Part shown: positions 1-64,000 of the stretch, in pieces
How positions within the stretch are numbered: the first letter of the stretch is position 1
How the letters are laid out: each line of letters starts with the position of its first letter
DNA from: Paracoccus sp. IB05
GTDB taxonomy: Bacteria > Pseudomonadota > Alphaproteobacteria > Rhodobacterales > Rhodobacteraceae
Direction: 5' to 3'
Assembly: GCF_016405985.1 (NCBI RefSeq)
Contig: NZ_JAEFCF010000014.1
Coordinates: 1 to 64,000 of the forward strand
Length of the DNA: 64,000 nucleotides
Position numbers and translations under genes: made by a program
Notes under the pieces: model-generated
What the model was told of the DNA's origin: nothing
The model's database searches: none
The model's input: the letters and a program-made list of their open reading frames with translations, nothing else

Positions 1-893
1 AATCCGTCTCGTTCAGCCAGGATCTGCTGGCCCATACCGAACGGCTGAAGGTGATTGCGGCGCTTTTGCCCGGCCCCTGGAACCCGGCGCTGGCGGCAAA
101 GCAAATCGCCACGATCAGCCATCTCTCGGGCGGGCGGATCGCGGTCAATGTGGTCTCGGGCTGGTTCAGGGGCGAGTTCGCGGCGATCGGCGAGCCCTGG
201 CTGGATCATGACGAGCGCTACCGCCGGTCCGAGGAATTCATCCGGGCGCTGCGCGGCATCTGGTCTGAGGAAAGCTTTACCTTCCGGGGCGATTTCTACC
301 GCTTCAACGACTATAGCCTGAAGCCCAAACCCGTTGATCCGCAACCGGAAATCTTCCAGGGCGGCTCGTCGCGCGCGGCGCGCGACATGGCGGCACGGGT
401 CTCGGACTGGTATTTCACCAATGGCAATACGCCGGAAGGGCTCGGCGCCCAGGTCGAAGACATCCGCACCAAAGCGGCGGCCAACGGGCATAAGGTGAAG
501 GTCGGCATCAACGCCTTCGCCATCGTGCGCGAGACCGAAGCCGAGGCCCAGGCGGTGCTGCGCGAGATCATCGCGAAGGCCAATCCCGAAGCCGTCCGGG
601 GCTTTGCCGGACAGGTGGTCAATGCCGGCCGCGCCAGCCCCGAGGGCGAGGGCAACTGGGCGAAATCCTCACTCGAGGACCTCGTGCAATATAATGACGG
701 CTTCCGCCCGAACCTGATCGGCACACCCGACCAGGTCGCCGAACGCATCACCGGCCTGAAAGAGGCCGGCGCCGACCTCGTGCTGCTGGGCTTCCTGCAT
801 TTCCAGGAAGAGGTCGAATACTTCGGCAAACACGTCCTCCCCCGCGTCCGCGCCATCGAAGCCCGCAAAAAACAAACCCTCGCCGCCGAATAA
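1..893 (+). CDS. sfnG: FMNH2-dependent dimethylsulfone monooxygenase-like (SfnG), 5' partial
   Basis: Luciferase-like flavin-dependent monooxygenase whose reading frame is open from base 3, so the true start lies left of the window; the GTG at 51 is internal. The visible part is about 297 residues and holds the hallmarks of the SfnG branch of the family: the stretch VIAALLPGPWNPALAAKQ, then GGRIAVNVVSGWFRGEF, HDERYRRSEEF and GGSSRAARDMAARVSDWY. SfnG enzymes take reduced flavin and O2 and convert dimethylsulfone to methanesulfinate. The gene is followed after 28 bases by a branched-chain-type ABC transporter on the same strand, which suggests that the transporter feeds this enzyme or a related organosulfur pathway. 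A related alkanesulfonate or nitrilotriacetate-type monooxygenase is the main alternative, but the sequence motifs favour SfnG. Confidence 0.8.
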   Translation, partial: SVSFSQDLLAHTERLKVIAALLPGPWNPALAAKQIATISHLSGGRIAVNVVSGWFRGEFAAIGEPWLDHDERYRRSEEFIRALRGIWSEESFTFRGDFYRFNDYSLKPKPVDPQPEIFQGGSSRAARDMAARVSDWYFTNGNTPEGLGAQVEDIRTKAAANGHKVKVGINAFAIVRETEAEAQAVLREIIAKANPEAVRGFAGQVVNAGRASPEGEGNWAKSSLEDLVQYNDGFRPNLIGTPDQVAERITGLKEAGADLVLLGFLHFQEEVEYFGKHVLPRVRAIEARKKQTLAAE

Positions 894-921
894 CGCGGCG
901 CCCTTCCCTCCGGAGACAGAA

Positions 922-1797
922 ATGACAGGCCTTGCCCTGAGCGAACCGGCCCTGCAGCCGGAGCGGCGCAGCTTTGCGTCCCGGATCGCCCCCGTGACGC
1001 CGGTCACGGCCAGCGCCGCGCCTGCCTTGCAGCTCAGCGGCATTTCGCTGGCTTTTGGTGGCATCCGTGCGCTGAAAGACGTGTCCTTCGATGTTCGCCC
1101 CGGCGAGATCCGGGCGGTGATCGGGCCGAATGGGGCGGGGAAATCCTCGCTGGTCAATGTGATCAGCGGGCTCTACCGCGCCGACACTGGCCGGATCGTG
1201 CTTGGCGGCGAAAGCTTTGCCCATGTGCCGCCCGGGCGCCTCCCGGGCCTCGGGGTGGCGCGGACCTTCCAGAATCTTGCGCTGTTTCCGGGGCTGAGCG
1301 TGGCCGAAAACATCGCCTCCGGCCTTGTGTTCCGCAGGCCCGCCTTTGCCTGGCTGCCCTTTCTTCCGGCCTCACGGCGCGAGGGGCGGGCGACTGCGAT
1401 CCGGGTGCGCGAGATCGCGGCATTCCTGGGGCTTGAGGCACATCTGCCGCGCCTGGTTTCGACCCTGCCCTTCGGCTTGCAAAAACAGGTGGAACTGGCC
1501 CGCGCCATGATCGCAGATCCGCGGCTTTTGCTGCTGGACGAGCCGATGGCCGGGCTGACCGGCACCGAGAAAGCCGCGATGGCGGCCCATATCCGCGCAA
1601 TCCGCGACCGGCTTGGCCTGTCGGTGATCCTGATCGAGCATGACATCGGTGTCGTGATGGGGCTTTCCGACCGTATCGTCGTGCTCGACCATGGCGAGGT
1701 GATCGCAGATGGCCGCCCCGATGAGGTGCGCCGCGACCCGGAGGTGATCCGGGCCTATCTCGGGCCTGACGCCGCGCCACTGGCGGGGGCCGCGTGA
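922..1797 (+). CDS. ABC transporter ATP-binding protein, LivG type
   Basis: 291 residues. Walker A GPNGAGKSS is near residues 68-76, and a Walker B segment LLLLDEPMAGL follows at about 200. The long Walker A to signature spacing and the EHDIGVVMGLSDRIVVLDHG ending are typical of LivG, one of the two ATPases of branched-chain amino-acid (HAAT) importers. About 35 residues precede the usual LivG start, so an internal start is possible. The stop codon overlaps the start of the next gene by one base. In this operon it should energise import of the same solute as the LivH, LivM, LivF and binding-protein partners; the sfnG neighbour points to a sulfur compound rather than an amino acid, which is inference. 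Confidence 0.9.
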   Translation: MTGLALSEPALQPERRSFASRIAPVTPVTASAAPALQLSGISLAFGGIRALKDVSFDVRPGEIRAVIGPNGAGKSSLVNVISGLYRADTGRIVLGGESFAHVPPGRLPGLGVARTFQNLALFPGLSVAENIASGLVFRRPAFAWLPFLPASRREGRATAIRVREIAAFLGLEAHLPRLVSTLPFGLQKQVELARAMIADPRLLLLDEPMAGLTGTEKAAMAAHIRAIRDRLGLSVILIEHDIGVVMGLSDRIVVLDHGEVIADGRPDEVRRDPEVIRAYLGPDAAPLAGAA

Positions 1798-2693
1798 TGG
1801 ACTGGTATGAATTTCTCTTCGTGATCGAGGTTGCGGTGGGCGGGCTGTTGTCGGGGGTGATGTACAGCCTTGTCGCCATCGGTTTCGTGCTGATCTACAA
1901 AACCTCGGGCGTGCTGAATTTCGCGCAAGGGGCGATGGTGCTGTTCGCGGCGCTGACCTTCGTGAGCCTGGTGGAGCGTGGGGTGCCCTTTGCCCTTGCC
2001 CTTGTGATCACGCTTTTGATCATGGGGCTGCTGGGGCTGGCGATTGAACGCACGGTGCTGCGCCCGCTGGCCAATCGCTCGCCGATGACGCTCTTCATGG
2101 CGACGCTGGGGCTGGCCTGGGTGATCGAAGGCGGCGCACAGCTGATCTGGGGCACCCAGGTCCATGCGCTGGATCTTGGCATCTCGAACGCGCCCTTCGA
2201 GATCGGCGGCATCTTCATCTCGAATTTCGACCTGGTGGCGGCGGCACTTGCGCTGGCGCTGGTCGTGGTCCTGACGAGCTTTTTCCGCTTCACCCGCACC
2301 GGGCTTTCTTTCCGCGCCGTGGCCGATGACACTTTCGCCGCAATTGCCATCGGGCTGAAACTGAACCGGATCCAGGCGGCGGTCTGGACCGCGGCCGGCG
2401 TGGTCGCACTGGTCGCCGGCCTTCTCTGGGGCGCGCGTCTCGGGGTTCAGTTCTCGCTGTCTCTCGTCGTGCTGAAAGCGCTGCCGGTGCTGGTGCTGGG
2501 CGGGTTCGACTCGGTCCCCGGCGCGATTGTCGCCGGGCTGATCATCGGCGCTTCCGAGAAACTCGCCGAAGTCTATCTTGGCCCCTATGTCGGCGGCGGG
2601 ATCGAGGGCTGGTTCGCCTATGTCGTGGCGCTTGCGGTGCTGCTGATCCGGCCGCAGGGCCTCTTCGGCCGCAAGATCACCGAGAGGTTCTGA
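1797..2693 (+). CDS. ABC transporter permease, LivH type
   Basis: 298 residues and almost entirely hydrophobic, with about eight membrane segments. The N-terminal block GGLLSGVMYSLVAIGFVLIY and the NFAQGAMV motif are those of the LivH inner-membrane permease. The motif VLGGFDSVPGAIVAGLIIG near residue 230 is the cytoplasmic loop that contacts the ATPase. ATG at 1797 overlaps the previous stop (TGATG), which supports translational coupling; a GTG three bases earlier is in the same frame. It should pair with the LivM-type permease that starts 4 bases after its end. Confidence 0.9.
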   Translation: MDWYEFLFVIEVAVGGLLSGVMYSLVAIGFVLIYKTSGVLNFAQGAMVLFAALTFVSLVERGVPFALALVITLLIMGLLGLAIERTVLRPLANRSPMTLFMATLGLAWVIEGGAQLIWGTQVHALDLGISNAPFEIGGIFISNFDLVAAALALALVVVLTSFFRFTRTGLSFRAVADDTFAAIAIGLKLNRIQAAVWTAAGVVALVAGLLWGARLGVQFSLSLVVLKALPVLVLGGFDSVPGAIVAGLIIGASEKLAEVYLGPYVGGGIEGWFAYVVALAVLLIRPQGLFGRKITERF

Positions 2694-2696
2694 GCC

Positions 2697-3734
2697 ATGT
2701 CACTCGCGGTTGAGGCGCCCGCGCGCCCGCTTCTCACTGGCCAGAGACTGGCGATCCTGGCCCTATTGGCCCTGGCATTCCTTGGCGTGCCGGCCTTCGC
2801 CTCGCCCTGGACGATTGAGGCGATCCTGCTGCCGTTCCTGGCGCTCTCGCTGGCGGGTCTGGGGCTTAATCTGCTCACGGGCTATGCGGGTCAGGTCTCG
2901 CTGGGGTCGGCTGCCTTCATGGCGGTCGGTGCCTATGCCGCGTTCAACATTCAGCTGCGGCTTGGCCTGCCTTTGCCGCTGACCTTCCTCTTCGCCTCGA
3001 CCACGGCGGCGGCGGTGGGGGTGATCTTTGGCCTGCCATCCCTGAGGCTTAAGGGCTTTTACCTCGCAGTCTCGACCCTGGCGGCGCAGTTCTTCCTCCA
3101 ATGGCTCTTCAACAAATTCGGCTGGTTCTCGAATTACAGCGCCTCGGGCGTGATCTCGGCCCCGGTCCTCGGCTTTGCCGGCATCACCTTTGACAGCCGC
3201 GAAAGCCGCTACCTGCTGGCGCTGACCACTGTCACCCTCATCACCATCTTCGTCCATCGCCTGGTGAACGGCCCGGCCCGCATCAACCTGATCGCCGTGC
3301 GCGACAATGAGACCGCCGCTAAGGTCATCGGCGTGCCCGTTTTGCGCACCAAACTGGCGGCCTTTGCATTGTCCTCAGCCATCATCGGGATTGCCGGGGT
3401 GCTGTGGTCTTTCACATATCTCAGGACCATCGAGCCCGAGGGGTTCAACCTCGACCGATCCTTCCAGATCCTGTTCATCGCGATCATCGGGGGGCTGGCG
3501 ACCCTTCGCGGCGCTTTCCTTGGCGCCGGGCTGATCGTGGTCTTTCCGCTGCTGCTTTCACGCGGCTCGGCCTGGATCTTTGACGGCGGGCTGGATGCCG
3601 GCTCGGTCCAGCTGACGCAGCGCATCGTCCTTGGTGCAACGATCGTCACCTTCCTGATCCTCGAGCCGAACGGGCTCTCCTCCATTCTCGACCGGGTCAC
3701 CGCCCGCGTCAGAAGCCTCATGGGCCGCACCTGA
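2697..3734 (+). CDS. ABC transporter permease, LivM type
   Basis: 345 residues with about nine to ten hydrophobic segments. NLLTGYAGQVSLGSAAFMAVGAY is the LivM signature and IIGGLATLRGAFLGAG is the ATPase-coupling loop. It is the second half of the permease pair of a branched-chain-type importer. It sits 3 bases after the LivH-type gene and 35 bases before the binding-protein gene, in the same operon. The substrate cannot be read from the permease; context with sfnG suggests an organosulfur solute. Confidence 0.9.
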   Translation: MSLAVEAPARPLLTGQRLAILALLALAFLGVPAFASPWTIEAILLPFLALSLAGLGLNLLTGYAGQVSLGSAAFMAVGAYAAFNIQLRLGLPLPLTFLFASTTAAAVGVIFGLPSLRLKGFYLAVSTLAAQFFLQWLFNKFGWFSNYSASGVISAPVLGFAGITFDSRESRYLLALTTVTLITIFVHRLVNGPARINLIAVRDNETAAKVIGVPVLRTKLAAFALSSAIIGIAGVLWSFTYLRTIEPEGFNLDRSFQILFIAIIGGLATLRGAFLGAGLIVVFPLLLSRGSAWIFDGGLDAGSVQLTQRIVLGATIVTFLILEPNGLSSILDRVTARVRSLMGRT

Positions 3735-3769
3735 GCCGCGCGCCCGTCCCCTTTTAAACCGGAGCAATC

Positions 3770-5107
3770 ATGTCCTTCTTCCGTCGCCTCGCGCCTGCCC
3801 TCCTGGCCGCAACCATCCTGACGGGCGCTATCGCCCCCGCCCATGCGGATGAGCAGTTCTTCCCGCTGCAATCCTATCGCGTCGGCCCCTATGCCGCCGG
3901 TGGCACCGGGTTTTTCGGTGGCTTCATCGACTATCTGACCCTGATCAATGACCGCGACGGCGGCGTGAATGGTGTGAGACTGACCTGGGCCGAGGGCGAG
4001 ACCGAATATGAGGTCGAAAAGGGCGTCGAGGTCTATCAGCGCCTGAAATCCACCCCCGGCATCGCCGCCTGGAACCCGCTTTCGGTGGGCATCGCCTATG
4101 CCATGATCGACGGCGTGACCGAAGACAAGGTACCGCTCCTGACGGTGAACCATGGCCGCACCGATACCACAGATGGCCGCGTCTTTCCTTACGTCTTCCC
4201 GCTTCTGCTGAACCCCTGGTCGGAAAGCTCGGGCATCGTGAATTACATCGCCGCGAAAGAAGGCGGGCTCGAGGCGCTGAAGGGCAAGAAGATCGTCGTC
4301 CTTTATCACGGCTCGCCCTATGGCAAGGAAACCATCCCGATCTATGAGCTGCTGGCCGAGAAATACGGCTTTCAGCTGATCCAGATCGAGGTGCCGCATC
4401 CGGGATCCGAGCAACAGGCGCAATGGCTGCAGATCCGGCGGGAGCGCCCGGATTATGTCGTGCTGCGCGGCTGGGGCGTGATGAACCCGGTGGCGCTGAC
4501 CACGGCGCAGAGGAACGGCTTCCCCGCCGACAGGATCATCGGCAATGTCTGGTCGAATTCCGAGGAAGACGTGCTTCCGGCCGGTGAGGCCGCGATTGGC
4601 TATACTGCCATCACCACCCAGGCCTCGGGCCAGGACTATCCGGTGCTGAAAGAGGTGATCGCCGGGGTCTATGACAAAGGCCAGGGCAACCTGTCGGACA
4701 AGGCGCGGATCGGCTCGGTCTACCACAATCTCGGCATCGTCAACGGCATCCTGAATGTCGAGGCGATCCGCATCGCCCAGGCCAGGTTCGGCAACCGGAC
4801 CCTGACCGGTGACGAGGTCCGCTGGGGATTTGAGCATCTCCGGCTGTCCCCGGAACGGGTGAAGGAACTTGGCGCCGAAGGGTTGTTCCATTCGATCAAC
4901 GTCACCTGGGACAACCACGAGGGCGAAGGCTACGTCACCTTCCAGCAATGGGATGGCAAGAAATGGAACGTGGTCTCGGACTGGATCGCGCCGGACTGGG
5001 CCTTGCTGCGCCCGATCATCGAGGCGTCCTCCGAAGCCTATGCCAAAGAAAAAGGTCTGACGATCCGCACCGAGGCCGATGTTGACACGGTGATCGGCCC
5101 GAACTGA
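3770..5107 (+). CDS. Periplasmic substrate-binding protein, LivJ-like (type I fold)
   Basis: 445 residues with a clear Sec signal peptide (RRLAPALLAATILTGAIAPAHA, cleavage after about residue 26). The mature start, EQFFPLQSYRVGPYAAGGTG, followed by LTLINDRDGGVNGVRLTWAEG, is typical of the large binding proteins that go with LivHMGF-type transporters. It is longer than LivJ (about 367 residues), as seen in family members that bind aromatic, amide or sulfur compounds. It lies inside the transporter operon. A perfect 10-bp hairpin follows its stop codon and may favour higher expression of this gene than of the ATPase after it. Ligand unknown. Confidence 0.88.
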   Translation: MSFFRRLAPALLAATILTGAIAPAHADEQFFPLQSYRVGPYAAGGTGFFGGFIDYLTLINDRDGGVNGVRLTWAEGETEYEVEKGVEVYQRLKSTPGIAAWNPLSVGIAYAMIDGVTEDKVPLLTVNHGRTDTTDGRVFPYVFPLLLNPWSESSGIVNYIAAKEGGLEALKGKKIVVLYHGSPYGKETIPIYELLAEKYGFQLIQIEVPHPGSEQQAQWLQIRRERPDYVVLRGWGVMNPVALTTAQRNGFPADRIIGNVWSNSEEDVLPAGEAAIGYTAITTQASGQDYPVLKEVIAGVYDKGQGNLSDKARIGSVYHNLGIVNGILNVEAIRIAQARFGNRTLTGDEVRWGFEHLRLSPERVKELGAEGLFHSINVTWDNHEGEGYVTFQQWDGKKWNVVSDWIAPDWALLRPIIEASSEAYAKEKGLTIRTEADVDTVIGPN

Positions 5108-5114
5108 CCCTGAA

Positions 5115-5138
5115 GCGGCCCCGGATAACCGGGGCCGC
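5115..5138 (+). other. Intra-operon stem-loop after the binding-protein gene
   Basis: GCGGCCCCGG, loop ATAA, CCGGGGCCGC: a perfect 10-bp stem between the binding-protein stop and the LivF-type ATPase start. No T-run follows, so it is unlikely to be a full intrinsic terminator. A role in stabilising the 3' end of the binding-protein message or in partial attenuation is plausible by analogy with other ABC operons. Confidence 0.6.
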
Positions 5139-5158
5139 CATTCCCGAAAGGTGCCGCC

Positions 5159-5914
5159 ATGTCTGACGTGATTTTGCAATTCGACGACGTATCGGTGCGC
5201 TATTCCGGTTCGATCACTGCGCTGAGCGGGGTCAGCCTGACAGTCCGCCAGGGCGAGATCGCGGCGCTCCTGGGCGCGAATGGCGCGGGCAAGACAACGC
5301 TGCTGAAAGCGGCATCGAACCTTTTGCCGGCCGAACGCGGCCGCATCACCGGCGGGCGCATCACCTTCCGGGGCGAAGATGTGACCCGCAAAAGCCCCGA
5401 TGACCATATCCGAAAGGGCCTCGTTCCGGTGCTGGAGGGGCGGCGGCTCTTCAAATCGCTGACCATCGAGGAAAACCTGATCACCGGCGGCATCGGCGCC
5501 GGTCTGTGCCAGTCTGCGATCCGCCAGGGCCTTGATCAGGTCTATGAATTCTTCCCGCGCCTGCGCGAACGCCGCCAGTCGCGCGCCGGCCTCACCTCGG
5601 GGGGCGAGCAACAGATGGCCGCCATCGGGCGCGGGCTGATGGCGCGCCCGACGGTTTTCCTGCTCGATGAGCCTTCGATGGGGCTTGCCCCGCTGGTGGT
5701 GGCCGAGATTTTCGCGACGCTGGCGCGGCTGAACCGCGAGACCGGGCTGACGATCCTGGTGGCGGAACAAAACTCCTCGGTCGCGCTGAAACACGCGCTG
5801 CATGCGGTGGTGATCGAGAACGGGCGTTCGACCATCTCCGGCCTTGCTGCCGATCTGGCCAGCCGCGAGGATATCCGCGAGGCCTATCTTGGCGGCGCGG
5901 TGCCCGCCTCCTGA
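5159..5914 (+). CDS. ABC transporter ATP-binding protein, LivF type
   Basis: 251 residues. Walker A GANGAGKTT is near residue 41, LTSGGEQQMAAIGRGLMARP is the signature region and VFLLDEPSMGLAPLVV is Walker B with the LivF-typical SMGLAP. The C-terminus reads IREAYLGG as in LivF. It is the second ATPase of the importer and the last gene of the sfnG operon. A ribosome binding site (GAAAGGTG) precedes the ATG. After its stop the strand switches to aconitase on the opposite strand. Confidence 0.9.
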   Translation: MSDVILQFDDVSVRYSGSITALSGVSLTVRQGEIAALLGANGAGKTTLLKAASNLLPAERGRITGGRITFRGEDVTRKSPDDHIRKGLVPVLEGRRLFKSLTIEENLITGGIGAGLCQSAIRQGLDQVYEFFPRLRERRQSRAGLTSGGEQQMAAIGRGLMARPTVFLLDEPSMGLAPLVVAEIFATLARLNRETGLTILVAEQNSSVALKHALHAVVIENGRSTISGLAADLASREDIREAYLGGAVPAS

Positions 5915-6225
5915 CCAAAGCGCCGCATCCTTTCGCGGTTTTGGCGATCGGCGGTCCGGGGCATCCCGCTGATCCAGGGCGCAGACACATTTCCGGATGA
6001 CAATTGCCCGCGCAAGTCTGTACCGGCGAGATCAGGCAAGCACATGACCGGGATGTCGCATTTGCCCCGCCGCCGCGCCTCGCGGGCGAGGCCGCGACAT
6101 TTGACCTGCGCAACGGCCCGCTTAACCAGATGCTATTCGTCGCCCCACGGGAGCAAAGCCAAAGGAAAAGGGCAGCACCGGCGACCGGCACTGCCCTTCC
6201 CTGTCTCAGCGGACCAGGGTTCCGG
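5915..6225. other. Convergent intergenic region
   Basis: A 311-base region between the end of the LivF-type gene and the end of acnB. It holds the acnB terminator on the minus strand (about 6160-6196). No convincing gene, repeat or terminator for the plus-strand operon was recognised in the rest. Confidence 0.5.
6160..6196 (-). terminator. Intrinsic terminator of acnB
   Basis: On the minus strand GGGCAGTGCCGG, loop TCG, CCGGTGCTGCCC is followed by TTTTCCTTT. The stem is 12 bp with one internal T-T mismatch, about 30 bases past the acnB stop codon. Confidence 0.8.
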
Positions 6226-9015
6226 TCAGAAATGAACCGACCGTGCGAGGCCCGGCTTTTCCAGCGGCGGCGCGAAACGGGTCAGGTCGATGCCCTCGAC
6301 CGCTTCCTTATACTCCTCGGCCGAAGGGGTGCGCCCGAGGATCGCGGAAAGCACCACAACCGGGGTCGAGGCCAGCAGGCTCTCGCCCTTTTTCTCGGCG
6401 GAGTCTTCGACCACGCGGCCCTGGAAGAGGCGTGTCGAGGTTGCCAGCACAGTATCGCCCTTCTCGGCCTTTTCCTGGTTCCCCATGCAAAGGTTGCAGC
6501 CCGGGCGTTCGAGATAGAGGATATTCTCATATTCGGTGCGGTTTTTCGTCTTCGGCAGCAGGTCGTCGAATTCAAAACCGGAATAGCGCTGGAGGATCTC
6601 CCAGTCGCCCTCGGCCTTCAGCTCGTCGATGATGTTATAGGTGGGGGCCGCGACGACCAGAGGCGCTTTAAACTCCACCTTACCCTTTGCTTTCTCGACG
6701 TTTTTCAGCATCTTGGCGACGATCTTCATATCGCCCTTATGCACCATGCACGAGCCCACAAAGCCCAGATCCACCTTCTTCGTGCCGCCGTAATAGGACA
6801 CGGGCCGGATGGTGTCATGGGTATAGCGGCGCGAGACATCGGCATTGTTGACATCGGGGTCGGCGATCATCGGCTCGTCGATGATGTCGAGATCGACCAG
6901 AACTTCGGCGAAGTATTTCGCGTTGTCATCCGGGGTCAGCGCGGGCTTCTCGCCCGAGCGGATCTCGAAGACGCGGGCATCGGCCCTGGCGATCAGACCG
7001 GCCAGCACCTGCGCCGCATTGTCCATGCCTTTGTCGATCATGATCTGGATGCGCGATTTCGCGATCTCGAGGCTTTCGATCAGGGTCTCGTCTTCCGAGA
7101 TACAGATCGAGGCCTTGGCCTTCATCTCGGCCGTCCAGTCGGTGAAGGTAAAGGCCTGGTCCGCCAGAAGCGTGCCGATATGAACCTCGATGATGCGGCC
7201 CTGGAAGACGTTGTCGCCATGCTGTTTCAGCATCTGGGCCTGGGTCGCGTGCACCACATCGCGGAAATCCATCCAGGGCTTCATCTTGCCCCGGAAGGTG
7301 ACTTTCACCGATTGCGGGATCGGCATCGTCGCCTCGCCGGTCGCCAGTGCCAGCGCCACGGTGCCGCTGTCTGCGCCAAAGGCCACGCCTTTCGACATGC
7401 GGGTATGGCTGTCACCGCCGATGATGATTGCCCAGTCATCCACGGTGATGTCATTCAGCACCTTATGGATCACATCGGTCATCGCGTGATAGACGCCCTT
7501 CGGGTCGCGCGCGGTGATCACCCCGAAATTGTTCATGAATTTCATGAGTTTCGGAATATTCTCCTGGGCCTTTTTATCCCAGACCGATGCCGTATGGCAG
7601 CCCGACTGATAGGCGCCATCGACCAGCGGCGAAATGACGGTCGCCGCCATCGCCTCCAGCTCCTGCGCGGTCATCAGGCCCGTTGTATCCTGGGAGCCGA
7701 CGATATTCACCTTAACCCGCACGTCAGATCCTGCATGCAGGATCTTGCCCGGGCTGACGCCGACCGCATTGCGATTGAAGATCTTTTCAACCGCGGTCAG
7801 GCCCTGGCCCTCAACGCTGATCTCTTTGTTCGGAGCGAAGACCGGCACCGCCTCGACGCCGAGGGTCTGGGCGGCGAATGTCTGCAGTTTCTTGCCGAAA
7901 ACGATGGCGTAGGACGACCCCGCCTTCATGAATTCCATCTTCTGCGGCGTGAAAGACCCTGCCACATCGACCAGCTCATCGCCCGAAGCCGATTTCAGTT
8001 TGCGGTTTTTGACATCGATGTTCAGAACCGTACCGGTCTCGACCGAATATTTCTGTTCGAGGATCGGGTTGCCGTCATTGTTCAGGATCGGCTTGCCATT
8101 CTCATCGGTCTTTTTGACCCAGTTCTTCAGGTTGATCCCGATGCCGCCGGTCACATCGACCGTGGTCGCGAAAATCGGCGAAATGCCATTGGTGCCCGCC
8201 ACCACGGGCGCGAAATTGACGAAGGGCACATAGGGGCTCGACTGTTTGCCGGTCCAGAGTGCCACATTGTTCACGCCCGACATCCGGGAAGACCCCACGC
8301 CCATGGTGCCTTTTTCCGCGATCATCATCACGCGGGCATCGGGATGCGCCTTTTGCAGCGCGACGATCTCGGCCTGGGCGGCCGGCGTGATCATGCACTG
8401 ACCATGCAATTCGCGGTCAGACCGCGAATGCGCCTGGTTGCCGGGGGACAAGAGGTCCGTCGAAATATCGCCTTCGGCGGCGATGAAGGTCACGACCTTG
8501 ATCTCATCCTCGACCGGCGGCAGTTTGGTGAAGAATTCGGCCTGGGCATAGCTTTCCAGCACCGATTTCGCGACCGGATTGCCCGCCTTATAGGCATCGC
8601 GCAGGCGGAACATATCGGCGTCATAAAGGAAGACCTGGGTCTTCAGCACCTCGCCTGCTTTCGCGGCGATGGCGGCGTCCGTCCCAAGCGCCACATCCAG
8701 CAGCACCTCGACCGAGGGTCCGCCCTTCATATGCGACAACAGCTCCAGTGCAAAATCAGGGGTGATTTCGGGAACGACCGTCGCACCGGTCACGATCTTC
8801 TTCAGGAAAGCCGCCTTGACGCCTGCCGCACTGGTGGTGCCGGGAAGCGTGTTGTAGATGAAAAATTTGAGGGAATCGTCCCGATACGCATTGCCCGGCA
8901 CTTCGATCTGGGTGATCAGCTCGGCCACCAGCGCGCCATCATCGATGGGCTTGGGGTGCAGCCCCTGGGTCTTACGGGTTTCGATCTCGGTTAGGTAGTC
9001 TGTGTACAAGCTCAT
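6226..9015 (-). CDS. acnB: Aconitate hydratase B (bifunctional 2-methylisocitrate dehydratase)
   Basis: 929 residues from ATG at 9015 (MSLYTDYLTEIETRKTQGLHP). An in-frame ATG 30 bases upstream is less likely because the family starts at MSLY. It carries an N-terminal HEAT-like region, a swivel-like domain with GSYAIVFGKK, and the catalytic [4Fe-4S] domain with the ligands GSCMVHKGD (about residue 753) and CNLCMGNQE (about 838). It interconverts citrate and isocitrate in the TCA cycle, and 2-methylisocitrate in propionate degradation. It is longer than E. coli AcnB (865) but matches the longer AcnB form. It stands alone between its own promoter region and terminator. Confidence 0.95.
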   Translation of the reverse strand: MSLYTDYLTEIETRKTQGLHPKPIDDGALVAELITQIEVPGNAYRDDSLKFFIYNTLPGTTSAAGVKAAFLKKIVTGATVVPEITPDFALELLSHMKGGPSVEVLLDVALGTDAAIAAKAGEVLKTQVFLYDADMFRLRDAYKAGNPVAKSVLESYAQAEFFTKLPPVEDEIKVVTFIAAEGDISTDLLSPGNQAHSRSDRELHGQCMITPAAQAEIVALQKAHPDARVMMIAEKGTMGVGSSRMSGVNNVALWTGKQSSPYVPFVNFAPVVAGTNGISPIFATTVDVTGGIGINLKNWVKKTDENGKPILNNDGNPILEQKYSVETGTVLNIDVKNRKLKSASGDELVDVAGSFTPQKMEFMKAGSSYAIVFGKKLQTFAAQTLGVEAVPVFAPNKEISVEGQGLTAVEKIFNRNAVGVSPGKILHAGSDVRVKVNIVGSQDTTGLMTAQELEAMAATVISPLVDGAYQSGCHTASVWDKKAQENIPKLMKFMNNFGVITARDPKGVYHAMTDVIHKVLNDITVDDWAIIIGGDSHTRMSKGVAFGADSGTVALALATGEATMPIPQSVKVTFRGKMKPWMDFRDVVHATQAQMLKQHGDNVFQGRIIEVHIGTLLADQAFTFTDWTAEMKAKASICISEDETLIESLEIAKSRIQIMIDKGMDNAAQVLAGLIARADARVFEIRSGEKPALTPDDNAKYFAEVLVDLDIIDEPMIADPDVNNADVSRRYTHDTIRPVSYYGGTKKVDLGFVGSCMVHKGDMKIVAKMLKNVEKAKGKVEFKAPLVVAAPTYNIIDELKAEGDWEILQRYSGFEFDDLLPKTKNRTEYENILYLERPGCNLCMGNQEKAEKGDTVLATSTRLFQGRVVEDSAEKKGESLLASTPVVVLSAILGRTPSAEEYKEAVEGIDLTRFAPPLEKPGLARSVHF

Positions 9016-9316
9016 GACGATCCCTGCGATTCCATGGTGCGACAAGCTGGAACACCGGTCTCTCAGAAGTTCGCACAGAAACTCTGGCAGGCGGCGGCGA
9101 GCCTATTGTATGCAATTGTATGCCGAACATGGTCCGGTTTCAAGCGCTGTTATTCTGCCAGTGCGAAAGACCTTTCCGCAAGAGCAGTATGGGGGCTTTG
9201 AGGCGGATGCTGCGGATTGCTGGCACTGGCGGTGGCGTTATGCCAAAGCTATGGGCCAGACCTGAGCCAATGCCGTGGCTCTCACCTGCCCCCGACCTGA
9301 GCCCGGACCCCGCCTG
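9016..9316. other. Divergent intergenic region between acnB and the Kdo-transferase genes
   Basis: A 301-base region that must hold promoters for both directions. It contains a striking repeat of TTGTATGC at 9105-9123, described separately. No small gene was convincing. Confidence 0.5.
9105..9123. promoter_or_regulatory. Candidate operator upstream of acnB (overlapping TTGTATGC repeats)
   Basis: ATTGTATGCAATTGTATGC contains TTGTATGC twice in direct orientation, and its left half ATTGTATGCAAT is nearly palindromic. The core resembles the TTGTATACAA-type sites bound by GntR/FadR-family regulators. It lies about 90 bases upstream of the acnB start in a divergent promoter region and is AT-rich against a GC-rich background. 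The regulator is not identified and the assignment is inferred from similarity of form only. Confidence 0.35.
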
Positions 9317-10609
9317 ATGCCCTTCGTGAATGACCAGAGCCCAAAGGCTGACGGCTGGCAACTCCGGCTCTGGCTCTGGCTCAGGCCGCTTTTGCAGCCG
9401 CTGATGCGCCGGGTCCTGCGAAAGCGCCTGGCGCAGGGGCGCGAGGATCCGCAGCGAATGGGCGAGAAACTGGGCGAAGCCACCCTGCCCCGCCCGCCGG
9501 GCCGCCTTGTGTGGCTGCATGCGGTCGGGCTTGGCGAGGTGATGGCTCTGCGCCCGCTGATCGCGCAGATGCGGGGCCTGGCGCCGGATCTGCGGTTTCT
9601 GATCACCTCGACCGCGCGGTCTTCGGCGGGGGTGATCGGGCAGAACCTTCCCGAAGGCGCGGAGCATCAGTTCCTGCCGCTGGACGGGCCGGATTTCGGC
9701 GCGCGGTTTCTGGATCACTGGCAGCCGTCGCTGTCGGTATGGTCGGAACAGGATCTCTGGCCTGGCCTGATCTGCGACACCGCCCGGCGTGGCATTCCGC
9801 TGGCCTGGGTCAATGCGCGGATGAATGACGGGAGCCTGAAAAAACGCCGCCGCCTGCGCGGGCTCTACCGCGATGTCATGGCGCGTTTCGCCCTGATCGA
9901 GGCACAGGATGCCCGCAGCGCCGCGAACCTGCGCAAGCTGGGCGCGACCTTTGTACGCGAAGGCCATTCGCTGAAACCCGCCGCCGAACCGCTGGGCGTC
10001 GACCTAAATGCGCTGACCGCGCTGCAGGCCACGCTGGCGGGGCGCCGCATCATCATCGCCGCCTCGACCCATCCCGCCGATGAGGCGGTGCTGATCCCTG
10101 CCTTCCGCGACATCGCCGCGCAGGATCCTGCCGCTTTGCTGATCCTCGCACCGCGCCTGCCCGCGCGCGCGGATGAGATCGCCGCCGCGCTTGACGCGGC
10201 GCATCTCAGCCATGCGCGGCGCAGCCTGGGCGAGACCCCCTGGCCCGCCACCCGGGTCTGGCTTGCCGACACGTTCGGCGAGCTGGGCCTCTGGTATCGC
10301 CTCGCCACCCGCGCCTTTATCGGCGGGGCGATGGGCGAGACCGGCGGTCATAATCCGTGGGAGGCGGTCTGCCTTGGCCTGCCCGTGATCCACGGGCCGA
10401 ATGTGGCGAATTTCGCCCATGACTATGCCGGGCTTCACGCCGCCGGCCTTGCCACCGAAATGCCGCCCGATCCGGATGCCCTGAGCGCCGCCCTTGCCGC
10501 GCCCCTGACGGACGCCGCCGCAAAGGCGGAAACCCTTGTCAGCGAGGCCCGCGCCGCGCTGCAGCCGCTCGCCGCCGATCTGGTCGCCCTGATCGGAGAC
10601 AGCCCATGA
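9317..10609 (+). CDS. 3-deoxy-D-manno-octulosonic acid transferase-like protein (copy 1)
   Basis: 430 residues from ATG at 9317; a GTG 42 bases upstream is possible but the family start and sequence favour the ATG. It has the WaaA/KdtA fold: HAVGLGEVMAL near residue 68, where family members carry HAVS-GE with the catalytic glutamate, SEQDLWPGL replacing the usual E-ELWPN segment, and a C-terminal donor-binding domain with GGHNPWEAVCLGLPVIHGP. WaaA moves Kdo from CMP-Kdo to lipid A at the inner membrane. It overlaps the next gene by 4 bases (ATGA), and the second gene is a paralogue. The divergence of the SEQDLWPG motif leaves open a different acceptor or sugar. Confidence 0.75.
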   Translation: MPFVNDQSPKADGWQLRLWLWLRPLLQPLMRRVLRKRLAQGREDPQRMGEKLGEATLPRPPGRLVWLHAVGLGEVMALRPLIAQMRGLAPDLRFLITSTARSSAGVIGQNLPEGAEHQFLPLDGPDFGARFLDHWQPSLSVWSEQDLWPGLICDTARRGIPLAWVNARMNDGSLKKRRRLRGLYRDVMARFALIEAQDARSAANLRKLGATFVREGHSLKPAAEPLGVDLNALTALQATLAGRRIIIAASTHPADEAVLIPAFRDIAAQDPAALLILAPRLPARADEIAAALDAAHLSHARRSLGETPWPATRVWLADTFGELGLWYRLATRAFIGGAMGETGGHNPWEAVCLGLPVIHGPNVANFAHDYAGLHAAGLATEMPPDPDALSAALAAPLTDAAAKAETLVSEARAALQPLAADLVALIGDSP

Positions 10610-11967
10610 TCCTGCATCTCTTCCTGATCCTCTGGCGGCTTTTGTGGATTCCGCTTCTGCCGCTTTTGCTGGTCTATCTCTGGCGGCGCGGGCGCCGCGA
10701 TCCCGATTACACCCGCCACCTGGCCGAGCGCTTCGGCATCTATTCCCGTCCGCTGCCGCAGGGCGCGATCTGGTTTCACGCCGTAAGCCTTGGCGAGACG
10801 CGCTCGGCCACCGCGCTGATCCGCCTGTGCCTTGCGCGCGGAGACCAGGTCGTACTGACCCATTTCACCCCTGCCGGAAGGCGCGAATCCGCCCGGCTTT
10901 TCGCACCCGAGATCGCCTCGGGTCAGCTCGCGGCGGTCTGGGTGCCGCTGGATATGTTCTGGTGCTGGCGCCGGTTTTTCCGGGCCTGCCGCCCCCGGAT
11001 CGGGCTGACCCTGGAGATCGAGATCTGGCCCGCGATGATCTTTGCAGCGCGGCGCGCGGGCGTGCCTTTGTTCATGTGCAATGCGCAATACCCCTCGCCC
11101 TCGCTGGCGCGTGACAGCAAGGGGCTGAGGCTGCGGCAAAGAGTAATCCGGGGCTTTGCCGGGGCTTTCGTGAAATCCGACCTGCAAAAATCACGGTTTG
11201 AAAGCATCGGCCTCGACAATATCACCGTCACCGGCGAGCTGCGGTTCGATCAGCCGCTGCCGCCCGGCCTTGATGAAGCCGCAAGCGCCATCCGCGCAGC
11301 CATCGGCCAGGGGCGCGAAATCATCACCATCGCCAGCGGCGTCGAGGTCGAGGAGCCGCTTTATACCGATGTCATTCTCCGTCTTCGGGACGCAGCGCGA
11401 AGCGCCTCCCGCCCGGCCCCGTTCTTCATCTATGTCCCGCGCGCGCCCGAACGCTTTTCAGCCGTCTGTGACGGGCTGACCGCGGCCGGGCTGCGGGTGA
11501 TCCGTCGCAGCACGGCATTGCCGCCCGAGCCTGCTGGTTTTACCTCCTTCCCCGGCGGTGATTACAGCGGCACCGATATCCTTCTCGGCGACAGCCTGGG
11601 CGAGATGTTCTTCTGCCTCGCCCCGGCGGACCGGGTCGTGGTCGGCGGCGGCTTCAACCCGCGCGGCGCACATAATATTTCCGAGGCGCTGATGCTGATG
11701 AAGCCGGTGGTCACCGGCCCCTGGACCTGGACCATCGAATTCCCGTTCGAAGAGGCCGCCTTTGCCGGGGTCGCGGTCAGTCTGGGCGACCAGGCCGACG
11801 CGCCCCCCGCACTTGCGGACAGGCTGACCGCCGCGCTGTCGCAGCCCGACCAGACTGATCCGGCGCAGATCCGGGCCTTCCTCGATCAGCAGCAGGGCGC
11901 CAGCGCACGAACCCTTGCGGCGATTGACCTGGTGCTGGCCGCTGGCACATCGCGTCAGACCGGATAA
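10606..11967 (+). CDS. 3-deoxy-D-manno-octulosonic acid transferase-like protein (copy 2)
   Basis: 453 residues. An N-terminal membrane anchor (residues 1-25, rich in L, W and P) precedes FHAVSLGETRSATALIRL, with the conserved catalytic Glu, then LTLEIEIWPAMIFAARR for the E-ELWPN motif. The C-terminal half carries GGGFNPRGAHNISEALMLMKPVVTGP, the donor-binding end of the family. The ATG overlaps the previous stop, so the two transferases are co-translated. The two proteins are clearly related yet divergent, suggesting sequential additions to the lipopolysaccharide core rather than a recent duplication. Which copy is the primary lipid A Kdo transferase cannot be told here. Confidence 0.75.
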   Translation: MILHLFLILWRLLWIPLLPLLLVYLWRRGRRDPDYTRHLAERFGIYSRPLPQGAIWFHAVSLGETRSATALIRLCLARGDQVVLTHFTPAGRRESARLFAPEIASGQLAAVWVPLDMFWCWRRFFRACRPRIGLTLEIEIWPAMIFAARRAGVPLFMCNAQYPSPSLARDSKGLRLRQRVIRGFAGAFVKSDLQKSRFESIGLDNITVTGELRFDQPLPPGLDEAASAIRAAIGQGREIITIASGVEVEEPLYTDVILRLRDAARSASRPAPFFIYVPRAPERFSAVCDGLTAAGLRVIRRSTALPPEPAGFTSFPGGDYSGTDILLGDSLGEMFFCLAPADRVVVGGGFNPRGAHNISEALMLMKPVVTGPWTWTIEFPFEEAAFAGVAVSLGDQADAPPALADRLTAALSQPDQTDPAQIRAFLDQQQGASARTLAAIDLVLAAGTSRQTG

Positions 11968-12034
11968 ATCCTCTTTCCCCCCACTATGGGAGCAGATTTC
12001 ACCTGCCCGCCCCCTGCGAAGCGCCTGGGATATT

Positions 12035-12065
12035 TTCTTGCGCGACAGGGACATGGCCGCAAGAA
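12035..12065. promoter_or_regulatory. Inverted repeat upstream of the sulfide-oxidation genes
   Basis: TTCTTGCG and CGCAAGAA, 8-bp perfect arms separated by 15 bases, lie about 70-100 bases before the cytochrome gene that opens the sulfur cluster. The AT-rich GATATTTTC just left of it could be part of a promoter or a degenerate copy of the dispersed repeat family seen elsewhere. It could be an operator for a sulfur-responsive repressor or simply a weak stem-loop after the preceding gene. Confidence 0.3.
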
Positions 12066-12137
12066 TGGCGTGTCGCGCGGCGTGAGACCCGCATCAGCCC
12101 ATACCCAAGCCAGATGGCCAGGAAAGAGGACCCGACC

Positions 12138-12473
12138 ATGCTTCCGCCCCCCCAGCACCCCACCCTGAGAGGGCTGCTTGCCGCCCTGACCTTTGCCACA
12201 GTCGCCGCCCCCGGATTTGCGCTTGCGCAGAGCACGGTATCCGAGGCCCAGATCCTCGCCGGCCCCTGTGCCAGCTGCCACGGCCCCGCCGGCCAGTCGC
12301 CGGGCGCCATCCCCTCGATCGCCGGTCTCACGGAAGCCGATTTGACGGCGAAACTGACCGCGTTTCGCGACAGCCCGCCCGCGGGCACCACCGTCATGAC
12401 CCGCCATATGAAAGGCTATGATGACGGTCAGATCGCCGCCCTGGCGAAGTATTTCGCGGAGGTGGAAGGATGA
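12138..12473 (+). CDS. Monohaem c-type cytochrome, sulfide dehydrogenase cytochrome subunit-like
   Basis: 111 residues from ATG 12138, chosen because AGGAAAGAGG lies about 8 bases upstream; an ATG at 12114 is in frame. A signal peptide (residues 1-32, ending FALAQ) exports it to the periplasm. The single haem site is CASCH, and a distal methionine is available in [13 protein letters not shown]. Its C-terminal pattern [18 protein letters not shown] is that of class I cytochromes such as the FccA subunit. It is translationally coupled to an FccB-type flavoprotein (4-base overlap), so it most likely accepts electrons from sulfide oxidation by that flavoprotein. It is a one-haem form, unlike the two-haem FccA of some purple bacteria. 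Confidence 0.8.
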
Positions 12474-13750
12474 ATACGACCCGCAGAACCCTCATCGCAG
12501 GCCTTGGCGCCGGCGCCGCCACTTTCGCGCTTCCTGGCCTGATCCGGGCGCAGAACGCCTCGGCACATGTCGTCGTCGTGGGCGGCGGCTTTGGCGGCGC
12601 CACGGCGGCGCGCTACCTGCGCCGCTACAGCCCCGATCTGAAAATCACCCTGGTCGAACCCTCGGAAACATTTGTCACCTGCCCGTTCTCGAACCTCTAT
12701 CTCGGCGGGCTCCGGACCTGGGACAGCATCACCCATGGCTACGCCGCTCATAGCGCCGAGGGGATCGGGGTCATCCATGCCAGGGCCGAACAGATCGACG
12801 GCGCGGCGAAGAAAGTGACGCTCTCGGATGGCACTGTGCTGGATTATGACCGGCTTGTCCTGTCGCCGGGCATCGACATCAGATGGGGCGCGCTGGAGGG
12901 CTATGACGAGGCCGCGTCAGACCGCGCGCCGCATGCCTGGAAGGCCGGGCCACAGACGCAGCTGCTGAAATCGCAGCTCGAGGCGATGGAGGATGGCGGC
13001 ACATTCGTGATGTCGATCACCGATGGTGCTTTCCGCTGCCCGCCGGGGCCCTATGAGCGTGCCTCGCTGGTGGCGCATTACCTGAAAACCAACAAGCCGA
13101 AATCGAAGATCCTGCTTCTGGACAGCAAAGAGACCTTCTCGAAACAGGGCCTCTTCAAACAGGGATGGGAGGCGCTTTACGGCGATATGATCGAATGGAT
13201 CAGCGCCGATAATGACGGCAAGGTCGCAAAGGTCGATGCCGGTGCCCTGACGGTGGAGACCGCATTTGGTGTGACACATAAGGCCGATGTGCTGAATGTG
13301 GTGCCGCCGCAGAAAGCTGGCTGGATCGCGGACCGTGCCGGGGTCACCAATGACACCGGTTGGGTGCCGGTGAAGGGCAACACGTTCGAATCTGCGCAGG
13401 TGCCCGGGATCTATGTGGTCGGCGACGCCACCATCGCCGCCCCCATGCCGAAATCGGGTTTCTGTGCCAATGCGCAGGGCAAGATCGCGGCCGCCGCGAT
13501 CATCGCCGATCTGGCAGGCGCCGCGCCGGCGCCGGCGAGTTTCGTCAACACCTGTTACAGCCTTGTAGGCCCGGAATGGGGGATCTCGGTCGCCGGGGTC
13601 TATTATTTCGACGGCGAGAAGCTCGCCGAGCGCGAAGGCTCCGGCGGGGTCAGCCCGCTTGAGGCCGATGCCAGCTTCCGCCAGGCCGAAGCGGTTTACG
13701 GCGCGGGCTGGTATGCCTCGATCAGCGCCGATACCTGGGGTACGGTATGA
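12470..13750 (+). CDS. fccB: Flavocytochrome c sulfide dehydrogenase, flavoprotein subunit (FccB/SoxF)
   Basis: 426 residues. A Tat-type signal ([25 protein letters not shown]) precedes the FAD-binding motif [30 protein letters not shown] and the family signature [11 protein letters not shown] follow. The two cysteines expected to form the redox-active disulfide next to the flavin are both present, in FRCPPG and in [11 protein letters not shown]. It oxidises sulfide to sulfur or polysulfide in the periplasm and passes electrons to its cytochrome partner, encoded just upstream with a 4-base overlap. It resembles SoxF of Paracoccus-type sox clusters. A second, divergent FccB-like gene follows 1 kb later. 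Confidence 0.88.
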
Positions 13751-13777
13751 GGGCATAAACAGGTTAAGGACGGCTCA

Positions 13778-14812
13778 ATGGATGCGGTAACTCTCGGTCT
13801 GGGTCTCGGCTTTGTGTTCGGGGTCGCGGCCAGGGCGGGGAAGTTCTGCCTCCTGCGGGGAATGAAAGGGCTGATGGGCGGGGGGGATCTCTCGCCCCTT
13901 CGCGCATTCGCGCTGGCACTGGCGGTGGCGATTTCCGGCACCCAGGCACTGAATTTCCTCGGGCTGACCGATCTGTCGCGCTCGCTGCCGTTGCGGGGGT
14001 CGTTTGCCGCAGGCGGGCTCTTCATCGGCGGCGCGATTTTCGGGCTGGGCATGGTGCTGGCCAATGCCTGTGGCGCGCGCGCGCTGGTCTTGCTGGCAGG
14101 GGGCAATCTGCGGTCGCTTCTGGTGCTGTTATGCCTTGGGCTGGCGGCCCAGGCCAGCCTGACCGGCGTATTAGCCCCCTGGCGCCAGACGCTGCAACTG
14201 GGCCAGATCAGCCCTGAAGCGCTGAGCCTGACCGGGCTCCTGCGCGGGTTTGGCCTTTCGCCGATGATCGCGCTTATGCTGGCGGCGGGCCTGCCGGTGC
14301 TGACCCTGATCTGGTTCGCGCGCCCGGTTTTCAAACGGCCGGTCGAGGCGTTTTCTGCCCTTCTGATCGGGCTTTGCGTGGTCGCGGGCTGGTGGATCAG
14401 TTTCACCACCGATGACCCGTTCGACCCGAAAATCCTGTCTTCCATCAGCTTTGTCGCGCCCATGGGCGAAGGGCTTTTGTGGCTGATGTTGTCCTCAGGC
14501 CGCGCGGTCGCCTTCGGCCTCGCCGTGGTCGGAGGCACGCTCGCGGGAGCCTTCCTCACCGCGCTTGTCACCCGCAGCTTTGCGCTGGAAAGTTTCACCT
14601 CGGGAAGCCATTCCCTTATTGCCGCCCTTGGAGGAATTTTGATGGGCTTTGGCGGCGTTCTTGCAATGGGTTGTTCTATCGGGCAAGCTTTGAGCGGTGT
14701 CTCGACACTTTCGCTGGCCAGTCTGGTCGCAAGCGCCGGTATTCTCGCGGGGATTGTGGCTGGTCTGGCTGTGATGCGCCAGACAACTCTCGGGAGGAGT
14801 TCCAGCCAATGA
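13778..14812 (+). CDS. YeeE/YedE-family sulfur-compound transporter (SoxT-like)
   Basis: 344 residues with about nine hydrophobic segments. All three cysteines used in thiosulfate passage by characterised YeeE are in recognisable motifs: GKFCLLRG near the start, ANACGARALVLLAGGN near residue 92, and AMGCSIGQALSG near 295. It should therefore move thiosulfate or another sulfane-sulfur compound across the inner membrane. It lies between two sulfide-dehydrogenase flavoproteins and its stop overlaps the start of the second one (ATGA). In related bacteria such transporters (SoxT) accompany sox genes, where they can also serve signalling. The transport direction is not shown by sequence. Confidence 0.85.
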   Translation: MDAVTLGLGLGFVFGVAARAGKFCLLRGMKGLMGGGDLSPLRAFALALAVAISGTQALNFLGLTDLSRSLPLRGSFAAGGLFIGGAIFGLGMVLANACGARALVLLAGGNLRSLLVLLCLGLAAQASLTGVLAPWRQTLQLGQISPEALSLTGLLRGFGLSPMIALMLAAGLPVLTLIWFARPVFKRPVEAFSALLIGLCVVAGWWISFTTDDPFDPKILSSISFVAPMGEGLLWLMLSSGRAVAFGLAVVGGTLAGAFLTALVTRSFALESFTSGSHSLIAALGGILMGFGGVLAMGCSIGQALSGVSTLSLASLVASAGILAGIVAGLAVMRQTTLGRSSSQ

Positions 14813-16155
14813 TAAAAAGCCCGCATTTCACCCGCCGCAAATTGCTGACCGCCGCGCCGTCACTGGCGCTTCTGACCGGGATCGGCGGGGCCGCCCTGGC
14901 CGCGCCCGAAGGTCTGACATCCGAGACGCTCCTGATGTCGCGCCAGGGCAAGGGCCCGAGGATCGTCATTTGTGGCGGCGGCTGGGGCGGGCTTTCTGCC
15001 GCGCGCCATCTGCGCGAAGAACTCCCCGAGGCCGAGATCATCCTGCTGGAGAGGAACCCGATCTTCTGGTCCTGCCCGATGTCGAACAAATGGCTGATCG
15101 ACGTGGTCGATACCGCCTTCCTGACCCAGGACCTGCTGCGCCCGGCGCAGAAATGGGGCTATTCCCTCGTGCAATGCGAGGTGACGAATATCGACCGGGC
15201 GGCAAAGACCGTCCATACTTCAAAGGGCAAGGTCGATTACGATTTCCTGATCCTCGCCGGGGGGATCCGCAACGCCTATGAGGCCTGGTTCGGCGAGGAC
15301 CGACAGGCCGCCGAATATACCCGCCAGAATTTCGGATCAGCCTATATCCCGAACTCCGAGCATCTCGCGCTGAAAAACAAGATCCACAATTTCAAGGGCG
15401 GCACCATCGTGATGACGCTGCCGCCGCCACCGCATCGCTGCCCGCCCTCGCCCTATGAGCGCGCCTGCGTGATGGCCTGGCATTTCAAGGTAAACAAGAT
15501 CCCGGCGAAGATCCTCATCCTTGATCCGAAACCGCAAATCGCGCCGATCGGCGCCGGCTATAAAGCGGCGTTTGAGGAGCTTTACCCCGATATCATCACC
15601 CATGTGCCGAATGCGAAGGTGAAAGAGGTCGATCCCTATAACAAGCGGATCATGACCGAGGCCGGGGATTTCGACTTTGACGATGCGGTCTTCATGCCGC
15701 CGCATCAGGCGTCAGACATGGTCTGGTATGCCGACCTGATCGGCAAGGGTGAAGACGGCAGGCCGACCGGCTGGGCCGATATGGATCCACGTTTCTTCAC
15801 CGCGCGGGGCGATGACAGCGTCTATATCATCGGGGATTCCATGGGCGCGATTTCCCCGCATTTCGGCCATTACCCGAAATCGGGCCATGTCGCGAACTAT
15901 ATCGGGCGGATCGTGGCCGGGAATATCGGCCAGCGGGTCAGGGGCGAGGATGTGGTGGCGGAACTGCCCGATAATCTGTGCTATATGCTGGTGAATGGCG
16001 ATCCGCAGGAGGCGATCTCGGTCGAGTTCACCTATGCGGTCGGCCAGGACGGTCTGGTACATCAGACGCAGATCGACATCGATGTGCGGACACCAGATCT
16101 CATGGCCGAGGATTTTGTCTGGATTGATGGGATGTTCAATGACTTCCTGCGCTGA
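14809..16155 (+). CDS. Second FccB-like sulfide dehydrogenase flavoprotein
   Basis: 448 residues from the ATG that overlaps the previous stop. A twin-arginine-like signal (TRRKLLTAAPSLALLTGIGG) precedes the FAD motif RIVICGGGWGGLSAARHLRE. CPMSNKWLIDV and HRCPPSPYERACVMAW mark it as a member of the FccB/SoxF family. The position corresponding to the second disulfide cysteine reads KSGHVANYIGR instead of [11 protein letters not shown], so that cysteine is a valine here. An extra cysteine occurs in ERACVMAW. There is no dedicated cytochrome next to it; SoxYZ follow with a 17-base overlap. It may oxidise SoxYZ-bound sulfur or sulfide by a changed mechanism; this is inference. Confidence 0.82.
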   Translation: MIKSPHFTRRKLLTAAPSLALLTGIGGAALAAPEGLTSETLLMSRQGKGPRIVICGGGWGGLSAARHLREELPEAEIILLERNPIFWSCPMSNKWLIDVVDTAFLTQDLLRPAQKWGYSLVQCEVTNIDRAAKTVHTSKGKVDYDFLILAGGIRNAYEAWFGEDRQAAEYTRQNFGSAYIPNSEHLALKNKIHNFKGGTIVMTLPPPPHRCPPSPYERACVMAWHFKVNKIPAKILILDPKPQIAPIGAGYKAAFEELYPDIITHVPNAKVKEVDPYNKRIMTEAGDFDFDDAVFMPPHQASDMVWYADLIGKGEDGRPTGWADMDPRFFTARGDDSVYIIGDSMGAISPHFGHYPKSGHVANYIGRIVAGNIGQRVRGEDVVAELPDNLCYMLVNGDPQEAISVEFTYAVGQDGLVHQTQIDIDVRTPDLMAEDFVWIDGMFNDFLR

Positions 16156-16636
16156 ACTGAACCGCCGTCAGGTGATGATCATGGGGACAGCAATGGGGGC
16201 GGCGCTTGGCGTCTCGCCGCTTCTGGGAACGGCCGCGGCAGCACAAAGCTCGACCGCAGCCGCACGCGCCGATACCGCCGAATCCGACCGCATCGCGGCG
16301 GACTTCATCGGCGCGGCGGACGCGGTGAGCGAGGGCCTCGCGCTTGACCTGCCGGCTCTTGGCGACAACCCTTCGGCGGTGCCGGTGCGGGTGCATGTAA
16401 CGGAAGCAATCACCGATGACAGCTGGTGTGAGGAACTGATCGTGCTGGCCGAGCGGAACCCGATGCCGCTGGCCTGCCGGTTCCGCTTTTCTCAGGCCAG
16501 TGGTGCGGCAGATGTGGCGGTCAGGCTGCGGCTGATCGAGACGATGCATGTGCGCGCGCTGGCGCGGATGAAGGATGGCCGGGTGTTCGACACCCGCGGC
16601 CAGATCACCGTCGCCGCCGGCGGCTGCGGCCTTTAA
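16139..16636 (+). CDS. soxY: Thiosulfate-oxidation carrier protein SoxY, variant C-terminus
   Basis: 165 residues from ATG 16139, which keeps the Tat motif NRRQVMIMG; a later ATG would delete it. SoxY carries sulfur intermediates on a cysteine of a flexible C-terminal arm and works as a SoxYZ dimer in the periplasm. The arm here ends TVAAGGCGL, whereas the usual ending is GGCGG, so the last glycine is replaced by leucine. The cysteine that carries sulfur is retained. The gene overlaps the flavoprotein before it and is 12 bases ahead of soxZ. No soxA, soxX, soxB or soxCD is present, so this is a carrier module apart from a full Sox set, at least in this window. Confidence 0.85.
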   Translation: MTSCAELNRRQVMIMGTAMGAALGVSPLLGTAAAAQSSTAAARADTAESDRIAADFIGAADAVSEGLALDLPALGDNPSAVPVRVHVTEAITDDSWCEELIVLAERNPMPLACRFRFSQASGAADVAVRLRLIETMHVRALARMKDGRVFDTRGQITVAAGGCGL

Positions 16637-16648
16637 GGAGGGCATAAG

Positions 16649-16975
16649 ATGGCAAATCCCCCCCGGATCTGGCTGAGCAATGAGACGCCCGCAAAAGATG
16701 AGATCGTCCGGGTGCGCGCCCAGGTCGTGCATATCATGGAAAGCGGTCTGCGCCTTGATGCGGCAGGCGCCCCGATCCCTCGCGACACGCTGACGCGGTT
16801 CGAGGCCAGGCTGGGGGAGACCCTGGTGCTGGACTGGTTGCCGGAAACGGCAATCTCGCAAAATCCCTATATCGAGTTCACCTTCAAAGCGCGCGAAAGC
16901 GCTGTGCTGAAAATGACCTGGACCGATCAGCATGGTGTCCTCGCAGAGGCCGGGCGACAGATCACCCTATCCTGA
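16649..16975 (+). CDS. soxZ: Thiosulfate-oxidation chelating protein SoxZ
   Basis: 108 residues, the usual SoxZ length, with no signal peptide, as expected for a partner exported together with SoxY. The immunoglobulin-like fold is shown by PRIWLSNETPAKDEIVRVR at the start and QNPYIEFTFKARESAVLKM toward the end. AAGGAGG precedes the ATG. It is the last gene of the sulfur module. A twin palindrome follows at 16993-17041. Confidence 0.9.
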   Translation: MANPPRIWLSNETPAKDEIVRVRAQVVHIMESGLRLDAAGAPIPRDTLTRFEARLGETLVLDWLPETAISQNPYIEFTFKARESAVLKMTWTDQHGVLAEAGRQITLS

Positions 16976-16992
16976 CGCCGCGCCCGGCACGA

Positions 16993-17041
16993 GGCCGGTT
17001 TCTGCACAGAAACCGGCCCGGAATTTTACTTAAAATTCCGG
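16993..17041. repeat. Twin palindrome element, copy 1
   Basis: Two perfect inverted repeats abut and share one base. The first (16993-17018) has 12-bp arms GGCCGGTTTCTG around CA; the second (17018-17041) has 11-bp arms CCGGAATTTTA around CT. They fill the gap between the convergent soxZ and HIT genes, so they may act as a bidirectional terminator, although no T-run follows. A second element with the same TTTCTGCACAGAAA core and an AATT-containing second palindrome is found at 43923-43966. Confidence 0.75.
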
Positions 17042-17058
17042 TCGCGCGGGTGAAGCGG

Positions 17059-17430
17059 TTACGCTTTTTCGACAAGCCGGCCGAGGACGCGGCCACCGAG
17101 GATATGCAGGTGATAATGCGGCACTTCCTGCATGCCTGACGTGCCGGCATTGGTGATGGCGCGGTAGCCTTCCGGCCCGGAAAGCCCCAGATCGGCGATC
17201 ACTTTCGCGACCGTGCGGTGGAAATCGATGATCTCGGCCTCTGGCGCCTCAGCGGCGAAATGGTCGAAATTGACATAGGCGCCTTTTGGAATCGCCAGCA
17301 CATGCACCGGCGCATGCGGCGCGATGTCGTGAAACACCAGCGTATGCGCGCTTTCCGCCACGGTCTTGTTCGGGATCTCACCGCGCAGGATGCGGGCGAA
17401 AATATTCTGCGGATCGTAATTCCAGCTCAT
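17059..17430 (-). CDS. HIT-family nucleotide hydrolase (HinT-like)
   Basis: 123 residues. The histidine triad VPHYHLHILGG is at about residues 103-113 and the N-terminal NIFARILRGEIPNKTV is typical of HinT-type purine nucleoside phosphoramidases. Such enzymes release AMP from aminoacyl adenylates or phosphoramidates in the cytoplasm. It ends facing soxZ and its start is about 33 bases from the end of the glycosyltransferase gene upstream on the same strand. No functional link with either neighbour is evident. Confidence 0.9.
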   Translation of the reverse strand: MSWNYDPQNIFARILRGEIPNKTVAESAHTLVFHDIAPHAPVHVLAIPKGAYVNFDHFAAEAPEAEIIDFHRTVAKVIADLGLSGPEGYRAITNAGTSGMQEVPHYHLHILGGRVLGRLVEKA

Positions 17431-17463
17431 GGGCAGGCTCCGGTTTGGAAAAATTGCGGATCT

Positions 17464-19041
17464 TCAGTCCACAAAGAGATAGGATGTGCCGGCGATTTCT
17501 TCCGCCTCGCTCAGCGGGATGCCGAAGAAATCCTGCAAGACCCGGGCATTCTCTGCCGCCGTGCCGCGCTGGCGGATGCGGTGGAATTCGGGGAAGTCAT
17601 TCTCGCGTATACGGTCACTCTCGAATTTCACGTCATAGCGGATGGTCGGCAACAGCCGCTCCAGCGTCTCGCGCGGAGAACTGGTCCCAGCCAGCCCCAC
17701 CCGTTTCGCATGCCCGATCAGATAGTCATCGGTGAAATCGCAGTCGATCTCAAGGAGTTTCACCCGCGCCTTGTCATTGTAGAAATCCTGCATCAGTTCG
17801 ACCGAGGCCGGGTCGATGCAGAAGACCAGCCGGTCGGTCTGCCAATAGTCGTACAGCATCCGGACGAGCGCACGCCGGTGCCGCGTGCGTTTCTCCAGCG
17901 TCGACTGGATGCCCCCCAGATCAGGCAAGGGCGTGCTGTCCTCATTGAAGAGGTAATCCACGGCCTGGAGGCTGCTGACATTCCGCGCGCGTTCGACCAG
18001 CCGTTTTGCCACATGCCATTTCTTGCAGGTGACCATCATCAGCGTGCGTTCGCGCCCGAGGCTGGCCTCGGTTTCCCAGAACCGCTGGGCGTAGCGCCGC
18101 CCCACCCTGCCGCGCGCGCTCAGGAAGCGGAACAGACTGCGCCCCTCATCCGAGATATGAAAGGTTTTGCCTTTTTGCGCATAGAGATCGCCAAGCCGCG
18201 CCCTCAGATCGGTGGCTTCCGGGCTGACCTTGCGCGCGAAGAGATAATCCTGGCTTAAGAGCAGGTCATAATGGTCGTTATAGAAGACCACCGGCATCCC
18301 GTAATCGGTGAACAGAAGGAAGGTCAGGGTCCGGGTGCGGATCTCGTTTTCCGGCACGATATGATGCACGAGGGTCTGGAAGAAGGTCTCATCCGGGATC
18401 CAGGTCGTGCGGAAAAACCGCATCACATCCCGGCGCCTGCGCATGAAATCCAGCAAGGCCTCGACGGTGCGGCGGCGCAGACACCACCACTGGCTGCCGA
18501 TCTGCATCACCAGATCGGCGGGGATCTTACGTTCCAGCCCGAGCCGCTTTTGCCATTCCAGTGACCGGTAGAACCAGGTCTTGCTGCTGCGTTCATTGAA
18601 CCAGTGGCGATAGATCAGCCGCTCTTCCCTGATGCCGGTCTTGATCCAGTCCGAGCGGAAGAAATCGAAGCTCTCGATATAATCCACATCCGCACGGCCG
18701 AGGACGTCATGGGCATATTCCGCCGTCTTGACCGGCATGCAATCGCCCGAGAGCATGTAGAAATGCGTGGCTCTGGGGAAGGCCGCGACCGCCGCGCGCA
18801 GGGCAAGCAGCGTGGCCTCGACAAGGCTCCATTCACCCCAGCCACAACGGATGCGCCGTTTCGCGAAAACCACCAGCGGATTGCCGGCAAGCGCCATGCG
18901 CAGCTGATCGAAATCGGCCTGCGACGAGCTCGCGTCGAAATGGATGGCGATGCAATCCCCGGCAGCGGTCAGCCGCTCTGCCTGGGCGATGATCCCGGCA
19001 GGATCTTTGTGACATAACAGGATATAGGCAATCGTCGCCAT
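17464..19041 (-). CDS. GT14-type glycosyltransferase with C-terminal DUF5928-like region
   Basis: 525 residues. The N-terminal 260 residues resemble the core-2/I-branching beta-1,6-N-acetylglucosaminyltransferase family: AYILLCHKDP at the start, THFYMLSGDCMPVKT near residue 95 and WIPDETFFQTLV near 217, where an acidic residue is expected in the active site. The C-terminal 250 residues fit the DUF5928 extension seen in Rhodobacteraceae homologues. The acceptor is unknown; a cell-surface polysaccharide is plausible. It is divergent from a sulfotransferase gene, with a 226-base AT-rich gap that probably holds both promoters. Confidence 0.75.
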   Translation of the reverse strand: MATIAYILLCHKDPAGIIAQAERLTAAGDCIAIHFDASSSQADFDQLRMALAGNPLVVFAKRRIRCGWGEWSLVEATLLALRAAVAAFPRATHFYMLSGDCMPVKTAEYAHDVLGRADVDYIESFDFFRSDWIKTGIREERLIYRHWFNERSSKTWFYRSLEWQKRLGLERKIPADLVMQIGSQWWCLRRRTVEALLDFMRRRRDVMRFFRTTWIPDETFFQTLVHHIVPENEIRTRTLTFLLFTDYGMPVVFYNDHYDLLLSQDYLFARKVSPEATDLRARLGDLYAQKGKTFHISDEGRSLFRFLSARGRVGRRYAQRFWETEASLGRERTLMMVTCKKWHVAKRLVERARNVSSLQAVDYLFNEDSTPLPDLGGIQSTLEKRTRHRRALVRMLYDYWQTDRLVFCIDPASVELMQDFYNDKARVKLLEIDCDFTDDYLIGHAKRVGLAGTSSPRETLERLLPTIRYDVKFESDRIRENDFPEFHRIRQRGTAAENARVLQDFFGIPLSEAEEIAGTSYLFVD

Positions 19042-19267
19042 GGGTCTCGTCTTACTGTGCCGCCGGCTTTGCGGGCCGGCGCTACGCTCTTACCAGACTA
19101 TCTGATAAAGGGCTTCATACTTCCTTGAAAAGGTCGGATTTCTTTGCTTTTTCCAGGCGAAGCTCTTGTGGTACATCCCGGCACCTGGCACGCATGCCCG
19201 CAGGGGTATTTTTGTGGTGGGCCCGGAACGGGGCATCGCGCTGCAGTTCGGAAAAAGGATGATGTGA

Positions 19268-20086
19268 ATGGGCTTTCCCGGCACCTGGATGACCGAAAGT
19301 GAAAGCGTGGTTTACCGCGTGGTGCCGAAATGCGCCTGTTCGACCATTGGTCAGATCATGTTCTATTCCGATCATGGCCGCTTCTTTGACGGCGATATCC
19401 ATGATGCCACCGCCGATATGCATAAATGGGCGCTGGAGGCGAGCCAGCCAAAGATCGAGGCCAATGTGAAGGCGCATAAGAGCTATGCCTTCACCTGCGT
19501 TCGGAATCCCTATACCCGGATCCTGTCGTCGTTTTTCGACAAGATCTGCGGCATTCAAAGGAATGGCCGCCGCTACCGGGGCAATCTGGTGCCGCTTCTG
19601 ATCCAGAAATACGGGATCGAGGTCGGCGGCGAGGACGGCAAGCAGGAGTTCGACCAGATCAGGAGCTTCCGCCGGTTCCTTTTGTTCGCGCGCGACACCA
19701 TCCGCTGGAAAAAACCAATGGAGCCGGATATTCACTGGTCAGCCATGGCCGGCCATGTCTCGACCTTTATCGTGAATGGCGGCCGCTATGACCGCATCGT
19801 CTTTACCGAGAAATTCAACGAAGGCATGCAATCGGTGCTCGACAGGATCGAGGTCGCACATCCCGTCGATCTGAAAACCATCCCGCGTTTTAACGAATCC
19901 GAAGGTCACGGGCCGAAACGCCTGCACCCGGTCGAAGATTATTTCGACGATCTCTCGATGCATCTGATGTGGGAGATCTACAAACGCGACTTCCAGCTCT
20001 TCCGCTATGATTTCGACAATCCCGGCAACAAGTTGCCAAAGGACGAGGTCGATCTTGACGAGGTTCACGCCAAGCTGGGGAACTGA
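19268..20086 (+). CDS. Sulfotransferase family 2 protein
   Basis: 272 residues. The PAPS 5'-phosphosulfate loop appears as VPKCACSTIG near residue 20 and the 3'-phosphate motif as CVRNPYTRILSSF near residue 79. Both are the canonical pair of carbohydrate sulfotransferases. It probably transfers a sulfate group from PAPS to a surface carbohydrate. Its divergent neighbour is a glycosyltransferase, and the two may decorate the same polymer. An ATG at 19289 is possible, but ATG 19268 follows GGAAAAAGGATG. Confidence 0.8.
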   Translation: MGFPGTWMTESESVVYRVVPKCACSTIGQIMFYSDHGRFFDGDIHDATADMHKWALEASQPKIEANVKAHKSYAFTCVRNPYTRILSSFFDKICGIQRNGRRYRGNLVPLLIQKYGIEVGGEDGKQEFDQIRSFRRFLLFARDTIRWKKPMEPDIHWSAMAGHVSTFIVNGGRYDRIVFTEKFNEGMQSVLDRIEVAHPVDLKTIPRFNESEGHGPKRLHPVEDYFDDLSMHLMWEIYKRDFQLFRYDFDNPGNKLPKDEVDLDEVHAKLGN

Positions 20087-20156
20087 GGCCCGCCCCCCCT
20101 CGGGCATCGCCCCTCAGCGGCGGCACCGTTCAGGAAACCCAGTCCCGGGCGTGTCC

Positions 20157-21377
20157 TCAGGGTCCGGTTTTCAGGTAATCGCCGCCGATCATCACATTGC
20201 CCGCAGCGTCGAGAAAGATCATCTGGACCAGATCCGGGCTGCCATTCTCAAAGCTGCGGATGACGGTGCCATTCTCAACCCGGTAGCGCCCCGATTGCGC
20301 CGAGCTGCTGCTGCCGGCATAGCCGCCGCTCTCGAAACTGGCGCTTGCACCGCCGAAGCTGTCATAGCTCCAGCGCCCGTCCGGCGCGAAATAAAGCGTG
20401 CTGGAAAATGTGGTGCCGCCGGTGATCCCGCTGCCCGGGGAAAACCCGGTATGGGAAAAGCTCTCGATCCTGCCGTTGATTTTTGTGCCATCGGGCAATG
20501 TCTGCACCCGGGTGCAGGTCGCACTGTCTGTGCAGTCAAAGCCCTGTTCCATATCGCCCTGCGCGATGCTGCGCGTGTCGCTTTGCCCATCGGCATAGTC
20601 CAGCAGCAGCTGATCCCCCCGGATCCGGTAATTGCCAAAGGACATATCCCCTGCCCTGAGCGCCGCCGCGCGGTCAAAGCTCTGCAGCCCGCCTGGCGGG
20701 GTGCCATCGTAGAATGTGCCATCCTTCCAGAAGACAAAGATCTCGCTTTCAAGCGTCATCTTCATCATCATGTCGATCCCGAGCGACCAGCGGGTGCCGG
20801 TGCCCTGCCAGACGCCGGAGATCCCGCCCGGATCAGGCGCACCCAGAAGCGGGGCTGCCCCTTCGGTCAGATAGCGCGCCGTGAGGATCATCGGCACGAT
20901 GTCGCGGGCGAAAATCTCCATACTGGCGGCAATCCGCGCCTCATCCCGGCTGTCGGCCTCGAAGCCATAGAATTCGGTGCGATCCGCGATTTCGACCGCC
21001 AGCAGGATCTGCACATCGCGCCCCGATTTCAGCGCCTGCATCGCGACCTTGTGGCGGCCCTCCTGCGAAAGCGATACCTCGCCGATCCGCTCCGGCTCCG
21101 GCTCGTCCGGGTCCAGAAACAGCCGCAGATTGCGCGCCAGAAGCTTGTCCGGTGCACCGGTCTTCACCTGCGAGCGCGCGATCCACATCCGGCAGAATTC
21201 GCATTCGTCATCGGGCAGGCGCGACCAGAGGGTCAGGGTGCCATTGGCCTCGCGCTGGCCCATGCTCCAGCCTTCGGGCAGGGTGAAGATGGTGTTCCCG
21301 TGCTGGCGCAGCTCGGCCCGCGCGGCCGCGGCTGGCAGCGTCAGGGCAACAGCGATCAGGAGGGATTTCAGCAGCAT
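20157..21377 (-). CDS. Secreted protein of unknown function
   Basis: 406 residues from ATG 21377, chosen because it begins a clean signal peptide (LLKSLLIAVALTLPAAAARA); the frame is open 87 bases further upstream. The mature protein has no motif I can name. The first half has a cysteine pair in DDECEFCRMW. The second half is rich in G, S and T with repeated short beta-like segments and a pair of cysteines in FDCTDSATCTR, and it ends with a pattern reminiscent of lipocalin-like or copper-resistance-type beta-barrels (DGRWSYDSFGG, SGRYRVENGTV). Likely periplasmic or outer surface. Convergent with the sulfotransferase. Confidence 0.65.
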   Translation of the reverse strand: MLLKSLLIAVALTLPAAAARAELRQHGNTIFTLPEGWSMGQREANGTLTLWSRLPDDECEFCRMWIARSQVKTGAPDKLLARNLRLFLDPDEPEPERIGEVSLSQEGRHKVAMQALKSGRDVQILLAVEIADRTEFYGFEADSRDEARIAASMEIFARDIVPMILTARYLTEGAAPLLGAPDPGGISGVWQGTGTRWSLGIDMMMKMTLESEIFVFWKDGTFYDGTPPGGLQSFDRAAALRAGDMSFGNYRIRGDQLLLDYADGQSDTRSIAQGDMEQGFDCTDSATCTRVQTLPDGTKINGRIESFSHTGFSPGSGITGGTTFSSTLYFAPDGRWSYDSFGGASASFESGGYAGSSSSAQSGRYRVENGTVIRSFENGSPDLVQMIFLDAAGNVMIGGDYLKTGP

Positions 21378-21487
21378 CGGGCACCCGGGATCAGGCAGGG
21401 ATGCGGCAAGTCTTTCTTGAGGGGCTGGCTTTGTCGAGACGGGAATCCCCCGCCCCGGCCGCATCGGCGGAAGTCAGGCCGGACCCG

Positions 21488-22723
21488 TCACACCGGATCA
21501 GGCCGGACACTTGCCGCGCGGTACCAGTCGATGATCCGGCGGCGCTCGGTCTCTTCCATGAAACTCAGATTGCCTGGCGGCATCGCATGGGTGACGCCCG
21601 CCTGGAGGTAGATCCGCCGTGCCTCATGCGCGATCTGCGCTTCGCTTTCCAGCACCACCGCCTTCGGGGGCCAGAGCATTCCCTCCCAGGCGGGTTCCGC
21701 CGCGTGACACATCGAGCAGCGCCCCTGCACGATCGAGACCACATCCCCGAAGCCGGGCGCGCTCGCATAGCGCAGCGCCTCGCCTTTCAGCGCCGCATCC
21801 TGGGCCACCAGCCGCAGGGGCGCGGTCGAGAGCCAGGCGATGATCAGGAACAGAACCACCGTCACGCCCCAGGTCCAGTGCGGATTGCCGCGCCCGGCAT
21901 GGCGGGCGTTGAACCAGTGGCGAATGGTGACGCCCATCAGGAAAACAAGGCTCGCGATGATCCAGTTATATTCGGTCGCGAAGGCCAGCGGGTAGTGGTT
22001 CGACAGCATCAGGAACAAAACCGGCAGCGTCAGGTAGTTGTTATGCGTGCTGCGCTGCTTGGCGATGCGGCCATATTTCGGATCGGGGCTGCGGCCCGCC
22101 TTCAGATCCGCCACCACGATCTTCTGATTGGGGATGATCACCAGGAAGACATTGGCGGACATGATCGTCGCAGTAAAGGCACCCAGATGCAAAAGCGCCG
22201 CCCGGCCAGAAAAGACCGAGGCATAGAAATACGACATCGCCACCAGAACGCCGAACAAGGCCAGCATGACAAGGCTTTGATTGGATTTCACAAAGACCCG
22301 GCAGATCGCATCATAGGCCAGCCATCCGAAGGCGAGCGATCCGACCGAGATCGCCACCGCCTGCCAGACCTGCAGCTCCATCACCCGGGGGTCGATCAGG
22401 AAAAGCTCGGCGCCCATGTAATAGACCAGCACCAGCATCAGGAAACCCGACAGCCATGTGGCGTAGCTTTCCCATTTGAACCAGATCAGGTGTTCGGGCA
22501 GGCGTTCGGGCGCGACGAGGTATTTCTGGATATGGTAAAAGCCGCCGCCATGAACCTGCCATTCCTCGCCATAGGCCCCCGGCGGAAGGTCGGGGGATTT
22601 CCTCAGCCCCAGATCCAGCGCCACGAAATAAAAGCTCGATCCGATCCAGGCGATGGCCGTGATCACATGCAGCCAGCGCGCCGCCAGTTGCATCCAGTCC
22701 CAGAGTACTGTGAAATCATACAT
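21488..22723 (-). CDS. puuD: Membrane-bound urate hydroxylase PuuD with cytochrome c domain
   Basis: 411 residues. About eight hydrophobic segments form the N-terminal membrane domain (WLHVITAIAWIGSSFYFVALD at the start, NQSLVMLALFGVLVAMSYF in the middle). A C-terminal cytochrome c domain carries CSMCH at about residues 335-339 and a possible axial Met in THAMPPGNLSF. PuuD oxidises urate to 5-hydroxyisourate and passes electrons to the respiratory chain instead of making peroxide. It heads a purine-degradation gene set with uraH, puuE-uraD, allE and allA, and a LysR gene diverges from it. Confidence 0.92.
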   Translation of the reverse strand: MYDFTVLWDWMQLAARWLHVITAIAWIGSSFYFVALDLGLRKSPDLPPGAYGEEWQVHGGGFYHIQKYLVAPERLPEHLIWFKWESYATWLSGFLMLVLVYYMGAELFLIDPRVMELQVWQAVAISVGSLAFGWLAYDAICRVFVKSNQSLVMLALFGVLVAMSYFYASVFSGRAALLHLGAFTATIMSANVFLVIIPNQKIVVADLKAGRSPDPKYGRIAKQRSTHNNYLTLPVLFLMLSNHYPLAFATEYNWIIASLVFLMGVTIRHWFNARHAGRGNPHWTWGVTVVLFLIIAWLSTAPLRLVAQDAALKGEALRYASAPGFGDVVSIVQGRCSMCHAAEPAWEGMLWPPKAVVLESEAQIAHEARRIYLQAGVTHAMPPGNLSFMEETERRRIIDWYRAASVRPDPV

Positions 22724-22859
22724 TGCCGTCGCCTCTTCTGCCTGAATGCCAGGCTATACCGAAGCCGGCTTTCCTGTTAACCGGGATAATCTCTGGGCAC
22801 TTTCAAACAGGGCCGAACAATCAAACTCTCTCCGCTTCTGCGCCAATCCGGATTTCAGG

Positions 22860-23795
22860 ATGAGCTATGTCAACAATCTGAGGATGTTCGTCAGGGTCTA
22901 TGACCTTGGCTCGATGTCAGCGGCGGCGCGGGATCAGCGCTGTTCGCCCGCCGTCGCCTCGTCCAGGATCTCCGAGCTGGAAAAGCATCTTGGCACCCGG
23001 CTCTTCAACCGCACCACGCGCTCGCTGCAACCGACCTCGAACGGGCGGCTGTTTTACGATGGCGCGCTCACGGTGCTTGAGGCGATTGCAGAGGCCGAAG
23101 CGGCCCTGATGACCGCGACGCAGAATCCGCGCGGCACCATTGTCATCTCGGCACCGCTGGGGGTCGGGCGGCGGCTGATCGCGCCACATGTGCCCGCCTT
23201 CAAGGATCTCTGGCCGCAGATCGAGCTGCGGCTGCGGCTTTCGGACCGGCCGGTGGATATCCTGGCCGAGGGGATCGACCTCGCCTTCCATCTTGGCATG
23301 CCCGAGGATTCCTCGCTGAAAATGCGGCTGATCTCAGGGGCGCCGCGGGTGCTTTGTGCCGCGCCGGATTATGTCGCGCGGCGCGGGATGCCGGCGGATG
23401 GCGCGGCGCTGATCAGAGACGGGCATGACTGCCTGATCCTGCGCTATCCGGGCGTGCGCGAATATCGCTGGACGCTGGAAACCCCTGACGGGCCGCAGCA
23501 ATTCGCCGTCAGCGGCCCGTTTGAAAGTGATGATGGCGATGTGCTGACCGGCTGGGCGCTGGATGGGCGGGGCATTGTGCTCAAACCGCTGTTTGAGGTG
23601 GCGGCGCATCTGCGCGAGGGCCGGCTGGTGCCGGTGGCGGTGGCCACGCCGCCGCTCGACACCCAGCTCGCAATCCTGATGCAGCACCGGCGGCTGAAAG
23701 ACCCGAAGCTGAAGCTCTTTGCCGATTACATCGTAACGCATATCCGCGAGGCAATCCGGCGCGAGACCGATGGCCCGTCGGCTGCTCTTTTGTAA
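22860..23795 (+). CDS. LysR-family transcriptional regulator
   Basis: 311 residues from ATG 22860 (MSYVNNLRMFVRVYDLGSMS). The N-terminal winged helix-turn-helix reads SMSAAARDQRCSPAVASSRISELEKHLGTRLF and the effector-binding domain continues with RGTIVISAPLGVGRRLIAPHV and the C-terminal substrate-type fold. The frame extends 114 bases upstream but the family start is MSYVNNL. It is divergent from puuD with a gap of 136 bases. This is the usual arrangement for a LysR protein controlling the neighbouring operon, so it may regulate urate degradation. The effector is unknown. Confidence 0.88.
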   Translation: MSYVNNLRMFVRVYDLGSMSAAARDQRCSPAVASSRISELEKHLGTRLFNRTTRSLQPTSNGRLFYDGALTVLEAIAEAEAALMTATQNPRGTIVISAPLGVGRRLIAPHVPAFKDLWPQIELRLRLSDRPVDILAEGIDLAFHLGMPEDSSLKMRLISGAPRVLCAAPDYVARRGMPADGAALIRDGHDCLILRYPGVREYRWTLETPDGPQQFAVSGPFESDDGDVLTGWALDGRGIVLKPLFEVAAHLREGRLVPVAVATPPLDTQLAILMQHRRLKDPKLKLFADYIVTHIREAIRRETDGPSAALL

Positions 23796-23802
23796 ACCGC
23801 TT

Positions 23803-23830
23803 TCCCGCAAATGCAGTCCCGCAAATGCAG
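23803..23830. repeat. 14-bp tandem duplication
   Basis: TCCCGCAAATGCAG occurs twice in immediate succession, right after the LysR stop codon and directly before the hairpin at 23831-23854. It looks like a small recent slippage duplication. Confidence 0.75.
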
Positions 23831-23854
23831 AACGCGGCCCCGAAGGGCCGCGTT
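23831..23854. terminator. Hairpin between convergent genes
   Basis: AACGCGGCCC, loop CGAA, GGGCCGCGTT: a perfect 10-bp stem with a stable tetraloop between the convergent LysR and DUF2125 genes. The pairing of AA with TT at the ends suits a bidirectional terminator, although the T-runs are short. Confidence 0.6.
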
Positions 23855-23880
23855 CCGGATTGTCGGGCCAAGGCCTCAGC

Positions 23881-25395
23881 TTATTGCAGCTGCTGGCCAT
23901 TTGCGAAGATGCTGAAGCCTTCTTTGAACTCGATTTTCGAGGTCAGGCTGTCGGGTTCCGAACCCGGCACCATGAACATGCCCATCATCATCCGCGCGCC
24001 CATTGCATCCTGTTCCGCGATGACGCCGATGGCGATCAGGCCGTTGATCAGCTGCTCTGCCCCGGTGAGGTTCACATTCACTTCGCCCAGCGGAGCCGGG
24101 AAGCCGATGCTGTTGTCGAAGGTCAGCGCGCCGGTTGCGTTAAGGGCGGCACCGGCCAGTTTCAGCGCGGCCTGGGTGATGTTCAGCGATTCCGGCTCCG
24201 GGATCACCGGCTCACCGCCGGTTTCATCTGCAACCGCCATCGCGATCCAGTCGACTTTCGCCTTGCCGCTGAGATCAAGCGCCAGATCGATCGGATCACG
24301 CTTCAGCGCGGAATTCGGGTCAAAGAGGCCCCAGCTTTCGTCATTCAGCGTCAGCTGACCAAGGATCAGCTTCAGGCCGTAATCGGCAGCGGTTTCCCCC
24401 GACATGACCGGCGAAAGCAGATTCATCTCGACATTGGCGATGTTGATCTTTGCCGGGGCCGGCAGGCCTTCGGAGGTCACGATGATCTCCATGCCGTCAT
24501 TGCCTTTGGAGGCAAGGCTGAAGACATCCTTGTTGAACAGCACATCCGCCGTAGCCGGGCCGGCCTTCATATCCATGTCAAACGACATGAACATCGACTT
24601 CTCGCTGGATTTGCCCGTGGAGGCGCCGTTGGTGGTGTTCAGCTTGAGCTGGAGACCCTGTTGCAGCGCGGTACCGAAATCAGCCGGCGACTGGATCTCG
24701 CCAAGGGTGATCGTGGTCGGCAGGGTGAATTCAGCGGTCAGCGCCAGATCGACGGATTCGCTGCTCGAGATGCTTTTCGTCTCGATCGATGGCTGGTCCG
24801 AATTGACCGAATAGATCAGCTTCGCCGTCTCAAGCGCCACCGAGAACACGCGGTTGGTGCCCGGGATATCGCTGTAGCTGCCCTTCAGCCCTTCAAAGGT
24901 GAAGTTGCCGTTATCTTTGCCCGGTGCCGGGGTTTCATCTTCGCCATAAGCAAAGCCCGGGGTGGTGAAATCATAGGCAATATCGAGCTTTTTCGCCGAA
25001 TAATCATAGATGATGCCACCATTATCGCCTTCGCGGGCGATGATGGACAGACCGTCATGGGTCAGTTTGGCCGTGCCACCTTCTTCGGCGGTGCCGGTCT
25101 GGAAGCCGATCGCGTCGCCGGGGGTGATGGTGACGGTGCCGTCGCTGTTCTCGGTCAGGGTCAGCGCCGAGACGGTCAGCGGATCCGGCGCGCCTTCCGG
25201 CGCGATGCTCAGACCGTTGAGGGTCAGAGTGCCGCCCGAATTCGCTTCGGTCGCGACATTGATGGTCAGCCCGATCAGGCCGGCGCCGTCCTTCCAGGAC
25301 TGCCAGACCTGATCAGCGGTCAGCGCCGCATGGGCGCTTCCACTCATCAGAACGACCATTGCGGGAACGGCAAAGCCATGCCTCAGAAACGCCAT
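23881..25395 (-). CDS. DUF2125 domain secreted protein
   Basis: 504 residues from ATG 25395, which follows GGAGAGATCAC; a frame extension to 25413 is possible. A signal peptide (RHGFAVPAMVVLMSGSAHA) leads a long beta-rich protein with low tryptophan and many T, S, D and N residues. The opening ALTADQVWQSWKDGAGLIGL and the general composition match DUF2125 proteins of Rhodobacteraceae. These are predicted to sit in the periplasm or outer membrane, with function unknown. It ends facing the LysR gene and begins after a 159-base gap from uraH on the same strand. Confidence 0.75.
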   Translation of the reverse strand: MAFLRHGFAVPAMVVLMSGSAHAALTADQVWQSWKDGAGLIGLTINVATEANSGGTLTLNGLSIAPEGAPDPLTVSALTLTENSDGTVTITPGDAIGFQTGTAEEGGTAKLTHDGLSIIAREGDNGGIIYDYSAKKLDIAYDFTTPGFAYGEDETPAPGKDNGNFTFEGLKGSYSDIPGTNRVFSVALETAKLIYSVNSDQPSIETKSISSSESVDLALTAEFTLPTTITLGEIQSPADFGTALQQGLQLKLNTTNGASTGKSSEKSMFMSFDMDMKAGPATADVLFNKDVFSLASKGNDGMEIIVTSEGLPAPAKINIANVEMNLLSPVMSGETAADYGLKLILGQLTLNDESWGLFDPNSALKRDPIDLALDLSGKAKVDWIAMAVADETGGEPVIPEPESLNITQAALKLAGAALNATGALTFDNSIGFPAPLGEVNVNLTGAEQLINGLIAIGVIAEQDAMGARMMMGMFMVPGSEPDSLTSKIEFKEGFSIFANGQQLQ

Positions 25396-25554
25396 GTGAT
25401 CTCTCCGGAACAATGCAATTACGCGAGTGACATGCCAAGGTTAGGGGCAGACTGCAAGTCAGCCTTTCCCGACCGGCGGAATTCTACGTAATTTGTCGGG
25501 CCCTGCAAAAATAGCATCCGGAAGGGCCGCAATCCAGGGAAAAAGGCCCGGCGG

Positions 25555-25911
25555 TCAGCTGCCCCGATAGGTTGAATAGGCGAAGGGGCTCAGCAGCAGT
25601 GGCACGTGATAATGCTGGTCAGCGCAGCCAATGCCAAAGCGGATCGGGATCTGGTCAAGAAACAGCCCATCGCCCTGGGCCTGGCCGCTCTGGCGCAGAT
25701 AATCGCCCGCGGCAAAGACCAGCTCATATTCCCCGGCCCGCATCGCCTCCCCCGCCAGAAGCGGTGCATCGCAGCGGCCATCCGCATTGGTCACCACCCG
25801 GGCAAGCAGCGCGCGCCCGTTCCCTTCGATGCGCCACAGGCTGATCGCAAGCCCCGCTGCCGGCTGGCCCCGCGCGGTGTCCAGCACATGTGTCGTCAGC
25901 CTGCCACCCAT
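25555..25911 (-). CDS. uraH: 5-hydroxyisourate hydrolase
   Basis: 118 residues, the full length of the transthyretin-like family. It starts [14 protein letters not shown] with the conserved histidine and ends with the signature YRGS at the C-terminus. It hydrolyses 5-hydroxyisourate made by PuuD to OHCU in the cytoplasm. It is divergent from the puuE-uraD fusion, which carries the next two reactions, and the 172-base gap should hold promoters for both. Confidence 0.95.
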
Positions 25912-26083
25912 CTGCCGCCCCTCTCCTGATCAGTGCCGCCAGCAAAGCATGGCAGCGCCGCGCAGGCGAGTCTCTTGCAACAAGACCCGTAAGACCAGGA
26001 AGGAGTTTCGCGCAAAACAGAAAAGCCTTGCCGCCCGCCACGCGCTATTCTCCTGTGTGACAGCACTGCCGGAGCCCGTATTC

Positions 26084-27499
26084 ATGACCCGCTACCCCCG
26101 CGATTTCCGAGGCTATGGCCCCAATCCTCCCGATGCGGCCTGGCCTGGGGGGGCGAAGATCGCCATCTCGCTGGTGCTGAATTATGAAGAAGGCGGCGAG
26201 AATAACATCCTGCATGGTGATGCCGGGTCCGAAGCCTTCCTCTCGGATATCGCGGGCGCGCAGCCCTGGCCTGGCCTGCGCCACTGGAATATGGAATCGC
26301 TTTACGATTACGGCGCGCGGGCGGGCTTCTGGCGGCTCCACCGCCTGTTCACCCGGCGGGGGATTCCGGTCACGATCTACGGCGTCGCGACTGCCCTGGC
26401 GCGCAACCCCGAACAGGTGGCCGCGATGCAGGAGGCGGGCTGGGAAATCGCGAGCCACGGGCTGAAATGGGTCGAACATCGCGATATGCCCGAGGCCGAT
26501 GAGGCCGCAGCGATTGCCGAGGCTTTCCGCCTGCATGAAGAGGTCACCGGGGCGCCGCCTTCGGGCTGGTATACCGGACGCTGCTCGATGAACACGGTGC
26601 GGCTGACCGCCGCGACCCGGCGCCTCGCCTGGATTTCCGACACATATGACGACGATCTGCCCTGGTGGCTGACCACCGGCGACCATGATCAGCTGGTGAT
26701 CCCCTATACGCTCGAGGCAAATGACATGCGCTTTGCCACTGCGCCGGGCTATATCACCGGCGAGCAGTTCTTCACCTATCTGAAGGACAGCTTTGATGTG
26801 CTTTATGCCGAAGGCCTCGCGGGTCATGCGAAGATGTTTTCCATAGGCCTGCATAACCGGCTGATCGGACGGCCCGGAAAATTTGCCGGCCTGCAGAAAT
26901 TTCTCGATTACGCGCAGGGTCATGAGGGCGTCTGGTTCCCCCGCCGCATCGATATTGCCGATCACTGGCGACGCATCCATCCACCGGTCGCGCAGGACCG
27001 CCCCTCGCAGATGTCGCGCGCGGCATTTGTCGCCCGGTTCGGCGGCATTTACGAACATTCGCCCTGGATCGCGGATCAGGCCTGGGAGCTGGAGCTTGGC
27101 CCCGCCCATGACAGTGCTGCGGGGCTGGCCTCTGTACTGGCCCGCGCCTTCCGCCGTGCATCCCCCGAGGCACGGCTTCAGGTGCTGCGCGCCCATCCCG
27201 ATCTCGCCGGCAAACTGGCCGCCGCGAAACGGCTGACGGCGGAAAGCACCTCCGAACAGGCCTCGGCGGCGCTTGATGCCCTGACCGATGCCGAGCGCGA
27301 AACCTTTCAGCGCCTCAACACCGCCTATACCGCGCGTCACGGCTTTCCGTTCATCATCGCGGTCCGTGACAATACCAAAACCTCGATCCTCGCCGCGTTT
27401 GAGGCCCGCCTCGCCAATGACAGCGAGACCGAGTTCAAGGCCGCCTGCACCCAGGTGGAACGCATTGCCACCCTTCGTCTGAAAGACCTCCTGCCATGA
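26084..27499 (+). CDS. Allantoinase PuuE fused to OHCU decarboxylase UraD
   Basis: 471 residues from ATG 26084 (MTRYPRDFRGYGPNPPDAAW). Residues 1 to about 300 are the polysaccharide-deacetylase-like allantoinase PuuE, with ISLVLNYEEGGE, NMESLYDYGARAGFWRL and GWYTGRCSMNTV. From about 315 the sequence becomes the OHCU decarboxylase UraD, with RAHPDLAGKLAAAKRL, RHGFPFIIAVRDNTK and a C-terminal ATLRLKDLL. One polypeptide thus decarboxylates OHCU to S-allantoin and opens allantoin to allantoate. The decarboxylase is C-terminal although its reaction comes first. The stop overlaps the start of allE (ATGA). Confidence 0.9.
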   Translation: MTRYPRDFRGYGPNPPDAAWPGGAKIAISLVLNYEEGGENNILHGDAGSEAFLSDIAGAQPWPGLRHWNMESLYDYGARAGFWRLHRLFTRRGIPVTIYGVATALARNPEQVAAMQEAGWEIASHGLKWVEHRDMPEADEAAAIAEAFRLHEEVTGAPPSGWYTGRCSMNTVRLTAATRRLAWISDTYDDDLPWWLTTGDHDQLVIPYTLEANDMRFATAPGYITGEQFFTYLKDSFDVLYAEGLAGHAKMFSIGLHNRLIGRPGKFAGLQKFLDYAQGHEGVWFPRRIDIADHWRRIHPPVAQDRPSQMSRAAFVARFGGIYEHSPWIADQAWELELGPAHDSAAGLASVLARAFRRASPEARLQVLRAHPDLAGKLAAAKRLTAESTSEQASAALDALTDAERETFQRLNTAYTARHGFPFIIAVRDNTKTSILAAFEARLANDSETEFKAACTQVERIATLRLKDLLP

Positions 27500-28338
27500 C
27501 CACACGCAGCTATTACGCTCCCGAAGGCGGCCTGCCCCCGCAGACCCGGCTGATGACCGGACGGGCCGTGTTCACCGATGCCTATGCGGTGATCCCGAAG
27601 GGCTGTTTCTCCGACATCCTCACCAGTTTCCTGCCGGGATGGGATAAAACAAAGCTCTGGCTGATCGCCCGCCCGATGTCGGGCTTTGCGGAAACCTTCA
27701 GCCAATATGTGATGGAGGTCGCGCCCGGCGGAGGCTCCGCGACCCCCGAACCCGATGCCGGCGCCGAAGGCTGGCTCTTCTTCACCGGCGGCCTCGCCAC
27801 CCTGACGCTGAACGGCGAGGGTTATGAGATGGAGGCAGGCGCCTATGCCTATATCCCGCCCGGCACCTCATGGACGCTGTTTGCCGAAGGCCGCAGCCCC
27901 GCGCGGTTCCACTGGATCCGCAAACTGTGGGAGCCCGCCCCGGGCCTGACGCCCCCCGACCCCATCGTGATCAATGAGCGCGATATCGCCCCCACCCCGA
28001 TGCCCGAAACCGGTGGCGTCTGGGCCACCACCCGTTTCGTCGCGCCCGACGATCTGCGCCATGATGGGCATGTCACCGTCGTCACCTTCCAGCCCGGCGG
28101 CGTGATTCCGTTTGAAGAGACCCATGTCATGGAACACGGGCTCTATGTGCTTGAGGGCAAGGCGGTCTATAAACTCAACCAGGACTGGGTCGAGGTCGAG
28201 GCGGGCGATTTCATGTGGCTGCGCGCCTATTGTCCCCAGGCCTGCTATGCCGGCGGCCCGGGTCCCTTCCGTTACCTGCTTTACAAGGACGTCAACCGCC
28301 ACGCGAAACTGCGCGGCCCTGGCGCCTTCGGGCGCTGA
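27496..28338 (+). CDS. allE: (S)-ureidoglycine aminohydrolase (bicupin)
   Basis: 280 residues with two cupin domains. The N-terminal AEGWLFFTGGLATLTLNGEGYEMEAG and the C-terminal HVMEHGLYVLEGKAVYKLNQDWVEVEAGD carry the cupin metal-binding pattern. The family (AllE/UGHY) releases ammonia from S-ureidoglycine to give S-ureidoglycolate. The start overlaps the puuE-uraD stop by 4 bases. The gene for allantoate amidohydrolase that would supply ureidoglycine is not in this window. Confidence 0.88.
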   Translation: MTTRSYYAPEGGLPPQTRLMTGRAVFTDAYAVIPKGCFSDILTSFLPGWDKTKLWLIARPMSGFAETFSQYVMEVAPGGGSATPEPDAGAEGWLFFTGGLATLTLNGEGYEMEAGAYAYIPPGTSWTLFAEGRSPARFHWIRKLWEPAPGLTPPDPIVINERDIAPTPMPETGGVWATTRFVAPDDLRHDGHVTVVTFQPGGVIPFEETHVMEHGLYVLEGKAVYKLNQDWVEVEAGDFMWLRAYCPQACYAGGPGPFRYLLYKDVNRHAKLRGPGAFGR

Positions 28339-28345
28339 CTGCTCG

Positions 28346-28436
28346 CATTTTCTGTCTGAAAACACCTTCGGGGAGCAGCTGGTTTTGCCATTGGTTCAAA
28401 AAGCCAGCCGGCTGGGGGCGGAAAGCCCCCGGCGCT
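28346..28436 (-). repeat. Dispersed palindromic element, copy A (between allE and allA)
   Basis: Begins with ATTTTCTGTCTGAAAACACC then CGGGGAG, and ends in the hairpin GGGGGC-GGAAA-GCCCCC at 28414-28430. The layout (AT core, then GC hairpin) matches the copies at 38051 and 59042, with a longer spacer. It fills most of the 120-base gap between allE and allA. Confidence 0.6.
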
Positions 28437-28458
28437 CACCACAAGCGTAAAGGCCGCC

Positions 28459-28971
28459 ATGGAGATCCACCCAGACCCCCTGACACCGGACGCCTTCGCC
28501 CCCTTCGGCGACGTTCTTGAGGCAACCGGCCCCCACCGCCTGATCAATGACGGGCTCTGCCAGCGCCATCATGACCTTGCCCGTCTGGATTTCGGAGCCG
28601 GGACCGCCCCGCCCGGCCGCGCCGGCATCTCGGTTTTCAGCGCGGTCCCGCGCGCCCTGCCCTATGAATTCGACCTGATCGAGCGCCATCCTGAGGGCTC
28701 GCAGGCCTTCCTCCCGATGTCGGACCAGCCCTTCCTGGTGATTGTCGCAACGGACCCGGGCGCGGTGCCGCGCGCGTTTCTGACCAATGGCGCGCAGGGC
28801 GTGAACCTGCATCGCGGCACCTGGCACGGGGTGCTGACGCCGCTCGGCGCGCCGGGGCTGTTTGCGGTCGTGGACCGGATCGGGGAGAGCCGCAATCTCG
28901 AGGAATACCGCTATCCGCGCCCCTGGCTCGTGGTGAAAGCGGGGTTCCACCCCGCACCCCGGAGTATTTAG
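28459..28971 (+). CDS. allA: Ureidoglycolate lyase
   Basis: 170 residues. It starts LTPDAFAPFGDVLEATG and carries LHRGTWHGVLTPLGAPGLFAVVDR, the family's metal-binding region. AllA splits S-ureidoglycolate to glyoxylate and urea, the last step of this pathway. Its final codons, RSI and the TAG stop, lie inside a copy of the dispersed repeat (28951-28982), so the C-terminus appears to have been set by that element. It follows allE after 120 bases. Confidence 0.88.
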   Translation: MEIHPDPLTPDAFAPFGDVLEATGPHRLINDGLCQRHHDLARLDFGAGTAPPGRAGISVFSAVPRALPYEFDLIERHPEGSQAFLPMSDQPFLVIVATDPGAVPRAFLTNGAQGVNLHRGTWHGVLTPLGAPGLFAVVDRIGESRNLEEYRYPRPWLVVKAGFHPAPRSI

Positions 28972-28982
28972 GTCAAGAGGAA
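28951..28982 (+). repeat. Dispersed palindromic element, copy B (overlaps the allA stop)
   Basis: CCCGCACCCCGGAGTATTTA followed by GGTCAAGAGGAAG. It matches copy D in xdhB (CCCCCCGGAGTATTTCGCTCAAGAGGAAG) at most positions. The repeat contributes the last residues of AllA and its TAG stop. Confidence 0.65.
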
Positions 28983-28984
28983 GA

Positions 28985-29689
28985 TCAGATCCCTGGCATC
29001 AGGAGACCCAGCCTGGTCGCAAGGGCCGTGAGGGTCGCAGTCTGATCGGGCGCCCAATCCGCATTGCGGGCCAGAAACAGGGTCGCCTGGCTTTGATGGA
29101 TCAGCCCCTCCGGGAGGATTTTCAGGTGGTTGGCGCGCAGCGTCTCGCCTGAAGAGGTGATATCGGCAATCGCCTCAGCGGTGAGGTTCTTCACCGTGCC
29201 CTCGGTCGCGCCCTGGCTGTCCACCAGCGCATAATCGGCGACGCCATTGGCGGTCAGGAATTCGCGCACGAGACGGTGATATTTCGTCGCGATCCTGAGG
29301 CGAAACCCGTGTTGCGCCCGGAAGGCGCTGGCGGCGGCATCCAGATCATCCAGCGTATCGACATCGACCCAGGCCTGGGGCACCGCGATCACCAGATCGG
29401 CATGGCCAAAGCCAAGCGGCTGCCAGTCGGCCACCTGGGCGCGCCACGCCGCCAGCTTGTCGCGCACCAGATCCGATCCGGTAACGCCCAGATGGATGCG
29501 GCCCGCCGCCAGCTCGCGCGGGATCTCGCCGGCGGAAAGCATCACCAGCTCGACCCCGTCGATCCCGTCGATCCGGCCGGAATATTCCCGCTCATTCCCG
29601 GTCTTCGCCATGCTCAGCCCACGTGCACCGAACCAGTCGAAGGTTTTCTCCATCAGCCGGCCCTTGGACGGCACCCCGATCTTGAGCAT
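28985..29689 (-). CDS. hisG: ATP phosphoribosyltransferase catalytic subunit, short form
   Basis: 234 residues, so the short HisG that lacks the C-terminal regulatory domain and needs HisZ. It starts LKIGVPSKGRLMEKTFDWF and holds DLVIAVPQAWVDVDTLDDLD and the PRPP-binding region ALVDSQGATEGTVKNL near residue 160. It joins ATP and PRPP in the first step of histidine synthesis. Its ATG overlaps the hisZ stop by one base (TGATG) and it is the last gene of hisS-hisZ-hisG. Confidence 0.95.
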   Translation of the reverse strand: MLKIGVPSKGRLMEKTFDWFGARGLSMAKTGNEREYSGRIDGIDGVELVMLSAGEIPRELAAGRIHLGVTGSDLVRDKLAAWRAQVADWQPLGFGHADLVIAVPQAWVDVDTLDDLDAAASAFRAQHGFRLRIATKYHRLVREFLTANGVADYALVDSQGATEGTVKNLTAEAIADITSSGETLRANHLKILPEGLIHQSQATLFLARNADWAPDQTATLTALATRLGLLMPGI

Positions 29690-30798
29690 CAGATTGCCCC
29701 TTTCAGCCGCGCGACCAGTTCGGGGCGGATGATCCCCCCGACAGCCGGAATCGAGCCGCCCTGGCCCAGATGCGCCGTCAGCGCGTCATAGCGCCCGCCC
29801 GAGGCCACTGCCGGCAGGCCGGGATCGGCCGCCGCCAGGGTGAAGACGAAGCCGTCATAATATTCCAGCGTGGTGCGGCCATGGCTGGCCTCGAAAGGCA
29901 GGGTTTCGACATTGACGCCGCGCGCCTTCAGCGCCTCGAGCCGCGCCGCAAAGCGCTCGATCGCCGGGGTGATCGCAGGCAGCATGGGCGCAATCCCGCG
30001 CAGATGCGCCAGCGCCGCCAGCGAGGGCGCCTGGAGCGTCAGCAGGTCATAGAGCAGCGCGGCCTCGGTCGCGGCGATGGGGGGCGTGGCCGCATCTTCG
30101 ATCAGCGCGGCGGCGCGTCCGGCAATATCTTCGGGTGAGCGCAGGCCGACAAGCGGGCCTGCGGCCTCGATCAGCGCCTCTGGCGTATCGGATTTCAGGC
30201 GATCGAGCAGCGCGGCCCGGGCCGGCGAAGGTGCCGCACGCCCCGCAAAACGGTCGAGCAGTGCGCGAAACCGCTTAGGGCGCCAGATATGACGCAAGAG
30301 GGCCGCCTTGCGCCGGTCCGAGGTTGATAACCCGCGCACGGCGGCCATCAGGATGCCGATATCGCCGGTCGCAGGGCGCAGGTTCAGCGGCGCCAGCAGG
30401 TCGGAAAACAGCGCGAAGACCTCGGCATCGGCCTCGGGCGCGGCGCGATCAAAAATCTCGAAACCCACCTGGAGATATTCGCGGGCGCGGGCATCGGGGT
30501 CTTCCTGGCGGCGAAAGACCTCGCCCATATAGGCATAGCGCGCAGGCTCGGCCCCGTCGCGCATATGGGCCTCGACCACCGGCACGGTGAAATCGGGGCG
30601 CAGCATCATTTCGCCAAGGCCCGGATCGGCGGTCACATAGGCGCGGGCGCGGATATCCTCTCCGTAGAGATCAAGGAGCGGGCCGGCGGGTTGCAGGATC
30701 TCGGTCTCGACCGGCACGGCACCGGCGGCGAGAAGCCGGGTGTAAAGTTCATCGGCAACCGCGCGGATGGCGGCCCTGTCACTGGCGGAAAGCATCAT
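29689..30798 (-). CDS. hisZ: ATP phosphoribosyltransferase regulatory subunit
   Basis: 369 residues from ATG 30798, which overlaps the hisS stop; a longer frame runs upstream inside hisS and is rejected. It is a histidyl-tRNA-synthetase-like protein without the anticodon domain, as seen from [34 protein letters not shown] and [11 protein letters not shown]. HisZ activates the short HisG and makes it respond to histidine. It lies directly after hisS, which is the common arrangement in alphaproteobacteria. Confidence 0.92.
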
Positions 30799-32279
30799 TG
30801 CCCCAGCATCTTGCGCACAGTCGCGACGAGATCGCCGCGCGGGGTTTCGACCTGGGCAGGACGGTCCTTCCATTCTTCCAGCGTGGCATTCTCGGCGATT
30901 TTCGCGCCGAGGATCAGGTCTTTCAGCACCACAACACCGCGCGCCGCCTCGTCCGAACCCTGGATCACCGCCACCGGGCTTTGCCGTTTATCCGCATATT
31001 TCAGCTGGTTGCCGAAGTTCTTCGGATTGCCGAGATAGACCTCGGCGCGGATGCCGGCATTCCTGAGATCCGCGACCATCGACATGTAATCGGCCATGCG
31101 GTCACGGTCCATCACGGTCACGACGACCGGGCCGGTGGTATCCGCCGCGACACGGCCTTTCGCCTGCAGCGCCGCAAGGAGCCGGTCGACCCCGATTGAC
31201 ACGCCGGTCGCAGGCACCGCCTGGCCGGTGAAGCGTTTCACCAGATCATCATAACGCCCGCCGCCGGCGACCGAGCCGAACTGGCGCTTGCGGCCCTTCT
31301 CATCAAGGATTTCGAAGGTCAGTTCGGCCTCGAACACCGGGCCAGTGTAATAGCCCAGGCCGCGCACCACGCCTGGATCGAGCACGATCCGGTCAGGCCC
31401 ATAGCCCTGGGCATCGAGCAGCGCCGCGATGGTTTCCAGTTCATTGACGCCCTCCGCGCCAAGCGCTGAGGCACCGACCAGCTCGCGCAGCCGCGCGACC
31501 GTCTCCGCGCCGCTGTCGCGTTTGGCGGAAACGAAACCCATCACCACCTCGGCCTGCTCAGACGACAGCCCGGCGCCTTTGGTGAAATCGCCGCTCTCGT
31601 CCTTACGGCCTTCTCCCAATAGCGCGCGCACCCCCGCATCGCCCAGCCGGTCGATCTTGTCGATAGCGCGGAGCACAATGCCGCGCTCGGCCTCGAACCG
31701 GGTGGCGTCGGACGGGTCGAGAACGCCCGCGACCTCCATCACCCCGTTCAGCACTTTGCGGTTGTTCACCTTGACCACATAATCGCCGCGCGGGATGCCG
31801 ACCACTTCCAGCGCATCCGAGAGCATGGCGCAGATCTCGGCGTCGGCGGCCACCGACCCGGTGCCGACCGTATCGGCGTCGCATTGGTAGAACTGGCGGA
31901 ACCGGCCCGGACCCGGTTTCTCGTTGCGCCAGACCGGCCCCATCGCATAGCGGCGATAGGGCGAGGGCAGATCATTGCGATATTGCGCCGCAACCCGCGC
32001 GAGAGGCGCGGTCAGGTCGTAGCGCAAGGCCATCCAGGCCTCGTCCTCATCCTGCCAGGCGAAAACCCCCTCATTCGGGCGGTCGACATCGGGGAGGAAT
32101 TTGCCAAGCGCCTCGACGGTTTCCACCGCCGACGTCTCCAGCGCCTCGAACCCGTAGCGATGATAGACCCCGGCAATGGCGTCGAGCATCGCCTTGCGTT
32201 CGGTGACCTCGGCCCCGAAATAATCACGAAATCCCTTGGGGGTCTCGGCCCGGGGGCGGCGGATCTTGCCTTCAGCCAT
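30795..32279 (-). CDS. hisS: Histidine--tRNA ligase
   Basis: 494 residues from ATG 32279 ([22 protein letters not shown]). Class II motifs are visible: [33 protein letters not shown] and the histidine-specific [12 protein letters not shown]. The C-terminal anticodon-binding domain follows with the segment [23 protein letters not shown]. It charges tRNA-His in the cytoplasm. It is the first gene of a three-gene operon with hisZ and hisG. slyX diverges from it with a 104-base gap. Confidence 0.95.
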
Positions 32280-32383
32280 GGGTCTTGCCTTCGGATAGAG
32301 GAGCCTTTGCGGGCGATTGCAGCCCGGCGACAGTTGCTGCATCCTCTAGCGGATGGGGCAAGACGCGACAAGCGGGGGATGGT

Positions 32384-32584
32384 ATGGCAGTGACAGAGGC
32401 GGTGGAGGAGCGGATCGCGCATCTGATCCGGGCGGTGGATGACCTGTCGGATGTGGTGGCGCGCCAGGATCGCGAGATCACCCAGCTGAACCGCCGGGTG
32501 CATATGCTGATGGAGCGCGAGGCCGAACGCGAGCAGATGGCGGGCGAGGCCCCGGCCGCGAACCAGCCGCCGCCGCATTGGTGA
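32384..32584 (+). CDS. slyX: SlyX family protein
   Basis: 66 residues from ATG 32384; the frame is open upstream, but the family starts at this position. The whole protein is a predicted coiled coil: EERIAHLIRAVDDLSDVVARQ, then REITQLNRRVHMLMER, with a proline-rich tail QPPPHW that is characteristic of SlyX. Function unknown. It is divergent from hisS. Confidence 0.85.
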   Translation: MAVTEAVEERIAHLIRAVDDLSDVVARQDREITQLNRRVHMLMEREAEREQMAGEAPAANQPPPHW

Positions 32585-32788
32585 TGGCGGGGGAAAGCTG
32601 CGCTGACCCGGTGCAGAAGCATTGCGGGCAAAAGCGTTGCGGGCAGGAAGGTCTGCCGGGCCATTGTCATATGGGGGCACAGGCGCGCAGACATCGGCTG
32701 GCCTGAAACTCTGGCCTGAACTTTGGTCTGAATTCTAACACATTTGGGCGGAAAGCTCTCCCCGTGATCTGATCCGGTGATTGTAACC

Positions 32789-33805
32789 ATGCTGCGCCCA
32801 TTTTTCCTTTGCCTCGCCCTCCTTATCAGCGCCCTGCCCGCCCCCGGCATGGCCGATCTGCCGCGCCCGCTGGATGATCGGCACATGATGCGGATGGTGC
32901 TGGATGAGATGCATAAGCAGGCGCCGGATCTGGCGGAGCGCTATGCCGAAAACCTGAACCGACGCATAATTCCTGGAAAAATTCCCATTATCGGGTTGCA
33001 GGACCTGACAGTCAGCCTGCGCGAGGAAACGGACGGAGCCATGCGCGAACAGCTGGCACAGGCCTTCGCGTCAGAGTTGCTGCAGCAATACGAGGAGAAC
33101 ACCGCCCGCAGCAGGGCCCGTCCTGCGCCCACGCCACCACAGCCCGGGCTGATCGTGCCCCGGATCATGCTGAAGGGTGACCTTGATGCCTGGGACGCAA
33201 AGCCCTGGAAGAGGAAGAATGGCGTCAGCACAGCCCTCACGGAACAGTTTCAGGTGCACTGGGGGATGTGGCAGCGCATTTCGGACAAGGGATACAATTA
33301 TCATTTTACGCCTGAATGTCTGAAAAGGCGCGTCGGACATTCGACCTGCAATCGCAGGGAAACCGTCAATGCAGGGCTGGCCAATCTTACGGCGATGACA
33401 GCCGGCCTGTCTGCACAGATCCTGGAAGGGGGGCGTATCTACATGGTTATGGGCGACGACGCCTGGAGCCTCATGCTGCAAAACGCGTTCTGGGAGTCGA
33501 ACGCAGCCCCTGGTTCGCGGATCGTCGCCGCAATGCCTCGCACAGATCTGATCTTATGGGTCACGGATCCTGACGGGAATGATCTTGCCGATCTGCGGCA
33601 ACTCACGGGGTGGGCCATGAGCTACGCAAAGGACGCCGATGCAGTCCAGGCCAGATACAAGGCCGATCTCTGGGCGCGGCATGCCGCGTCACCCGACAGA
33701 TTTCCCCCCCGACTGATCATCATCCAGAATCTCTCAGCCGATCTCATGACCCGCATCGGGCCACAGCTCTGGGACAATGCGGGCTGGGCGGTGCTGGCAG
33801 AATAG
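32789..33805 (+). CDS. Secreted protein of unknown function
   Basis: 338 residues from ATG 32789; a GTG 12 bases earlier is in frame. A signal peptide (LRPFFLCLALLISALPAPGMA) suggests export. The mature part starts LPRPLDDRHMMRMVLDEMHKQ and contains a proline-rich linker (ARPAPTPPQPG near 120) followed by a domain with the cysteine pair CLKRRVGHSTC. I do not recognise the family. Base use is somewhat less GC-rich than neighbours, with ATG-rich and AAT-rich stretches, so it may have been acquired. It ends 3 bases before the dnaE stop and is convergent with it. Confidence 0.65.
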   Translation: MLRPFFLCLALLISALPAPGMADLPRPLDDRHMMRMVLDEMHKQAPDLAERYAENLNRRIIPGKIPIIGLQDLTVSLREETDGAMREQLAQAFASELLQQYEENTARSRARPAPTPPQPGLIVPRIMLKGDLDAWDAKPWKRKNGVSTALTEQFQVHWGMWQRISDKGYNYHFTPECLKRRVGHSTCNRRETVNAGLANLTAMTAGLSAQILEGGRIYMVMGDDAWSLMLQNAFWESNAAPGSRIVAAMPRTDLILWVTDPDGNDLADLRQLTGWAMSYAKDADAVQARYKADLWARHAASPDRFPPRLIIIQNLSADLMTRIGPQLWDNAGWAVLAE

Positions 33806-33808
33806 GTC

Positions 33809-36800
33809 TCAGACCTCTTCGACCATCACCACGCCCTGCATCGCCTTGATCGCGCCCCGTATCTGCGGGCTGACCGGGTAAGGGTCGGGCAGCAGGAGGT
33901 CGATCTCGCGCCCGTCTTCATCCGGCACACAAAGCGTGATGCGACCGCGCATCCTTCCCTCGGATTTCCCCAGCAGGAGCGCGATGGAATTCACCGCCTC
34001 TGGCCGGTCAATATGGATGCGGATGTCAGCCGCCTCGGCCTTGGCCGCCACGCGGTCGATGGGTTCGACGCCATTGGCCAGAAGCTTGACCCCCTCGCCT
34101 TCCGGGTCGACCTTGACCGTCAGCACCACATTGCAGCCGGGTTCCAGAAACTCGCGGCAGGCCTCCAGCACATCCGAGAAACAAGTGACCTCGTAAAGCC
34201 CGGTCGGATCGGAAAGCGAGACAAAGGCAAAGCGGTTGCCCTTGGCCGATTTGCGCTCCTGGCGGGCCGAAACCGAGCCCGCGATCCTCGCAATCATCGG
34301 GCCCTTGGCCAGCGCCTCGCGGGTGATCTCGGTCAGGGTTTTCACCTTCTGGCGTTTCAGCGCCGGCATGTAATCATCAAGCGGATGGCCGGAAAGGTAG
34401 AAGCCCACCGCCTGATGTTCATGGCCCAGCCGTTCCACCGGCAGCCAGTCATCGCGGAAGGGGATGCGCGGCTCGGGGATATCCGAGCCCGAAGACCCAA
34501 ACAGCGAGACCTGGGCGGAAGCCGCCGCCTCATGCACCGCCGCCGAATAGGCGACCAGCCCATCGAGCGCCTCGAACATCCGGGCGCGGTTGGGGTCCAG
34601 CTGGTCAAAGGCGCCGGCGCGGGCCAGCATCTCCATCGGGCGCTTGCCGATCTTTTTCAGATCCACCCGGCGCGCGAAATCGAAGATCGTGGCGAAAGGC
34701 CTGTCGCCACGCGCCTCGACGATCGACCGCATCGCCTCGACACCGACATTCTTCAGCGCGCCAAGGCCGTAGACCAGTTGCTGATCCCTGACGGAAAACA
34801 CCGCGAGCGAGCGGTTGACGCAGGGCGGCACGACCCTGACCTCCATCCGGTCCAGCTCGCGTTTGTAAACGGCGAGCTTGTCGGTCAGATGGATATCGCA
34901 ATTCATCACGCCGGACATGAATTCGACCGGATGGTTCGCCTTCATCCAGCCGGTCTGGTAGCTGACCACCGCATAGGCCGCCGCGTGGGATTTGTTGAAC
35001 CCGTAATTCGCGAATTTCTCCAGCAGGTCAAAGACCTCGCCGGATTTTTTGGTGTCGATCTGGTGGGTGGCGGTACAGCCCTCGATGAATTTGGGCCGCT
35101 CTTTCGCCATTTCCTCGGCGATCTTTTTCCCCATCGCGCGGCGCAACAGATCGGCGCCACCCAGCGAGTAGCCCGCCATGACCTGGGCGATCTGCATCAC
35201 CTGTTCCTGGTAGACGATGATGCCTTGGGTTTCCTTCAGGATATGATCGATGGTCGGGTGAATGGATTCCAGCGCGCGGGTGCCGTTCTTCACCTCGCAA
35301 TAGGTCGGGATGTTTTCCATCGGGCCGGGGCGATACAGCGCCACCAGTGCCACGATATCCTCGATACAGGTCGGTTTCATACGCCGGAGCGCATCCATCA
35401 TGCCTGAGCTTTCCACCTGGAAGACGGCAACCGTGCGCGCGGCGGAATAAAGATCGTAGGTCGGTTTGTCATCCAGCGGGATATGCCCGATGTCGTTTTC
35501 CGCGCCCTTTGGCGGCTCGTAAAGCTGCGTGCCATCCGGGCCGATATGCAAAGGCCGCCCGGCCTCGAGCACCTGGCGGATCGCATCCTTGATCACCGTC
35601 AGCGTCTTCAGCCCGAGGAAGTCGAATTTCACCAGCCCCGCCGCCTCGACCCATTTCATATTGAACTGGGTGGCGGGCGTGTCGGAACGCGGATCCTGGT
35701 AGAGCGGCACCAGCTCGTCCAGCGGCCGGTCGCCGATCACCACCCCGGCGGCATGGGTGCCGGCGGAGCGGTAGAGCCCCTCGACCTGTTCGGCATATTT
35801 CAGCAGCCGCGCGACAACCTCTTCTTTCGCCGCCTCGCGCAGACGCGGCTCATCCGCCAGTGCCTTGGTGATCGAGACCGGCTTGACCCCTTCGACCGGG
35901 ATCATCTTCGCCAGACGGTCGACCTGGCCATAGGACATCTGCAGCACACGCCCGACATCGCGCACCGCCATTTTCGACAGCAACGCGCCGAAGGTGATGA
36001 TCTGCGCCACTTTGTCATGGCCGTATTTGTCCTGCACATAACGGATCACCTCCTCGCGGCGATCCATGCAGAAGTCGATGTCGAAATCGGGCATCGAGAC
36101 CCGTTCGGGATTCAAAAACCGCTCGAACAGCAGCGCATAGCGCAGGGGGTCAAGGTCGGTGATCAGCAGCACATAGGCGACAAGGCTGCCCGCCCCCGAA
36201 CCCCGCCCCGGCCCGACCGGAATGTCTTTATCCTTCGCCCATTTGATGAAATCGGACACGATCAGGAAATAGCCGGGGAACCCCATCCGCTCGATGATCG
36301 ACAGCTCGAATTTCAGCCGTTCCTCATAGTCCTCGCGCGGTGCTGCCAGCGGAATAACAGCGAGCCGCTTCTCAAGCCCGTCCCAGGCCTGGCGACGCAG
36401 TTCCTCGACCTCATCTTCCGCGAAAACCGGCAGGATAGGTTTGCGCTTATAGGCCATGAAGGCACAGCGGCGCGCGATCTCGACGGTGTTTTCCAGCGCC
36501 TCCGGCAAATCGGCAAACAGCGCACACATCTCGGATTCGGATTTCAGATAATGCTGCGGCGTCAGCCTGCGGCGCGGCTCCAGCTGGTCGACATAGGCGC
36601 CTTCCGCGATGCAGATCAGCGCGTCATGCGCCTCATACATGTCGGTTTTCGGGAAATAGACGTCATTTGTCGCCACCAGCGGCAGGTTCAGATCATAGGC
36701 CAGCTCGATATGGCCGCGCTCGGAAAGGGCTTCCGCCGGCGGCAGCCGCCCGCCCTCGCCCGGATGGCGCTGCATTTCGATGTAAAGCCGGTCGGGGTAG

Positions 36801-37297
36801 ATCGCCGCCAGCTTTTCCACCAGCGCCCGCGCCTTCGGCATCTGCCCGCCCTGCAACAGCCGCCCCAAAGGCCCGTCCGGCCCGCCGCTCAGACAGATCA
36901 GCCCGGCGCTATGTGCCGCCAGCTGATCCACGGTCACCTGCACCAGCTGCCCCGCCTTGCCCAGATAGAGGCAGGAATTCAGCTTCATCAGATTCTCATA
37001 TCCCGCCTCGGTCTGCGCCAGCAGCACAAGCGAGGCCGGCAAACGCGGCTTTTCGCCCGGCGCCGCCGGATCATATTCCAGCGCCACCTGGCAGCCGACG
37101 ATGGGCTGGACCCCGGCATCCTTGCAATGGCTGGAAAACTCCAGCGCGCAGAACATATTGTTGGAATCGGTGACCGCGATGGCCGGCATCCCGGCGCCTG
37201 CCGCCAGTTTCACAAGCTTCTTGACCGGGATCGCGCCTTCCAGCAGCGAATGTTCAGTATGGGTGCGAAGATGGATGAATTTGGGGGCGCGTGACAT
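33809..37297 (-). CDS. dnaE: DNA polymerase III subunit alpha
   Basis: 1162 residues, the length of E. coli DnaE. An N-terminal PHP domain starts FIHLRTHTEHSLLEGAIPVKK, with AVTDSNNMF for metal binding. The catalytic acidic residues are in SMPDFDIDFCMDRRE and GLVKFDFLGLKTL. A helix-hairpin-helix region and an OB-fold follow in the C-terminal third. It is the replicative polymerase of the DNA polymerase III core. It stands alone, with a 256-base divergent gap before xdhA. Confidence 0.97.
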   Translation of the reverse strand: MSRAPKFIHLRTHTEHSLLEGAIPVKKLVKLAAGAGMPAIAVTDSNNMFCALEFSSHCKDAGVQPIVGCQVALEYDPAAPGEKPRLPASLVLLAQTEAGYENLMKLNSCLYLGKAGQLVQVTVDQLAAHSAGLICLSGGPDGPLGRLLQGGQMPKARALVEKLAAIYPDRLYIEMQRHPGEGGRLPPAEALSERGHIELAYDLNLPLVATNDVYFPKTDMYEAHDALICIAEGAYVDQLEPRRRLTPQHYLKSESEMCALFADLPEALENTVEIARRCAFMAYKRKPILPVFAEDEVEELRRQAWDGLEKRLAVIPLAAPREDYEERLKFELSIIERMGFPGYFLIVSDFIKWAKDKDIPVGPGRGSGAGSLVAYVLLITDLDPLRYALLFERFLNPERVSMPDFDIDFCMDRREEVIRYVQDKYGHDKVAQIITFGALLSKMAVRDVGRVLQMSYGQVDRLAKMIPVEGVKPVSITKALADEPRLREAAKEEVVARLLKYAEQVEGLYRSAGTHAAGVVIGDRPLDELVPLYQDPRSDTPATQFNMKWVEAAGLVKFDFLGLKTLTVIKDAIRQVLEAGRPLHIGPDGTQLYEPPKGAENDIGHIPLDDKPTYDLYSAARTVAVFQVESSGMMDALRRMKPTCIEDIVALVALYRPGPMENIPTYCEVKNGTRALESIHPTIDHILKETQGIIVYQEQVMQIAQVMAGYSLGGADLLRRAMGKKIAEEMAKERPKFIEGCTATHQIDTKKSGEVFDLLEKFANYGFNKSHAAAYAVVSYQTGWMKANHPVEFMSGVMNCDIHLTDKLAVYKRELDRMEVRVVPPCVNRSLAVFSVRDQQLVYGLGALKNVGVEAMRSIVEARGDRPFATIFDFARRVDLKKIGKRPMEMLARAGAFDQLDPNRARMFEALDGLVAYSAAVHEAAASAQVSLFGSSGSDIPEPRIPFRDDWLPVERLGHEHQAVGFYLSGHPLDDYMPALKRQKVKTLTEITREALAKGPMIARIAGSVSARQERKSAKGNRFAFVSLSDPTGLYEVTCFSDVLEACREFLEPGCNVVLTVKVDPEGEGVKLLANGVEPIDRVAAKAEAADIRIHIDRPEAVNSIALLLGKSEGRMRGRITLCVPDEDGREIDLLLPDPYPVSPQIRGAIKAMQGVVMVEEV

Positions 37298-37553
37298 GGC
37301 GCCAGTCTAACCCCGCCCTGCCGCGCAAGGAAGGGTCGAAAGACGCGCGCGACGGCCTGCACGGAAAACCGGCAGCCGCTTTCGCCTGTCGCGATAAACT
37401 CTTTCCATCATCCGATTGATAATTCCTCTTGCCAGCCCATCCGCAGCCCGGCTTGATGAAATCATAAGCAAAGGGGCGCACCGCCTGGCCCTACGCCGCA
37501 TCGGGCCGGCAGGCACAGACCCCGCCACAGGGAGTATCGCGGCGGATTGAAGA

Positions 37554-38963
37554 ATGACCGGTATCAGTTTCTGGCTGAACGGAGTTGAAACCCAAATCCC
37601 GGAGGCCGAAAGCCCCACCCGGACGCTGCTCGACTGGCTGCGCGATACAGGCGGGCTGAAAGGCACGAAAGAGGGCTGCAACGAAGGCGATTGCGGCGCC
37701 TGTACCGTCATCCTGCGCGACGAGACCGGCGCCCGGGCGGTCAATGCCTGCATCCTCTTCCTGCCACAACTCAAAGGCAAAGCCATCCGCACCGTCGAAG
37801 GCATCACCGGCCCCAAAGGCGAGATGCACCCCGTCCAGCAGGCCATGATCACCCATCACGGCAGCCAATGCGGCTTTTGCACGCCGGGCTTCATCGCTTC
37901 GATGGCAGCCGCCCATCTGAATGGCGACCGGAACCACGATGACAGCCTCGCCGGCAATCTCTGCCGCTGCACCGGCTATGCCCCCATCATCCGCGCGGCC
38001 CGTGCGGCCGAAACCGCAGAAATCCCGCAATGGCTCGAAGAAGACGCCAATATTTTCTGTCCGGAAATATCCTCGGGGGGTGAGGCCCGTCCGGGCCGAG
38101 GGGGGCAGACAGCCCCCCTCTCGCCCACAACCACAGACGCCCTCGCCGCGCTTTACGCCGCCACGCCCGAGGCCACCCTGATCGCTGGTGCCACCGATAT
38201 CGGCCTTTGGGTCACCAAACAGCTGCGCAGGCTCTCGCCGGTCATTTTCCTGAACCAGATCAAAGAGCTGCAAGACATCACGGCAACGACCGAAGGGATG
38301 CGAATCGGCGCCATGGTCACCATTACCCGCCTGCGTGAAGCGGTGAAAACCAGCCACCCCGGCCTCGCAGAGCTCCTGCGCCGCTTCGCTTCGGCCCAGA
38401 TTCGCAACACCGCCACGATCGGCGGCAATATCGCCAATGGCTCGCCCATCGGCGACGGCCCGCCCGCGCTGATCGCCGCAGGGGCAATGCTGCATCTGCG
38501 CCAGGGCGACACCCGCCGCAGCCTCGCGCTTGAGGATTTCTTCCTCGATTACCGCAAACAAGACCGGCGCCCCGGCGAATTTGTCGAGGCGATCACCCTG
38601 CCCGCCGCCCCGGATCTGAGCTGCTACAAGGTCTCGAAACGCTTCGACCAGGATATTTCCGCGCTTTGCGGCTGTTTCAATATCACGGTAACCGGGGGCC
38701 GCATCTCCTCTGCCCGCATTGCTTTTGGCGGCATGGCCGCCATCCCGAAACGCGCGCGCGTGGCGGAGGCAGCGCTTATCGGCCAGGACTGGAACGAGAC
38801 GACCATCCGCCGCGCGATGCGGGCCATGACAGAGGATTACCAGCCGCTTTCCGATATGCGCGCCTCGGCCGGCTACCGGCTTACCGTCGCGCAAAACCTC
38901 TTGCTGCGTTGCTATTTTGAGCGTTCCGGCGTGGAAACCTCGGTGCTGAAGGTGGCACCATGA
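37554..38963 (+). CDS. xdhA: Xanthine dehydrogenase small subunit (2Fe-2S and FAD)
   Basis: 469 residues. The first [2Fe-2S] cluster is in CNEGDCGACTV (about residues 43-53), and the second is in GSQCGFCTPGF and LCRCTGYAPI (about 103-145). The FAD domain includes LIAGATDIGLWVTK and TIGGNIANGSPIGD. Between the iron-sulfur and FAD halves (about residues 166-189) sits an insertion encoded by copy C of the dispersed repeat at 38051-38120, in frame and in the loop that normally links the two domains. It transfers electrons from the molybdenum subunit to NAD. It is followed by xdhB with a 4-base overlap. Confidence 0.95.
   Translation: MTGISFWLNGVETQIPEAESPTRTLLDWLRDTGGLKGTKEGCNEGDCGACTVILRDETGARAVNACILFLPQLKGKAIRTVEGITGPKGEMHPVQQAMITHHGSQCGFCTPGFIASMAAAHLNGDRNHDDSLAGNLCRCTGYAPIIRAARAAETAEIPQWLEEDANIFCPEISSGGEARPGRGGQTAPLSPTTTDALAALYAATPEATLIAGATDIGLWVTKQLRRLSPVIFLNQIKELQDITATTEGMRIGAMVTITRLREAVKTSHPGLAELLRRFASAQIRNTATIGGNIANGSPIGDGPPALIAAGAMLHLRQGDTRRSLALEDFFLDYRKQDRRPGEFVEAITLPAAPDLSCYKVSKRFDQDISALCGCFNITVTGGRISSARIAFGGMAAIPKRARVAEAALIGQDWNETTIRRAMRAMTEDYQPLSDMRASAGYRLTVAQNLLLRCYFERSGVETSVLKVAP
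38051..38120 (+). repeat. Dispersed palindromic element, copy C, inside xdhA
   Basis: ATTTTCTGTCC, GGAAATATCC and TCGGGGGG are followed by a small hairpin GGCCC-GTCC-GGGCC and a strong one GAGGGGGGC-AGACA-GCCCCCCTC at 38098-38120. The same order (core, hairpin, hairpin with an AGA-type loop) is found in the non-coding copy E at 59042. Here it is read through in frame, giving a short Gly/Pro/Arg-rich linker in XdhA. Confidence 0.75.
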
Positions 38964-41404
38964 GCATCGGCAAACCCCTCCCCCATGATTCTGCGCCTTT
39001 GCATGTGGCGGGAACCGCGCGTTATCTCGACGACATCCCCTTGCCGCAAGGCGCGCTGCATCTGGCTTTTGGCCTGGCCGGCATCGCGCGCGGGCGGGTT
39101 GAAAGCATCGACCTCGCGCCGGTGCTGGCCGCGCCCGGTGTCGTCCGGGTGATTACGGCGCAAGAGCTGATCGCCGCTTTCGGCGCTGTGCCGGATTGCT
39201 CGCCCTCGACCCATGACGAGCCGCTGCTGAGCCCGGATGCGATCCATTTCCACGGCCAGCCGCTGTTCATCGTGCTGGCGGAAAGCCATCTCGCGGCGCG
39301 GCGGGCGGCGCGGCTGGCCCGCATCGACTATCACGAGGAAATCCCGATCCTGACCATTGAAGAGGCGCTGAAAGCTGACAGCCGCTTTGAACAGGGGCCA
39401 GTGATCTGGGCGCGGGGCGATGCGGCGGCGGCGATCGCAGCGGCGCCGCAGCGGATCGCGGGCCGCTTCCCGGTCGGCGGCCAGGAACATTTCTACCTTG
39501 AGGGCCAGATCGCGGCGGCGCTGCCGCAGGAAGACGGGATGCATATCCTGTCCTCGACCCAGCATCCAAGCGAGATCCAGCACAAGGTCGCCCATGCGCT
39601 CCATCTGCCGATGGCCGCGGTCCGGGTCGAGACAAGGCGGATGGGCGGCGGTTTCGGGGGCAAGGAAAGCCAGGGCAATGCGCTGGCGATTGCCTGCGCG
39701 GTGGCCGCGCGCCTGACCGGCCAGGCCTGCAAGATGCGCTATGACCGCGATGATGACATGGTCATCACCGGCAAGCGCCACGATCTCGAGATCCGCTACG
39801 AGGCGGGATTTGACGATGAAGGCCGGGTGCTTGGGATCTCGGTCACGCATCTCTTCCGCTGCGGCTGGAGTCAGGATCTGTCTTTGCCGGTGGCGGACCG
39901 GGCGATGCTGCATGCCGATAACTGCTATTTCCTGCGCGATATCCGCATCGAGAGCCATCGGCTGAAGACCAATACAGCCTCAGCCACCGCCTTTCGGGGC
40001 TTTGGCGGACCGCAGGGGATGATCGGGATCGAGCGGGTGATGGATCATATCGCCTTTACCCTCGGGCGCGAGCCGCTGGAGGTGCGGCGGGTCAATTTCT
40101 ACGAGGCGGCTGTCGCGGCAGCGGAGACGGAGGGCCAGCCCCGCGGCATGAACCAGGAGCCGGGGGGCCAGCCCCGCAGCATTTACCAGGAGCCGGGGGG
40201 CCAGCCCCCCGGGGCCCCCCGGAGTATTTCGCTCAAGAGGAAGGGAGAGATTCAGACCACGCCCTATCAGATGCCGGTTGAGGACTTCGTCGGGCAGGAG
40301 CTGGTGGCGCGGCTGGTGCAGAGTTCGGATTATCTGGCGCGGAAGGCGGAGATTGCCGCCTGGAATGCGGGGTCACAGGTTCTCAGGCGCGGGATTGCAC
40401 TGACGCCGGTGAAATTCGGCATCTCTTTTACGCTGACATGGCTGAACCAGGCGGGCGCGCTGGTACATGTCTACCAGGATGGCTCGGTGCATCTCAATCA
40501 CGGTGGCACCGAGATGGGCCAGGGTCTGAACCTCAAGGTGGCCCAGGTGGTGGCAGCGGTCTTCGGACTTGAGGCAGGCGATATCCGCATCACCGCGACC
40601 GACACGGCGAAAGTGCCCAATACCTCGGCTACGGCGGCCTCGTCAGGGTCGGATCTGAACGGGATGGCGTCGCGCGAGGCGGCGCTGGTGATCCGGGGGC
40701 GGATGGCCGCGTTTCTGGCCGAAAAGCACCAGGTCGCGCCGGAGGCGGTGCGGTTCCAGGACGGGCTGGTGCGGGTGGCGGGCGAGGAATATCCCTTTGC
40801 CAGGGTCGCGGCCTGGGCCTATCAGGCGCGAATCCCGCTGTCTTCGACCGGCTTCTATGCCACGCCGAAAATCACCTGGGACCGGGTGAAGGGCCAGGGG
40901 CGGCCGTTTTTGTACTTCGCCTATGGCGCTGCGGTCAGCGAGGTGGTGATCGATTGCCTGACCGGCGAAAACCGGATTTTGCGCACCGACATCCTGCATG
41001 ACACCGGATCGCCGCTGAACCCGGCGATTGATATCGGCCAGATCGAGGGCGCCTATGTTCAGGGCGCGGGCTGGCTCACGACCGAAGAACTGGTCTGGGA
41101 CGGCAAGGGCCGGCTGATGACCCATGCGCCCTCGACCTATAAGATCCCGGCCTGTTCCGACCGCCCGCCTGTCTTCAATGTGGAGCTGTGGAACCGGCCC
41201 AATCGTGAAGCGACGGTGGGGCGATCAAAGGCAGTGGGCGAGCCGCCTTTCATGCTGGGGATCTCGGTCCATGCCGCTTTGTCGGCGGCTGTGGCGGCCT
41301 GTGGCGCAGATGGCGGGGATGAACGGGTCTGGCCCGATCTGGCGGCGCCGGCGACGCCGGAGGCGGTGCTGGCAGCGGTGGAAAGGGTCAGGCGCGATGT
41401 TTGA
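38960..41404 (+). CDS. xdhB: Xanthine dehydrogenase large subunit (molybdenum cofactor)
   Basis: 814 residues. The molybdopterin-binding pattern is visible in GGQEHFYLEGQIAAALP near residue 172, RRMGGGFGGKESQ near 228, TATAFRGFGGPQG near 338, and the later TSATAASSGSDLNG. The active-site glutamate of this family is expected in KAVGEPPFMLG near the C-terminus. It oxidises hypoxanthine and xanthine to urate in the cytoplasm. Residues of about 389-428 form an insertion, encoded by 40124-40245, with two and a half copies of an 11-residue unit EPGGQPRSIYQ followed by a basic stretch. The start overlaps xdhA and the end overlaps xdhC. Confidence 0.95.
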   Translation: MSIGKPLPHDSAPLHVAGTARYLDDIPLPQGALHLAFGLAGIARGRVESIDLAPVLAAPGVVRVITAQELIAAFGAVPDCSPSTHDEPLLSPDAIHFHGQPLFIVLAESHLAARRAARLARIDYHEEIPILTIEEALKADSRFEQGPVIWARGDAAAAIAAAPQRIAGRFPVGGQEHFYLEGQIAAALPQEDGMHILSSTQHPSEIQHKVAHALHLPMAAVRVETRRMGGGFGGKESQGNALAIACAVAARLTGQACKMRYDRDDDMVITGKRHDLEIRYEAGFDDEGRVLGISVTHLFRCGWSQDLSLPVADRAMLHADNCYFLRDIRIESHRLKTNTASATAFRGFGGPQGMIGIERVMDHIAFTLGREPLEVRRVNFYEAAVAAAETEGQPRGMNQEPGGQPRSIYQEPGGQPPGAPRSISLKRKGEIQTTPYQMPVEDFVGQELVARLVQSSDYLARKAEIAAWNAGSQVLRRGIALTPVKFGISFTLTWLNQAGALVHVYQDGSVHLNHGGTEMGQGLNLKVAQVVAAVFGLEAGDIRITATDTAKVPNTSATAASSGSDLNGMASREAALVIRGRMAAFLAEKHQVAPEAVRFQDGLVRVAGEEYPFARVAAWAYQARIPLSSTGFYATPKITWDRVKGQGRPFLYFAYGAAVSEVVIDCLTGENRILRTDILHDTGSPLNPAIDIGQIEGAYVQGAGWLTTEELVWDGKGRLMTHAPSTYKIPACSDRPPVFNVELWNRPNREATVGRSKAVGEPPFMLGISVHAALSAAVAACGADGGDERVWPDLAAPATPEAVLAAVERVRRDV
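40124..40245 (+). repeat. Dispersed palindromic element, copy D, with 33-bp tandem array inside xdhB
   Basis: Units at 40124-40156, 40157-40189 and from 40190 share GAGCCGGGGGGCCAGCCCCG as a core with a 33-base period, so the reading frame is preserved. The last unit runs into GGGGCCCC and then CCGGAGTATTTCGCTCAAGA, which matches copy B after allA. In reverse complement it aligns with the AAATAnnCCGGGGG core of copies C and E. Confidence 0.75.
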
Positions 41405-42386
41405 CGCAGGCGCCCTGCGGGCAACAATTGCGGACCATGGGCCGGTGATCCGGGTGGTGATCGCCGGACATCAGGGGTCTTCCCCGCGCGAGGACGGGGC
41501 GGCGATGCTGGTCTGGGAGGGCGGCCAGCAAGGCACGATCGGGGGCGGCGCGCTGGAATTTCTCGCCGTGAGCGGGGCGCGGCAGATGTTGGCGGGGGCC
41601 GGGAATGGCGGGCTGAGGCGCCATGCGCTTGGGCCGGGCCTCGGGCAATGCTGTGGCGGCGTGGTCGATCTTGTCAGCGAGCTTTGGGATGAGACGCGGC
41701 TTGCCGGTGTGGCCGGCCCGGTCGTTGCGCGCCCTTTCAGTCCGGAAGCGGGCGCGATGCCTTTCCGGGTTCGTCGTGCCCTGGCCCGGGCGCGCAATGG
41801 CCAGGGCTGGGAGGGCGGCCCGATCTGCGCCGGCGGATGGCTGGCAGAGCCCCTGAGCCCGGCGGCCAGCCCGCTCTGGATCTGGGGGGCGGGCCATGTC
41901 GGACGGGCACTGGTCGCGGTGCTGCAACCGCTTCCGGATTTTGCGCTGACCTGGATCGACACGGCGCGCGCGCGGTTTCCGGCCCCCCTGCCCGAAGGCG
42001 TCGATGCGGTCTGGGCGGAGGATCCGGCGCAGCTGGTGCGTCACGTGCCACCGGGCGCCGACCATCTGATCGTCACCTTCTCGCATGCCCTGGATCTCGA
42101 TCTCTGCCATCTCCTGCTGGGGCAGGAGGTGGCGGGAATCGGGCTGATCGGATCGGCGACGAAAGGAGCGCGGTTTCGCAGCAGGCTCCTGGCCCTTGGG
42201 CATAGTGCGGCTGAAATATCGCGCATCACCTCGCCGATTGGTGATATGAGCCTTGGCAAACACCCTCAGGCCATTGCGGTTGGTGTGGCGGTGCAACTAT
42301 TGAAACGGAAACGGGAATCCGGATTGACCTCCGGGTCGGGCGCGGTGGAAAGGGCGGGGATCACGGATGACAGCCGGTTCGGATGA
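41397..42386 (+). CDS. xdhC: Xanthine dehydrogenase accessory protein XdhC
   Basis: 329 residues from ATG 41397, overlapping the end of xdhB by 8 bases. The N-terminal half has VVIAGHQGSSPREDGAAMLV and GPGLGQCCGGVVDLV, a conserved cysteine region, and the C-terminal Rossmann-like half has WIWGAGHVGRALV and GLIGSATKGARFRSRL. XdhC binds the molybdenum cofactor and passes it, sulfurated, to XdhB. Its last 20 bases overlap the start of the ABC ATPase gene, which ties the enzyme and the transporter into one transcript. Confidence 0.92.
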   Translation: MFDAGALRATIADHGPVIRVVIAGHQGSSPREDGAAMLVWEGGQQGTIGGGALEFLAVSGARQMLAGAGNGGLRRHALGPGLGQCCGGVVDLVSELWDETRLAGVAGPVVARPFSPEAGAMPFRVRRALARARNGQGWEGGPICAGGWLAEPLSPAASPLWIWGAGHVGRALVAVLQPLPDFALTWIDTARARFPAPLPEGVDAVWAEDPAQLVRHVPPGADHLIVTFSHALDLDLCHLLLGQEVAGIGLIGSATKGARFRSRLLALGHSAAEISRITSPIGDMSLGKHPQAIAVGVAVQLLKRKRESGLTSGSGAVERAGITDDSRFG

Positions 42387-43899
42387 GCTTCTGCGGCTGG
42401 AGGGTCTGACCAAGGCCTATCCGGGTGTCATCGCCAACAGCGATGTGTCTTTCACCATCCGCGCGGGCGAGATTCACGCGCTTCTGGGCGAAAACGGCGC
42501 CGGAAAATCGACGCTGGTGAAGATGATCTATGGCCTCGTGCGGCCCGACCAGGGGCGGATGACCCTGCGCGGCCAGCCCTATGCGCCGGCGCGGCCCGCC
42601 GAGGCGCGGCGTCTTGGCGTTGCGATGGTCTTCCAGCATTTCAGCCTCTTTGAGGCGCTGACAGTCGCCGAGAATGTCGCCCTCGGGATGGAGGATCCGC
42701 CGCCGATGCGCGCCCTTTCCGCGCGGATCCGCGAGGTTTCCGAAGCCTATGGCCTGCCGCTTGATCCGGGCCGCAATGTGGGCGACCTCTCGGCGGGGGA
42801 ACGGCAACGGGTCGAGATCATCCGCTGCCTGCTGCAAGATCCGAAGCTTCTGATCATGGATGAGCCGACCTCGGTTCTGACACCCCAGGAGGTGGAGATC
42901 CTGTTTCGCACGCTCCGGCAGCTGGCGGCGGCGGGGACCTCGATCCTTTATATCAGCCATAAGCTGGAAGAGATCCGGACGCTCTGTGATGAGGCGACGA
43001 TCCTCAGGCGTGGCCGGGTGGTGGCAACCTGCACGCCGCGCGAGCGGTCGGCGCGTGAGATGGCGGAGCTGATGGTGGGCGCCTCGCTGGCGGTGCCGGC
43101 GCGACGCAAGGGCCAGAAGGGCGAGATTGCGCTGGAGGTGAAAGATCTGTCTCTGGCCTCGCCGATCCTCTTCGGCACTTCCCTCAAAGCAGTGGGCTTC
43201 AGCGTGCGAAAGGGTGAAGTTCTGGGGATCGCCGGGGTTGCGGGCAATGGCCAGGACGAGCTCTTGCTGGCGCTGTCGGGCGAAATACTGGCGCCGGCAG
43301 GCGCGATCCGGCTTGGCGGAACCGGGATCGGCACGCTCGGCCCGGCCCGGCGGCGCGCGGCGGGGCTCGTGGCCGCGCCCGAGGACCGCTACGGCCATGC
43401 GGCAGCCCCGGATATGAGCCTTGTCGACAATGCCTGGCTGACCGCATCGGTGCGGATGGACCTCTCGGATCGCGGCTTTATCCGCCGCGCCAGGACGCGC
43501 GCCTTCACCGAAGAGGTGATCCGCGATTATGATGTGCGGACACCGGGGCCAGATGTGGCAGCGCGGGCGCTTTCGGGGGGAAATCTGCAGAAATTCCTGA
43601 TGGGGCGCGAGCTGAAACAGGGGGCCGATGTCATCGTGATCAACCAGCCGACCTGGGGGGTCGATGCCGCAGCAGCAAGCGCGATCCGGCAGAAGATCCT
43701 CGATTGCGCGGGCCATGGCGCGGCCGTGGTGGTGATCAGCCAGGATCTCGACGAGCTGATGGAGATCGCCGACAGCTTTGCGGTGCTGAATGAGGGCCGT
43801 CTCTCGGTGCCGCGCCCGGTCGAGGGGCTGAGCACCGAAGAGATCGGGTTGATGATGGGCGGGGCCCATGGGATGGAGGAGGCGCATCATGCGACCTGA
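42367..43899 (+). CDS. ABC transporter ATP-binding protein, nucleoside/purine (BMP-linked) type
   Basis: 510 residues with two fused ATPase domains, as in RbsA/YufO-type ATPases. The first has Walker A GENGAGKST near residue 37, signature LSAGERQRVEIIRCL and Walker B LLIMDEPTSVLTP. The second domain is degenerate in Walker A (GVAGNGQDELLLALSG), as is usual in this class, and keeps LSGGNLQKFLMGREL. It energises the importer made with the next three genes. The gene overlaps xdhC by 20 bases, which supports purine or nucleoside uptake feeding xanthine dehydrogenase. Confidence 0.88.
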   Translation: MTAGSDELLRLEGLTKAYPGVIANSDVSFTIRAGEIHALLGENGAGKSTLVKMIYGLVRPDQGRMTLRGQPYAPARPAEARRLGVAMVFQHFSLFEALTVAENVALGMEDPPPMRALSARIREVSEAYGLPLDPGRNVGDLSAGERQRVEIIRCLLQDPKLLIMDEPTSVLTPQEVEILFRTLRQLAAAGTSILYISHKLEEIRTLCDEATILRRGRVVATCTPRERSAREMAELMVGASLAVPARRKGQKGEIALEVKDLSLASPILFGTSLKAVGFSVRKGEVLGIAGVAGNGQDELLLALSGEILAPAGAIRLGGTGIGTLGPARRRAAGLVAAPEDRYGHAAAPDMSLVDNAWLTASVRMDLSDRGFIRRARTRAFTEEVIRDYDVRTPGPDVAARALSGGNLQKFLMGRELKQGADVIVINQPTWGVDAAAASAIRQKILDCAGHGAAVVVISQDLDELMEIADSFAVLNEGRLSVPRPVEGLSTEEIGLMMGGAHGMEEAHHAT

Positions 43900-43922
43900 A
43901 GCGCCGGCATCGGCCAGAGGAC

Positions 43923-43966
43923 CGATTTCTGCACAGAAATCGTGCCAATTCCTGTGCAGGAATTGG
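43923..43966. repeat. Twin palindrome element, copy 2
   Basis: The first palindrome (43923-43942) has 9-bp arms CGATTTCTG around CA, and the second (43945-43966) has 10-bp arms CCAATTCCTG around TG. It shares the TTTCTGCACAGAAA core and the order core then AATT-containing palindrome with copy 1 at 16993-17041. It sits between the ATPase and permease genes of the nucleoside operon, where no terminator is expected. Confidence 0.75.
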
Positions 43967-43995
43967 TCGGTGCGGCAGGCGGGCGGGGGCGTCCC

Positions 43996-45090
43996 ATGCT
44001 GAGGCTCGAGCGGCGCGCCACTCCGTCGCAGTTCTGGCTGTGGTTCACGCCGGTTCTGGCGGTTTTCCTGACCATGCTGGCGGGAGGACTGCTGTTTGCA
44101 GCCCTCGGCTCGAACCCCTTTACCGTGATCCGGACCATTTTCTGGGAGCCGCTCGCGGGGGCCAATGCCGCCTATTTCCGCGCCCAGCTCTTCATCAAGG
44201 CGGCTCCCCTGATCCTGATCGCGGTCGGGCTTGCCATGGGCTTTCGTGCCGGCATCTGGAATATCGGCGCCGAGGGCCAGTATATCATGGGCGCGATCAT
44301 CGGCGCCTCGGTTGGCCTCGCCTTCTACCCGACAGAAAACCGGCTGATTTTTCCGGTGATGGTTGCGGCAGGCGCCTTCGGCGGCTGGGCCTGGGCCATG
44401 ATCCCGGCCATCCTGAAAACGAAATTCAACACCAATGAGATCCTCGTCTCACTGATGCTGGTCTATGTCGCCCAGGCAATCCTCGCCAAGGCGGCGTTCA
44501 GCTTTCTGAGAAATCCCGACGGCATGGGCTTTCCCGGCAGCCGCAATTTCTCGACCTACCCGGCCGCGCGCAATGTCGATCTGATCGAGCGCAGCGGGTT
44601 CCACTGGGGGGCGGTGGCAGCGCTTGGCGTGGCGGTGGCGGCCTATGTGCTGCTGACCCGCCACGGCATCGGCTTTCGCATCCGCCTCGCGGGCCAGGCG
44701 CCGCGCGCCGCACGGTTCCACGGTGTCAGCCCTGCCCGGCTGGTGATCTTTTGCCTCGGCCTTGCCGGCGCGCTGGCGGGTCTTGCGGGGATCTTCGAGG
44801 CCAGCGGCCCCTCCGGACAGATCACCGATAAATTCGCCACCGGCTACGGGTTCACCGCGATCATCGTGGCCTTCCTGGGCCGGCTGAACCCGCTGGGGAT
44901 CATCCTGGCCGGGCTTTTGATGGCACTGACCTATGTCGGCGGCAGCCTGGCCGAGTCGCGGCTGAACCTGCCCGCAGCCTCGATCCAGGTCTTCCAGGGC
45001 ATGCTGCTCTTCTTCCTGCTGGGAGTTGATATGCTCACGAATTACCGCATCCGCATCGGCCGGAGCCTTCGCACAGGAGCGGGCGCATGA
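43996..45090 (+). CDS. ABC transporter permease, nucleoside/purine type (first)
   Basis: 364 residues from ATG 43996; upstream in-frame starts overlap the twin palindrome and are not supported. Hydrophobic throughout, with about eight membrane segments. GFRAGIWNIGAEGQYIMGAIIG near residue 80 is typical of the BMP-linked (YufP-like) permeases. KFNTNEILVSLMLVYVA follows near residue 140. With the second permease it forms the transmembrane channel. The next gene overlaps by 4 bases. Confidence 0.88.
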   Translation: MLRLERRATPSQFWLWFTPVLAVFLTMLAGGLLFAALGSNPFTVIRTIFWEPLAGANAAYFRAQLFIKAAPLILIAVGLAMGFRAGIWNIGAEGQYIMGAIIGASVGLAFYPTENRLIFPVMVAAGAFGGWAWAMIPAILKTKFNTNEILVSLMLVYVAQAILAKAAFSFLRNPDGMGFPGSRNFSTYPAARNVDLIERSGFHWGAVAALGVAVAAYVLLTRHGIGFRIRLAGQAPRAARFHGVSPARLVIFCLGLAGALAGLAGIFEASGPSGQITDKFATGYGFTAIIVAFLGRLNPLGIILAGLLMALTYVGGSLAESRLNLPAASIQVFQGMLLFFLLGVDMLTNYRIRIGRSLRTGAGA

Positions 45091-46016
45091 TCATCGGTGG
45101 TCTTGATGTGGCGATCCTGCTCGCCTCGCTGATGGTGGGCGCGGTGCCGATCCTGCTCGCGGCCCTTGGCGAGACGGTGGTAGAGCGCTCGGGCGTCCTC
45201 AACCTCGGTGTAGAGGGGATGATGATCATCGGCGCGGTCAGCGGCTTTATCGCCGCCGTGACCTTGCAAAGCCCGGTGGCGGGCTTTGCCGCCGGAGCGG
45301 CCTGCGGCGCCGCCTTCTCGCTGGTCTTCGCGCTTTTGACCCTGGTGTTCCAGGCCAATCAGGTCGCCACCGGCCTTGCGCTGACCCTTTTCGGGATCGG
45401 AGTCTCGTCGCTGGCGGGTCAGGGCTATAATGGCATCAAGCCGCCGGTCACCACGCCTTTAGACCTCGGGCCCTTGCGCGATATTCCCTTCCTCGGCCCG
45501 ATGCTCTTTCGCCATGACTGGGTGGTCTATTTCTCGCTGTTCATGGTGCTCGTCACCTGGATCCTGCTGAACCGCAGCCGGGCCGGGCTGATCATCCGCG
45601 CGGTGGGCGAGAATCACGAAGCCGCGCATGCGCTTGGCTATAAGGTCAACCGGATCCGGCTGTTCTGCATCCTGTTTGGCGGCGCCATGGCCGGGATGGG
45701 CGGTGCCTATGTCAGCCTGGTGCGGGTGCCGCAATGGACCGACAAAATGACCAATGGCGTCGGCTGGATCGCACTGGCGATTGTGGTCTTCGCCTCCTGG
45801 CGGCCCGGACGCGTGCTCTTTGGTGCCTGGCTTTTTGGCGGGCTGATGGTGCTGGGGCCGAACCTCCAGGCCGCAGGCTATGCCATTCCGGTCGAATATC
45901 TGACGATGGCGCCTTACGTCATCACGATCATCGTGCTTGTCATCATGTCCTCGGGTCGCGGCCGCAGCTTTGGCGCGCCGGCCTCTCTGGGACAGAATTT
46001 TCACGCCTCACGCTGA
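45087..46016 (+). CDS. ABC transporter permease, nucleoside/purine type (second)
   Basis: 309 residues with about nine hydrophobic segments. The family motif ALGETVVERSGVLNLGVEGMM is near residue 25 (YufQ-like permeases), and LIIRAVGENHEAAHALGYKV near residue 170 is the ATPase-coupling region. The start overlaps the first permease (ATGA). A stem-loop (46027-46047) separates it from the binding-protein gene. Confidence 0.9.
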   Translation: MIIGGLDVAILLASLMVGAVPILLAALGETVVERSGVLNLGVEGMMIIGAVSGFIAAVTLQSPVAGFAAGAACGAAFSLVFALLTLVFQANQVATGLALTLFGIGVSSLAGQGYNGIKPPVTTPLDLGPLRDIPFLGPMLFRHDWVVYFSLFMVLVTWILLNRSRAGLIIRAVGENHEAAHALGYKVNRIRLFCILFGGAMAGMGGAYVSLVRVPQWTDKMTNGVGWIALAIVVFASWRPGRVLFGAWLFGGLMVLGPNLQAAGYAIPVEYLTMAPYVITIIVLVIMSSGRGRSFGAPASLGQNFHASR

Positions 46017-46026
46017 GGCATCTCTT

Positions 46027-46047
46027 GCCGGGGCCTGCCGCCCCGGC
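46027..46047 (+). other. Stem-loop upstream of the BMP binding-protein gene
   Basis: GCCGGGGC, loop CTGCC, GCCCCGGC: a perfect 8-bp stem in the 50-base gap before the binding-protein gene. No T-run. It may mark the 5' end of a stabilised binding-protein message. Confidence 0.5.
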
Positions 46048-46066
46048 CCGAACGGGGAGACTACCC

Positions 46067-47164
46067 ATGCAACGCAGAAACCTGCTGGCAACTGCCGCCC
46101 TCACCTTTGGCCTCGCGCTGTCAGGCGGCGCCGCCATGGCCCAGGGCCTGGAAAAGGTGAAGGCCTGCTTCATCTATGTCGGCCCGATCGGCGATGGCGG
46201 CTGGACCTATCAGCACCATCAGGGCGCCTTGGCCCTGGTCGAGGAATATGGTGACAAGGTCGAGATCGCCTGGCAGGAATCGGTCCCCGAAGGTGCCGAT
46301 GCAGAACGCGCGATCACCCAGTTCGCGCTGGATGGCTGTAATATCATCTTCACCACCTCTTTCGGCTTCATGGATGCGACCCAGGCCATCGCGGCCCAGT
46401 TCCCCGATATCAAATTCGAGCACGCCACCGGCTTCAAGCGCGACCAGCCGAATGTCTCGACCTATGACGCACGCTTCTATGAAGGGCGCGCCGTCATGGG
46501 CACCATCGCGGGCCATATGACCAAATCGAACAAGATCGGCTATATCGGATCCTTCCCGATCCCCGAGGTCATCCAGGGCATCAATGCCTCCTTCATCCAT
46601 GCGAAGAAGGTGAACCCCGATGTCGCCATGTCGGTGGTCTGGGCCTATACCTGGTTCGATCCGGCGAAAGAGGCTGATGCCGCCAAGGCCCTGATCGACC
46701 AGGGCGTCGACGTGATCCTGCAGCACACCGATTCCACCGCACCGCTGGCCGAAGCGGCCAAGGTTCCGGGCGTGATCGGCTTTGGTCAGGCCTCGGATAT
46801 GTCGGCCTACAAGCCCAGCCCCCGCGTCTCGGCCATCATCGACAACTGGGCGCCCTATTACATCAAGCGCGTCGGCGCGCTGATGGATGGCACCTATGAG
46901 CAATCGGCGGCCTGGGAAGGCATCGCGGGCGGCGAAGTCGAGATCGGCGAGATCACCGAAGCCGTCCCGGCCGAGGTGAAAGCCGCTGCCGAAAAAGTCC
47001 GCGACGATATCGCCGCCGGCACCTACCACCCCTTCACCGGCCCGCTGAACAAACAGGATGGCTCGGCCTGGCTCGCAGAGGGCGAAGTGGCCGATGACGG
47101 CGTGCTCGCGACGATGAACTTCTATGTCGAAGGCATCACCGGCGACATCCCGAACCAGAACTGA
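46067..47164 (+). CDS. BMP family ABC transporter substrate-binding protein
   Basis: 365 residues. A signal peptide ([23 protein letters not shown]) without a lipobox cysteine indicates a soluble periplasmic protein. The BMP/PnrA pattern is clear: [18 protein letters not shown] at the start, then [17 protein letters not shown] and [17 protein letters not shown]. PnrA-type proteins bind purine nucleosides. It closes the xdhABC-transporter operon and is followed by a strong terminator. GGGGAGACTACCC is the ribosome-binding region. Confidence 0.9.
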
Positions 47165-47179
47165 TCGGGGTTCTCCCCA

Positions 47180-47206
47180 AAGGCCCGCCGCTCCGGCGGG
47201 CCTTTT
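47180..47206 (+). terminator. Intrinsic terminator of the xdh-nucleoside transporter operon
   Basis: AAGGCCCGCCG, loop CTC, CGGCGGGCCTT followed by TT and CATT: a perfect 11-bp stem 15 bases after the binding-protein stop codon. Confidence 0.88.
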
Positions 47207-47331
47207 CATTGGCGCCGCGCGCTGCGCGACTGCCACCCGATGCGGCCGCGACAACGGGGCCGGGCTTGACTTCTTCGCATGAGGCGCGTTTTACCGGGGC
47301 CTGGAAAAACACCTCGGAAAGGGGACTGATG

Positions 47332-49113
47332 ATGCACGCCTATCGCAGCCATACCTGTGCGGGCCTCGCACGCGCCAATGTCGGCGAAAATGTGCGTCTC
47401 TCGGGCTGGGTACACCGTGTGCGCGATCATGGCGGCGTGTTGTTCATCGACCTGCGCGACCATTACGGCATCACCCAGGTGCTGGCCGACAGCGACAGCC
47501 CGGCTTTTGCCGAGCTGAACAAGGTGCGCTCGGAATGGGTGATCCGCATTGATGGCCGTGTGAAAGCGCGTGACGAAAGCCTCGTGAACGCAAAGATCCC
47601 GACCGGCGAGATCGAGGTCTATGCGACCGGCGTCGAGGTGCTTGGCTCGGTTGACGGCGACCTGCCGCTGCCGGTCTTTGGCGAGACCGAATACCCCGAG
47701 GAAACCCGTCTCACCTACCGCTTCCTCGACCTGCGTCGCGAGACGATGCATAAGAACATGATCCTGCGCTCTAATGTCGTGCGCTGGCTGCGCAACGCGA
47801 TGTGGGACCAGGGGTTCAACGAATTCCAGACCCCGATCATCACGGCAAGCTCGCCCGAAGGCGCGCGCGACTTCCTCGTGCCCTCGCGCCTGCATCCCGG
47901 CAAGTTCTACGCCCTGCCCCAGGCACCGCAGCAGTTCAAACAGCTGATCCAGGTCGCAGGCTTTGACCGCTATTTCCAGATCGCGCCCTGCTTCCGCGAT
48001 GAGGACCCGCGCGCCGACCGCTCGCCGACCGATTTCTACCAGCTCGATATCGAGATGTCTTTCGTCACCCAGGAAGACGTTTTCGCCACCGTACAGCCGG
48101 TGCTGCAGGGCCTGTTCGAAGAATTCGGGGGGGGCCGCAAGGTCTATGCCGACTGGCCGCTGATTTCCTATCGCGACAGCCTGAAATGGTATGGTTCGGA
48201 CAAGCCGGATCTGCGCAACCCGATTAAAATGGTCGATGTGTCGGAGCATTTCCGGGGCTCGGGCTTTGCGATCTTCGCAAGCCTCCTGGAAAATGAGGGC
48301 ACCGAGGTCCGCGCCATCCCCGCGCCGACCGGCGGATCGCGCAAATTCGCCGACCGCATGAACGCCTTCGCCCAGAAAGAGGGCCTGCCGGGCATGGGCT
48401 ATATCTTCTGGCGCAAGGCCGAAGATGGCTCGACCGAACCCGCCGGCCCCATCGCGAAAGCCATCGGGGCAGAGCGCACCGAAGCAATCCGCACCAGCCT
48501 TGGTCTTGATGTCGGCGACGCGGTCTTCTTCCTCGGCGGCAAGCCCGATGTGTTCGAATCCGTTGCAGGCCGCGCCCGCAACGAGATCGGCCGCGAGCTG
48601 AAACTGACCGAAGAAAACAGCTTCCGCTTTGCCTGGATCGTCGATTTCCCGATGTATGAGAAGACCGAGGAGGGCAAGATCGACTTCTCGCACAACCCCT
48701 TCTCGATGCCGCAAGGCGGGCTTGAGGCGCTGTCGGGCGATCCGCTGAACGTCTATGCCTATCAGTATGATCTGGCCTGCAACGGCTATGAGATCATCTC
48801 GGGCGGCATCCGCAACCATAAGCCGGAAATCATGTATAAGGCGTTTGAACTCGCCGGATATCCGAATTCCGAGGTCGACAAGCGTTTTGGCGGCATGGTC
48901 AAGGCGTTCAAATACGGCGCGCCGCCCCATGGTGGCTGTGCGGCGGGGATCGACCGGCTGGTCATGCTGCTGGCGGATACCACCAATATCCGCGAGGTCA
49001 TCATGTTCCCGATGAACCAGCGCGCCGAAGACCTGCTGATGAACGCGCCCTCTGATCCGACCAATGATCAGCTGCGTGAACTCCGGCTCAGGGTGATCCC
49101 GAAGGACGCATGA
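47332..49113 (+). CDS. aspS: Aspartate--tRNA ligase
   Basis: 593 residues from ATG 47332 ([12 protein letters not shown]); an ATG directly before it (47329) is equally possible, and the longer upstream frame is not supported. The N-terminal OB-fold reads [26 protein letters not shown]. Class II motif 2 is [21 protein letters not shown] and motif 3 is [13 protein letters not shown]. The central bacterial insertion domain is present. It charges tRNA-Asp. It overlaps the next small gene by 4 bases. Confidence 0.96.
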
Positions 49114-49565
49114 TGTATCAGGCCACGGTCCCCGTCTTTCGCCATTCCCTTTCGCGCATTGCGGATATGGTGGCGATTGCGGGGCCCGAAGCGCTGGACC
49201 AGCCCTTCCAGGACATGACGGCCCGCCAGCGATTTTCCATCGCGGCGGGCCTTTCCCTTGAGATCAGCTTTCCGCTGGCGGGGCGTGATCTGCCGGATTT
49301 GCCAGAGGCGCTCGGGCCGCGTCTTGCGGTGGCGCGGGCCTTGCTGGGCGGTATGAAGCCGAGCGAATTTGACCCCGACCCGTCTCGCAGGATCCGGCGG
49401 CAGATCAACGGGATCTTGCTGGATCTTTCGGCCGGTGACTTCCTGCATCTCTTTGGCATGCCGTCGTTTTTCTTTCAGATCACGCTTGGTTATGCCGGGC
49501 TGCGCGCGGCCGGTGTTGCGCTGAGCGAGGCGGATTTCAACGGGTTCGGCCCTCCGCTACTCTAA
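49110..49565 (+). CDS. DUF1993 family protein
   Basis: 151 residues. The opening [20 protein letters not shown] and the closing [22 protein letters not shown] match the pattern of DUF1993 proteins, a four-helix family related in shape to DinB. Members lack a known reaction. It is translationally coupled to aspS (ATGA), an arrangement of unknown meaning. A second ATG 3 bases later could also be used. Confidence 0.7.
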
Positions 49566-49665
49566 GGCCAGTCACACGCTGGAAATCAGTCCAGATCGCA
49601 GGGGCGCTTGCCCGCAGCAAGGACGCTGCCTAGCGTCGCTCTGGTCAGTCAATGGAGGGCGAGCA

Positions 49666-50397
49666 ATGCAGAATGATCAGACCAGGACGGGACCGGTCTG
49701 GGGCGAAGCCCTGCCCGACTGGACGCCGCCGCCTTTGCCCGCGGGTCTCGCGCTTGAAGGGCGGAGCGTGCGGCTTGAGCCGCTTTCGGCCTGGCACCAT
49801 GCGGCCGAGCTTCATGACAGTTTCGCCGGCCATGACCGGCTCTGGGACTATATGGGCTATGGGCCTTTCGCCACGGCTGCGGATTATCACCGCTGGACCG
49901 AAGCCTCTGAGGGCGACAGGGATCCGTATTTCCTTGTGCTGCGCGATCTGGAGACCGGACGGGCCGGTGGGGTTGCCTCTTTCCTACGGATCGCCCCGGA
50001 CAGCGGATCGGTCGAGGTGGGCCATATCTGCATTTCGCCCGCTTTGCAGCGCAAGGTGGCGGTGACCGAAGCGATGCATCTGATGATGGGCTGGGCCTTT
50101 GCCGCCGGATATCGTCGCTATGAGTGGAAATGCAACGCGCTGAACCTGCCCTCGCGCAGCGCGGCGCAGCGGCTGGGCTTTGGCTTTGAGGGCGTTTTCC
50201 GCCAGCATATGATCGTGAAAGGTCACAGCCGCGATACGGCCTGGCTCTCGGTGATCGACAAGGAATGGCCGGCGCTGGAGGCAGCGCATATGGCCTGGCT
50301 TGATCCGTCGAATTTCGACATGGAAGGCCGGCAGAAGACCCGCCTCTCGGATCTGACACGTCTTTTGCTGGCAGTCCGCGATCCCGGGCTTTTGTGA
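49666..50397 (+). CDS. GNAT family N-acetyltransferase
   Basis: 243 residues. It shows the RimJ/RimL-type pattern: LEGRSVRLEPLSAWHHA at the start, VEVGHICISPALQRKVAVTEAMHLMM for the acetyl-CoA loop, RYEWKCNALNLPSRSAAQRLGF for the terminal beta-bulge, and FEGVFRQHMIVKG. It transfers an acetyl group from acetyl-CoA to an unknown amine. A 100-base gap separates it from the DUF1993 gene and GGAGGGCGAGC precedes its ATG. Confidence 0.85.
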   Translation: MQNDQTRTGPVWGEALPDWTPPPLPAGLALEGRSVRLEPLSAWHHAAELHDSFAGHDRLWDYMGYGPFATAADYHRWTEASEGDRDPYFLVLRDLETGRAGGVASFLRIAPDSGSVEVGHICISPALQRKVAVTEAMHLMMGWAFAAGYRRYEWKCNALNLPSRSAAQRLGFGFEGVFRQHMIVKGHSRDTAWLSVIDKEWPALEAAHMAWLDPSNFDMEGRQKTRLSDLTRLLLAVRDPGLL

Positions 50398-50736
50398 ACC
50401 GGGACGGGGCATAACGCGAAAGCTCCGGTCGGGCAGGTCTGCCCCTGGGCAGGTCTGCACCAGGCGGCGCGCCTGTTCCATCCCGCTCTTGCCGGAGCGC
50501 CGTTGAGCCGGCGCGCCGTTAGAAACGCCGTGCCGCTTTACAATTGTTTCGGCTTTCTTTCCGGCCCTGCCTGGCAGTGACTGTGTCGCGGCGGGGGCCG
50601 GACTGGCTCCGCGACAGACATGTCTGCGGGCGCGCGATAGACCACCCGGGGTGCCGCCCAAACCGGAAGGGCGTTCAGTGCCGCAGCACTCATCCGCCCC
50701 GCTCTCGCAGCAAACCGCGCCGGATGTCCGCCCCCC
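50398..50736. other. Convergent intergenic region
   Basis: 339 bases between the acetyltransferase and the receiver-domain gene. A short direct repeat GGGCAGGTCTGC occurs at 50431-50442 and 50447-50458. No gene, strong terminator or RNA was recognised. Confidence 0.5.
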
Positions 50737-51489
50737 TCAGACCCGGCTCTGCCCCGCGCTGCCGGAGCTTTTACCAGGCGGAAGGAAGGCCGGCATCTGG
50801 CGGATCTTTTCGCTCAGGATCGCCCGGATGCGATTGGGATCGCCGTTGCGGCTGACCGCTTCAGCTGCGGATTTCAGCGCCTCATCGCCGCATTGCAGCG
50901 CGAGGCCTGACAGAAATCCGCGCAGCCAGTCGCGGGTGGCCTGCGCCGTGGGGGCAATCTGCAGCGCGGCCTCGGCAAGCCGCAGATCGTCACGCAGCGC
51001 CAGCGGGTCGGGTGCCACCGCGCCATTGCCTCCCCCGCTTCCAGGCGCGCCGCGCAGATGCCGGTCGCACAGATGCGCCAGCACCGCTGCCTGAAACCCG
51101 GCAAGATCGGGCAGCGGCTTGCCGAGATAGCCCGCAGCCCCCGCCCGCATCGCCCGCAGCCTGCCGTCACTGTCGGCGCTGGTTCCCAGCACCACCGGCC
51201 CGCCTGTCCGGCCCAGGCCGCTGATCAGATCTTCGCCCCGCCCATCGGGCAGGCCCAGATCGACAATCACCAGATCCGGCCGGTAGATCCCCAGATGCGC
51301 GGCTGCAACCGCCAGGCTTTCCGCCCGCCTGAGCCGCGCGCCCGAGCGCTGGCACATCAGCCGCAACGCCTCGCTGGCAAAGCGGCTGTCTTCCACCGCG
51401 AGCACCGTCAGCCCCCGCAGCGGCAGCGACAGGGCGACAGGCAGCAGGCCGGGCAGTTCCACCGGACTGGCGGGGAGGCGGCTGGCCAT
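50737..51489 (-). CDS. Response-regulator receiver-domain protein without DNA-binding domain
   Basis: 250 residues. A receiver domain (about residues 27-145) has the acidic pair ED at 33-34, the phosphorylation site Asp77 in VIVDLGLPDG, a conserved Thr in VLGTSADS and Lys in GYLGKPLP. The C-terminal 105 residues are helical (LALRDDLRLAEAALQIAP, GDEALKSAAEAVSR) with no recognised output domain. It might act by protein contact, as in other output-less receivers. No sensor kinase is adjacent. Confidence 0.8.
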   Translation of the reverse strand: MASRLPASPVELPGLLPVALSLPLRGLTVLAVEDSRFASEALRLMCQRSGARLRRAESLAVAAAHLGIYRPDLVIVDLGLPDGRGEDLISGLGRTGGPVVLGTSADSDGRLRAMRAGAAGYLGKPLPDLAGFQAAVLAHLCDRHLRGAPGSGGGNGAVAPDPLALRDDLRLAEAALQIAPTAQATRDWLRGFLSGLALQCGDEALKSAAEAVSRNGDPNRIRAILSEKIRQMPAFLPPGKSSGSAGQSRV

Positions 51490-51649
51490 GGGGCTGATCC
51501 TTTCGCGGCAGCGGTCGGGGATGATTCGCGGCCTCCAGCCTCGCAGAACTCTGGTGAAGCTTGCGTTAACAGAGGCCTCTCTCCCCCTTGCCCAGCCCCG
51601 CCCCCGCGCGCATAAGTCCAGGAGACCCTACATGCAGCAGGAGAAGCCG

Positions 51650-52054
51650 ATGATCGGACGTCTGAACCATGTCGCCATTGCCGTGCCCGATCTTGAAGCC
51701 GCCGCGCGTCAGTATCGCGATACGCTCGGCGCAAAAGTCGGCGCGCCCCAGGATGAGCCCGATCATGGCGTGACGGTGATCTTCATCGAATTGCCGAATA
51801 CCAAGATCGAACTGCTGTATCCGCTGGGCGAAAACTCCCCGATCAATGGCTTTCTGGAAAAGAACCCTTCGGGCGGCATTCACCATATCTGCTATGAGGT
51901 CGAGGATATCATCGCGGCCCGTGACCGGCTGAAGGCGCAGGGTGCGCGGGTGCTGGGCAGCGGCGAGCCGAAGATCGGCGCGCATGGCAAGCCCGTCCTT
52001 TTCCTGCATCCCAAGGATTTCAACGGCTGCCTTGTGGAGCTTGAACAGGTATGA
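51650..52054 (+). CDS. mce: Methylmalonyl-CoA epimerase
   Basis: 134 residues from ATG 51650, preceded by GGAGAAG; ATG 51632 is also in frame with its own AGGAGA. It is a vicinal oxygen chelate protein starting IGRLNHVAIAVPDLEAAARQYR, with GGIHHICYEVEDI giving metal-binding histidines and LHPKDFNGCLVELEQ at the end. It converts (2S)- to (2R)-methylmalonyl-CoA in propionyl-CoA use. It overlaps the DUF1467 gene by 4 bases, a pairing common in this group of bacteria. Confidence 0.93.
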   Translation: MIGRLNHVAIAVPDLEAAARQYRDTLGAKVGAPQDEPDHGVTVIFIELPNTKIELLYPLGENSPINGFLEKNPSGGIHHICYEVEDIIAARDRLKAQGARVLGSGEPKIGAHGKPVLFLHPKDFNGCLVELEQV

Positions 52055-52347
52055 ACCTCACCTCTGGCATCGTCCTTTTCGCGGTCACCTGGTTTCTGAC
52101 CTTTTACATCGTGCTGATGCTGCGCACCCGGACCCAGGCCGAGGCGGGCGAGATCGTGCCGGGCACCCCCGCCGGGGCGCCGGCCGAGGAAAACATCGGC
52201 CGCTCGGCCCTGATTGCCACGGGCTTTGCGCTGGTGATCTGGGGGGCGATGGCGGCGGTGATCCTCTGGGGAGGCATCACCATCGAAGACCTTGATTTCC
52301 GGGGCATTCTGGATCCGAAAGACAGCGTGGAAACGCCGGCATCCTGA
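52051..52347 (+). CDS. DUF1467 membrane protein
   Basis: 98 residues with two membrane segments (residues 6-24 and about 50-75). The pattern SGIVLFAVTWFLTFYIVLMLR is that of DUF1467 proteins found beside methylmalonyl-CoA epimerase in Rhodobacterales. Function unknown. Its start overlaps the mce stop (ATGA), so the two are co-translated. Confidence 0.85.
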   Translation: MNLTSGIVLFAVTWFLTFYIVLMLRTRTQAEAGEIVPGTPAGAPAEENIGRSALIATGFALVIWGAMAAVILWGGITIEDLDFRGILDPKDSVETPAS

Positions 52348-52481
52348 CAGGCCCACACCGCGCGCAACCGGTGGAAAGCAGACGTGATCCAGGCCAGGCC
52401 CATGACGGGCGCGGCCTGGATCAGCGCAGACAGGACAAAAATCAGCGCGGCCAGCAGCGTCTGAGGGGGATCAGGCCGGGA

Positions 52482-53069
52482 TCATTTCGGCCCGAGCCCC
52501 CATTGCACCACCCGCGCGGGATCCGGGCGCGGACGGTCCGGAAACACATGGGCGGCTGTCCCGATATGGATGATGCCCGCCACAGTCTCGGCGCCCTCGC
52601 AGCCAAAGGCCCGCGCCCGGAACACCGCATCATGTGCCGGCCAGCCGCTGAGCCAGTTCGCCCCCCAACCCGAGGCCGTCGCCACCGACAAAAGCGACAT
52701 GCACAGCGCGCCCGCAGACAGAACCTGCTCTTCCAAAGGGATCTTGTCCGAGGCTTTCGGCGCGGAAATCACCACCACCGCCAGATGGCCGCGATCATAC
52801 TGGCCGCGACCTTTTTCAAGCTTTTCCGCATCCGCCCCCAGCTCTTTCGCCCGTGCCTCGGCGAGGTCGGCGAGGCGGGTGAAATCGGATCTCTCCAGCA
52901 CGATCAGGCGCCAGGGCTCCAGCTTGCCATGATCGGGCACCCGCAGCGCCAGCTGCAGCATCGCGGTCAGCTCGTCCCGCGACGGCACCGGCGGGCGAAA
53001 CATCTTGGCCGGCTGCGACAGGCGGGTGGCCAGGAAATCCAGCGCGGCGGTGTTTTTATCGGTCATCAT
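52482..53069 (-). CDS. Nitroreductase family protein
   Basis: 195 residues; the ATG at 53069, and a second directly after it at 53066, follow AAAGGAG. FMN-binding patterns include LTAMLQLALRVPDHGKLEPWRL near residue 33 and GWGANWLSGW near 133. It resembles the YdjA branch of nitroreductases. It reduces nitro or quinone-type substrates with NAD(P)H; the real substrate is unknown. The frame runs 120 bases further upstream but without a ribosome-binding site. Confidence 0.85.
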   Translation of the reverse strand: MMTDKNTAALDFLATRLSQPAKMFRPPVPSRDELTAMLQLALRVPDHGKLEPWRLIVLERSDFTRLADLAEARAKELGADAEKLEKGRGQYDRGHLAVVVISAPKASDKIPLEEQVLSAGALCMSLLSVATASGWGANWLSGWPAHDAVFRARAFGCEGAETVAGIIHIGTAAHVFPDRPRPDPARVVQWGLGPK

Positions 53070-53185
53070 GCTCTCCTTTGCGGCGCAGACCCCTGTCGCG
53101 GCCTGCCGGAAAGCGCGGGCGGTCGGGGAATCTGACCGGCGGACCTTGCCGCCATTTGCCGATGAGGTGAAGCCTTGCTGTGACA

Positions 53186-53755
53186 TCACCCTGGCGCGGT
53201 AAAGCGCGCCTCATGATCCAAGAGCCAGCGTTTGCGCTCCAGCCCGCCGGCATAGCCCGTCAATGCGCCATCCGCACCGACAAGCCGGTGGCAGGGCAGG
53301 ATCAGGTTGAACGGGTTGCTGCCATTCGCATGCCCCACCGCCCGCGCGGCCCCCGGCCTGCCGATCCGGAGCGCCTGTTCGCCATAGGTCACCGGCCTGC
53401 CGGGCGGGATGCGGCGCAAGGCCGCCCAGGCGAGGTTCTGGAACAGGCTGCCCGTCAGCCGGACCGGGATCCGGTCTGTCGCTGCCAGATCACCCGCGAA
53501 ATAGGCCTCCACCGCCGCAGCCAGCCTGGGCGGAATCGCGCCGGGCCGCAGATCGACCGGCCCGATGCGGCGCGAGAGCAGCCGGTGCAGCCGGTCCTCA
53601 TGGTCTGCGTATTCCGATGCCATCAGCCCGCCCGTCGCATCTGTGACCATGATCAGCGCACCCAGCGGGGTCGCGACGCTGCCGATGGTCAGTGCAGCGG
53701 CATGCTCACTGGTCAGATCACTGGCCGGATCACTGGTCAGATCACCGGGCGTCAT
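53186..53755 (-). CDS. ogt: Methylated-DNA--protein-cysteine methyltransferase (Ogt type)
   Basis: 189 residues from ATG 53755. The active site is NLILPCHRLVG near residue 148, with the acceptor cysteine. IPPGRPVTYGEQALRIGRPGAARAVGHANGSN is typical of O6-alkylguanine transferases; the helix-turn-helix binds DNA. It removes alkyl groups from O6-alkylguanine. The N-terminal residues are encoded by a 12-bp tandem repeat (53707-53746). Its start overlaps the 2OG-oxygenase gene by 14 bases, in an alkylation-repair operon with ada. Confidence 0.9.
   Translation of the reverse strand: MTPGDLTSDPASDLTSEHAAALTIGSVATPLGALIMVTDATGGLMASEYADHEDRLHRLLSRRIGPVDLRPGAIPPRLAAAVEAYFAGDLAATDRIPVRLTGSLFQNLAWAALRRIPPGRPVTYGEQALRIGRPGAARAVGHANGSNPFNLILPCHRLVGADGALTGYAGGLERKRWLLDHEARFTAPG
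53707..53746. repeat. 12-bp tandem repeat in the ogt N-terminus
   Basis: CACTGGTCAGAT, CACTGGCCGGAT, CACTGGTCAGAT, then CACC. On the coding strand it gives DLTSDPASDLTS in the first residues of Ogt, before the conserved domain. Confidence 0.75.
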
Positions 53756-54515
53756 GGAAGATGATCCCAAGCGTATGCCTTTGCCCCGAGCGGATGCGGC
53801 TGACGCCATGGCGCAGGTTGACGCGGTAGCTGCCTCTCGCACCCTCGACCGGCCGGTTATGCACCGCAAAGGCGACAGCATCCCCCTGCGCCAGTGGCAC
53901 CACCTCGGCCCGGCTCTGCATCCGGGGGCGTTGCTCGGTCAGCACAAACTCGCCGCCGGTGAAATCGCGCCCCGGCTCGGACAGAAGGAAGGCCACCTGG
54001 ATAGGGAAGGCCAGATCGCCATAGAGATCCTGATGCAGGCAATTGAAATCGCCCGGCCCATATTGCAGGAGGAGCGGCGTCGGACGTGTCTGGCCGGCGG
54101 CATGGCAGTCGCGCAGGAAATCCTCATGACGATCCGGATAGACCCGCCCTGCCCCCAGACGAGCGCTCCAGCCATTCGCGAGCCCGGCGAGATGCGGATA
54201 AAGGGTGCTCCGCAGCCCCGCGATCAGATCCGGCAGCGGGTAGCGGTAATACTTGTATTCGCCCCGGCCAAAGCCATGCCGCGCCATGTGGATATGGCTG
54301 CGAAACGGCGCCTCTGCGCCGTAGGCCCCGGCGAGATCCGCGCATTCCGCGGGTGAAAGGAGCCCCGGCAGAATCGCGCAGCCAAAGCTGTCCATCCCGG
54401 CCGCAAAGGCGGCCCAGTTATAGTGGCGCAGCCTGTCTGTTATATGAGGCGCTGCGCCGGACGCGACCTCCGGCACGACATCCGGCGATGCGCTGATCTC
54501 AGGCAGGCCACTCAT
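53742..54515 (-). CDS. 2OG-Fe(II) oxygenase of the alkylation-repair operon
   Basis: 257 residues. The iron site is read as HQDLYGD (His and Asp, near residue 160) and a distal His in LRHGVSRIRSGQRHTLGIIFHD at the end, with the arginine there for 2-oxoglutarate. This is not the AlkB sequence pattern, but it is a 2OG-oxygenase seen next to ada genes in other bacteria. It probably repairs alkylated bases or nucleotides by oxidative demethylation; this is inference from context. It overlaps both ada (4 bases) and ogt. Confidence 0.75.
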   Translation of the reverse strand: MSGLPEISASPDVVPEVASGAAPHITDRLRHYNWAAFAAGMDSFGCAILPGLLSPAECADLAGAYGAEAPFRSHIHMARHGFGRGEYKYYRYPLPDLIAGLRSTLYPHLAGLANGWSARLGAGRVYPDRHEDFLRDCHAAGQTRPTPLLLQYGPGDFNCLHQDLYGDLAFPIQVAFLLSEPGRDFTGGEFVLTEQRPRMQSRAEVVPLAQGDAVAFAVHNRPVEGARGSYRVNLRHGVSRIRSGQRHTLGIIFHDAR

Positions 54516-55597
54516 ATCCCGCCCTCCTTTTCCAGAAGCGCGCGTTTGCGGGCAATGCCCCAGCGGTAGCCCGACAGCGCGCCATCATTGCGGATCACGC
54601 GATGACAGGGGATGGCGAGCGCGATCCGGTTGGCGCCGCAGGCCTGGGCGACCGCGCGCACCGCTTTTGGCGCGCCGATGCGGCGGGCGATATCGGCGTA
54701 AGAGGCGGTCTCACCCGGCGGGATCTGCCGCAAGGCCTGCCAGACCCGTTCCTGAAACGCGGTGCCCCGAATATCGAGCGGCAGATCAAACCCGCTCTGC
54801 GGCGCCTCAACCAGGCCCGCAACCCGGGCCACCAGCGCCTCGAAAGCCGGATCGCCGCCGATCAGCCTGGCGCGGGGAAAGCTGTCCTGCAGATCCCGGA
54901 TCAGCGTTTCAGGGTCATCGCCCAGGGTGATGGCGCAGATCCCCCGGTCACTTTGCGCAACCAGAATCGCACCAAGGCTGCTCGCCCCGACCGCAAACCG
55001 GATCTCGGCATCTTTGCCGCCATTGCGAAATGCGGTCGGGGTCATACCGAGCGCCGCGTCCGAGCCTTCGTAAAACCGGCTGCCGGAGCCAAAGCCCGCG
55101 CCATAGATCGCGCCGGTCACGCTGCTGCCCTTGTCTGCCAGCCCGGCCCGGACCTTCCGCCGGCGATGCGCGCTGGCCCATTGTGCCGGGGTCAGCCCGG
55201 TCACTGCCCGGAACTGACGGTGGAACCACCAGGGGCTCATGCCGATCTTTGCCGCCAGATCCTGCAGCTTCGGCGCCTCGTCGGCGGCCTCGATCAGCCG
55301 GCAGGCGGCGGCGACCAGCGCGGCATTTGCCTCGGCCACCGAGGGCCCGCGCGGCGCGCAGCGCTGACAGGGGCGATAGCCAGCCGCTTCCGCCTCATCC
55401 GGAAGGTCGAAGAAGCGCACATTTTGCGGCTTCGCCCTGCGCGACGGGCAGGAGGGGCGGCAATAGACGCCCGTGGTCCTGACCGCATAGACAAAGCGGC
55501 CATCCGCCGCCGCCTCACGCGCCACCACGCTCTGCCAGCGCGGATCCTGTTCGGTCGCAGAAGTGGTTGCGACAGATGCAGTTCGGGTCGTCATCAT
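54512..55597 (-). CDS. ada: Bifunctional Ada: methyl-phosphotriester acceptor, AraC-type regulator and O6-methylguanine transferase
   Basis: 361 residues from ATG 55597, preceded by GAGGGG; an upstream ATG at 55621 is in frame. The N-terminal zinc domain has TGVYCRPSCPSRRAKPQNV and CQRCAPRGPS (four cysteines). An AraC-type helix-turn-helix (LQDLAAKIGMSPWWFHRQFRAV) follows, and the C-terminal transferase carries AIPCHRVIRNDGALSGYRWG. When the N-terminal cysteine takes a methyl group from a phosphotriester, Ada becomes an activator of its regulon. It is the first gene of the ada-oxygenase-ogt operon. An inverted repeat lies about 70 bases upstream. Confidence 0.92.
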   Translation of the reverse strand: MMTTRTASVATTSATEQDPRWQSVVAREAAADGRFVYAVRTTGVYCRPSCPSRRAKPQNVRFFDLPDEAEAAGYRPCQRCAPRGPSVAEANAALVAAACRLIEAADEAPKLQDLAAKIGMSPWWFHRQFRAVTGLTPAQWASAHRRRKVRAGLADKGSSVTGAIYGAGFGSGSRFYEGSDAALGMTPTAFRNGGKDAEIRFAVGASSLGAILVAQSDRGICAITLGDDPETLIRDLQDSFPRARLIGGDPAFEALVARVAGLVEAPQSGFDLPLDIRGTAFQERVWQALRQIPPGETASYADIARRIGAPKAVRAVAQACGANRIALAIPCHRVIRNDGALSGYRWGIARKRALLEKEGGI

Positions 55598-55969
55598 GAT
55601 GCCCCTCATGGTCCTGTTCATTACAGGATCAGATTAACCCCGTCATCCGGCATCCCCACTCCGATCCTTGCGGTCAAATTCGCAAGCTCTGGCCCACCCG
55701 CGCAACGCAAAGGATGCGGGCCTCAGATCATAGCGCAGGATCCGAACCGGAATGTCACTCGCGGATCTGTGTCGCTGCCCGTGTTACAAACATTGCCCTT
55801 GCCTCCAAACCGGACGCCACGGGGAGGCGAGCAGCGCATCAGAGGTGATCAGCGCCGGATTGCCGCCGCCCGAACAACTGCTATCGCGCGGATCCCGGAC
55901 CAGCGACCGGTCGCCCCCGACAATAGCTCTGGCGGCGCCGCAGGCCAGCGCCTGCACCGCTGATCGGGA
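55598..55969. other. Divergent intergenic region between ada and integrase
   Basis: 372 bases. It holds the candidate Ada site (55667-55686), and toward the right it is probably a decayed remnant of the element that carried the integrase. No complete gene was recognised. Confidence 0.5.
55667..55686 (-). promoter_or_regulatory. Candidate Ada operator (inverted repeat)
   Basis: CTTGCG-GTCAAATT-CGCAAG: 6-bp arms with an 8-base AT-rich centre, about 70-90 bases upstream of ada. On the ada strand it contains AATT-TGACC-GCAA, close to the AATT-N6-GCAA pattern of the E. coli Ada box but with 5 instead of 6 bases between. The dyad could also be a plain promoter-proximal stem-loop. Confidence 0.4.
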
Positions 55970-56803
55970 TTGACACTGTCCTTCACCACCCAAAGCCTTG
56001 TGTGGCCCGGCCCGGCGCCCCGACCCCTGCCATACATACCCGTCAAAGGTCTGCGCGAGAAACACATTGCCGCAGATCTCACAACGCTCGACCCCAATCC
56101 CGCCAATGGCAGCCTTAAATGCTGGCGGCTTATCTTTGCGCAGGCAAAGGTCGACAATGCCATCGAGACCGATCCGAGCCTCGGGATCAAAAAGGCGCAG
56201 ACCAAAAGCACCGGCCACGCGGCGTGGTCGCAGCATGACGTGGACAGGTTCCGCGAGCACTGGCGCCCCGGCACCCGTCAGCGTGCCGCCTTCGAGCTTC
56301 TCGCATGGACGGGCGCGCGCGTGAGTGATGCAGCAACCATGTGCCGATCACATATCGCAAGCGATGGGCTGATTTCGTTCCGCCAACAGAAGACCGGCGG
56401 TCTTGCCCATGTGCCCTGGACCTCACCCCTGCCTGCATGGGCGAGAGCGTGGGACGCGGAACGGGTAGAGGTGCGCGCCATCGCAATGGCAACTGCCGGC
56501 TTTACCCTGCTCGAAACGTCATTGGGCAAAGCCAGAACCGCAAAAGGGCTGTCGAACCTCATCACTGCGGCGGCCGTGGCTGCTGGAAAACACGGCAAGA
56601 CACTTCACGGGCTTAGGAAGTATCGCCTTTCCACAATCGCAGAATCGGGCGGGTCGGCTCATGCAATCATGGCCTGGGGAGGTCACGCGAGTCTCTCGGA
56701 AGCCGAAGCCTATACCCGATCCGCAAATCGAAAGGCGGTCGTGATTGGGGTGGAACAAGAACAGAACGCTGTAAACGATCTGAAAAATACCAGTAAATGG
56801 TAA
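55970..56803 (+). CDS. Tyrosine-type integrase, probably N-terminally truncated
   Basis: 277 residues. The catalytic set is complete: Arg117 in WTGARVSDA, Lys141 in QQKTGG, His213 and Arg216 in LHGLRKYR, His239 in WGGHASLSEAE and the nucleophile Tyr248 in EAYTRSA. The core-binding part is shortened; relatives in this group are usually over 350 residues and have an arm-binding domain, and the first 25 residues here do not look like one. It ends 37 bases from the 3' end of tRNA-Arg, the classical position of a tRNA-targeting integrase. No other mobile-element gene is nearby, so it is likely a relic. Confidence 0.8.
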   Translation: MTLSFTTQSLVWPGPAPRPLPYIPVKGLREKHIAADLTTLDPNPANGSLKCWRLIFAQAKVDNAIETDPSLGIKKAQTKSTGHAAWSQHDVDRFREHWRPGTRQRAAFELLAWTGARVSDAATMCRSHIASDGLISFRQQKTGGLAHVPWTSPLPAWARAWDAERVEVRAIAMATAGFTLLETSLGKARTAKGLSNLITAAAVAAGKHGKTLHGLRKYRLSTIAESGGSAHAIMAWGGHASLSEAEAYTRSANRKAVVIGVEQEQNAVNDLKNTSKW

Positions 56804-56839
56804 ATATAAGTCAGCAAAAACAACGTTCTGCAAGCTATA

Positions 56840-56916
56840 TGGTGATCCCGACAGGACTTGAACCTGTAACCTGCCCCTTAGGAGGGGGCTGCTCTATCCA
56901 GTTGAGCCACGGGACC
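56840..56916 (-). tRNA. tRNA-Arg (anticodon CCU)
   Basis: 77 bases including an encoded CCA. The acceptor stem GGTCCCG pairs with CGGGATC (one G-T pair), the D arm reads GGCTCAACTGGATAGAGC, the anticodon arm is GCCCC-CTCCTAA-GGGGC with anticodon CCT, and the T arm is ACAGG-TTCAAGT-CCTGT. It decodes AGG. Its 3' end faces an integrase gene, and this tRNA is a known site for integration of genomic islands. Confidence 0.97.
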
Positions 56917-57008
56917 GACCGCGCCTTCAATGCACAAAATCCCACGTCATGGCAACCTCCGGGGCTGACCAGGACGCGGGTTTTCTGCGGCGATGTGCCT
57001 TTGAGGGG

Positions 57009-59018
57009 TCAGACCGGCTCGAGAAGCCCCCTGCCCTTCAAAAGCGCCTCCACCCCCGGCATGGCACCGCGGAACTTCAGATAAAGCTGTTCCGGGTCTT
57101 CCGAGCCGCCGGCCGAGAGGATGAAGCGTTCAAGCTTCGCCGCCATTTCCGGGTCAAAGGCATTGCCGGTCTCTTCAAAGGCGGCAAAGGCATCGGCATC
57201 CATCACTTCCGACCACATATAGCTGTAATACCCCGAGGAATATCCGTCCCCGGAAAACACATGTGCGAATTGCGGCGTGGCATGGCGCATCGGAATCGCA
57301 TGCGGCAAGCCGATTTCGGCCAGGATCTCCGCCTGTTTCTGCATCGGATCCTGCGGCGCGGCGCCGGAATGGAATTCCAGATCGACCAAAGCCGAGGCGA
57401 GGAACTCGACCGTCGCAAAGCCCTGATCAAAGGTCGAGGCGCCCAGAAGCCGGTCGCGCAGAGCCTCAGGCATCGCTTCGCCGGTCTGGTAATGGCGGGC
57501 ATATTCCTCCAGCACTTCCGGCACTTCCAGCCAGTGCTCGTAAAGCTGGCTCGGCAGTTCCACGAAATCACGCGCCACGCTGGTCCCCGAGATGAAACCA
57601 TAGGTCACATCCGACAGCATCTGATGCAGCGCATGGCCGAATTCATGGAACAGGGTCCGCGCATCGTCATAAGACAAGAGGCACGGATCCCCCTTGGCGA
57701 AGTTGCAGACATTGACCACGACGGGGCGCTGATCACCGCCCAGCCTGCGCTGCGAGCGGATCGCGGAACACCAGGCCCCCGACCGTTTCGAGCCGCGCGC
57801 GAAATAATCGCCCAGGAAAACCGCGATATGGCGACCGTCGCGGGTGACGTCCCAGCCGCGCATATCCGGGTGGTAGAACGGCCCGTCGATCTCGCGGAAA
57901 TCCAGACCGAAAAGCCGGGTGGCACAGCCGAACATCGCCGCCAGCATCGCGTCAAGCGAGAGATAGGGCTTGATCACCGCCTCATCGAGATCATGGTCCG
58001 CAAGGCGCCGCTTCTCGGAATAATAGCGCCAGTCCCAGGGCTCCAGCGGCCCCTGAATGCCATCCGCATGCAGCATCGCCTCCAGCACCCGGCCATCCTC
58101 CAGCGCCTTTTTGCGCGCCGGCGCCCAGACCCGCAGCAACAGATCCCGGACCGCCCCGGGCGTCTTCGCCATTTCCGGTTCGAGCTTGAAATGCGCGAAA
58201 TCCGGATAACCGAGCAGGTGTGCCCGCTCCTCGCGCAGGGAGAGCGTCTCCGCCGCGATGCCGCGGTTGTCGGTCGCCCCGCCATTGGCGCCGCGCTGCC
58301 CCCAGGCCTCCCAGGCCTTTTGCCGCAAGCCGCGCCGGGGCGAGAATTGCAAAAACGGCACGATCAGCGAACGGGACAGCGTCACCACCGGGCCAAGCCC
58401 GCGCTCCGCCCCTGCCGCGCGCGCGGCCTCGATCACAAAGCCCGGCAGGCCTTCCAGATCATCCTCGGCCAGCTCCATGAACCAGCTGCGCTCATCGGCC
58501 AGAAGATTCTGGCTGAAGCTGGTGCCAAGGCTCGCCAGCCGCGACTTCACGGCGGTCAGACGTGCCGCCGCCGCGCCGTCGAGCCCCGCGCCCGATCTCA
58601 CGAACATCTGCCGATAAAGCTCCAGCACCCGCAGCTGCTCTGCAGTCAGCCCCAGATCCGCGCGCGCCTGCCAAAGCGCTTCGATCTTCGCAAACAGCCC
58701 CTTGTTATTGGTCACTTCCGAGGAAAACGCGCTCAGCTTCGGCGCCAGATCGCGCTGCAACGCCTCGCGTGCCGCGTTGGACTCCGCACCGGCGAGATTG
58801 TAAAACACCCCCGCCACCTGATCGAGCTCGCGCTCCGCAAGTTCCAGCGCCTCGATCACCCCGGCAAAATCCTGCGCCTCGCCCGCGCTGATCGCCGCAA
58901 TACGTTCCCGCGCCGCCTCAAGCGCCGCATCGAAAGCCGGCGCGAAATCCTCATCCCGGATCTGCCCGAAAGGCGGCAGCCCGAAAGGCGTGTCCCATTT
59001 CTCAAGGAGAAGATTCAT
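57009..59018 (-). CDS. M3 family metallopeptidase (oligopeptidase A / Dcp type)
   Basis: 669 residues. The zinc motif HEFGHALHQML is near residue 456-466, with the third ligand glutamate expected about 25 residues later in FVELPSQLYEHW. The long helical N-terminal part (residues 1-400) narrows access to the active site, so that only short peptides are cut. No signal peptide, so cytoplasmic. It degrades oligopeptides. Whether it is PrlC-like or Dcp-like cannot be settled by eye. It is flanked by tRNA-Arg and by repeat copy E. Confidence 0.92.
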   Translation of the reverse strand: MNLLLEKWDTPFGLPPFGQIRDEDFAPAFDAALEAARERIAAISAGEAQDFAGVIEALELAERELDQVAGVFYNLAGAESNAAREALQRDLAPKLSAFSSEVTNNKGLFAKIEALWQARADLGLTAEQLRVLELYRQMFVRSGAGLDGAAAARLTAVKSRLASLGTSFSQNLLADERSWFMELAEDDLEGLPGFVIEAARAAGAERGLGPVVTLSRSLIVPFLQFSPRRGLRQKAWEAWGQRGANGGATDNRGIAAETLSLREERAHLLGYPDFAHFKLEPEMAKTPGAVRDLLLRVWAPARKKALEDGRVLEAMLHADGIQGPLEPWDWRYYSEKRRLADHDLDEAVIKPYLSLDAMLAAMFGCATRLFGLDFREIDGPFYHPDMRGWDVTRDGRHIAVFLGDYFARGSKRSGAWCSAIRSQRRLGGDQRPVVVNVCNFAKGDPCLLSYDDARTLFHEFGHALHQMLSDVTYGFISGTSVARDFVELPSQLYEHWLEVPEVLEEYARHYQTGEAMPEALRDRLLGASTFDQGFATVEFLASALVDLEFHSGAAPQDPMQKQAEILAEIGLPHAIPMRHATPQFAHVFSGDGYSSGYYSYMWSEVMDADAFAAFEETGNAFDPEMAAKLERFILSAGGSEDPEQLYLKFRGAMPGVEALLKGRGLLEPV

Positions 59019-59041
59019 CGCGACACCTCTTTCTTCAGATC

Positions 59042-59110
59042 CATTTTCTGTCCTTAAATATCCCGGGGGAGGCGCCCCGCAAGGGGCGCCGGGGGCAGAG
59101 CCCCCTTTTT
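59042..59110 (+). repeat. Dispersed palindromic element, copy E (non-coding)
   Basis: ATTTTCTGTCCTTAAATATC and CCGGGGGA are followed by hairpin GGCGCCCC-GCAA-GGGGCGCC (59071-59090) and hairpin GGGGGC-AGA-GCCCCC (59091-59105) with TTTTT. It lies between the M3 peptidase and the amino-acid permease genes, both on the minus strand. The last hairpin and T-run would terminate plus-strand transcripts, but no plus-strand gene ends here. It shares its whole order of parts with copy C inside xdhA. Confidence 0.75.
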
Positions 59111-59132
59111 GAGGCGGCGCCGGGCTGCGCCC

Positions 59133-59933
59133 CTAACCCGGGCGCGCGGCCAGCCGCCGCTCGATCCAGCGCAGGCCCAAAGACAGGCCCAGCGTCATCA
59201 CCAGATACAGCATCGCCGCCACATTATAGGTTTCCATATAGCGGAAACTGGCCGAGGAGGCGACCTTGGCCAATTGCGCGATATCGGTCACGCCCAGCAC
59301 CGCCACCAGCGAGCTGTCTTTGACCATCGCTATGAAATCATTGCCCAAAGGCGGCAGGATCAGCCGGAAGGCCTGAGGGAGGACCACGAGGCGAAAGCGC
59401 TGCCAGCGGCTCAGGCCAAGTGCGTCGGCGGCCTCGGTCTGGCCCTGATTGACCGCGCCGATGCCGGCGCGGAATATCTCAGCCAGAAAGGCGCCATAAG
59501 CCAGCACCAGCGCCAGAACCGCGCGCCACAAAAGCGGGAAATCGCGGGTGGTCAGGGGTTCGGCTCCGAACAGGCCACCAACGCGGTTCACACCAAGGAT
59601 CAGCAAAGGCGCCAGCGCGAAGGCCACATATAAAAGCAGCACCATCATCGGAATGCCGCGCATCAGCTCGACATAGAACCTTGCGATCTGCCTGAGCCAG
59701 ATCCGCCGCGACAGCGCCATCATCGCCAGCGCGAGGCCCAGAAGACAGGCGCCCCCAAAGGCGGTCAGCGAGACCAGCACGGTGATCCGGATGCCTTCAG
59801 ACAGCATCACCAGCGCAGCGCGGTAATGCTCATCCGAGAGAATTTCCGCGAAAAGCCACAACAGGAGCCCACCAAGTGCCAGCAGCCACCAGGGAAAATC
59901 CGGCCCGGATTCCTGCTTGCGACGCCCTCTCAC
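59133..59933 (-). CDS. Polar amino-acid ABC transporter permease
   Basis: 266 residues with five to six membrane segments. The family motif is ELMRGIPMMVLLLYVAFALAP near residue 90, and the ATPase-coupling loop QGQTEAADALGLSRWQRFRLVVLPQAF near residue 165 is typical of the HisM/GlnP family. It is 20 bases after the end of a polar amino-acid binding-protein gene on the same strand. No ATPase gene is adjacent, so the ATPase must be elsewhere. Confidence 0.9.
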   Translation of the reverse strand: MRGRRKQESGPDFPWWLLALGGLLLWLFAEILSDEHYRAALVMLSEGIRITVLVSLTAFGGACLLGLALAMMALSRRIWLRQIARFYVELMRGIPMMVLLLYVAFALAPLLILGVNRVGGLFGAEPLTTRDFPLLWRAVLALVLAYGAFLAEIFRAGIGAVNQGQTEAADALGLSRWQRFRLVVLPQAFRLILPPLGNDFIAMVKDSSLVAVLGVTDIAQLAKVASSASFRYMETYNVAAMLYLVMTLGLSLGLRWIERRLAARPG

Positions 59934-59953
59934 AGCACCTGATCCCTCAGCTC

Positions 59954-60760
59954 TCAGCCACCATCCCTGGTGTCAAAGAACCATTTGCGGTTCAGCGCCT
60001 CAAGGCTGCCATCCGCCTCCATCGCACTGATCGCCGCATCGAAGGGCTGAACCAGGTCCGAGCCTTTCGGGAAGATGAACCCAAATTCCTCTGCCCCCAG
60101 CGGCGCGCCGATGATCTTCAGCGCCCCGCCCGAGGTCTCGACATAGCCATGCGCGGCAGTGCTGTCCGAGAGAACCAGATCGACATCGCCGGCCCGCAGC
60201 GCCTGAAGGCCCGCGCCGAAGGTCTCGAATTTCACGATACGCGGGTTTTTCTCATCGCCGTCCAGCACGTCATAGACGCCCACATAAAAGGGCGTCGTGC
60301 CGGGCTGCGCGGCCATCAGAAAATCACTGTCCGCCGCGAATGACGCCGCATCGGTAAAGCGGCTTTCATCGCCCCGGACCACCATCAGCATCTGCGACAG
60401 CATATAGGGCTGCGAGAAATCAACCGCCTCCAGCCGTTCTTCCTTGATGGTGATGCCGTTCATCGCGACATCATACTGGCCCGCCGAAATCGCCGGGATC
60501 ATCGCATCCCAGCTCGTATTCTCGTATTTCACCGTCAGATTGAGCCGTCTGGCGATCTCGGTGACCGCATCATATTCCCAGCCGACCGGTTTGCCCTCGG
60601 GCCCGATATATTGCAGCGGCGGATAGGTGTTTTCGGTCGCAACCACGATCTCGCGTCCGGCAAGATCCGGCAGCGTCTCGGCCATGGCCATCGGCGCCAG
60701 CGCCATCCCGGTCAGAAAAAACGCAGCGGTTGCCATTCTGAAGGTCTGGGAGGGGGTCAT
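59954..60760 (-). CDS. Polar amino-acid ABC transporter substrate-binding protein
   Basis: 268 residues. A signal peptide (FRMATAAFFLTGMALAPMAMA) precedes the family 3 pattern ATENTYPPLQYIGPEGKPVGWEYD and the later YDVAMNGITIKEERLEAVDFSQPY. It binds an amino acid or a related solute in the periplasm. It is the first gene of a two-gene transporter operon, and is divergent from a 5-formyl-THF cyclo-ligase gene with a 179-base gap. Confidence 0.9.
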   Translation of the reverse strand: MTPSQTFRMATAAFFLTGMALAPMAMAETLPDLAGREIVVATENTYPPLQYIGPEGKPVGWEYDAVTEIARRLNLTVKYENTSWDAMIPAISAGQYDVAMNGITIKEERLEAVDFSQPYMLSQMLMVVRGDESRFTDAASFAADSDFLMAAQPGTTPFYVGVYDVLDGDEKNPRIVKFETFGAGLQALRAGDVDLVLSDSTAAHGYVETSGGALKIIGAPLGAEEFGFIFPKGSDLVQPFDAAISAMEADGSLEALNRKWFFDTRDGG

Positions 60761-60939
60761 TGCTCATCTCCTGCGGCTGGTGCGCGGGACTATGACGACG
60801 GGGCTGCGTGCTGACAAGCCCGGGCCTGCGGCGAAAAACGGCGCAACCGCGTGGAAAAGCCGCATAAATGGCGCGCAGATCCGGTCAGGATCCGGCATGA
60901 TGGATCTGGCAGCAGAATAGCTGGCGGTGGAGGAATGCG

Positions 60940-61533
60940 ATGACCGAGATCCGGCCCGAAAATGACCTGCCCGCCTGGCGGCGGCAAAAACGCGCAGAGC
61001 GGCTTGCAGCCCGCGACCTGATGACTGCGGACGGGCGCCGGGAGGTGGCGGCGGCGCTGGCGCTCCATCTCGACCGGCTGCTGGAGGAACGCGGCCTGCT
61101 CAGACCCGGGCTGATCCTCTCGGGCTATTGGCCGATCAGGGCCGAGCCGGATCTGCGGCCCTGGATGCTGGCGCTTGAGGCCCATGGGCTGCATCTCGCG
61201 CTGCCGGTGGTCGAGACCCGCGCCGCGCCGCTGGTCTTCCGGCGCTGGACGAAAGGCGCCGCGATGGAGCGCGGGCACTGGAACATCCTTGTGCCCTCTG
61301 CGCCCGAACATGTCCGCCCCGATATCAGCCTCGCGCCACTGGTCGGATGGGACCGGAAAGGCTACCGGCTTGGCTATGGCGGTGGCTATTTCGACCGCAC
61401 GCTCGCAGCGCTGGACCCGCGCCCTTTCACGATCGGGGTGGGGTTTCACAGCGCGGAACTGGCGAGCATCCACCCGCAGCCGCATGATATCGGTCTTGAT
61501 GCCATAATCACCGAAGAGGGGCTTCAGGTCTGA
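60940..61533 (+). CDS. 5-formyltetrahydrofolate cyclo-ligase
   Basis: 197 residues, the normal length. The family signature GYRLGYGGGYFDRTLAAL is near residue 143-160, and the N-terminal basic helix RRQKRAERLAARD binds ATP. It converts 5-formyl-THF to 5,10-methenyl-THF in an ATP-dependent step. It is convergent with the MoeB gene, with 6 bases between their ends. Confidence 0.93.
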   Translation: MTEIRPENDLPAWRRQKRAERLAARDLMTADGRREVAAALALHLDRLLEERGLLRPGLILSGYWPIRAEPDLRPWMLALEAHGLHLALPVVETRAAPLVFRRWTKGAAMERGHWNILVPSAPEHVRPDISLAPLVGWDRKGYRLGYGGGYFDRTLAALDPRPFTIGVGFHSAELASIHPQPHDIGLDAIITEEGLQV

Positions 61534-61539
61534 GCCGTC

Positions 61540-62571
61540 TCAGCCGCCGCAGCCGGCACAGCCCTTGCGCTTTTTCACCCGGATCATCCGGGTTTCGGCA
61601 TAAAGCGCATCATGGATCATCAGCCGCCCCTTCAGCCCCTCACCCGCGCCGGTGATATGTTTCACCGCCTCCAGCGCCATCATCGCGCCGATCACGCCTG
61701 GCAGCGGCGCCACCACCCCGGCCTCGGCACAGGAGGCAACCATTCCGGGTGCCGGCCGTTCGGGAAAGACGCATTCAAAACACGGGCCGCCTTGCGCCGG
61801 ATCCCAGAGCGAAAGCTGCCCCTCCCATTGGGTCATCGCGCCGGTGATCAGCGGTTTCCCGAGCCGCGCGCAGGTCTGGTTCACAAGGTAGCGCGTGTCG
61901 AAATTATCGGTGCCGTCCAGCACCAGGTCGTAATCGGCGATCAGCGCCCCGGCCACGGCGGCATCAAGCCGGCGGTGATAGGGCCGCACCTCGATAAACG
62001 GGTTCAGCGCCTTCATCGCAGCCTCGGCGGAAAACACCTTGGGCATCCCGATCCGCGCGTCAGAATGGATGATCTGGCGTTGCAGATTGCTGAGCTCGAC
62101 CAGGTCATCGTCGATCACCGCGATCTCGCCCACCCCGGCCCCGGCGAGGTACAAAAGCACCGGCGCGCCAAGCCCGCCTGCCCCCACGACCAGAACTTTC
62201 GCAGCCTTCAGGCGCTGCTGCCCCTGACCGCCGATCTCCCGCAGAAAGATATGGCGCGCATAGCGGCTGACCTCGGCGGGCGTGAATGGCCCCTCTTCGC
62301 GAGGCGGCTCCGGCGGCGCGGTCTTGCCCGCCTCATCGCGCAGGTACCGCAGGAGATGGCGGTAGCACTGCACCAGCACCACCACCGATCCCAGCACGAG
62401 GAAATAACGGCTGTCCCAGCCAAGCTGGAGATTGACGCGCTCGACCCCATACCAGCCGATCCCGGCCTGGAGCGCGGCCCAGAACAGCGCAATCCCAATC
62501 GTCGCGCCCCGCCCGAGCCCGGTCCCGAGCAGCATGGCCAGAAGGAAGAACACCGTCGGATTGTCGAACAT
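61540..62571 (-). CDS. moeB: MoeB/ThiF-type adenylyltransferase with N-terminal membrane segments
   Basis: 343 residues from ATG 62571, preceded by AGGCAGCAG; the upstream frame is not supported. Two hydrophobic segments (FFLLAMLLGTGLGRGATIGIA and YFLVLGSVVVLVQCY) precede the ThiF/MoeB domain, which starts FTPAEVSRYARHIFLREIGG. The nucleotide site is VVGAGGLGAPVLLYLAGAG. Zinc-binding cysteines are in CFECVFPE and KGCAGCGG. It activates the C-terminus of a ubiquitin-like sulfur carrier (MoaD or ThiS). A membrane-anchored MoeB fits the molybdenum-enzyme genes (xdh) of the window, although it is not linked to them. Confidence 0.85.
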   Translation of the reverse strand: MFDNPTVFFLLAMLLGTGLGRGATIGIALFWAALQAGIGWYGVERVNLQLGWDSRYFLVLGSVVVLVQCYRHLLRYLRDEAGKTAPPEPPREEGPFTPAEVSRYARHIFLREIGGQGQQRLKAAKVLVVGAGGLGAPVLLYLAGAGVGEIAVIDDDLVELSNLQRQIIHSDARIGMPKVFSAEAAMKALNPFIEVRPYHRRLDAAVAGALIADYDLVLDGTDNFDTRYLVNQTCARLGKPLITGAMTQWEGQLSLWDPAQGGPCFECVFPERPAPGMVASCAEAGVVAPLPGVIGAMMALEAVKHITGAGEGLKGRLMIHDALYAETRMIRVKKRKGCAGCGG

Positions 62572-62614
62572 CTGCTGCCTCCAGGGCCTGAACTGCGCTT
62601 CAGCTTCGGGTGCC

Positions 62615-63070
62615 TCAGCCGCCGGTCGAGCCGAAGCCACCTGCGCCGCGCGCGGTCAGGGTGGAAAACGCCTCGACCACCCGGAAATCAGGGCGCAGCA
62701 CAGGGACGAAAATCATCTGCGCGATCCGTTCACCCGGCGCGATCTCAATCGGATCCGAACCCGCCGGATTGCGGTTCCAGACCGAGACCATGATCTCGCC
62801 GGTGTAGTCGGGGTCGATCAGCCCGGTGCCATTGCCCATGACAAGACCCTTCTTATGCCCCAGCCCCGAACGCGGCAGCACCAGAGCCGCCAGCGACATA
62901 TCACCAAAATTCAGCGCGATCCCCGATTTCACCAGCACCGCGGGCGCCTGGGGCGCGATCAGGACCGGCGCGTCGATACAGGCCATCAGATCGACCGCAG
63001 CGGCACCGGCGCTCTGATAGCGGGGCAGGCCCCAGTCATTCAGGCGGGGGTCGAGAATCCTGACTTCCAC
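62615..63070 (-). CDS. dut: dUTP diphosphatase
   Basis: 151 residues from GTG 63070, chosen because AAAGGAG lies 8 bases upstream and the length fits the family (about 151); an ATG at 63103 with GGGAG would add 11 residues. The five motifs are visible: AGAAAVDLMACID, LVLPRSGLGHKKGL, GTGLIDPDYTGEI, APGERIAQMIFVP and AGGFGSTGG. It cleaves dUTP to dUMP and keeps uracil out of DNA. It lies 43 bases upstream of the MoeB gene on the same strand. Confidence 0.94.
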   Translation of the reverse strand: MEVRILDPRLNDWGLPRYQSAGAAAVDLMACIDAPVLIAPQAPAVLVKSGIALNFGDMSLAALVLPRSGLGHKKGLVMGNGTGLIDPDYTGEIMVSVWNRNPAGSDPIEIAPGERIAQMIFVPVLRPDFRVVEAFSTLTARGAGGFGSTGG

Positions 63071-63199
63071 TTCCGGGCTCCTTTGCGGGGGATGCCCCCT
63101 CATAGCAATCGCTCCCTGGGCATACAACATCGGGAAAGCGGGCTTGCCTGTGCTTCGGGGGCGGGTCAGGGTGCAGGGGAAAGCACCCCGACCGGACGC

Positions 63200-64000
63200 A
63201 TGATGGCACTGGAACCGCTCAGAAAACTGATTGCCGGCAATATTCTGAAGATGACCGGCAGCGGTCAGATCCGGTTTGACGCGCCTTTGGGGGATCCCGG
63301 GCTCTTCGGACCGGACGCAGTCTGCTGGCGGGTCCATGCCGATTTCGTGCCGATGGTGGTGGGCGGCGTCTCGGCGCTGATGCTGCAGATGTTGCACCCG
63401 CTGGCGATTGCCGGGGTCTGGGACCATTCGAATTTCCGCGCTGACGTTCTGGGGCGGCTGGCGCGCACCTCCCAGTTTATCGCCGGCACCACCTATGCCG
63501 CGCGCGCCGAGGCCGAGGCGCTGATCGCGCGCGTCCGCCGCATCCATGACCGGGTCGCGGGCCAGGATGCCTCGGGACGCCCCTATCGCGCCTCGGATCC
63601 GGGTCTGCTGACCTGGGTGCATGTGGCGGAAGTGTCAGGCTTTCTCGCCGCACATCTGCGCTTTACCGAGCCGGATATGCCGGTGGCCGACCAGGACCGC
63701 TATTTCGCGGAAATGGCGCTGGTGGCGCGGATGCTGGGCGCGCGCGATGTGCCGGTGACGGCGGCCTCGGTGCAGGATTATCTGACCGGAATGGTGCCTC
63801 AGCTGCGCTTCGACGACCGCGTGGCCGAGGTTTTGCGGGTGATCTCGACCGCGCCGGTCAGACCTGCCGTGCTGGGGCTGTTTCGCAAAATGGTGACGCG
63901 GTCGGGATTCGAAATCCTGCCCGCTTCCATTCAGGCGCTTTACCCGGAGGGCGCGCGGCCCCGCTTTCCGGCGGCGCCGCAGCTCATTGGCATGGCGGCC
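63200..64000 (+). CDS. MpaB/latex-clearing-like oxygenase family protein (DUF2236), 3' partial
   Basis: 267 codons are visible from ATG 63200 (a second ATG follows directly) and the frame is still open at the right edge. DUF2236 hallmarks are VCWRVHADFVPMVVGGVSALMLQMLHPLAIAGVWDHS near the start (the HP-x-AGV-x-HS pattern) and LTWVHVAEVSGFLAAHLRF in the middle, with the histidine expected to bind haem. Members are thought to be haem-dependent oxygenases of unknown substrate. It is divergent from dut. Confidence 0.85.
   Translation, partial: MMALEPLRKLIAGNILKMTGSGQIRFDAPLGDPGLFGPDAVCWRVHADFVPMVVGGVSALMLQMLHPLAIAGVWDHSNFRADVLGRLARTSQFIAGTTYAARAEAEALIARVRRIHDRVAGQDASGRPYRASDPGLLTWVHVAEVSGFLAAHLRFTEPDMPVADQDRYFAEMALVARMLGARDVPVTAASVQDYLTGMVPQLRFDDRVAEVLRVISTAPVRPAVLGLFRKMVTRSGFEILPASIQALYPEGARPRFPAAPQLIGMAA

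Follow-up and report, generated by a model that had tools for sequence, protein, structure and literature searches.

A two-hairpin repeat translated within xdhA of Paracoccus sp. IB05 and a coordinated change of its head motif across the genome

The xdhA element and the other coding copies

The window, by which is meant the whole stretch of 64,000 nucleotides of Paracoccus sp. IB05 DNA that was analysed, contains genes for two subunits of xanthine dehydrogenase, each with a palindromic element in its coding sequence (Table 1). The xdhA product, which matches 2w3r_A at 8e-185, has the Pfam domains Fer2, Fer2_2 (residues 80-149), FAD_binding_5 (residues 189-351) and CO_deh_flav_C. An earlier note, made from the letters of the window, had described the element as a 23-residue linker piece between the iron-sulfur and FAD domains, and the domain boundaries place it there. 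The order and positions of its blocks, given in that note for 38051-38120, are borne out, and the copy at 59043-59106 has its parts in matching order. The xdhA copy has RNA fold z-scores of -2.66 (element strand) and -2.52 (opposite strand), and the copy at 59043 has -2.23 and -1.37, respectively.

In the AlphaFold model of XdhA, which is of moderate quality (mean pLDDT 69.9), residues 165-185 score below 50 and are without secondary structure; since residues 18-82 are equally poor, likewise below 50, this at most hints at a disordered linker. The solved XdhA chain of 2W3R (Rhodobacter capsulatus, as is 1JRO) carries FTLAQLSSGVRGQTAP in the corresponding linker, and we read this stretch as probably being translated element.

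Table 1. Coordinates of genes and repeat copies in the window
Feature	Position	Strand	Basis
Decayed copy: new head ATTTTCTGTC, then changed core AAAACACC-TTCGGGG; few bases after a TGA	28347..28376	+	
Further member of the AAATACTCC sub-family, head and core only (CTTCCTCTTGACCT-AAATACTCCGGGG)	28957..28983	-	
xdhA ORF, 469 aa, 2Fe-2S and FAD subunit of xanthine dehydrogenase	37554..38963	+	Pfam, homology
Coding palindromic element, XdhA residues 167-189 (IFCPEISSGGEARPGRGGQTAPL), between Fer2_2 and FAD domains	38052..38120	+	
10-nt head ATTTTCTGTC of the xdhA element	38052..38061	+	
Block ATTTTCTGTCC of the xdhA element	38052-38062	+	
Core AAATATCC of the xdhA element, three bases after the head	38065..38072	+	
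G6 run in the xdhA element	38075-38080	+	
Hairpin 1 of the xdhA element, GGCCC-GTCC-GGGCC	38084..38097	+	
Hairpin 2 of the xdhA element, GAGGGGGGC-AGACA-GCCCCCCTC	38098..38120	+	
xdhB ORF, 814 aa, molybdopterin subunit	38960..41404	+	Pfam, homology
Coding copy of the second sub-family in xdhB (core AAATACTCC, head CTTCCTCTTGA), antisense to the gene	40186..40243	-	
Core of the xdhB copy	40217-40229	-	
tRNA gene	56843-56916	-	
Intergenic, non-coding element: head, core and both hairpins, hairpin 2 having a T run	59043..59106	+	

That xdhB is also hit, as the earlier note had it, holds good. In the xdhB linker (window 40133-40243) extra imperfect hairpin repeats, QPRGMNQEPGGQPRSIYQEPGGQPPGAPRSIS, lie at about 40133-40185, just before the element in the direction of the gene, and the hairpin repeats in the xdhB linkers of G007 and G003 (G-numbers denoting compared genomes) are shorter than those of IB05. 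The xdhA head recurs in a third coding copy, which lies in a 3.3-kb cobN-like gene (Pfam CobN-Mg_chel) on IB05 contig C31; this in-frame copy (FLSENILGSHPSGPGGAEGPRPGAT) is within the gene at 455-3778 of locus L135. In all three genes, xdhA, xdhB and the cobN-like one, the frame is open through the element, the translation being read from the sequence. Altogether, 6 of 100 cores are inside genes called by a home-made gene caller. The other four are without a head (L105, L134) or near called gene starts (L080, L140), and for these reasons just the xdhA and cobN-like copies are counted as clear cases of the first sub-family.

The repeat family at gene ends and in enzyme linkers

The IB05 genome (5.29 Mb in 108 contigs) has 113 matches to the core pattern AAATATCCNSGGGG when up to one mismatch is allowed, versus 1 for the reversed pattern; the further copies, genome-wide and inside genes, that the earlier note had anticipated are present. 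A BLAST-type search of the same genome with an 86-bp query gave at least 51 matches at E<=10 with 40 of 85 candidates scored, and 42 of these, the query itself counted, have E<0.01. Exact matches to a wider core pattern, one or more, are present in 238 of 295 Rhodobacteraceae genomes, a sample in which each genus is represented once; they number 1 to 145 in each, control matches number 0-2 per strand, and the lowest of these counts may be due to chance. Chance low complexity is ruled out by the copy counts, the reversed controls and homology, and the xdhA segment is confirmed as a member of a two-hairpin repeat family of the Rhodobacteraceae. A search of the window against Rfam at gathering scores gave the tRNA only and no family for the element, searches of the open-access literature yielded no description of this repeat family (the earlier note had likewise been aware of no described family in Rhodobacterales), and a term search of PMC3733652 gave no match for this group.

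The 100 cores in the stretches around the core matches listed and in the window were analysed for their surroundings, and 95 of them have a recognisable head. With gene orientation taken from a purpose-built codon-likelihood gene caller, set up without annotation as reference, gaps of at least 40 nt that contain an element are convergent in 30 cases, co-directional in 53 and divergent in 4, versus 22, 115 and 50 for gaps without an element, so that convergent gaps are enriched and divergent ones depleted (chi-square P 2e-7). In 59 of the 95 copies it is the hairpin side that faces a gene 3′ end, the median distance to the core start being 60 nt, and the head side does so in 62. Many copies are paired head to head, the partner having a second body type (core, then CCGCCGGAGGC), and the IB05 genome has 38 inverted pairs. 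This placement at gene 3′ ends is one likeness to intrinsic terminators, another being that GC hairpins near stop codons are followed by GGATATTT on the element's minus strand, on which the two hairpins come first. Most copies have the shape and position of bidirectional transcription terminators, and may well act as such. The 10-nt head and core common to copies and the occurrence of copies inside genes are differences from intrinsic terminators. Termination does not explain the orientation of the element in genes, since the XdhB copies sit in the sense-terminator orientation, which would be expected to be avoided.

For the survey of the XdhA linker the best 30 loci from 60 relatives (45 with a match) and the best 80 of 576 named loci were combined, and the resulting 110 were reduced to 107 by leaving out two duplicates and the frameshifted locus of G012. 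(In that locus, L053, shortened G runs within the element shift the frame, due either to homopolymer sequencing error or to real loss.) Among these 107 nearest loci the element is in the linker of 43, comprising 32 by a strict rule and 11 decayed copies recognised by eye; 58 are without it and 6 are uncertain. The earlier note had proposed to see whether residues 166-189 are absent from most relatives; on these numbers the pattern is not one of simple absence, and a recent single insertion private to the IB05 genome is ruled out. By record title the strict carriers are from at least 11 genera, Pseudogemmobacter, Pseudorhodobacter, Rhodobacter, Roseovarius, Gemmobacter, Marivita, Ruegeria, Tranquillimonas, Actibacterium, Roseobacter and Thalassovita, several of the records being metagenome-assembled. 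Of two Ruegeria lacuscaerulensis records (L172, L176), one has the element in its XdhA linker and the other has a short unrelated stretch.

Strand and frame are largely constant. No core in minus orientation was present in the XdhA linkers surveyed, and 28 of the 32 strict copies are in frame 1, 3 (of a single clade) in frame 0 and 1 in frame 2, with the core of 16 of the 28 frame-1 copies at an identical codon distance from a conserved Trp/His. Perfect stems of at least 7 bp are found in 27 of the 32 strict copies versus 6% of 160 control stretches from the same genes, and in 15% of 61 XdhA linkers without a core match. On an XdhA tree made with linker columns removed, the distribution of the element cannot be explained with fewer than 22 changes, of which well-supported branches force 11, compared with 33 for shuffles. 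Presence is thus clustered, yet the element has come or gone many times, and either many losses or some events of re-insertion have to be accepted. For XdhB, 102 loci yielded 29 strict and 15 loose elements, of which the loose class may include chance matches, and 58 loci have none; all 44 elements are on the minus strand and 43 are in one frame. Several XdhB linkers have the second body type, and sub-families vary between genera.

The proposal in the earlier note of a dispersed palindromic element in frame in variable linkers of both subunits is supported by these surveys, and its description as mobile-looking stands with regard to dispersal. Less well supported is a fresh mobile insertion, which the element does not resemble given its occurrence in at least 11 genera on one strand and mostly in one frame, 56 orthologous pairs of copies with G007, the concerted sequence change dealt with below and the lack of a PF01797 match in IB05. 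Conservation of these residues in distant genera, which that note had named as a refutation, gave an unexpected answer, in that the linker residues vary and it is the element that persists, often in the version local to the genome. In-frame, translated palindromic repeats in unrelated genes, judged here by open frames, are a likeness to the Rickettsia palindromic elements (RPEs; PMC10969869, PMC2635572). RPEs are about 150 bp with nearly half in ORFs (PMC10969869); the present element differs in being about 65-70 bp, in having most copies at gene ends and in its coordinated rewriting across sites.

A head motif changed in coordination

Pairing of orthologous copies by their flanking DNA gave 56 pairs between IB05 and G007. 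At 54 of these sites the IB05 head matches ATTTTCTGTC with at most 1 mismatch and the G007 head matches TTCATCTGTC with at most 2, and at 48, including the xdhA copy, the switch is exact on both sides. One of the two remaining pairs, with a changed core, has the old head, i.e. the TTCATCTGTC type, in both genomes, and the other has an odd head in IB05 and the new one in G007; when restricted to exact cores, none of 51 pairs has identical heads. Where an inverted partner is present in both genomes, its head too is new in IB05 and old in G007 at 24 of 25 sites. The xdhA element has TTCATCTGTC in the orthologues of G007, G003 and G012, and the encoded residues are N-I-F-C in IB05 and D- or G-F-I-C in relatives. 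One motif has been changed in coordination at nearly all tested sites, the coding copy included, with the cores and most of the hairpins kept.

Counts of exact heads, new and old respectively, are 140 and 12 in the whole IB05 genome, 44 and 108 in G012, 12 and 135 in G007, 7 and 142 in G003, 4 and 86 in G008, and 12 and 45 in G011, with reversed controls giving 0-3 per strand. From these counts the old type is the likely ancestor, and a few new heads are present in the other genomes. Of 94 headed copies in IB05, 3 retain the old head. Between G007 and G003, both of which are old-head genomes, 15 of 17 heads are identical.

Core identity at the 56 sites is 99% and body identity 87.5%, orthologous bodies scoring 0.85 versus 0.56 when shuffled; for comparison, IB05 and G007 are 80% identical at third codon positions of XdhA, the linker excluded, and about 92-93% in the flanks. 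Turnover of the three bases between head and core has outpaced that of third codon positions. Spacers between paired heads resemble each other across IB05 and G007 no better than shuffled ones do (P 0.19 with 24 pairs; with 25 pairs, 17 of 200 shuffles), e.g. those of L075, L115 and L315 are unrelated despite about 92-93% identity in the flanks. Within one genome spacers vary by site, yet the short words that they have in common exceed those of shuffled ones. An origin of the new head by simple TTT insertion is rejected, the length difference at partnerless sites being variable by eye. Restriction of the switch to intact copies was also dropped because, although an earlier, too strict hairpin rule gave P 0.037, the corrected one gives P 0.18, and the decayed copy at 28347 bears the new head.

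The mixed heads of G012 might be taken as a genome caught in mid-switch. That possibility is rejected since they are mostly explained by a mosaic of IB05-like and G007-like ancestry: flanks of sites with the new head are nearer to IB05 in 14 of 14 cases, and flanks of sites with the old head are nearer to G007 in 12 of 18 and nearer to IB05 in 6. Among the stretches examined, inverted pairs in G012 are concordant in 14 of 14 cases, although in one pair the old head is slightly altered. This suggests exchange of whole loci between lineages in the case of G012, and not conversion in progress.

On a broader scale, each genome has heads that are much alike and that are unlike those of other genomes, and its XdhA copy as a rule carries the local version. 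Local heads are, for instance, TTTCATCTCTT in G017, TTCTTCTGTCC in G014 and CTTCCTCTCTGC in G009, the last being the main one of two types there. Nine XdhA heads fit the other copies of their own genome better than under permuted assignments (P 0.0012), the nine genomes being related and, for that reason, not independent. The head matrices were made from 9-10 other copies per genome (from draws of 10 out of 99 for IB05), which may include coding ones and of which a few are poor elements. The matched genome ranked 1, 4, 4, 2, 6, 2, 1, 1 and 1 for the nine heads, with ties arising because G007, G003, G008 and G011 have one head in common. G011 is an exception, its XdhA head being from a sub-family absent among the G011 copies sampled.

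What may keep the copies in step

The account that we put forward, and hold with belief and doubt in about equal measure, is that the xdhA copy is an old in-frame insertion kept in step with its family by homogenisation in place, most likely by ectopic gene conversion. There would have been one old insertion per linker followed by many losses. Translated copies in the linkers of XdhA, XdhB and the CobN-like protein would be tolerated because these linkers, judging from their variability, are probably little constrained. As its most likely engine we propose ectopic gene conversion over short tracts, or else copying with one repeat as the template for another, possibly initiated at hairpins that stall or break replication. 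Such conversion would update sequence while strand, frame and position stay as they were, and so would explain why XdhA copies across genera have a common strand, mostly a common frame and often the local version. It is favored because strand, frame and place are kept and because the xdhA copy, which is away from gene ends, follows too. Neither a single conversion event nor a donor copy was caught in the genomes compared. The new, site-specific spacers are left unexplained by it, and as spacers are unlike between IB05 and G007 and vary by site, a copied block is not the whole story. The further step, that a dispersed repeat is rewritten in place at well over a hundred coding and non-coding sites alike and that this amounts to molecular drive on proteins, with some residues of metabolic enzymes following the dialect of a repeat family instead of selection on themselves, via copying that is outside both RAYT transposition and uptake sequences, is proposed tentatively, as a possibility less probable than not.

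Near invariance of the head within a genome, together with its difference between genomes, would also be expected if a protein or RNA acting in trans binds it. After a change in the specificity of such a factor, selection would have altered some 140 sites one at a time, coding ones included. The matching of inverted partners in all 14 G012 pairs examined is in accord with this, as is the finding that a head precedes a core in 130 of 132 examined among the 140 of IB05 (125 of 126 in stretches chosen, for the most part, because of a core or a place in the window, and 5 of 6 among heads picked as having no known core). However, at least 3 matching substitutions would be needed at each of 78 tested heads (54 plus 24) in a period over which the third codon positions of XdhA have kept the identity given above, copies with a changed core have switched too, and a function at gene ends provides no reason for the xdhA copy, located elsewhere, to follow. 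A binding factor seems rather unlikely on these grounds.

A mobile system that has gone unrecognised, with new copies landing on or beside old ones and bringing their own heads, is unlikely. Recurrent insertion or replacement of this type would account for the patchy presence in XdhA with its many changes on the tree, for sub-families with different bodies in one XdhB linker in different genera, and for the replacement of spacers along with heads. Against it, orthologous bodies are alike to the extent described above and strand and frame hardly vary in XdhA and XdhB. REP elements and their derivatives are the relevant known comparison, and REPINs are doublets of REP hairpins (PMC3116915); about 100 hairpin repeats, with many inverted pairs having a variable middle, are a likeness to the REP, BIME and REPIN systems. 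Unlike those, the present copies are at orthologous sites in relatives, and GTAG/CTAC occurs anywhere within 90 nt in only 4 of 95. (CGTC/GACG, the tag of the other REP super-family, occurs at any place within the 90 nt in 31 of 95.) A search with the one family PF01797, that of the RAYT Y1 transposase, gave no match in the IB05 genome versus matches in 5 of 14 controls, and RAYT mobilisation is rejected due to the lack of such a gene in IB05.

As to DNA uptake, uptake-sequence copies in Neisseria far exceed the approximately 140 counted here. That the head signals uptake or exchange, by transformation or gene transfer agents, with transfer between strains bringing one version near to fixation, is quite improbable for that reason and since the head is rarely free of a core (2 of the 132 examined, on which basis a free-standing uptake sequence is rejected), even though G012 suggests locus-wise exchange between IB05-like and G007-like lineages and a short motif with lineage dialects, inverted terminator pairs and intragenic copies is described for uptake sequences (PMC3630211). 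The likeness to the dialects of the DNA uptake sequence in Neisseriaceae (PMC3630211) is in a lineage-specific, genome-wide motif with these same arrangements; the motif here differs in being tied to a fixed core plus two GC hairpins, and it is not known to have a role in uptake.

Protein-coding palindromic elements are best known from Rickettsia, and here one recurs in fixed linkers of a single enzyme in many genera of a large bacterial family that has cultivable members. The availability of orthologous sites in relatives reveals a repeat family changing in concert, a coding copy included, and makes the old question of how bacterial repeat families stay uniform testable, given an engineered head and a small number of strains. 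If the account given is true, part of a protein's sequence would be set by a copying process that is genome-wide.
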